From: Actinomycetota bacterium
GTDB lineage: Bacteria > Actinomycetota > Actinomycetes > S36-B12
Direction of reading: 5' to 3'
DNA length: 34,347 nt
NCBI GenBank assembly: GCA_029977425.1
Contig: JAPOKX010000004.1
Location: 1 to 34,347 of the forward strand
Of this stretch, positions 1 through 34,347 are shown piece after piece. Each line of letters starts with the position of its first letter. The stretch's first letter is position 1. A program made the position numbers and the translations under genes. The notes under the pieces were generated by a model. The model was not told where the DNA came from and searched no databases. It was given only the letters and a program-made list of their open reading frames with translations.

Positions 1-470
1 GGGATGCGCAGCTGCTCGGCGTCCGCGGTGAACGTCATCTCGGCGCCTTCGATCCGGTGCCCGAACAGCGACAGCGAGCCGCGGCTCAACGTGCCGACCA
101 GCTGCCCGCCGTTCTCGGTGACCGTGCTGTCGGCGAGCACGACCACGCCCGCGTTGTCCTCGACACGCTGGAACGTGTCGTAGATCGCGAGGTCGCCCGA
201 CTTGGCCTCGTCCGTCTGGCTTGCGGGCACGTCGCCGCGCGTGAAGCGCGTCACCGTCAGCGGTACGTCGGTGCGCTCGGTGAGCGTGGCGGGGTCGAAC
301 AGCTTGGCCGCGACGCCCGTCTGATCCGTCTGGGTGACGCCGCCGGAGTCCTCCCCCGGCGACAGCGGGGCCTTGGCCACGGCGGGGACGACGCTGAAGC
401 GCAGCAGCGCTCCAAGCACCACGAGGAACACCCCGAGACCCACCAGGACGATGCCGATGCCTCGCCTCAT
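1..470 (-). CDS. DUF3068 / PorA-family membrane protein, C-terminally truncated by window edge
   Basis: Manual minus-strand translation from CAT at 468-470: MRRGIGIVLVGLGVFLVVLGALLRFSVVPAVAKAPLSPGEDSGGVTQTDQTGVAAKLFDPATLTERTDVPLTVTRFTRGDVPASQTDEAKSGDLAIYDTFQRVEDNAGVVVLADSTVTENGG...; open to the window start. N-terminal TM plus DUF3068-like pattern. Not in the ORF track because it runs off the edge. Confidence 0.8.
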   Translation of the reverse strand, partial: MRRGIGIVLVGLGVFLVVLGALLRFSVVPAVAKAPLSPGEDSGGVTQTDQTGVAAKLFDPATLTERTDVPLTVTRFTRGDVPASQTDEAKSGDLAIYDTFQRVEDNAGVVVLADSTVTENGGQLVGTLSRGSLSLFGHRIEGAEMTFTADAEQLRI

Positions 471-601
471 GCCACCCTCCGGTCGCCATGCCGCTGCCCA
501 CGGGACAGCGCGCGTTGGGGGAACGGTAGCGGATACTGGGCCCGGCGGCGCGCACATTGAGGTGTCGGGCTGCCGGAGTGCCGGTGCCAGGAGGGAGAGC
601 C

Positions 602-1819
602 ATGTTCCGCCCCTTCCCCCTCCTCGACGGCTACCGCGCGATCGCGGCGTTCATGGTCCTCACGACCCACGTGGCCTTCAACACCGGCGAGATCCGCACC
701 CCGGTCCTGGGGCCGATCCTCGGCCGAATGGACTTCGGCGTGACGCTCTTCTTCCTGCTGTCGGGATTCCTGCTCTACCGCCCCTGGGCACGGGCAGCGA
801 TGGTCGCCGGGGACGGCCCCGCCGTCGGCGGATATGCCCTGCGCCGTGCCGCCCGCATCCTGCCGGCGTACTGGCTCATGGTCGCCTTCACGCTGCTCCT
901 GCTGCCGGAGATCCAGCCCGTGCGCTGGGAGGCCTGGCCCGTGCACCTGGGCCTGATGCACATCTACGTGCCGGGCTTCACGCTCGAAGGCCTCACGCAG
1001 ACATGGAGCCTTGCCACCGAGGTCGCGTTCTACATCCTCTTGCCGCTGCTGGCCTGGCTGGCAGGGCGCCGCGGCAGGGGCAATCCTGACGCCAGCGCTC
1101 GCTTCCAGTTGGTGATCCTGGCAGCGGCGGTGCTCGTCGCGTGGGTGTTCACCGTGTTGCGCGTGAGTGGCGCACTCGGCACCTCCACGATCACGGGCTA
1201 CTGGCTGCCCGGCTTCCTCGACTGGTTCGCCCTCGGGATGGCCGCCGCGGTCATCCAGGTCCGGCTCGGCATGGGCGGCGCACCCGCCTGGATGGGCGCC
1301 GTGCGCCAGGTCGCCCAGGCGACGGGGTGGTGCCTCCTCATCGCTGCGGGCCTCGCCGTCATCGCCGCGACGCCGATCGCGGGCCCCCTCACCTTCGACC
1401 CCGCCTCGCCGAACAGCCTGGTCATCAAGCACCTGCTCTACGGCGCGATCGCGGCCTTCATGCTCCTCCCCGGATTCCTGGGCGTGGGCGACACGCGCGA
1501 GGCTCCGATGCGCGGCTCGTGGTGGGCCGCGATCCTGGCCAGCCCCGTCGTGGTCTACCTAGGCACCATCTCCTACGGCGTATTCCTCTGGCACCTCGTC
1601 CTGCTGCGCTTCATCCAGAACGCCCTGGGACTGGAGGTCTTCGCCGGAGGCTTCTGGCTCGTCTGGCCTCTCGTGGTCCTCGCGTCCATTGCCGTCGCGA
1701 GTGCCTCGTGGTTCATCCTGGAGAAGCCGGTCCTCGCCTGGGCTCATCGGCGGACACCCGGGGAGTCCGGACGGGCGCCGCAGCAGCCGCCAGCGCCGCG
1801 ATCGCCAGCAGTGCCGTAG
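602..1819 (+). CDS. acyltransferase family 3 (OafA/YrhL-like) membrane protein
   Basis: MFRPFPLLDGYRAIAAFMVLTTHVAF...FGVTLFFLLSGFLLYRPWARA, typical acyltransferase-3 N-terminus with many TMs. ATG at 602 preceded by GGGAGAG; preferred over the track start at 557. Confidence 0.9.
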   Translation: MFRPFPLLDGYRAIAAFMVLTTHVAFNTGEIRTPVLGPILGRMDFGVTLFFLLSGFLLYRPWARAAMVAGDGPAVGGYALRRAARILPAYWLMVAFTLLLLPEIQPVRWEAWPVHLGLMHIYVPGFTLEGLTQTWSLATEVAFYILLPLLAWLAGRRGRGNPDASARFQLVILAAAVLVAWVFTVLRVSGALGTSTITGYWLPGFLDWFALGMAAAVIQVRLGMGGAPAWMGAVRQVAQATGWCLLIAAGLAVIAATPIAGPLTFDPASPNSLVIKHLLYGAIAAFMLLPGFLGVGDTREAPMRGSWWAAILASPVVVYLGTISYGVFLWHLVLLRFIQNALGLEVFAGGFWLVWPLVVLASIAVASASWFILEKPVLAWAHRRTPGESGRAPQQPPAPRSPAVP

Positions 1820-4800
1820 CGACGAGGAGCCACGTCGGTGCGTCGAGGCGCCCCGGCCATGGCATGACCGCCGCACCCACGGCCGCAAGCAGTCCCAAGG
1901 CATCAGCCACGAGGGATCGCTGCACTGCCCAGGCGACAGCGACGGCCGCTGTTGCGACGACGAGGCCAGGCCAGCCGCCGAGCACGAGGCCCACGACCGC
2001 CGCCGACCCCGCCAGCCAGCGGCCCGAGCCGGGCGGCGGGTCAGGAAGAGGCACGCCAGTTCGACGGCCGCCCAGCACCGCCGCGGCCACGAGGACGCAT
2101 GCCGCGACCAGTCCCGCCAGGAGTCCGCCCAGGTACACCGACTGAGCGCCGAAGTCGAGCACCACGAGTCCCGCCGCACCCGCAGGCACGATCCAGCCCT
2201 GCCGCCAGCCATCGACGCGCACCGGTGACAGCTGCTCGCCATCGAGGGTGGCGCTCCAGCCTGCGTTGGCGTTTTCGGTCGTCTCGAGAATGCGCGGTGC
2301 GTCCGATGCGGGGACGTCCACCGTGCGATGGGTGGCGCCCCATTCCCGCACCTCGGGTGACGCCACCGCGCCCGCTATGGGCGCGTCCACGGGCTCGAGG
2401 GCGACGACCTCCACGGCGTACTGCGCGGTGGAGAGTGCCTCGATCACGTGAGCGCCGGCGGTCAGCGTGACGACGCGACCATTGCATGCGGAAGCCGGCA
2501 GGAGGGCATCCGTGAGCGTCTGGCTCACCGAAGCGGTCACCGCCGACTCGGCGCGCACCTCGCCGTCCACGACGAGCTCCGGGCCGAAGCCGCAGGGCAC
2601 GCCTGCGTCGTCCACCAGGCGGGGGCCCTTGACGAGATCCTCCGCGCCCAGGATGCGGACCTCGTTGACGCCGATGGGCAAGGCGGTGAGGCTGCCCGTG
2701 CCCGGATCGAGACTGCGTACGACGTCCGAGTTGTCGAAGCGGATGGTGAGCGCCGTGGCCTCCTGCGCAGGCACCGTGATCGTGCCGCGCGCGGACACGA
2801 TGTCGGTCGTCTCGCGGCCGTTGACCGTGACCGTGACGCGCAGCGGCCTGCTCGCCACGAGATCCGGGTCGATGTCGAGCCTCACTCCGCGGATGCGGCG
2901 AGGCTCACCCCACGTGAGCGTGAGCTCGGGGCGATCGTCCAGGGGCGAGGCGAGCCACGAGGTGGAAAGGACGCCGTCGACCGCGGCCTGAGGTCGACTG
3001 GCTGCGTCGCTGGTGAAGACGCTCGACGCTTCCGCCCGCGGCGAGACAGGGAGGGCGGGCGTGAGGAGCCGGTCGAGCGCCGCACCTGATCGTGGCCTCA
3101 CCCACATGCGCAGCCGGTAGTCGCCGGGTGTCGCGACCTCGACGATGCGCTGGATGCCGGTGCGCTCCTCGCCCACGCGGCCGAGTTGCGGAGTGCACAC
3201 GAGCTGACCCGCGACGGCTGCGCATCCGGTCTGCTCCCCCTTGCGCGCGGTGAGGACGATGGGGCCGCCGTCAGCCACTCCCGCGGTGCTCACGCGTCGC
3301 GTGACCTTCAGGCCGGGGACCTGGACCTCGCGCAGGCCGAATGCCTCTCCCGGTCCCCCGTCCACCACTGAGGCGAGGGTGAGGCGGAGCACGCGCGTGC
3401 CCCCTGGAGGCACGGGGAGTCGCTGGGGCTGATCGGTCGCGGCCACAGGCACGGTGATCTCGCCGGCATCCGTCGTCACCGTGACCGAGGCGGGCTCGAT
3501 GCCGGCGATCGCGCCCACCACGAGTCGCACGGTCACCGACGACGCGCTGAAGGGTTCGTCGGCAGTGACCTCCCACCACTGACCCACGCCGCTCTCGAGC
3601 TCGCCGGATACCCATGCCGTCGCGGGGTCGCCGTCGAGAGCCGCCCATGGCTGCGCCGCGCTCGACCGGGCACGCAGCGCGGTCACCTCGCTGCCGCTCG
3701 ACGATGCCGTGACCGTGCCGCCCTCGTAGACCGCGACCGCCTGACGACCTTCAGGCGTGACGGGGAAGTAGTCGTGGACGCGGCGGTCTTGGACATAGGG
3801 CTCGTCCTCGCCCAGCGTCTGCGATCGGTTCTCGCGCGTGGATCCGACGCTTACCTCGCTGCGCCGGAATCCGTCCGTCACGGCGTAGGACAGTCCGATT
3901 CCGTCGATCTGCTCAAGCGGACCCTCGTCGCCCTGCGCGACCACGGGCTCGCCCCCGAGCACATCGGCGTCGGAGAGATCGACGACGGCCTCGGCCGAAC
4001 CCGATGAGACCGTCACGCGCGTCGCATCACGGAGGGCGACGCGCGGATCACCGGGCGCGAGAGGCGAATCGACGCGCCACACCTCGACGGCTGCCACGGT
4101 GTCCTGCAGTCCGTCGTCGATCACGGTGGTCGGCGTGCGGTACGGCGGCAGCGTAGGGCCGAAGCCCACCACCGGAGTGAAGCCGCCGGAGCGCACCAGG
4201 GCCTGTCGGATGAGCACGCTGCGCGGCGTAGCGCTCCGGCGTCGGTCAATGTCATTGCGGACGACGACGTACTCCACCCCTGCTCGCGCGAGGGCATCCG
4301 CGAGACGTGGCGAGCCACGGCCGGAGTCCAGGCGCTCCTGGATCGCATCGAGCCAGCGAATGTTGCCCGCGCTGGACAGCGGCACGGCGTCGCGCACGGC
4401 CCACGGCGACGTCGCGAGGGGCTGGAGCGGCTCGTCCTGCGTGCGTCCCCAACTGTAGATCCCGAAGGACGCTCCGGGCACCACGAGCGCGCGACCATCG
4501 GGCGACTTCTCTCCGAGCCATTGCGCCGCCTCCGCCCAGTAGTCGGGGATGGCCGCGAAGGAGCGGTCGCGTGCGAGCGTCCCCGTGGCCATCGGCCATG
4601 CCCCCAGCGCCACGACGACCGTCATCGCGCCGGCGATGAGACGTGGTCCGAGCCGATACCGCAGGGAAGCCCGGGCCATGAGCGCATCGAGGGCGAAGCC
4701 CACCCCCAGGGCGAGGGGAAGTCGCAGGATGAGGTCGAACTTGTGCGTATTGCGCAGCGGAGCGAGCAGGCCATCGAGCGCGTCCTGCAGGGCGGGTGCC

Positions 4801-5876
4801 GCGATGCCCTGCACGGCTCCCGTGTGGCCCATCGAGACGAGAACGGCGCCGATGAGCAGACCTCCGACGAGGAAGGCCCGGTACGGCGTGCTCCTCAGCG
4901 ACAGGCCGGCGAGTCCGACGGCGGCCACGATCCCCGACGCCAGGATGAGGACGGGAGCCGTCACCAGGGCCCAGCCGCCGGGCCATGTCGGCCCGCCGGG
5001 CTCGACGACGTAGGCCACCCACTGGCTGGCTCCACGCAGCACCGTGTCAGGCGACGTGATCAGCGTGGTGACGGAAGACGACTCGATCCAGTCGAGGAAC
5101 GGCGGGGAGTAACGGCCCAGGAGCAGCAGGGGAACGGCCCACCACAGCGTGGCCAGCGCAACGGCTGCGGCCCACCAGCCGAGCAGGGCCAGCCGGGCGC
5201 GGCCCCGGAATCGCGTGAGGATCCACCAGGCGCCGAGGGGCAGCACCGCGGCAGTCGCCACGGCATTGACGCCGCCCGCGACGAGGACGGCAATGCCGCT
5301 CAGTGCAGCGCCTCGTCGTGGCGTCAGCCTGCCGCCCGCCACCGCGACGAGCGGGATGAGGACCCACGGTGCCACGGCGAAGGGAAGTACCTCCACGGAA
5401 AGCACGCCGATCTCGGTCACCATGCGAGGTGCGAGCGCGTAGGCGAGGCCTGCGATGAGGCGGGCACTGTCACGCTGGACACCGAGCAGGCGCGCGAGTC
5501 GCACGACCCCGAGGAAGGCGCCGATGAGCAGCGCCGACCACCACAGGCGCTGCACGACCCAGGCGGGCAGCCCCACGAGGTCGCCCAGCACGAAGACCGG
5601 GCCGACGGGGAAGAGATAGCCGTACGCCTGGTTCTGCAGCTGCCCGAAGAAGCCCAGCGGCTCCCACAGCGACAGGGCGCGCAGGAGGAATCCGCCCGGA
5701 TCCACCGCGAGATCGAGTTTCGTGTCGGCCGCGATGCGTCCGGGATCCTGGATGAAGGCCAGCGCAGCGAGCACCACGCTGATCGCGACCAGGCGCAGCC
5801 GGTGCAGGAGGCGAGGCGACGGCGCCTGCGCCTCGGGGACGGATGCGGGCGGGGCCTGGTCGATCCGGGTGATCAT
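1713..5876 (-). CDS. aftD: AftD-like alpha-(1->3)-arabinofuranosyltransferase (DUF3367-type), multi-TM with discoidin-like carbohydrate-binding modules
   Basis: About 1387 aa from MITRIDQAPPASVPEAQ; N-terminal multi-TM GT-C region (FIQDPGRIAADTKLDLAVDPGGFLLRALSLWEP), at least two F5/8C-like motifs (WAALDGDPATAWVSGE..., PQAAVDGVLSTSWLASPLDD), C-terminal TMs. The track ORF to 6248 is an upstream over-extension. Confidence 0.82.
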   Translation of the reverse strand: MITRIDQAPPASVPEAQAPSPRLLHRLRLVAISVVLAALAFIQDPGRIAADTKLDLAVDPGGFLLRALSLWEPLGFFGQLQNQAYGYLFPVGPVFVLGDLVGLPAWVVQRLWWSALLIGAFLGVVRLARLLGVQRDSARLIAGLAYALAPRMVTEIGVLSVEVLPFAVAPWVLIPLVAVAGGRLTPRRGAALSGIAVLVAGGVNAVATAAVLPLGAWWILTRFRGRARLALLGWWAAAVALATLWWAVPLLLLGRYSPPFLDWIESSSVTTLITSPDTVLRGASQWVAYVVEPGGPTWPGGWALVTAPVLILASGIVAAVGLAGLSLRSTPYRAFLVGGLLIGAVLVSMGHTGAVQGIAAPALQDALDGLLAPLRNTHKFDLILRLPLALGVGFALDALMARASLRYRLGPRLIAGAMTVVVALGAWPMATGTLARDRSFAAIPDYWAEAAQWLGEKSPDGRALVVPGASFGIYSWGRTQDEPLQPLATSPWAVRDAVPLSSAGNIRWLDAIQERLDSGRGSPRLADALARAGVEYVVVRNDIDRRRSATPRSVLIRQALVRSGGFTPVVGFGPTLPPYRTPTTVIDDGLQDTVAAVEVWRVDSPLAPGDPRVALRDATRVTVSSGSAEAVVDLSDADVLGGEPVVAQGDEGPLEQIDGIGLSYAVTDGFRRSEVSVGSTRENRSQTLGEDEPYVQDRRVHDYFPVTPEGRQAVAVYEGGTVTASSSGSEVTALRARSSAAQPWAALDGDPATAWVSGELESGVGQWWEVTADEPFSASSVTVRLVVGAIAGIEPASVTVTTDAGEITVPVAATDQPQRLPVPPGGTRVLRLTLASVVDGGPGEAFGLREVQVPGLKVTRRVSTAGVADGGPIVLTARKGEQTGCAAVAGQLVCTPQLGRVGEERTGIQRIVEVATPGDYRLRMWVRPRSGAALDRLLTPALPVSPRAEASSVFTSDAASRPQAAVDGVLSTSWLASPLDDRPELTLTWGEPRRIRGVRLDIDPDLVASRPLRVTVTVNGRETTDIVSARGTITVPAQEATALTIRFDNSDVVRSLDPGTGSLTALPIGVNEVRILGAEDLVKGPRLVDDAGVPCGFGPELVVDGEVRAESAVTASVSQTLTDALLPASACNGRVVTLTAGAHVIEALSTAQYAVEVVALEPVDAPIAGAVASPEVREWGATHRTVDVPASDAPRILETTENANAGWSATLDGEQLSPVRVDGWRQGWIVPAGAAGLVVLDFGAQSVYLGGLLAGLVAACVLVAAAVLGGRRTGVPLPDPPPGSGRWLAGSAAVVGLVLGGWPGLVVATAAVAVAWAVQRSLVADALGLLAAVGAAVMPWPGRLDAPTWLLVATALLAIAALAAAAAPVRTPRVSADEPRRGPASPG

Positions 5877-6634
5877 GCCGTGCCGCCGCGGCGCCGGAGG
5901 ACGAGGAGGAGATTCCACGTGGCGACCTCGCGCACGAGGGGCACATCCACGATGCCTCTCAGGACCCATGGCAGGTAGCGCGGCTGTGCCGACACGATGT
6001 CGACGTGCGCGGAACGGCGCGCCCAGGTGATGCCCGCAGCGGCGGTGATCGGAAAGAGGCTCTCGCCGTACACGTTCTTGGGTGGGTGCCCGGTCTTGCG
6101 TGCGTACCGCCGCGCGGCTCGATGCCCGCCGAGGAGGTGCCACGGCGCGGTCTCGTGCCCGCCCCACGGGCCGAACCACAGTGTGTAGGAGATGACCACG
6201 AGGCCGCCCGGTCGCACGACGCGCACCATCTCGTCGGCCATGGCCCACGGGTCGGGCACGTGCTCGAGGACATTGGACGAGTAGGCAATGTCGAACGCCC
6301 CGTCGCGGAAGGGCAGCGCCGTCCCGCTGGCCTGCACCGTGCGCGGGCCCGGCGCGCGCCCGTGCAATCTCATCTCGCCGGCATCGGCATCGACGGCAAC
6401 GTAGGTGGCGCCGCGGGCGGCGAACGCGTCGGCGAAGAAACCCGGTCCCCCGCCGACGTCGATCATCCGGGCGCCGTCCAGCGATCCGAAGCTCTCCACG
6501 TGGGCAGCCGAGTCCGCGGCGAGCTCCCCATAGAACCGGTCAGGGTCCGTCTGCTCGACGAGGAAGGATCGGAAGAGGTCCAGGGAGCGGCGCCACGTGG
6601 CCCGGAACTCCCGGGACGCAGGCACGGCGGACAC
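5873..6634 (-). CDS. class I SAM-dependent methyltransferase
   Basis: Motif I MIDVGGGPGFFADAFA, PFRDGAFDIAYSSNVLEHVPDPWAMADEMVRVVRPGG; 4-bp ATGA overlap with the downstream aftD-like gene. Length resembles mycobacterial Rv0224c. Confidence 0.88.
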   Translation of the reverse strand: MSAVPASREFRATWRRSLDLFRSFLVEQTDPDRFYGELAADSAAHVESFGSLDGARMIDVGGGPGFFADAFAARGATYVAVDADAGEMRLHGRAPGPRTVQASGTALPFRDGAFDIAYSSNVLEHVPDPWAMADEMVRVVRPGGLVVISYTLWFGPWGGHETAPWHLLGGHRAARRYARKTGHPPKNVYGESLFPITAAAGITWARRSAHVDIVSAQPRYLPWVLRGIVDVPLVREVATWNLLLVLRRRGGTA

Positions 6635-6697
6635 CCGGCGACGTTACCCCAGCGGGACGGGTGCACGCGCGAGTCGCACAGCACGTACCGTGAGCCG

Positions 6698-7858
6698 GTG
6701 CACATCGTCGTCCTCAACTGGCGAGACACTGCCAATCCCGAGGGCGGTGGCTCCGAGGTGTACGTCGAGCAGCTGGCGCGGCGGTGGGCGCAGCACGGCC
6801 ATCGGGTGACCCTGGTCTGCGCGGCCCACGAGCGTGCCCCTGCGCTGGAGGAGCGCGACGGAATCCGCATCATCCGCGTGGGCACCAAGCTCACCGTCTA
6901 CTCGCGTGCGCGCAAGCTCCTCCGCCGCGGAGCGCTCGGGAGGGTCGACGTCGTCGTCGACACGCAGAACGGCATCCCCTTCTTTGCCCGCTACGCCACA
7001 CAGGCGCCCACCGTCGTGCTCGTGCACCACGTGCACCGCGAGCAATGGCCTGTGGTCTACGACCCGGTGCGCGCACGCGTGGGCTGGTTCATCGAGTCCG
7101 TTGCCGCGCCCCGTGCGCTGCTCGGGAGCGCCTACGTCGCCGTCTCCGAAGCCACGCGCAGCGAGCTCATCGCGCAGGGGGTCCCTGCTCAGAGGATCAC
7201 CGTCGTGCACAACGGCACGGAGGCCCTCGCCGCCAGTGGATCTGCCCGTGATGCCGCGCCGCGCATCCTCGTCCTCGGCCGCCTCGTCCCCCACAAGCGC
7301 GTGGAGCACGTGATCGCGGCCGCCGCTCGCCTGCGCGAGCGCCACCCCGGGCTCAGCATCGCCGTCGTCGGCGATGGCTGGTGGGCGCCTCACCTGCATG
7401 AATCCGCACGGGCGCACGGGGTCGCCGACATCGTCGAGTTCACCGGTCACGTGAGCGAGGCGGAGAAGGCGCGCCAGGTCGATCGGGCGTGGGTGCTCGC
7501 TCTTCCGTCACTCAAGGAGGGCTGGGGGCTGGTCGTCATGGAGGCGGCGTCCCGCGGCGTCCCCACGATCGCCTACGCCGACGCAGGGGGCGTCACCGAG
7601 TCTGTCGAGGACGGCGTCACAGGTGTGCTCGTGGACGGCGAGGAGCCGGAGTTCGTCGCTGCCCTCGACGCGCTCCTCAACGACTCTGCTCGCCGCATCG
7701 ACATGGGCGAGCGCGCACGGAAGAGGTCCGCTCAGTTCTCCTGGGATGCCTCAGCGGAGAGATTCGAGGACGTGCTCGAGTCCGTGGTGGGCGCCGCGAA
7801 ATCGCGCCCGGGGGCTACTGGGTCGCGCCGTAGACGACGTAGGGCTTATCGACCGTAG
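6698..7858 (+). CDS. GT4-family glycosyltransferase
   Basis: GTG start: MHIVVLNWRDTANPEGGGSEVYVEQLARRWAQHGH..., RILVLGRLVPHKRVEHVI, E-x7-E region PSLKEGWGLVVMEAASRGVPTIAY. N-terminal part of the 6005 ORF is antisense artefact. Confidence 0.9.
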   Translation: MHIVVLNWRDTANPEGGGSEVYVEQLARRWAQHGHRVTLVCAAHERAPALEERDGIRIIRVGTKLTVYSRARKLLRRGALGRVDVVVDTQNGIPFFARYATQAPTVVLVHHVHREQWPVVYDPVRARVGWFIESVAAPRALLGSAYVAVSEATRSELIAQGVPAQRITVVHNGTEALAASGSARDAAPRILVLGRLVPHKRVEHVIAAAARLRERHPGLSIAVVGDGWWAPHLHESARAHGVADIVEFTGHVSEAEKARQVDRAWVLALPSLKEGWGLVVMEAASRGVPTIAYADAGGVTESVEDGVTGVLVDGEEPEFVAALDALLNDSARRIDMGERARKRSAQFSWDASAERFEDVLESVVGAAKSRPGATGSRRRRRRAYRP

Positions 7859-7958
7859 GCGGCACGGCGGTCTGCGACGACACGATGCCGAAGGACGCGC
7901 CCGCGGCCACGACCGCGCCGACGACCGCGGCGATGATGGGTCCGATCCACACCGACAT
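7815..7958 (-). CDS. small DUF2613-like secreted/membrane protein (47 aa)
   Basis: Manual translation, not in ORF track: MSVWIGPIIAAVVGAVVAAGASFGIVSSQTAVPPTVDKPYVVYGATQ*. RBS-like AAGGAGGCAG upstream; matches the pattern of small actinobacterial DUF2613 proteins near aftD (e.g. Rv0236A). Confidence 0.8.
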   Translation of the reverse strand: MSVWIGPIIAAVVGAVVAAGASFGIVSSQTAVPPTVDKPYVVYGATQ

Positions 7959-7976
7959 TGCTGCCTCCTTCGTCGG

Positions 7977-9695
7977 TCACGGTACCAAAGGTCTGGGCCC
8001 GCGCGCCCGGACTCGCCGGATCAGGAGCATCCCGAGGCCCGCGAGCAGGGCCGCGCCCACGACGAGGTCGACGGCCGCCACCAGGCGGGCGTCGCTGCGC
8101 TCCTCGGCCACGGAGCCCTGCGGAGCGGCGTACAGGGAGAGGTCCGGTCCGTCGAGGAGGAGCTCCCATCCCTGGAGGTCGGGCACGGGACCGGGAGTGC
8201 CCTTGGCGACGAGCGCCCACCCCACGCCGAGGCCCGGCAGGAGGGGCGCGACCTCCTCTCCCCGGGCCAGCGCGCGCCCGATGGCCTGCGCCCGAGGGTC
8301 ATCGCCGGCGACCGAGACCAGGCCGGCGCTCGTGTCGATGACGAGATCATCCGAGACGATCGTCGTACGCGTGAGCCAGCGGGGCGCCGGGTCGAGGACG
8401 GTGCGCTGGTCATTCCAATCGAAGCGGCGGAAGGCAGTCCAGGGAAACGACACCACGTCACCCGGGCGGGGACTGCCCGCCACGAGGGCGCGCGCGGCCG
8501 ACCAGTCGCTGGGGTAGTCCACCGCGACCAGCCGTCCTCCGGCGCCCCACAGCAGGTCGGGTTGGCAGGCCAAGGGCATGACGGCGAGGGCGCAGAGCGC
8601 CGCGACACGCGTCGTGCGTTCGCGCACGTGTCCGATCAACCGTCCGCCACCCATTCCTGCCGAGGCGGCCAGCAGGAGGACCCAGGGGGCCAGGAGCTTC
8701 TGCGCATCACGAGCCAGTCCCCCGCCCGGCACCCCATCGAGAAGGGCCGCCCAGGGTCCCGGCAGGGCGACGGATGCCAGGGAGGCGAGGAGGCCGAGCG
8801 TCGCGACGCCCGCCCACCACGCGGTGATTCCCCGCCCGAGCAACCGCAGCAGGGACGGCACGCCGGCAATGCCCAGGGCGAGCACGAAGGCACCGAAGAC
8901 CCACGTGAGGGGCGTGCCACGGGAGGGCAGAGACACCTCCGCGTTCCAGATGCCTCCGCCCGTCAGTGCCGAGATCAGGGCCCCGCCCGGCACGTCGGGT
9001 CGCAGGGCGAAGACGCGCGTCCCGTCCGGATCTGACCCGGCGCCACCGGGATGCAGGAGCGCGGGCAGGAGCCAGGGCAACCAGGTCGCCAGCACCGCGG
9101 CGGTGAGCAGCACCCGTGAACGCACGGCGTATCGGGAGCGCGGAAGGAGTGCCGGGGGCACCGCGACGAGTGCCAGCAGGAGGCTGCCGCTGGGCGTGAG
9201 CGAGCCCGCCGCGACCACGAGCAGCAGGCGCAGTCCGTCCCAGGGGTCACCGTGCGCACGCAGTCGTTGCGCCAGGACAAGGGCCCAAGGCAGGAGCGCG
9301 TAGGCGAGCAGGAGTCCCCAGTGGCCGATGACGAGCCGCTGCGCCACGAATGGGTTCGCGATGGCGAGCGTGGCGCCCACGACCCCTGCCGCGGTGCCGC
9401 GCAGCAACCGCAGCATGCCCGTGCCCGCCAGCAAGGGGATCGCCAGCAGCACGAGCTTCTCGACGAGCATGCCGGGCACGACGGTCTCCACGAGGGCGAC
9501 GACGGCGTCCTGCGGCACCGCCCGCGGCAGCCCGGAACCCACGCCGATGGACCCAGGCAACAGCACCTGCTGCGGCGTGAACACCAGGTCGTAGCTCAGG
9601 ACGAATCCCGGCAGGAGAGCGGGGCCGATCACGAGGAGCGACAGGAGCGCCACCCACGCGTACGCGAGAGCGCGCGTCACTCGCGTGGCCGTCAT
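7977..9695 (-). CDS. conserved multi-transmembrane protein (Rv0226c-like)
   Basis: 572 aa, many hydrophobic helices, MTATRVTRALAYAWVALLSLLVIGPALLPGFVLSYDLVFTPQQVLLPGSIGVGSGLPRAVPQDAVVALVETVVPG; length and neighbourhood fit the Rv0226c-type conserved membrane protein. Confidence 0.75.
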   Translation of the reverse strand: MTATRVTRALAYAWVALLSLLVIGPALLPGFVLSYDLVFTPQQVLLPGSIGVGSGLPRAVPQDAVVALVETVVPGMLVEKLVLLAIPLLAGTGMLRLLRGTAAGVVGATLAIANPFVAQRLVIGHWGLLLAYALLPWALVLAQRLRAHGDPWDGLRLLLVVAAGSLTPSGSLLLALVAVPPALLPRSRYAVRSRVLLTAAVLATWLPWLLPALLHPGGAGSDPDGTRVFALRPDVPGGALISALTGGGIWNAEVSLPSRGTPLTWVFGAFVLALGIAGVPSLLRLLGRGITAWWAGVATLGLLASLASVALPGPWAALLDGVPGGGLARDAQKLLAPWVLLLAASAGMGGGRLIGHVRERTTRVAALCALAVMPLACQPDLLWGAGGRLVAVDYPSDWSAARALVAGSPRPGDVVSFPWTAFRRFDWNDQRTVLDPAPRWLTRTTIVSDDLVIDTSAGLVSVAGDDPRAQAIGRALARGEEVAPLLPGLGVGWALVAKGTPGPVPDLQGWELLLDGPDLSLYAAPQGSVAEERSDARLVAAVDLVVGAALLAGLGMLLIRRVRARGPRPLVP

Positions 9696-9725
9696 GGGGG
9701 GTTATCGTGGCATGCGTGAGGACCC

Positions 9726-10964
9726 ATGACTGAGCGGTCGTCTCGTCGTGGTTCGCTCGCCTCCCACACCGTGCTCGTCGCGGCGGCGCTCGGCATCGCG
9801 CAGGTGGCCGCCTACGCCGTCAGCGTGGTCGCGGCGCGCGCCCTCGGCCCGGATGGCTTCGGGATCCTCGCCGCCCTGCTCGGGATCCTCCTCATCGGCA
9901 GCGTCCTGGCGATGGGGATTCAGGCCGTCGCTGCCCGTCGTCTGGTCCAGGTCGATCCCGATCAGCGCGACGGCGCCGCGCGGAGCATGCTGCGCGACGG
10001 TCTCATCGGAGGCGGGGCAGTGGCCCTCGCCACGCTGGTGATCAGCCCGCTGCTCATCTGGCTGCTGCGCCTCGACGGCTGGGGTGCGCTCGTCCTCGCG
10101 GCAGCCGCCTTCGTGCCGATCACCTGGGCAGGCGCGCAGTACGGCGTGGCCCAGGGCCGGGAGTCCTATCGGAGGCTGGCCGCGGTCTACGCACTCGTGG
10201 GCCTCGGTCGCGGCATCGGCGGAGTCGTCGGTGCCCTCGCCACGGGCACCGTGCTCGGAACGATGGCAGGCCTCGCCCTGGGCACGGCCCTCGGCGCGAT
10301 CGCCGGCCGCATCACCGTGGCCCCTCTCGCCGCAGGCAGCCGGGAGCGACTCGAGGGATTCTTCAGCGAGTCAGCGCACGCGACGCACGCTCTCCTTGCG
10401 CTCTTCGTGCTCACCAATGTCGATGTGCTGCTCGCACGGGCCCTCCTTCCCGCCGAGGATGCCGGCGTCTACGGCGTGGGCGCGGTGATCGCCAAGGTCG
10501 CCTTCTGGCTCCCGCAGTTCGTGGGCGTGGTCGCCTTCCCGAGGTTTGCCGACGCGCGTCGAGGGCGGGCGACCGTGATCTCGCTCGTCGCCGTGGGCGC
10601 CATTGGCCTGCTGGTGGTGGCCGCCACCGCAGCACTCCCGGGCCTCGTCGTCTCCTTCGTCGGCGGAGCGGCGTACTCGTCGCTGGTGCCACTGGCCTGG
10701 CTCTTCGCCGCCATCGGCGCGACGTTCGCGCTTGCCCAGGCCCTCTTGCTCACGCGGCTGGCCATCGATGACCGGCGTGCCGTGGTCGCCGTCTGGGGCG
10801 CGGCGGCCCTGCTCGTCGCACTCGCCACCCTCGTCATGCCGCGCAGCGTCAGCGGACTGGCCACGAGTGCGCTCGTGGCCGGACTCGCGCTCGCCGCCGT
10901 CGGAGTCGCCGTCACCGCGCGCGAACTGCGCGGTGACGGCCCCCGTCCGAGCGCTACTCGGTGA
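9726..10964 (+). CDS. polysaccharide-type flippase (MOP superfamily, Wzx-like)
   Basis: MTERSSRRGSLASHTVLVAAALGIAQVAAYAVSVVAARALGPDGFGILAALLGILLIGSVLAMGIQAVAARRL; about 12 TMs with Wzx-like N-terminus. Confidence 0.82.
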   Translation: MTERSSRRGSLASHTVLVAAALGIAQVAAYAVSVVAARALGPDGFGILAALLGILLIGSVLAMGIQAVAARRLVQVDPDQRDGAARSMLRDGLIGGGAVALATLVISPLLIWLLRLDGWGALVLAAAAFVPITWAGAQYGVAQGRESYRRLAAVYALVGLGRGIGGVVGALATGTVLGTMAGLALGTALGAIAGRITVAPLAAGSRERLEGFFSESAHATHALLALFVLTNVDVLLARALLPAEDAGVYGVGAVIAKVAFWLPQFVGVVAFPRFADARRGRATVISLVAVGAIGLLVVAATAALPGLVVSFVGGAAYSSLVPLAWLFAAIGATFALAQALLLTRLAIDDRRAVVAVWGAAALLVALATLVMPRSVSGLATSALVAGLALAAVGVAVTARELRGDGPRPSATR

Positions 10965-12402
10965 CGACAGCCGCCCGGGCGGGCCACGCACCGGGCGTGA
11001 AGTTGGCGTTGTAGCCGCTGAGGGGTCCCATCGCCTGCTCGATGGCAGCCGGTCCGGGGTACACGCCGTTGCGCACCCAGTTGTCGAGCAGCTCGATCAC
11101 GGCGATGCGGGATTCCGGCGTGAAGTTGCAGTGGCCAGCGCCGTAGGGGGCGCCCGACTCCTGCGAGTATTCCGGTGGCGGGACCGTGTAGAGCTGCAGC
11201 AGGCCGCCGGTCACGTTGCCCTCGGCGACCTGTGCGTTGTAGCGATCCTTGAAGAACGTCTGGTTCTGGACGATGACGAGCGGGTCGGCCTTCGTGTGCA
11301 TCGTGATGGTAGGCACCTTCACCGCACCACTGGGATTGCCGCCTCGCTCGATAGCGGCAGCCATCGCCGTGGGGTTGGCCTCGACACGCGGGCCATTGTC
11401 GAGGATCGTCACGAAGCGATCCGCCGCCCCCTCGCCGCCGATGGCGTCGATGGCCTCGCGCTCGGCATCATCGAGGCGACTGGCGTAGTCGGACGCGACA
11501 TTGCCCACGACGCTTCCGCCGTACCGCGTATCGATCTCGTACCGGCCGACGGTGCCGTACGCCAGAGCGGTGAGAAGGGACTCGATGGTCCCCGACACCG
11601 TGCTCACGATGCTGGTGCCGTCGTAGGTGAAGGTCTGGCTCGGCGCATCGACCATCGCGGCGACGGTGAAGATCCGCGCGATGGCGTCCGTGTCCTGGTC
11701 TCGTGCACTCTCGATCAGTCGTGACGCCGCGCCCTCCCAGCTGGCGAGGGCGTCCTCATAGCTGTCGTAGCCCGCGATCTCCATCTCGGGGAACATCAGC
11801 TGCTGCACGCCGTAGGCAGTGTCGAGGGCGAGGCCGATATTGGGCTCGAGACCCGCCATCACGCCGCACAGCGGCGCCGCGCCGTCGACCCAGTCCGCCG
11901 TCTCGGCGACCGTCTGCGTGATGAGACCGCCGAGGGAATCGCCCCATACGTAGACGCGCTTGGGCGCCCCGATCTGCTCAGTGAAAAAGGCGTGGATCTC
12001 GTCCGCGGCGCGCACGCCGTCCTCCACCGCCCAGCCATTGCTGGCATACGACGACCCCGCCAGGGCGTAGCCCCGCTCCAACAGAGCCTCGCCGAGACCC
12101 TTGTCGCCGGAATCCCAGCCGGGGACGGGCACGGGTGTGGTGACGACCGGGTTGAAGTTCGGCGGGAAGGGCTCTGCGGGGCGATAGCCGTGCGAGTAGA
12201 TGAGCAGCGTGCCGTTCCACGACTCCGGCATGACGATCTCGTACGCCGCGCCGTTGATCTCGCCCGTGCATGCGACGGAATCACAGCCGGTGAACGGCAC
12301 GGCAGTGGATTGGTCGCGGGCCTCGGGCATGGCCACGGCCGAAGCGCAGCCGGCGAGGAGCAGGGTGGAAGCGGAGGCGAGGGCGAGGGCGAGTCGGCGC
12401 AT
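10954..12402 (-). CDS. secreted lipoprotein, alpha/beta-hydrolase-fold
   Basis: Lipobox MRRLALALASASTLLLAGC; SWNGTLLIYSHGY; nucleophile elbow YVWGDSLGGLITQTVAE; late His region GAGHCNFTPE. Confidence 0.85.
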   Translation of the reverse strand: MRRLALALASASTLLLAGCASAVAMPEARDQSTAVPFTGCDSVACTGEINGAAYEIVMPESWNGTLLIYSHGYRPAEPFPPNFNPVVTTPVPVPGWDSGDKGLGEALLERGYALAGSSYASNGWAVEDGVRAADEIHAFFTEQIGAPKRVYVWGDSLGGLITQTVAETADWVDGAAPLCGVMAGLEPNIGLALDTAYGVQQLMFPEMEIAGYDSYEDALASWEGAASRLIESARDQDTDAIARIFTVAAMVDAPSQTFTYDGTSIVSTVSGTIESLLTALAYGTVGRYEIDTRYGGSVVGNVASDYASRLDDAEREAIDAIGGEGAADRFVTILDNGPRVEANPTAMAAAIERGGNPSGAVKVPTITMHTKADPLVIVQNQTFFKDRYNAQVAEGNVTGGLLQLYTVPPPEYSQESGAPYGAGHCNFTPESRIAVIELLDNWVRNGVYPGPAAIEQAMGPLSGYNANFTPGAWPARAAVVTE

Positions 12403-12467
12403 GCCGGCAGTGTGCCACGGGCACCGGCGCGCCGGGGGCGATTGACGTCGGGGCTCAGGGCGCCGGG

Positions 12468-15108
12468 CTAGTGTCCCGCGGCTTCCCAGTTCGGACCCTC
12501 GCCGACGGACACGTCGAGGGGGACGCGCAGCTCGACCGCACCGGCCATGGCAGCCACGACGAGATCGCGCACCTCGGCGGACTCCCCCGGCGCCACCTCG
12601 AGCACGAGTTCGTCATGCACTTGGAGGAGCAGCCGCGATCCCAGGCCGCGCTCTCCGATCAGTCGATCGACCTCGAGCATCGCGACCTTGATGATGTCGG
12701 CGGCCGATCCTTGGATGGGCGCGTTGAGGGCCATGCGCTCGGCCATCTCGCGTCGCTGGCGGTTGTCGCTCGCGAGATCGGGAAGGTAGCGGCGGCGTCC
12801 CAGAAGCGTCTCGGTGAAGCCCCGTTGACGCGCCTCGTCGACGACTCCGCGCAGGTAGTCCTGCACGCCCCCGAAGCGCGCGAAGTAGTCGTCGCGGAGC
12901 ACGCGCGCCTCATCGGGCTCGATGCCGAGCTGCTGCGCCAGGCCGAAGGCCGACAGTCCGTACGCCAGGCCGTAGGACATGGCCTTGATGCGCCGGCGCA
13001 TCTCGGCGTCGACGTCGCCCGGGGCCACGCCGAAGACGCGAGCCGCCACCGTGGTGTGCAGGTCCTCTCCCTCCGCAAACGCGTCGATGAGGCCCTCGTC
13101 CTCGGAGAGGTGCGCCATGATCCGCATCTCGATCTGGCTGTAGTCCGCAGTGAGCAGCGACGAGTAGCCCTCGCCCACGACGAAGCACTCGCGAATACGC
13201 CGCCCCGCCTCCGTGCGAATGGGGATGTTCTGAAGGTTGGGCTCCGTGCTCGACAGGCGGCCTGTCGCGGCAACCGTCTGCTGGAAGGTCGTGTGGATGC
13301 GACCGTCGCGCTCCGCCAGGGGAATGAGCCCATCCACGGTCTGTCGCAGCCTGCTCCAGTCGCGCCAGCAGGTGCTCGAGGAACGGGTGCGCGGTCTTGT
13401 CGAACAGGGACTGCAGCGCGTCGGCGTCCGTCGTATAGCCGGTCTTGATGCGCTTCGTCTTCGGCAGGCCCCGCTCGCCGAAGAGGATCTCCTGCAACTG
13501 CTTCGGCGAGCCGAGGTTGAAGGGCCGCCCGACGATGGCATGCGCCTCCGACTCCGCAGAGCGCGCATGGTCGCCGAATTCCGCGGAGAGCGCTCGAAGG
13601 CCATCGACGTCCACGGCGATGCCCGTGCGTTCCATCTCGGCCAGCACGCGCTCGAGCGGGAGCTCCACATCGGCGAGCAGGCTCCCGGCGCCGCGGGCCT
13701 CAACCTGGGCGTCGAGCACCGCGGCCAGTTCGCCGATCGCCGAGGCCTCGGCAGCGAGATCGTCGTGGCCGCCGTCCAAGGCGAGCTGACCGTCGCCGCC
13801 GGGGGCGATGGCTCGACCCAGGTAGCGCTCGCACAGGCCTGCGAGGTCTCCTGCGCGCTGGCCGGGCTGCACCAGGTACGCCGACAGCGCCGTATCCGAG
13901 ACAACGCCCTGCAAGTCCATCCCGAGTGACCACAGGGCCAGCAGCGGTCCCTTCGCATCGTGGAGGACCTTGGCGCGCTCGACGTCGGCCAACCACGCCT
14001 CCAGCGCCACACGATCAGACTCCGCGACCTCTGTCCACGGGCCCGTCACCACGGCCGTGCCGTCCGTCGCGGCGAGCGCCAGGGCCTCGAGCGTCCCCGT
14101 GCCCGAGCCCCAGGTGCCACGGACAGCCACGGCGATAGGGCCCGAGGCCGAGTCGAGCCACGTCGTCCATCCGCCCGCGGCGAGTGCTTCTACGTCGACT
14201 TGCGGAGCCTCGGCAACGGCGGCTGCCTCCGTGGGCAGCGACTCGAAGAGCCGATCGCGCAGCACCCGGAACTGGAGTGCGTCGAAGACCTCGTGCACGG
14301 CCTCGGGAGTGGGATCACGGCGCTGAAGCTCGTCCAGGTCCACGTTGATGGGTACGTCGCGGACGAGTTCCGTGAGCTGTCGATTGACCAGCACCTGGGG
14401 CAGGGCCTCGCGCAGGGCATCGCCCGTCTTGCCGCGGATCTCCGCCACATGGTCGACAAGGCCGTTGAGGGAGCCGTACTCGGTGATCCACTTGGTGGCC
14501 GTCTTCTCACCCACACCCGGGATGCCCGGCAGATTGTCGCTGGGGTCGCCCCTGAGAGCAGCGAAGTCCGGGTACTGGGAGGGCGTGAGTCCGTACTTCT
14601 CCTGGACCGCATCGGGCGTCATGCGCGCGAGGTCGGAGACGCCCTTGCGTGGGTAGAGCACCGTCGTGGAGGGAGTCACGAGCTGGAAGGTGTCGCGGTC
14701 GCCGGTGATGATCGCCGTCTCCATGCCCGCGGACTCCGCCTGCGTGGCCAGCGTGGCGATGAGGTCGTCAGCCTCGTATCCGTCGCGCTCGAGGTAGCGG
14801 ACCCCCATGGCGGTGAGGACGTCGCGGATGAGATCCACCTGCCCGCGGAACTCCTCAGGGGTCTTCGCTCGCGTCGCCTTGTAGCCCTCGAACGCCTCAC
14901 TCCGGAAGGTGGCTCGCGAGACGTCGAATGCGACAGCGACATGCGTGGGATCCAGGTCGCGCAACGCGTTGATGAGCATGGAGGTGAATCCGTAGACGGC
15001 ATTCGTCGGCTGTCCCGACACGGTGGAGAAGTTCTCGACTGGCAGGGCATAGAAGGCCCTGTACGCAAGGGAATGCCCGTCCAGGAGGAGAAGCCGTCCC
15101 GTCGTCAC
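12468..15108 (-). pseudogene. polA: DNA polymerase I, reading frame interrupted near 13363-13367 (frameshift or assembly error)
   Basis: N-terminal frame (12910..15108): MTTGRLLLLDGHSLAYRAFYALPVENFST... through TTDADALQSLFDKTAHPFLEHLLA. C-terminal frame (12468..14012): RDWSRLRQTVDGLIPLAERDGRIHTTFQQTVAATGRLSSTEPNLQNIPIRTEAGRRIRECFVVGEGYSSLLTADYSQIEMRIMAHLSEDEG.... The two join into a full PolA of about 880 aa. Confidence 0.93.
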
Positions 15109-15179
15109 TCGCCGATCCTAGGCAGGAGCTCCGGGCCCTCGCGGGCGCGCCCGGTCACCTCGGGTGCCAGGCTGGTCCC

Positions 15180-15623
15180 ATGGCCGAATCCTCAACGCAC
15201 CCGGACAGTGCCCCCTCGCCGGACGCCGTACGCGACCACATCGCGGCCGCCGACCGCGGCGGACTCGGGGAACGCATGGGCATGGAGTGGCTCGAGACCA
15301 CGCCGCAACGCGTGGTGGCACGCATCCCCGTCGAGGGCAACACTCAGCCGTTCGGCCTTCTCCACGGCGGCGCCAGCGCTGTGCTCGCCGAGAGTGCCGG
15401 TTCCGTCCTCGCCAACCTCAATGCCGGACCCGGACGCTTCGCGGTGGGCATCGAGCTGTCCTGCACCCACCATCGATCCGCCCGGGAAGGCTGGGTCACC
15501 GCGGTCGCGACCCCCCTCTCGCTGGGCCGCACGCTGGTGACCTCCCAGGTGATCGTCAGCGACGACACCGGGCGCCCCATCTGCTCGGCCCGTCTCACCT
15601 GCTTCCTGCGCGACGCCACCTAG
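15180..15623 (+). CDS. PaaI-type hotdog-fold thioesterase
   Basis: 147 aa; GMEWLETTPQRVVARIPVEGNTQPFGLLHGGASAVLAESAGS, typical PaaI/YbdB-like hotdog motif. Confidence 0.88.
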   Translation: MAESSTHPDSAPSPDAVRDHIAAADRGGLGERMGMEWLETTPQRVVARIPVEGNTQPFGLLHGGASAVLAESAGSVLANLNAGPGRFAVGIELSCTHHRSAREGWVTAVATPLSLGRTLVTSQVIVSDDTGRPICSARLTCFLRDAT

Positions 15624-15746
15624 GCGCCGCTTCGGATCACGGGTTCATCCCGAATCCCCCAATGGGCTTCCCTTGAAGTACCTGCCGACTATGCTCACGA
15701 ACGCCGCTGGGGCCCGGTCGGGGCCCCGCATACGTCGGGAGGCCGA

Positions 15747-17039
15747 GTGCATCGGGGAATTGCCCGTCTCGTCCTGGTCTTGGTGGGGTTCTTCGCGGCC
15801 GTCCTCATGGGCTTCGGGCCCGCTCAGGCGGAAGGGCCCTCGATCACCGCAATCGTGACCGGCGCCGACAAAGCGCCCATATCCGGCGTAACGGTCAATG
15901 TTGCCGGGCCGGACGGCTTCACGGGGTCCGGTGAGACCAATGCCGAGGGCCAGGCCACGATTGAGGTCCCCGCGGGCGGCAAGTACACCGCGACCGTCGA
16001 CGTGGCCACCCTGCCGGTGGGCGTAGAGGTGAAGAGCGGCCCCGAGCGCACCATCAACGTCCTTCAGGGTGACAAGAAGGCCCTCTTCCCCGTCGTCCCT
16101 GCGGGCGAGGGCGGGGACTCAGGTGGGGGCGGAGGTGGCATCTTCTCGGATATCACCGTCGACCGAGTGCTTCAGCTCATCCTGGACGGCATCATCCTCT
16201 CCTTGATCATCGCGCTGGGCGCCCTGGGACTCAGCCTGATCTTCGGCACTACCGGCCTGAGCAACTTCGCCCACGGCGAACTCCTGACGCTGGGCGCCTT
16301 CACCGTCCTGGTCCTCAACACCACACTCGGCCTCAACCTCATCATCGCCGCGCCCATCGGCATCGTCATCAGCGCGGCCCTGTGGGGCTGGGGACAGAAC
16401 CAGATCCTCTGGAAGCCGCTGCGCAGGCGCGGCACGGGCTTGATCGCCGCGATGATCGTGAGCATTGGCCTCGCCATCGCCTTGCGCTACACGATCCTCT
16501 TCTTCTTCGGCGGCTCTCCCGAGAGCTACGCGCAGTTCGCGGGCCAGCCCGGTATCGACCTCGGCCCGGTCTTCGTGACCCCGAAGGCGATCATCCTGTC
16601 GATCATCGCGGTCATCTTCCTCGTCGCGGCCGTCGCCTGGCTGAAGGGCTCGCGACTCGGCAAGGCCACGCGCGCGGTCTCGGACAATCCTGCGCTCGCT
16701 TCCGCTTCCGGCGTCAACGTCGAGCGCGTCATCTCCGTCGTCTGGGTGCTCGGCGCCCTTCTCGCGGCCTACGGTGGTGTCTTCCTCGGAATGACCCAGA
16801 ACGTCGTCTGGACCATGGGGCAGTTCCTTCTCCTCACGATGTTCGCGGCGGTCGTCCTCGGCGGACTGGGCACGATCAGCGGCGCGATCGTCGGATCGTT
16901 CGTCGTAGGCATTACGGTCCAGCTGAGCACGCTCATCGTGCCCCCCGAACTCAAGACGGCTTCTGCGCTGCTCCTCATGATCGTCCTGCTGCTGATACGA
17001 CCGCAAGGACTGCTCGGTCGACCGGAGAGGGTGGGCTGA
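15747..17039 (+). CDS. livH: branched-chain amino-acid ABC transporter permease LivH with N-terminal signal peptide and extracellular CarboxypepD_reg/Ig-like domain
   Basis: GTG start preceded by GGGAGG; signal-like MHRGIARLVLVLVGFFAAVLMGFGPAQA, small beta-rich domain, GEGGDSGGGGGGIF linker, then ILSLIIALGALGLSLIFGTTGLSNFAHGELLTLGAF (LivH). Confidence 0.9.
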   Translation: MHRGIARLVLVLVGFFAAVLMGFGPAQAEGPSITAIVTGADKAPISGVTVNVAGPDGFTGSGETNAEGQATIEVPAGGKYTATVDVATLPVGVEVKSGPERTINVLQGDKKALFPVVPAGEGGDSGGGGGGIFSDITVDRVLQLILDGIILSLIIALGALGLSLIFGTTGLSNFAHGELLTLGAFTVLVLNTTLGLNLIIAAPIGIVISAALWGWGQNQILWKPLRRRGTGLIAAMIVSIGLAIALRYTILFFFGGSPESYAQFAGQPGIDLGPVFVTPKAIILSIIAVIFLVAAVAWLKGSRLGKATRAVSDNPALASASGVNVERVISVVWVLGALLAAYGGVFLGMTQNVVWTMGQFLLLTMFAAVVLGGLGTISGAIVGSFVVGITVQLSTLIVPPELKTASALLLMIVLLLIRPQGLLGRPERVG

Positions 17040-17040
17040 C

Positions 17041-18039
17041 ATGGATATGGGTTTCGTCCTCACACAGGCCATCTCGCAGGCGATCGGCGTCACGGCGATC
17101 ATCTACCTGCTGGCCACCATGGGCCTCAACATCCAGTTCGGATACACCGGCCTGCTCAATTTCGGCCAGATCGCCTTCGTGGCCGTTGGCTCCTACGCCA
17201 TCGGCGTCTTCATGGTCCAGTGGCAGGGAAGTGCTTTCGTCCCCAATCTCTGGGTCGCGATTCTCTACGCCATCCTGCTGTCGGTAGTCCTCGCACTCAT
17301 CCTCGGCGTACCCACCCTGCGATTGCGGGCGGACTACCTGGCCATCGTGACCATCGCCGCCGGCGAGATCATCCGGCTCCTCTTCAAGTCCACCGATGCC
17401 CTCGGCGGCGCGCAGGGCATCAACGGCAAGATGGGCGAGGAGTTCTACGCCATCAACCCGTTCCCGGAGCAGGACCGCTTCGACTTCGGGCCGCTCAGCT
17501 ACACCCGCAACGACGCGTGGGTCGTGACGGTCGGCTGGATCGTCATCGTCCTGCTCCTGCTGCTCACCTGGGCGCTCATGCGCAGCCCCTGGGGTCGCGT
17601 CCTCAAGGGAATCCGCGAGGACGAGGATGCCGTGCGCTCGCTCGGCAAGAGCACCTATCTCCGCAAGATGCAGGCCCTCATCCTGGGCGGCATCTTCGGC
17701 ACCCTGGGTGGCGTCTTCTGGGCGGTCGCCAAGCAGTCGGTTCAGCCTGACTCCTTCGTGCCCGCCTTCACGTTCTTCTGCTACACGATCCTCATCCTCG
17801 GCGGTGCAGCACGGGTGATGGGACCCGTGGTCGGAGCCATCATCTTCTGGTTCCTGCTCGTCTTCATCGAGCAGTTCCTCCTGCTCCTCATCAGCAATGG
17901 GACGATCACGTTCCTCGAGCCCACGCAGGTCGGCCCCATCCGATTCATCCTCGTCGGCCTGGGACTCATGCTGCTGATGATCTTCCGTCCTCAGGGAATC
18001 CTCGGAGACAAGAAGGAGATTGCCCTCGATGCCCGGTGA
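17041..18039 (+). CDS. livM: branched-chain amino-acid ABC transporter permease LivM
   Basis: MGLNIQFGYTGLLNFGQIAFVAVGSYAIGVFMVQW... LRADYLAIVTIAAGEIIRLLFKSTDALGGAQGI. Confidence 0.93.
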   Translation: MDMGFVLTQAISQAIGVTAIIYLLATMGLNIQFGYTGLLNFGQIAFVAVGSYAIGVFMVQWQGSAFVPNLWVAILYAILLSVVLALILGVPTLRLRADYLAIVTIAAGEIIRLLFKSTDALGGAQGINGKMGEEFYAINPFPEQDRFDFGPLSYTRNDAWVVTVGWIVIVLLLLLTWALMRSPWGRVLKGIREDEDAVRSLGKSTYLRKMQALILGGIFGTLGGVFWAVAKQSVQPDSFVPAFTFFCYTILILGGAARVMGPVVGAIIFWFLLVFIEQFLLLLISNGTITFLEPTQVGPIRFILVGLGLMLLMIFRPQGILGDKKEIALDAR

Positions 18040-18913
18040 GATCTCGGCCGCGGCCGTCTCCGCGCTCGCAACCGTCGCTCCCGAACCGGGAGCGCCGAAG
18101 CCCGAGCCCCTGCTCGTGGCCGATGGGGTCAATCGACACTTCGGCGGCCTCGTCGCCGTGGATGTCGCGCACGTCGAGATCCAGAAGGGTGCGATCACGG
18201 CGCTCATCGGCCCCAATGGCGCAGGCAAGTCGACGTTCTTCAATGTCCTGAGCGGCTTCGACAAGGCCGACGGGGGCACCTGGACCTTCGCCGGGAACAC
18301 GATCACCAACACTCCCCCGCACCGCCTGGCGCGCAAGGGGATGGTCCGTACGTTCCAGCTCACCAAGAGCCTGTCCCGCCTCACGGTGATGGACAACATG
18401 CTCCTCGGCGCCGGAGGCCAGACGGGCGAGAGCATGGTGGCATCGGTCTTCCCCTTCACCTGGAAATCGCAGGAGAAGAAGAACAAGGAGCGCGCCACGG
18501 TGCTGCTCGAGCGCTTCAACCTCGCAGCGAAGGCGGACGACTTCGCCGGGTCGCTCTCCGGCGGCCAGCGCAAGCTCCTGGAGATGGCGCGCGCGCTCAT
18601 GCTCGAGCCCGAGCTGGTGATGCTCGACGAGCCGATGGCCGGAGTCAACCCCGCCCTCAAGCAGAGCCTCCTCGATCACATCCGGGACATCCGCGAGGAA
18701 GGCACCACGGTGGTGTTCGTCGAGCACGACATGGACATGGTCCGGGACGTGAGCGACTGGGTGGTGGTCATGGCCCAGGGCAAGATCATCGCCGAGGGCC
18801 GCCCCGACACCGTCATGCGCGACCAGCGCGTCATCGACGCCTACCTGGGCGCCCACCACGACCAGCAGCTCACCTCAAGCGGAGAGTCGCTCACGGAGGG
18901 GACGTCATCATGA
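18029..18913 (+). CDS. livG: branched-chain amino-acid ABC transporter ATP-binding protein LivG
   Basis: Walker A GPNGAGKST, SLSGGQRKLLEMARAL, Walker B LVMLDEPMAGVNP. ATG at 18029 has AGAAGGAG upstream; overlaps livM end. Confidence 0.94.
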   Translation: MPGEISAAAVSALATVAPEPGAPKPEPLLVADGVNRHFGGLVAVDVAHVEIQKGAITALIGPNGAGKSTFFNVLSGFDKADGGTWTFAGNTITNTPPHRLARKGMVRTFQLTKSLSRLTVMDNMLLGAGGQTGESMVASVFPFTWKSQEKKNKERATVLLERFNLAAKADDFAGSLSGGQRKLLEMARALMLEPELVMLDEPMAGVNPALKQSLLDHIRDIREEGTTVVFVEHDMDMVRDVSDWVVVMAQGKIIAEGRPDTVMRDQRVIDAYLGAHHDQQLTSSGESLTEGTSS

Positions 18914-19767
18914 GCGGATTCGACCCCAGGGCCGGGATTCAGCCGGGCGAGGAGAACGACCCCAGCGAGCTGCCCGTCTTCGAGCAGGAGATCGACCTCA
19001 ACGCCGAGCAACTCAGCGAGCCGGGCGCAATCGTGCCGGGCCAGGAGGAGTACGTCCTCCATGCCGACGACCTGATCGCCGGCTACTTCCCAGGCGTCAA
19101 CATCCTCAACGGCTGCTCGCTCACCGCGAAGCAGGGCGAGCTCGTCGGCATCATCGGCCCCAACGGCGCGGGCAAGTCGACCCTGCTCAAGGCCATGTTC
19201 GGCCTCGTGCGCGTCCACTCCGGCCGGGTGACCCTGCGTGGCCGCGACATCACGAATCTCCGCGCGGACGTCCTTGTCAAGGAGGGCGTGGGCTTCGTCC
19301 CACAGACCAACAACGTCTTCCCCTCCCTCACCATCGAGGAGAACTTCCAGGTCGGCTGCTTCCAGAACCCCAAGATGTTCAACGAGCAGTTCGAGCGCGT
19401 GGTCTCGATCTTCCCCACCATGGCAGACCGTCGCAAGCAGCGGGCAGGCTCACTGTCGGGCGGTGAGCGCCAGATGGTGGCCATGGGCCGTGCCTTGATG
19501 ATGGACCCCAGCGTGCTGCTCCTCGACGAGCCCAGCGCCGGCCTGTCCCCCGCGCTCCAGGACGAGGTCTTCGTCAACGTCAAGGGCATCAACGCAGCTG
19601 GCGTCACTGTCGTCATCGTGGAGCAGAACGCCGCGCGATGCCTGCAGATCGTCGACCGCGGCTACGTCCTCGATCAGGGCAAGAATGCCTACACGGGTAC
19701 GGGACGGGAGCTCGCCAACGACCCCAAGGTCATCGAGCTCTACCTTGGCACTCTCGCCAAGGCCTAG
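18910..19767 (+). CDS. livF: branched-chain amino-acid ABC transporter ATP-binding protein LivF with N-terminal extension
   Basis: ATGA overlap with livG; GPNGAGKSTLLKAMFGLV, SLSGGERQMVAMGRALM, VLLLDEPSAGLSP; acidic N-terminal extension of about 50 aa before the ABC domain. Confidence 0.93.
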   Translation: MSGFDPRAGIQPGEENDPSELPVFEQEIDLNAEQLSEPGAIVPGQEEYVLHADDLIAGYFPGVNILNGCSLTAKQGELVGIIGPNGAGKSTLLKAMFGLVRVHSGRVTLRGRDITNLRADVLVKEGVGFVPQTNNVFPSLTIEENFQVGCFQNPKMFNEQFERVVSIFPTMADRRKQRAGSLSGGERQMVAMGRALMMDPSVLLLDEPSAGLSPALQDEVFVNVKGINAAGVTVVIVEQNAARCLQIVDRGYVLDQGKNAYTGTGRELANDPKVIELYLGTLAKA

Positions 19768-19923
19768 CCCAGCCTCTCACGACCGCCGGGTGGCGTGGCC
19801 ATCCGGCAGTGGCACGCCGGCGTAGCCCAGCGCGGCGCACCGGACCGCGAGGAGCCTCGAGCAGTCCTAGAAAGTCGATCGTGAACGCCACGCGCCTCAG
19901 CCGCCCAAGGGTACGGTCGCGCC

Positions 19924-20706
19924 ATGACGGCCTTGCGCGGCAAGCACGTGCTCATCACGGGCGGGTCCCAGGGGATCGGCCTCGCCACGGCGGCGGCCTG
20001 CCGCGGACGCGGCGCACGGGTGTCCGTCGTCGCCCGCGATCCTGCGCGGCTCGCGCAGGCCCAGTCGATGATTGAAGGGCTCGCCGTCGCGTCGGCGGAC
20101 GTGACCGACCCGGGCACGTTGCAGCAGGCCATTCGTGACCTGGAGGTAACGCACGGTCCCTGCGACGTGATCGTGACGGCCGCCGGAGCGGCCGAGCCGG
20201 GGTACGTCCAGGACCTCGGCGCGCAGGTGTACCGACGGCACGTCGAGCTCAACCAGATGGGCACCATCCACGCGGTCAGCGCCGTCCTGCCCGGCATGCT
20301 CGAACGCGGAGAGGGCCACGTGGTTCTGGTGTCATCCGTGGTCGGCCTCATCGGAGTGTTCGGTTACGCCGCGTATGCCCCCACGAAGTTCGCGGTTCGC
20401 GGCTACGGCCTCGCATTGGATGCCGAGGTGCGCGACCGCGGGGTGCGTGTCAGCATCGCCTACCCGCCCGACACGCGGACACCCGGCTTCGAGCGCGAGA
20501 ATCTCACCAAACCCGTCGAGACCCAGCGAGTGTCCGGGGCCGTCAGGCCCATCGCTCCGGAGCGCATGGCCAACGCCATCGCGCGAGGTATCGAGCGCAA
20601 CCGATTGCACGTCACGGCGGACCGTCAGACAGCGGCCATGGCCGCCCTCCTCGACCTGCCCGGGCCGGCGCTGCGCGCGTTCATGCGCCGCAGCGCGCGC
20701 GGCTGA
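19924..20706 (+). CDS. SDR-family oxidoreductase (3-ketodihydrosphingosine reductase-like)
   Basis: TGGSQGIG Rossmann motif, YAAYAPTKFAVRGYGLALDAEV (YxxxK), IAYPPDTRTPGFERENLTKP resembling KDSR-type SDRs. Confidence 0.85.
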   Translation: MTALRGKHVLITGGSQGIGLATAAACRGRGARVSVVARDPARLAQAQSMIEGLAVASADVTDPGTLQQAIRDLEVTHGPCDVIVTAAGAAEPGYVQDLGAQVYRRHVELNQMGTIHAVSAVLPGMLERGEGHVVLVSSVVGLIGVFGYAAYAPTKFAVRGYGLALDAEVRDRGVRVSIAYPPDTRTPGFERENLTKPVETQRVSGAVRPIAPERMANAIARGIERNRLHVTADRQTAAMAALLDLPGPALRAFMRRSARG

Positions 20707-20721
20707 GCACCCCTGGACATG

Positions 20722-20758
20722 CAGGAGGCCCGGCCCCTCAGCGGGACCGGGCCTCCTG
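20722..20758. terminator. bidirectional terminator-type hairpin between convergent SDR and livJ
   Basis: Perfect 12-bp inverted repeat CAGGAGGCCCGG ... CCGGGCCTCCTG (20722-20733 / 20747-20758) with additional CCC/GGG in the loop; no strong U-tract. Confidence 0.75.
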
Positions 20759-20771
20759 TACTGCTACGTGC

Positions 20772-22112
20772 TTACGGGACGGGGACCTCGACCGGTCCGA
20801 CGACCTCGATGCTCTCGAACTTGGTGTTCGTGAGGTACTGCACCACGTCGATGGTCGCAGCCTTGGGATCGCCGTACTCGTTGAAGTCCAGCGGGCCGGT
20901 GACACCGTCGTAGTTGGGCTGGCCGCCCGCCTGGATGATCGCGAGGCAGTCGGCGTAGGTGCCGCAAGCCTCGCCACCAGCGTCAGCGTTGGCGACCATC
21001 GGCATGGCCGCAGCGATCGCGGTGCCGTCGGCGCAGCCGGCGTACTCGGCCGCGAGAGCGACGAGGACCGTTGCGTCGTATGCCTGAGCGCCGTAGGCGA
21101 AGTCCGTCAGGGCGGGATCCTGCTCGAGGAGCTTGCCGTTGAAGGCCTCGACGTCGACGGAGGGATCACCCGTGGGAACGGTGCCGATCACGCCGGTCAT
21201 CGTGTCCTTCGGGAAGTCCTTGAACGCCGTCGTCGACAGGTTGCCATCGGCGAGGTAGATCTGGACCTCCTGCGGGCCGATGCCCTGCTTGATCATTTCC
21301 TGGATGAGCTTGACGGACTCGTCGAAGCCCACGACCTGGACGAACTCGGGGTTCGTGGCCGCGATCTTGGCAACCTCAGCCTCGAAGGAGGCAGCGGTGG
21401 GATCGTAGGTCAGGGACTCCGTGATGGTGCCGCCGCCGGCCTCGAACTCCGCGACGAAGGCGTTCTGCAGGCCCTCGCCGTAGGGATCCTTACGGGCAAT
21501 GCTCGCGCCGGAGGTGAACCCGTTGTCGAGGGCGTTGCTCGCCTGGACGGCGCCCTGGAGCGCATCGGACGGAGCGGTACGGAAGTAGAGACCGTTGTCC
21601 GGGTAGTCCGTGAGCGACGGGGCGGTGTTGGCGGGCGAAATCTGGAGCACGCCATTGCTCGTGATCTTGTCGATGACCGTGAAGGTCACGCCGGACGAGG
21701 CAGCGCCGATGATCGCCTGCACACCCTTCTGGAGGTGCGAGTCGACGGTCTGCGAGGCGATGTCGGTCTCGGTGTCGCCGGAGTCGCCGTACTCGTTGAC
21801 CACGGGCTGGCCGAGAACGCCGCCGGCGGCGTCGATCTCCTTGACAGCGAGGTCAACGCCCGCGAACTCGGGCGGGCCGAGGTAGGCGAGGCTGCCCGTC
21901 GCCGGCAGAAGTGTGCCGATCTTGAGCTGGGTGTTCTTGCAGTCAGTCGAGGGTGCGGGCTCGGCGGACGACGATGACGGAGCAGCGGAGGACGAGGCCG
22001 GTGCGGCGCTCGAGGACTCCGAAGTGCTGCTGCTGCCACCGCACGCTGCGAGCACGAGGCTCGCGGCGCCGAGGACCACGACTGCCCCCGCAATCGGGCT
22101 GCGTCGGATCAT
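20772..22112 (-). CDS. livJ: branched-chain amino-acid ABC transporter substrate-binding lipoprotein
   Basis: Start MIRRSPIAGAVVVLGAASLVLAACGG (lipobox), AAGGAG RBS; S/A/P linker; KIGTLLPATGSLAYLGPPEFAGVDLAVKEIDAAGGVLGQPV (Peripla_BP_6). Confidence 0.92.
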   Translation of the reverse strand: MIRRSPIAGAVVVLGAASLVLAACGGSSSTSESSSAAPASSSAAPSSSSAEPAPSTDCKNTQLKIGTLLPATGSLAYLGPPEFAGVDLAVKEIDAAGGVLGQPVVNEYGDSGDTETDIASQTVDSHLQKGVQAIIGAASSGVTFTVIDKITSNGVLQISPANTAPSLTDYPDNGLYFRTAPSDALQGAVQASNALDNGFTSGASIARKDPYGEGLQNAFVAEFEAGGGTITESLTYDPTAASFEAEVAKIAATNPEFVQVVGFDESVKLIQEMIKQGIGPQEVQIYLADGNLSTTAFKDFPKDTMTGVIGTVPTGDPSVDVEAFNGKLLEQDPALTDFAYGAQAYDATVLVALAAEYAGCADGTAIAAAMPMVANADAGGEACGTYADCLAIIQAGGQPNYDGVTGPLDFNEYGDPKAATIDVVQYLTNTKFESIEVVGPVEVPVP

Positions 22113-22227
22113 CAATTTCTCCTTAAGGGGTAGCGGGCCGTGACAGGCACGACCACGCCGTGATGGTGAGTTGAAACTACCCTGTGGATGATGGCCGCCG
22201 TCACCCCCCTGGGGGATCGTCACAGGA

Positions 22228-22259
22228 TGGTTAGCGAACCGTGACACGGCTCGTTACCA
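22228..22259. promoter_or_regulatory. imperfect palindrome upstream of livJ, directly downstream of the pdtaR-like gene; possible operator
   Basis: Minus strand TGGTAACGAGCCGTG-T-CACGGTTCGCTAACCA: arms complementary except two substitutions and one extra base; core CCGTGTCACGG is perfect. Confidence 0.5.
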
Positions 22260-22268
22260 TTTCGTGAC

Positions 22269-22877
22269 CTAGTCGCGCGCGTCCCCGGTTTCAGTGGCAA
22301 GGACCTGCCGGGCCACGTCTCCGAGCGGGCGGCGGGCATCCATGGCCGTCTGCCTGAGCCAGCGGTAGGCCTCGTCCTCCGCCAGGCCCATCCGATCGCC
22401 CAGCAGGGCCTTGGCCCGCTCGACGTCGCGCCGGTCGGCGAGTCGCTGCTCGGCCCGCTCCGCCGCTGCTGCGGAAGCCACGGCCTGGCCACGAGCCTCG
22501 CGGAGAGTGAGCCAACCGGACCACGCCATCTCGATCCCCGGCACGAGGTCATCCCGGCCGACTGGCTTCACCAGGTAGCCCATCGCACCCGCATCGCGCG
22601 CCTGAGCGATGCGCTCGCGCTGACCGAAGGCCGTGACCACCACGACGGCCGTGGCCTCGGACACTCTGCGCGTGACCTCGATGCCGTCGAGACCGGGCAT
22701 GGCGATGTCGACCAGTGCGACGTCGGGCACGAGCGATTCGATCCGCTCGACGGCGGTCTGCCCGTCCGCAGCCTGCGCGACGACGTCATAGCCCTCTTCG
22801 CGGAGAGTCTCGACGAGGTCCATGCGAATGACGGCCTCGTCTTCCGCCACCACGATGCGCGGTCGTGCCTGCGTCAC
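22269..22877 (-). CDS. pdtaR: PdtaR-like response regulator with ANTAR RNA-binding domain
   Basis: Receiver domain IVVAEDEAVIRMDLVETLREEGYDVV..., VALVDIAMPGLDGI, VVVVTAFGQRERIAQARDAGAMGYLVKPV; C-terminal ANTAR-like RRDVERAKALLGDRMGLAEDEAYRWLRQTAMDARRPLGDVA. Confidence 0.9.
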   Translation of the reverse strand: MTQARPRIVVAEDEAVIRMDLVETLREEGYDVVAQAADGQTAVERIESLVPDVALVDIAMPGLDGIEVTRRVSEATAVVVVTAFGQRERIAQARDAGAMGYLVKPVGRDDLVPGIEMAWSGWLTLREARGQAVASAAAAERAEQRLADRRDVERAKALLGDRMGLAEDEAYRWLRQTAMDARRPLGDVARQVLATETGDARD

Positions 22878-22932
22878 GGCCGAAGCCTAGGACAGCGCGA
22901 GCCCAGAGCAGCCCGGGTACCCTGGCCGCCAG

Positions 22933-23006
22933 GCCCCGGTATCCCAACCGGCAGAGGAAGCGGTCTCAAACACCGTCCAGTGTGGGTTCGAATCCCACCC
23001 GGGGCA
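22933..23006 (+). tRNA. tRNA-Leu(CAA)-like, short (class I) variable loop, no encoded CCA
   Basis: GCCCCGG/CCGGGGC acceptor, T-arm GTGGG-TTCGAAT-CCCAC, anticodon arm GCGGT-CTCAAAC-ACCGT (anticodon CAA), D-arm TCC...GGA, variable loop CCAGT (5 nt), A73. Confidence 0.85.
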
Positions 23007-23008
23007 CA

Positions 23009-24218
<1,210 letters not shown>

Positions 24219-24219
24219 G

Positions 24220-24780
24220 TCAGGTGACGCGGCCGAGGTAGGAACCGTCGCGGGTATCGACCTTCACGCGGGTGTCGGCCTCGATGAAGAGCGGCACCTG
24301 GATCTCAGCGCCCGTCTCGAGGGTTGCGGGCTTGGTGCCACCCGTCGAGCGATCGCCCTGCAGTCCGGGCTCGGTGTAGGTAATGGTGAGCTCGACAGCC
24401 GCGGGCAGCTCGACGTAGAGCGCGTTGCCCTCGTGCATCGCGACGATGCACTCCTGGTTCTCGAGCATCCAGCGCGCGTTGTCGCCCACCACCGCATTGG
24501 GGATCGTCACCTGGTCGTAGGTCGAGGTGTCCATGAAGACCCAGTCGTCACCATCGCGGTAGAGGTACTGCATGTCGCGCTTGTCGACATTGGCGGTCTC
24601 CACCTTGACGCCGGCGTTGAAGGTCTTGTCGACCACCTTGCCCGAGAGGACGTTCTTGAGCTTGGTGCGGACGAAGGCCCCGCCCTTGCCGGGCTTGACG
24701 TGCTGGAACTCCACCACGGTCCACAACTGGCCGTCGAGGTTGAGCACCAAGCCGTTCTTCAGGTCGTTGGTCGTTGCCAC
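24220..24780 (-). CDS. efp: elongation factor P
   Basis: [58 protein letters not shown]-terminal [17 protein letters not shown]. Confidence 0.97.
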
Positions 24781-24798
24781 GTGCCGTCGTCCTCCCAG

Positions 24799-25881
24799 TC
24801 AGCCCAGCGCCACGAGGTCGCGGGGCGACGACGTCAGGGATCTGCTGGGACCCTCGCCCACCAGGATGGTGTCCTCGATGCGCACCCCGCCCCTGCCGGG
24901 GAGGTAGATGCCGGGTTCGATGGTCACCGGTGAGCCGGCGGGGAGCATACCCGTGGACCGAGGGCTGAAGAACGGCGCCTCATGGATCTGCAGGCCTACG
25001 CCGTGCCCCAGGCCATGGTCGAAGTAGTCGCCGTAGCCCGCCTCGGCCACGACGGATCGCGCGGCGTGATCGACGTCGAGCAAGCCTGCTCCCGCGCGAG
25101 CCGCATCCCGTCCGGCCTCCTGCGCTTCGGCGACGACCGCGTGGATCTCGCGCTGCCATTCGGCGGCCGCGCCCACGATGAAGGTCCGTGTCTCGTCGGC
25201 GTGATAGCCGCCCACGGCTGCGCCAAAGTCGATGAGCAGCAACTCGCCCCTCCCCAGCGGACGAGTGGTGGGCTCGTGATGCGGCTTGGCTGAGTGGGGT
25301 CCGCCGGCGACGATCGTCTCGAAGGACAGCTCATCGGCGCCACGGGCGAACATCTCCGCCTCCAGCCAGCGGGCGATCTCCCTCTCGGTAACGCCCTCGG
25401 AGATGCGCGGCAGGATCGCCTGGAGTGCCGCGTCGCTGACTGCGCACGCCCGTTCGATCAGCGCGATCTCCTCAGCGTCCTTGTGCATCCGACACGCCTC
25501 GACGATTCCCGTCGTCTCCCGCGGCGCGGAGCCGACAACGCCCTCGACGACGCGCAGGTCGCTCACGCTGAGGTGCGCGGACTCCACGGCGAGCACCCCG
25601 CCTCCCGAGGTGAGCCATGCGCCGGCGACGGCCGGCACGGTGAGCCGATCCAGGTGCACGGGCACATCGGCACACTGCTCACCGGCTTGGACGGTGTAGC
25701 GACCGTCCGTGCCGAGCAGCACGCGGTCCTCCTCGAGCAGCAGCACGGCGTTGCTGCCGGTGAAGCCGGTGAGATACCGGACATTCGCCAGGGACGTCAC
25801 GAGCAGCGCGGTGGCCTCTGGGCACGTGCGCTGCGTCTGCTCCCATGCCTGCGCGCGTCGTGCCGCGTGGATGTCAGGCAT
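24799..25881 (-). CDS. pepQ: M24-family Xaa-Pro aminopeptidase/dipeptidase
   Basis: Start [13 protein letters not shown] at 25881; [20 protein letters not shown]; metal site motifs [56 protein letters not shown]. Confidence 0.9.
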
Positions 25882-26314
25882 CCGATCCCGCGATCGCGCG
25901 CAGCGCCAGGGCGTAGGAGCCGATGCCGAAACCACTGATCGATCCGGTCACCACCGAAGCGATCACCGACGTATGCCGGAAGGACTCCCGAGCCGCGGGA
26001 TTGGACAGGTGGACTTCGACGGTCGGGGCCGCCACCTGGGCCAGGGCGTCGCGCAGTGCGTAGGAGTAGTGCGTGAAGGCACCGGCGTTGAGCACGACAG
26101 GAGTGCCGGCGTCGGCAGCCTCGTGCAGCCAGCCGACGAGTTCCGCTTCGGAGTCGGTCTGCCGGACCTCAACCTCCAGGCCGAGCTCTGACCCCGATGC
26201 CCGACATGCCTCCGCGAGTTCCTGGTGCGTGGTGTGGCCGTAGATCTCCGGCTCGCGCACGCCCAGGCGCCCCAGGTTGGGACCGTTGAGCACGAGCACG
26301 CGACGTGCGCTCAT
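25874..26314 (-). CDS. aroQ: type II 3-dehydroquinate dehydratase
   Basis: [21 protein letters not shown]..., [37 protein letters not shown]. Confidence 0.96.
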
Positions 26315-27408
26315 GACGCCACCTCCGCATAAGCCGCCGACAGAAGGGCGGGATCGGGTCCTTCGAGAATCGCCGGCCTTGCCACTCCGTCGAGTACGAC
26401 GAAGCGCAGCATGTCGCCGCGCGCCTTCTTGTCGATGCGCATGGCCGAGAGGAGACGATCCCAGCGGCCGCCGGCATAGGTCGTCGGCAGCCCGAGGGCA
26501 CTGAGCGACTCGCGATGCAGGTCGACAGTCGCGTCGTCGAGGCGCCCGGCCAGACGCGCGAGTTCCGCGACGTAGACCATGCCGACGCTGATAGCTGCAC
26601 CATGTCGCCAGCGATAGTCCTCGGCGCGCTCGATGGCATGCCCGAAGGTGTGGCCGTAGTTGAGGATCTCGCGCCCGAGCGGGCCGCCGATCGACTCGCG
26701 CAGGTCCTCCGAGACCACGTCCGCCTTGACGCGGATGGAGCGCTCGATGATCTCGCGGAGCCGGGCAGAGTCAGGTCGCACGGCGTCACCCGGGTCGGCC
26801 AGCACCAGGTCGAGGATCGCCGGATCTCGCACGAGGCCGCACTTGACGGACTCGGCGAGGCCGGCGACGAGATCATTGCGCGGGAGCGTCTCGAGTGCCG
26901 TGAGGTCGCACAGCACCCCGGCGGGCTCGTGGAAGGCGCCAACGAGGTTCTTGCCCGCGTCCGTATTGATGCCTGTCTTGCCGCCGACCGCAGCATCCAC
27001 CATGCCGAGCACTGTTGTCGGGACATGCACCACGCGTACGCCGCGCAGCCACGTGGCGGCAACGAAGCCGGCCAGGTCGGTGGTCGATCCTCCGCCGATG
27101 GCCACGATCGCGTCGGTGCGCGTGAAGCCGGCCTGCCCGAGGACCGACCAGCAGAAGGCCGCCACATCGGGCGTCTTCGCGGCCTCTCCGTCGGGGACTT
27201 CCAGGGCGATGGCTTCAAGGCCGTCGGCTACGAGATCCTCGCGGACCGCCTCCGCGGTGGTCGCGAGTGCCACCGGCGCGATCACGGCGACCCGACGGCA
27301 GTCGTGCCCCAACAGCCCGCGCAACTCGCCCAGCAGGCCGTGACCCACGAGGACGTCGTACGGGCGCTCAGCGCGGACGGGGATTCGCGTGACCTCCTCG
27401 GCGGTCAC
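26311..27408 (-). CDS. aroB: 3-dehydroquinate synthase
   Basis: [61 protein letters not shown]. Confidence 0.97.
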
Positions 27409-27908
27409 GATGCCTCCACCGCTGCGACCACGGCATCGACGACCTCATCGGCGGTGCGTCCATCGGTGTCGATGCTCCACGTGGCGACCTCTTCGTAAAG
27501 GGGGGTTCGCTCGTCGAGAAGGGTCATGAGGGTGCCGCGCACGTTGCCCAGGAGCAGGGGTCGGCTGGTGTTGAGCCCCACGCGCTTCGCGGCCTCGCCC
27601 ACCCCCACGCGCAGCCATACGCACGGCGCCTGCACGAGTCGTGCACGCGTTGACTCATCGAGCACGGCACCGCCGCCGAGCGCGAGGACACCCTCGGCGT
27701 CGTCGAGGGCCCTTGCGATCACGTCACGCTCACGCGAGCGAAAGGACGCCTCCCCTTCGTCGACGAAGATGTCCGCCACGCTCTTGCCCGCCTCGGCTTC
27801 CACCATCTGGTCGCTGTCCCGGAAGGGCACGCCCCATAAGCGTGCGAGACGACGTCCCACCGTCGACTTGCCCGCACCGGGCGCCCCGACGATCACGATC
27901 GTGGTCAC
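27405..27908 (-). CDS. aroK: shikimate kinase
   Basis: [72 protein letters not shown]. Confidence 0.96.
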
Positions 27909-29083
27909 GAGAAGGCCAGGTGATCGAGATAGGAGCGCAGATTGCGCCGCGCCTCGTCGACGGAGTCGCCTCCGAACTTCTCCATGACCGCGTCAGCGAG
28001 GACGAGGGCGACCATCGCCTCAGCGACCACACCGGCCGCAGGCACCGCGCACACGTCGGAGCGCTGGTTGATGGCCTTGGCCGCTTCGCCCGTTGCGACG
28101 TCCACGGTCTGCAGGGCACGAGGAATCGTCGAGATCGGCTTCATGGCGGCCCGCACCCGCAGCGTCTCTCCCGTCGTCATGCCGCCCTCGGTTCCCCCGG
28201 ATCGTCCGGACGTGCGCGTGAGGTGCTCGCCGTCCGAGACGATCTCGTCCTGTGCCAGGGAGCCACGCCGGGCGGCGAGATCGAAGCCATCGCCCACCTC
28301 GACGCCCTTGATCGCCTGGATGCCCATGAGGGCGGCGGCCAGTCGGGCGTCGATCCGGCGGTCCCAGTGCACATGACTGCCGAGGCCGGGGGGCAGGCCA
28401 TGGACGACGACCTCCACGACGCCGCCGAGCGTGTCTCCTTCGCGGTGGGCCGCGGAGATCTCCTCCTGCATGCGCTCACTGGCTCCGGCATCGAGCGCCC
28501 GTACGGGGTCGTCGTCGATGTGCGCGCGGTCGGCCGGCACCGGCACGGAATCGGGCTCGGCCACAGCGCCACCGATCCGCACCACGTGGCTGATGACCTC
28601 GATCCCGCCGACCTGTCGCAGGAACGCCCGCGCCACGGCGCCCAGGGCGACGCGTGCCGCCGTCTCGCGCGCGCTTGCGCGCTCCAGGATCGGTCGGGCA
28701 TCGTCGAATCCGTACTTCTGCATGCCGACGAGGTCGGCGTGACCGGGGCGAGGCCGCGTGAGGGGCGCGTTGCGCGCGAGTGCGGCGAGTTCGGCCTCAT
28801 CCACGGGGTCCGCGGACATGACCGCCTGCCACTTGGGCCATTCGCTATTGCCCACTTCGATCGCGATGGGCGATCCCAAGGACCGGCCATGGCGCACGCC
28901 GCCGAGCACCCGCACCTCGTCCTGCTCGAAGGCCATGCGCGCCCCGCGCCCGGCGCCGAGTCGACGGCGCCGCAGGTCCTCCCCGATGTCGGCGGTCGTC
29001 ACCTCGATGCCGGCGGGCAGGCCTTCGATGATGGCCACGAGGGCCGCGCCATGGGATTCCCCTGCGGTGAGCCAACGGACCAT
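27905..29083 (-). CDS. aroC: chorismate synthase
   Basis: [29 protein letters not shown]... [19 protein letters not shown]... [29 protein letters not shown]. Confidence 0.97.
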
Positions 29084-29113
29084 GCGCGAATCCTCTCAGA
29101 CCACGCCGGGACC

Positions 29114-29779
29114 TCACCCCGAGGCGAGCCCCACGAGTGTGCCCAGCAGGAGGAAGGGCCCGAAGGGCAGGGCCGTCCGCAGGGCACCCGTCAGGGGCTT
29201 GCGTGCCGCAGCCTCACGGACGAGGACGGCAAGCGCGGCCAGCGCCCCGAGGACGAAGCCCGCGACGATGCCGACGAGGACCGCGTTCCAGCCGAGGTAT
29301 CCGAGGTAGAGCCCCAGGGCCGGAGCCAGCTTGACGTCGCCCATCCCCAGCCCGCTCGGGCCGATGAGCGCCAGGGCCAGCATCGCGGCGGTGACCGCCA
29401 GGGCCGCGAGCCAGGCTCGGCCATAGGCGGCGCCTTCCAGCGGGACGAGGAGGAGGATCCCGCCCGCGCCCACCGCCGCCACGTTGAGGACGTCGGGGAT
29501 GCGATGCCGGGCGAGGTCGGTGCGCACGATCGGGGCGGCGATCCAGGCGAGGGCGATCCACGCGGGTGCCAGGGCCGTGTCGGGGACGAGGAGTACTGCA
29601 GCCGCTCCTCCTGCCCCGGCGATGAGGCCCGTGGCCCAGGGGCGCGAGCGCCATGTGTGAGCGTCGTCCTCCCTGAGGGACCAGCGGGCCAGCCGGTCCA
29701 GGAGCGGCCCCAGCGCCACGCCCACCAGGAGCACGAGCAGGGCGAGCGCCGCCTGCGCTGCCGGGATCTCCGGCGTCAT
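29114..29779 (-). CDS. A24-family prepilin peptidase-like membrane protease (no N-terminal methylase domain)
   Basis: MTPEIPAAQAALALL...; IVRTDLARHRIPDVLN and GLGMGDVKLAPALGLYLGYLGW with the two Asp motifs of A24 peptidases. Confidence 0.88.
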   Translation of the reverse strand: MTPEIPAAQAALALLVLLVGVALGPLLDRLARWSLREDDAHTWRSRPWATGLIAGAGGAAAVLLVPDTALAPAWIALAWIAAPIVRTDLARHRIPDVLNVAAVGAGGILLLVPLEGAAYGRAWLAALAVTAAMLALALIGPSGLGMGDVKLAPALGLYLGYLGWNAVLVGIVAGFVLGALAALAVLVREAAARKPLTGALRTALPFGPFLLLGTLVGLASG

Positions 29780-30603
29780 GGGGACGAGGTGCCCGCCTCG
29801 GCCACAAGGGCGTCGCGCATGACCGCCACGGGTGGCTCCTGGCCCGTCATGAGGCGCACTTGGTCGACGGCCTGCCACAGCAGCAGGTCGAGCCCGTCGG
29901 CACTCACGCCACCCGCGCGCGTCCATGCAGACGTGAGTGCCGTGACGCCGCTGCCGTAGGCCACGTCCAGGAGCACGCCGGGCGCAGGCGGCACCCGCGC
30001 GGCAAGCACGTCGGCAGCTCTCGGGGGCACCGTGGCGATCACGGCGTCGGCCTCGATCGGTGCCGGGCTCTCCCACGGCGAGACCGAGACGACCACGCCG
30101 AGATCACTGCCCAGCGGAAGCAGGTCGCGGGCGCGTTCGGGGCTGCGCGCGATGACGTCGATCTCGCGCGCCCCCATGCGCGCGAGTGCCGCGAGGGCGC
30201 TGCGCGCGGTCGCCCCGGAGCCGATGATCGCCCCCCGCTGCGGCACGAACCCCCCGCCATGCGCCTCCTGCAGCGCTCGCTGCATCCCTGCGACGTCGGT
30301 GTTGTGTCCCGCGCGCCCCTGCTCGGTGAACACGATCGTGTTGGCCGCCCGGGTCAGGGATGCCGTCTCGGAGACGTCGTCCAGGAGCGGCAGGACGTCG
30401 GTCTTGAGCGGCATGGTGAGCGATAGCCCTGCCCAGTCGGGCCAGCGACAGGTGTCGAGGAAGCCCGCGAGGTCGCTGGTCGTCACGTCGATCGCGTCGT
30501 AGGACCAGTCGAGGCCGAGAGCGGCATAGGCCGCGCGGTGGAGCACGGGCGATCGGCTGTGGGAGATGGGCGAGCCGAGGACGGCCGCACGGCGCGTGAC
30601 CAT
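29776..30603 (-). CDS. aroE: shikimate dehydrogenase
   Basis: AAVLGSPISHSRSPVLHRAAYAALGLDWSYDAIDV, LSLTMPLKTDVLPLLD, GHNTDVAGMQRAL, IIGSGATARSALAAL. Confidence 0.95.
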   Translation of the reverse strand: MVTRRAAVLGSPISHSRSPVLHRAAYAALGLDWSYDAIDVTTSDLAGFLDTCRWPDWAGLSLTMPLKTDVLPLLDDVSETASLTRAANTIVFTEQGRAGHNTDVAGMQRALQEAHGGGFVPQRGAIIGSGATARSALAALARMGAREIDVIARSPERARDLLPLGSDLGVVVSVSPWESPAPIEADAVIATVPPRAADVLAARVPPAPGVLLDVAYGSGVTALTSAWTRAGGVSADGLDLLLWQAVDQVRLMTGQEPPVAVMRDALVAEAGTSSP

Positions 30604-30609
30604 GGCGGG

Positions 30610-31713
30610 TCAGGGCGCCTGCGGCGCGGCGCTCGCGGCGTATCCCTCGCGGAACTTCTGCTTCCACGCGAGGAACTGGTCGTAGTCCGCGGTGAATCGA
30701 GTGGTCAGGGTCTCCGGATCCACGGTGACGAAGTAGAGCCAGTCGCCGTTGGCCGGGTTGAGTGCCGCCTCGATCGCCTCCTGGCCCGGGGAGTTGATGG
30801 GCCCCGGAGGCAGCCCATCGATGACGAAGGTGTTGTACGGCGAGGACGTCTCGAGCATGTCCTCGGTGAGGAAGAACGTGTCCTGCTTCAAGGCGTAGTT
30901 GACCGTGGAGTCGAACTGCAGCTTCATGCCCTGATCGAGGCGGTTGTAGACCACCCGTGCGACCTTCCGGAAGTCTTCCGGGGCCGCCTCGGCCTGGACG
31001 AGGCTCGCCACGGTGAGGACCTCGTAGGGCGACAGTCCCAGGCGCTTGGCCCTCTTCTCCAGGCTCACCTCGTCGGCGGCGATGTCGAACCGCCGCACCA
31101 TGGCGCCGAGCACCTCTGAAGCCGTGCGGCCGGGGATGACGTCGTACGAGGCAGGGAAGAAGAATCCCTCCGGGCGCCCGCCGGCCCAGTCCGGGAGCCC
31201 GAGGTCACCGGATTCCTCCGTCGCGGCCTGGAGGTCAGCGAGGGGCAGACCGGTCCGCTCGGACGTGATGCGGAGGGTCTCGTCCAATCGCAGGCCCTCG
31301 GGAAGGACCAGCGGTGCCGCGCGACTGGCCGGATCCAGCATCGCCTCGATGACCTGGGCGGGATCCATGCCGGTCTGGAGCGAGTAGACACCAGGGCCGA
31401 TACGCGAGGCGCGCTCGTCGAGCTCGGCCGTCGCGAGGAAGCTCGATGCCGAAGCCACCACGCCCGCATCAGCAAGTCGCGCGGCCAGTGTGCTGAGTGA
31501 GTCGCCGCTGTCCACGACGACATCGACGGGCTGGCCCGCGGCCACCGCAGCCTGCTCCTCAGGGGCGAGCCCGCGGACCGTCGACACGGCCCAGACGCCG
31601 GCCACGATGAGCGCGATGACGCCGAGTGCGGTGACGGTCCAGCGCACCGGGCTCCGGCGATTGCGGGAAGGGGGCAGCGGATCTTCGGTGAGGAAAGGGA
31701 CGAGCTGGCTCAC
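30610..31713 (-). CDS. mltG: endolytic murein transglycosylase MltG (YceG-like)
   Basis: Single N-terminal TM, LPEGLRLDETLRI, YEVLTVASLVQAEAAPEDFRKVARVVYNRLDQGMKLQFDSTVNYAL, SPYNTFVIDGLPPGPINSPGQEAIEAALNPA. GTG start. Confidence 0.95.
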   Translation of the reverse strand: MSQLVPFLTEDPLPPSRNRRSPVRWTVTALGVIALIVAGVWAVSTVRGLAPEEQAAVAAGQPVDVVVDSGDSLSTLAARLADAGVVASASSFLATAELDERASRIGPGVYSLQTGMDPAQVIEAMLDPASRAAPLVLPEGLRLDETLRITSERTGLPLADLQAATEESGDLGLPDWAGGRPEGFFFPASYDVIPGRTASEVLGAMVRRFDIAADEVSLEKRAKRLGLSPYEVLTVASLVQAEAAPEDFRKVARVVYNRLDQGMKLQFDSTVNYALKQDTFFLTEDMLETSSPYNTFVIDGLPPGPINSPGQEAIEAALNPANGDWLYFVTVDPETLTTRFTADYDQFLAWKQKFREGYAASAAPQAP

Positions 31714-31746
31714 GGTCCCACCTCCTCACGCATGCGAACGCAACCC

Positions 31747-32244
31747 TCAGACGGTAACCGCTCGGCCGGCTCGAGTCCCGTCGGCGCGCTCGCGCGCCAG
31801 GGCACTCTCGAGGATGACCACCGCGGCAGCCTGGTCGACGTAGCTCCGGGATTCCCTCGTGTTCTTGCCCGCGGCCTGCAGGGATCGCTGCGCGGACACG
31901 GTCGACAGCCGCTCGTCCACGAGGCGCACGGGGACGTCGATGCGCCCCGCCAGGGTGGTGGCGAACTCGTGCGCGGCGGCACCTGCCGCACCGACCTCGC
32001 CATCAAGGCCCAGCGGCAGTCCTACGTAGACGACTGCCGCGGCGTACTCCTCGACGAGGAAGGCAATGCGCTCCATGGTGCGATCGTCTCGTCCGAGGGT
32101 CGCCTCGGGGACGGCGAGGATGCCGTCAGGATCGCTGCGCGCTACGCCGACGCGGACTGAGCCGACGTCGATCGCGAGGCGGGCGCCGCGTTCCAGCTCA
32201 GGACTCCCCCGCCAGCGAAGCGACAGCGGCCTGCACGGCAGCAA
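31747..32244 (-). CDS. ruvX: Holliday junction resolvase-like protein RuvX/YqgF
   Basis: LAIDVGSVRVGVARSDPDGILAVPEATL, VYVGLPLGLDGEVG, VRLVDERLSTVSAQRSL, VDQAAAVVILESAL. Start uncertain: TTG at 32244 inside alaS, or a CTG nearer the core. Confidence 0.92.
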   Translation of the reverse strand: MLPCRPLSLRWRGSPELERGARLAIDVGSVRVGVARSDPDGILAVPEATLGRDDRTMERIAFLVEEYAAAVVYVGLPLGLDGEVGAAGAAAHEFATTLAGRIDVPVRLVDERLSTVSAQRSLQAAGKNTRESRSYVDQAAAVVILESALARERADGTRAGRAVTV

Positions 32245-34347
32245 AGGCCTCGTCGAGGCCGTCCGCGCGGGTGCCGCCTCCCTGCGCGATGTCGTCCTTG
32301 CCGCCGCCGCGCCCGTCGATGGCGGGCAGCGCTGCGTCGAGGAGTGCCTTGGCCGTGAGCCCGAGCTCGCGGGCGCGGTCGTTGACCACGCTCACCATCG
32401 CGACGCGACCGTCCTCGACCGAGGCGCCCACCATGCCGACCCCCATGTCAGGGCGGGCGGTCGCGCGTCCGCGCAGAGCGAGCTCGCGTAGGTCACCCGC
32501 GGACGTGCCGTCGGGCGCGCGGTAGGTCCAGATCCGGAAGGGGCCGAGATCGCGCCCCTCCCCGATGACGCCTTCGACGTTGCTGGTGAGCTGCGCGCTC
32601 TTGTAGCGCTGCAGCTCCCGCTCAGCGTCCTTGAGTCGGGTGATGAGCGACTCGATGCGCTCCGGCAGTTCCTCGGGTCGCGCCTTGACCATTTCGGTGA
32701 GCTGATCCACCAGGACGTGCTCGCGCGCGAGGTGGCGGTAGGCATCCACGCCGACGAGCGCCTCGACGCGGCGCACCCCCGCGCCGATCGAACCCTCCGA
32801 CAGGAAGGTCACGACGCCGAGCTGGCCCGAGCGCTGGGCGTGCGTGCCGCCGCAGAGCTCGTGCGCCCAGTCACCGACGGAGATGACACGCACCTCGCTC
32901 CCGTACTTCTCGCCGAAGAGGGCCATCGCGCCGAAGTTGCGTGCCTCGTCGAGCGTCATGACCTGGGCCATGACCTCGAGGTCCGCGGCGAGGACGTCAT
33001 TGACCCGGGCTTCGACATCGCGAAGGACGACATCGCCGACGGGACCGGTGCTGGGGAAGTCGAAGCGCAATCGCCCGGGGGCGTTCTCGGAGCCCATCTG
33101 GGTGGCGGTGTCGCCGAGGAACTCGCGGAAGGCCCGATGCACCAGGTGCGTGGCCGTGTGCGCGCGAGAGATCGCACGACGGCGCTCGACGTCGACGTGG
33201 CCGACTGCCTCGTCACCGGCCACTACTTCACCGGAGGCGACGGTGCCGCGGTGGATGAAGAGGCCCGGCACCGGCGTCTGGACGTCGTACACCTCGACGA
33301 CGGCGCCCCCCGAGGTGGTGATGCGCCCGTGATCGCCGAGCTGCCCTCCGGCCTCGGCGTAGAAGGGAGTGCGGTTGAGGACGATCTCGACGTGCTCGCC
33401 CTCACGCGCGACGGGCACCACCGAGCCGTCGCGGAGGATGCCGGTGATGACACCCTCGGTGGCGGTGTCGACGTAGCCCGTGAATCCCGTGGTGCCGCCG
33501 GTCTCGAGGATCTCGCGGTACGCCGTCACGGAGGTGACGCCCGCCTTCCGGGATCGCGCATCGGCCTTGGCACGCTCGCGCTGCTCGGACATCAGTCGAC
33601 GGAATCCCGCCTCGTCGACGTCGAGGCCCTGCTCGCGGGCCATCTCCAAGGTGAGGTCGAAGGGGAAGCCGTAGGTGTCGTGGAGGGCGAAGGCCTGCTC
33701 GCCCGGAAGCACGCCCGCACCGTTGCTGCGCACCTCGGCAGCAGCCATGTCGAAGATCTGCGTGCCCGTCTTGAGCGTCTGGAGGAAGGCCGCCTCCTCC
33801 TGGACCGAGATGCTGCCGATGCGGCTCGCCTCGTCGTTGAGCTCGGGATACTGGGGCGCCATCGTGGTGATCGTGGTGCTCATGAGCTCGCCGATCGAGG
33901 GCTCCTCGCAGCCCAGGATGCGCATATTGCGGATCACTCGTCGCATGAGGCGTCGCAGGACATAGCCGCGCCCCTCGTTGCCCGGGATCACGCCGTCGCC
34001 GATGAGGAAGGCGCACGTGCGGGAGTGGTCGGCGATGACGCGGAGGGCGACGTCGGACTTCTCTCCCGCGCCGTAGGCCACGCCCGTCAATTCGCTCGCG
34101 CGATCGAGAATGCGCTTCGTCGTATCGATCTCGTAGATGTTCTCGACGCCCTGCAGCAGGGCGGCCATGCGCTCCAGTCCCATGCCGGTGTCGATGTTCT
34201 TCGCCGGCAGCGGCTTGAGGACATCGAAGTCCTCCTTGGAGCGCACCGCGGAGAGCTCCTCCTGCATGAACACGAGGTTCCACACCTCGAGGTAGCGATC
34301 GCCGTCGTCGCCCGGTCCGCCTTCGGGACCCCAATCGGGTCCACGAT
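32198..34347 (-). CDS. alaS: alanyl-tRNA synthetase, N-terminus truncated by window edge
   Basis: YLEVWNLVFMQEELSAVRSKEDFDVLKPLPAKNIDTGMGLERMAALLQGVENIYEIDTT; ARHTATHLVH-type RAHTATHLVHRAFREFLG; ELCGGTHAQRSGQLGVVTFLSEGSIGAGVRRVEALVG. Frame remains open to the window end. Confidence 0.97.
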   Translation of the reverse strand, partial: RGPDWGPEGGPGDDGDRYLEVWNLVFMQEELSAVRSKEDFDVLKPLPAKNIDTGMGLERMAALLQGVENIYEIDTTKRILDRASELTGVAYGAGEKSDVALRVIADHSRTCAFLIGDGVIPGNEGRGYVLRRLMRRVIRNMRILGCEEPSIGELMSTTITTMAPQYPELNDEASRIGSISVQEEAAFLQTLKTGTQIFDMAAAEVRSNGAGVLPGEQAFALHDTYGFPFDLTLEMAREQGLDVDEAGFRRLMSEQRERAKADARSRKAGVTSVTAYREILETGGTTGFTGYVDTATEGVITGILRDGSVVPVAREGEHVEIVLNRTPFYAEAGGQLGDHGRITTSGGAVVEVYDVQTPVPGLFIHRGTVASGEVVAGDEAVGHVDVERRRAISRAHTATHLVHRAFREFLGDTATQMGSENAPGRLRFDFPSTGPVGDVVLRDVEARVNDVLAADLEVMAQVMTLDEARNFGAMALFGEKYGSEVRVISVGDWAHELCGGTHAQRSGQLGVVTFLSEGSIGAGVRRVEALVGVDAYRHLAREHVLVDQLTEMVKARPEELPERIESLITRLKDAERELQRYKSAQLTSNVEGVIGEGRDLGPFRIWTYRAPDGTSAGDLRELALRGRATARPDMGVGMVGASVEDGRVAMVSVVNDRARELGLTAKALLDAALPAIDGRGGGKDDIAQGGGTRADGLDEAFAAVQAAVASLAGES

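Follow-up and report, generated by a model that had tools for sequence, protein, structure and literature searches.

We found that the polA gene in the window, a 34,347-nucleotide stretch that is contig C217 of a draft actinobacterial genome, is frameshifted at the end of a short patch of foreign sequence, and we conclude that a local assembly chimera, formed in a metagenome-assembled genome, is the most likely source of the broken gene. The break is accompanied by the patch itself, by native flanks on either side of it, by a 7-mer offset of 5 bases and by other frameshifts in the same draft. The join, we infer, was made by the assembler rather than in a cell, and polA is most likely intact and single-copy in the organism itself.

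Position of the frameshift in polA

On the minus strand, the first polA frame runs from 15108 through ...TAHPFLEHLL, beyond which it is open as far as 12910 but no longer homologous; the next frame takes up the homology at RDWSRLRQTVDGL... and continues to a stop at 12468 (Table 1). The Pfam DNA_pol_A profile (PF00476) is divided between the frames, with positions 3-81 matched in the first and 82-380 in the second. Both of these parts score above the cut-off, as do PF02739 and PF01367 (5'-3' exonuclease), and a degenerate 3'-5' exonuclease-like domain, PF22619, is also present. The gene therefore has the domain content of PolA but not its one uninterrupted frame, with the break at 13362-13368, in the polymerase domain and at the place where the earlier note had put it. 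The frame is open across this site in all relatives from which the motif was recovered, namely 9 same-genus and ~85 other actinobacterial loci; the genus comparison set consisted of 10 other genomes, in 9 of which the recovered stretches of polA are open at this site.

Aligned to same-genus polA, the window's gene has exactly 5 bases fewer at the break, in agreement with the net loss at 13363-13367 that had been proposed. The absence of further decay around the break, also claimed before, is borne out by dN/dS values for the 3' part of ~0.07 against L004 and 0.04 against L005, similar to the ~0.06 between L004 and L005, both of which are intact; these values show no relaxation of selection on the 3' part. 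A search of the draft genome (1.85 Mb in 272 contigs, 79% complete) found no second copy of polA, and the gene is single-copy in this genome and in the genus, with the exception of weak extra matches in G009. In that genus member, a weaker, interrupted second match to family A polymerases is found at G009:C106:3242-4969.

Elsewhere in the window, a branched-chain amino acid permease (BPD_transp_2; 15747-17039, plus strand) has a start resembling a signal peptide and, ahead of its membrane part, a carboxypeptidase-regulatory-like domain (PF13620, just below the cut-off), and a second permease follows directly at 17041-18039.

Table 1. Features of the interrupted polA gene in the window
Feature	Coordinates	Strand	Basis
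polA (DNA polymerase I) pseudo-open reading frame, single break	12468..15108	-	profile matches in two frames
polA 5' part, native: 5'-nuclease, exonuclease-like domain and start of the polymerase domain	13424..15108	-	identity comparison
Mycobacterium-like foreign patch in polA	13362..13423	-	identities and Mycobacterium-specific residues
CTGGCGC junction 7-mer, the place of the frameshift	13362..13368	-	occurs in both donor and native polA, with a 5-base shift in register
polA 3' part, native: palm and fingers, including the catalytic core	12468..13364	-	+1/-2 frame relative to the 5' part

A Mycobacterium-like patch adjoins the break

The patch (~62 bases) is 87-95% identical to Mycobacterium polA, compared with 58-68% for polA of the organism's own genus. 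In the left flank (13424-13523, 100 bases) these identities are 76-80% to Mycobacterium and 82-91% to the genus, and in the right flank (13262-13363, 102 bases) they are 61-67% and 75-85%, respectively. The left edge of the patch may lie anywhere from 13423 to ~13447, the sequences being conserved there. The earlier note had missed that the sequence directly 5' of the break does not belong to the genus.

At the protein level, LQSLFDKTAHPFLEHLLA before the break is letter-for-letter that of Mycobacterium PolA (L069, L070, L076 and L077), and the genus members all read like LQSLFAKTEDPVLECILRW at this place. Mycobacterium-specific residues, encoded by matching codons, occupy 7 of the 20 codons before the break; other genus members have at most 2. 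Across the whole of polA, 13 bases agree with the majority base in Mycobacterium and are not found in the genus, and 8 of these 13 fall within one 60-base stretch, compared with no more than 3 such bases per 60 in any other genus member. Foreign sequence is thus found inside a native gene with native flanks, the pattern that marks a local assembly chimera. Horizontal transfer of the whole gene was rejected because of the native sequence on both flanks. A search of 397 genomes from across the phylum, and of 397 from the best-matching genus, did not turn up the exact donor, the best match being 93% over 82 bases and, over the 62-base patch, 95%; that a false overlap of k-mers produced the left edge therefore stays a proposal.

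The 7-mer CTGGCGC spans Leu-Ala-His (CTG GCG C) in Mycobacterium and Arg-Trp-Arg (C TGG CGC) in native polA, of which L009 is an example. Measured from a common codon, the offset of the 7-mer is 9 in L070 and L124, both Mycobacterium, and 14 in L009, of the same genus. Since CTGGCGC stands exactly 5 bases apart in donor and native polA, a join at this 7-mer yields the 5-base deficit, and when the donor is read to the end of CTGGCGC and the native gene from there on, the window sequence is obtained with exactly 5 bases lost. The HLLAxRDxxRL spacing that the earlier note had recognised as the usual actinobacterial one is the donor's motif; the Trp that the note placed before Arg-Asp does belong to the native gene, WRD being conserved in the genus.

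Other frameshifts in the same draft

We scanned a 538 kb sample of the same draft (29%) for further events. Because a tblastn scan returned mostly shadow frames in this high-GC genome, we used a codon-based scan for coding signal that switches frame without a nearby stop, a procedure that detects out-of-frame joins only. Besides polA, three further frameshifts were found, in serS (+1), xthA (-1) and sucB (+2), of which the first two are confirmed by aligned relatives and the third comes from the tblastn scan.

In xthA (exodeoxyribonuclease III; L196, G000:C213, ~6822-6900), a 1-base deletion comes right after a foreign-like stretch. G031, a genome of another family, matches the 75 bases before the break at 97% identity, compared with 80% for the best own-genus match, and beyond the break the native sequence continues with a shift of one base. 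In serS (L205, G000:C223, ~7597), a 1-base insertion interrupts the draft's only seryl-tRNA synthetase gene, and the ~15 bases just before the break, like the residues there, follow G946, of a different genus, a weaker signal than that in xthA. The gene is single in the genus and whole in one frame in 9 of the 10 other members, the tenth running off a contig end, and seryl-tRNA synthetase is indispensable to any cell. In sucB (E2 lipoyl domain; L163, G000:C15, ~276-283, 277 bases from the contig start), there is a 2-base insertion relative to G008, and a Mycobacteriaceae match that stops at the break is suggestive of a foreign source, but lipoyl domains are conserved everywhere. Frameshifts therefore recur at unrelated places, an indispensable gene among them, with a donor signal that is clear in xthA, weaker in serS and suggestive in sucB.

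Two comparison genomes gave one candidate frameshift each, in 423 and 658 kb, a rough comparison of rates. Candidate frame changes called from coding signal alone are also seen at L192 ~3678, L189 ~8773 and L196 ~5339. The draft contains runs of exactly 10 N, an indication that it was scaffolded; two of these gaps were inspected for unclosed foreign tails and none were found.

Origin of the join

In the mechanism that we propose, native polA would have been assembled as two pieces, of which the upstream one would have run at its end, via the conserved stretch at ~13424-13447, into reads from the polA of another, Mycobacterium-near actinobacterium and so gained ~60 foreign bases, and the foreign end would then have been joined to the downstream native piece at the short false overlap CTGGCGC. 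With the native CTGGCGC lying 5 bases further on, 5 bases would have been dropped and the frame broken. The presence of several donors and several affected housekeeping genes, including the indispensable serS, in a scaffolded draft points to chimeric assembler joins, and the broken state of the sole copy of an essential gene makes an assembly chimera the most likely source. The earlier note had leaned towards an artefact, and our analysis supports that leaning. Two points count against an assembly chimera: for common assemblers, 7 bases make a short overlap, and the signal in sucB is suggestive at most.

The same structure could have arisen in vivo, a transformed foreign polA fragment having replaced ~60 native bases by short-patch illegitimate recombination. 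Homology at one end and out-of-register 7-base microhomology at the other would then have produced the 5-base deficit, and polA would be broken in the sampled cells. The patch in polA is short and replaces the matching stretch, and a homologous anchor combined with microhomology is the structure of homology-facilitated illegitimate recombination (HFIR; PMC3240628), here found as the conserved stretch at ~13424-13447 and the CTGGCGC 7-mer. We nevertheless regard this origin as unlikely: the rate measured for HFIR in E. coli conjugation is only 3x10^-10 per recipient (PMC3240628), the donors vary between places in the draft, and the essential, single-copy serS has apparently the same kind of frameshift, which would be intolerable for a living population. 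Were the patches real, this freshwater-type actinobacterium would frequently undergo very-short-patch illegitimate recombination with other actinobacteria, and its housekeeping genes would be left with foreign tracts of 15-90 bases whose ends are out of register; we give this reading a rather slim chance. Such patches would constitute unusually dense natural examples of illegitimate recombination. We found no useful literature on short-patch double illegitimate recombination or on 10-N scaffold gaps.

The cause put forward in the earlier note was a simple 5-base deletion in the native allele, a second TGGCG copy having collapsed through mutation or sequencing error. The arithmetic fits, and the genus does have the Trp codon TGG followed by CGC at this place. 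A deletion of this kind is very improbable, however, as it leaves unexplained both the 7 of 20 Mycobacterium residues with matching codons between native flanks and the offset of CTGGCGC; the stretch before the break is of Mycobacterium type, and the offset explains the deficit. The extra TGGCG expected in relatives is likewise missing, none of the aligned genus members having two copies (they read, for example, CTGCGCTGGCGCGAC). We rejected simple repeat collapse on account of the foreign patch together with the lack of a TGGCG tandem in relatives.

There is a negligible chance that polA is functionally split, or read with a programmed -2/+1 ribosomal frameshift, so as to yield a free 5'-nuclease together with a polymerase that is either separate or rejoined: purifying selection is apparent on both parts and the break lies within an open stretch of the downstream frame, but no relatives are split, no recognised slippery site is found, and the break falls after the first 81 of the 381 profile positions of the polymerase domain. 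The nearest starts in the right frame, GTG 13337 and ATG 13127, both lack a well-placed Shine-Dalgarno sequence, and a split gene with an internal start, an alternative that the earlier note had allowed for, was rejected for lack of a plausible start site near the break.

As biology, the polA break is probably ordinary. Its lesson is one of caution, in that a frameshift in a draft genome can conceal a chimeric join. Chimeric joins can be told from true mutations, with no need of reads, by testing whether the bases beside a frameshift belong to the organism.

Comparison with known systems

All domains of Mycobacterium smegmatis Pol I (PDB 6vdc/6vde), including the catalytic region, are also present in the window's polA, and the alignment covers ~590 residues of the 5' part and 299 of the 3' part. 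Unlike the M. smegmatis enzyme, the window's polA has one frame break between the two parts.

Local assembly errors in metagenome-assembled genomes that lack support from any read have been found to put incorrect genes into databases (Chen et al. 2020, PMC7111523). The lack of read support defines those errors, and the window is known from assembled sequence alone. As in the errors of Chen et al. (PMC7111523), a short stretch of consensus in an otherwise good contig results in a wrong gene, and several places are affected in one scaffolded draft genome.

HFIR is the integration of linear DNA in living cells (PMC3240628), and the polA join resembles it in that one end is homologous and the other shows microhomology of a few bases. 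Unlike HFIR (PMC3240628), the events in this draft are also found in essential genes and draw on several donors within one genome.
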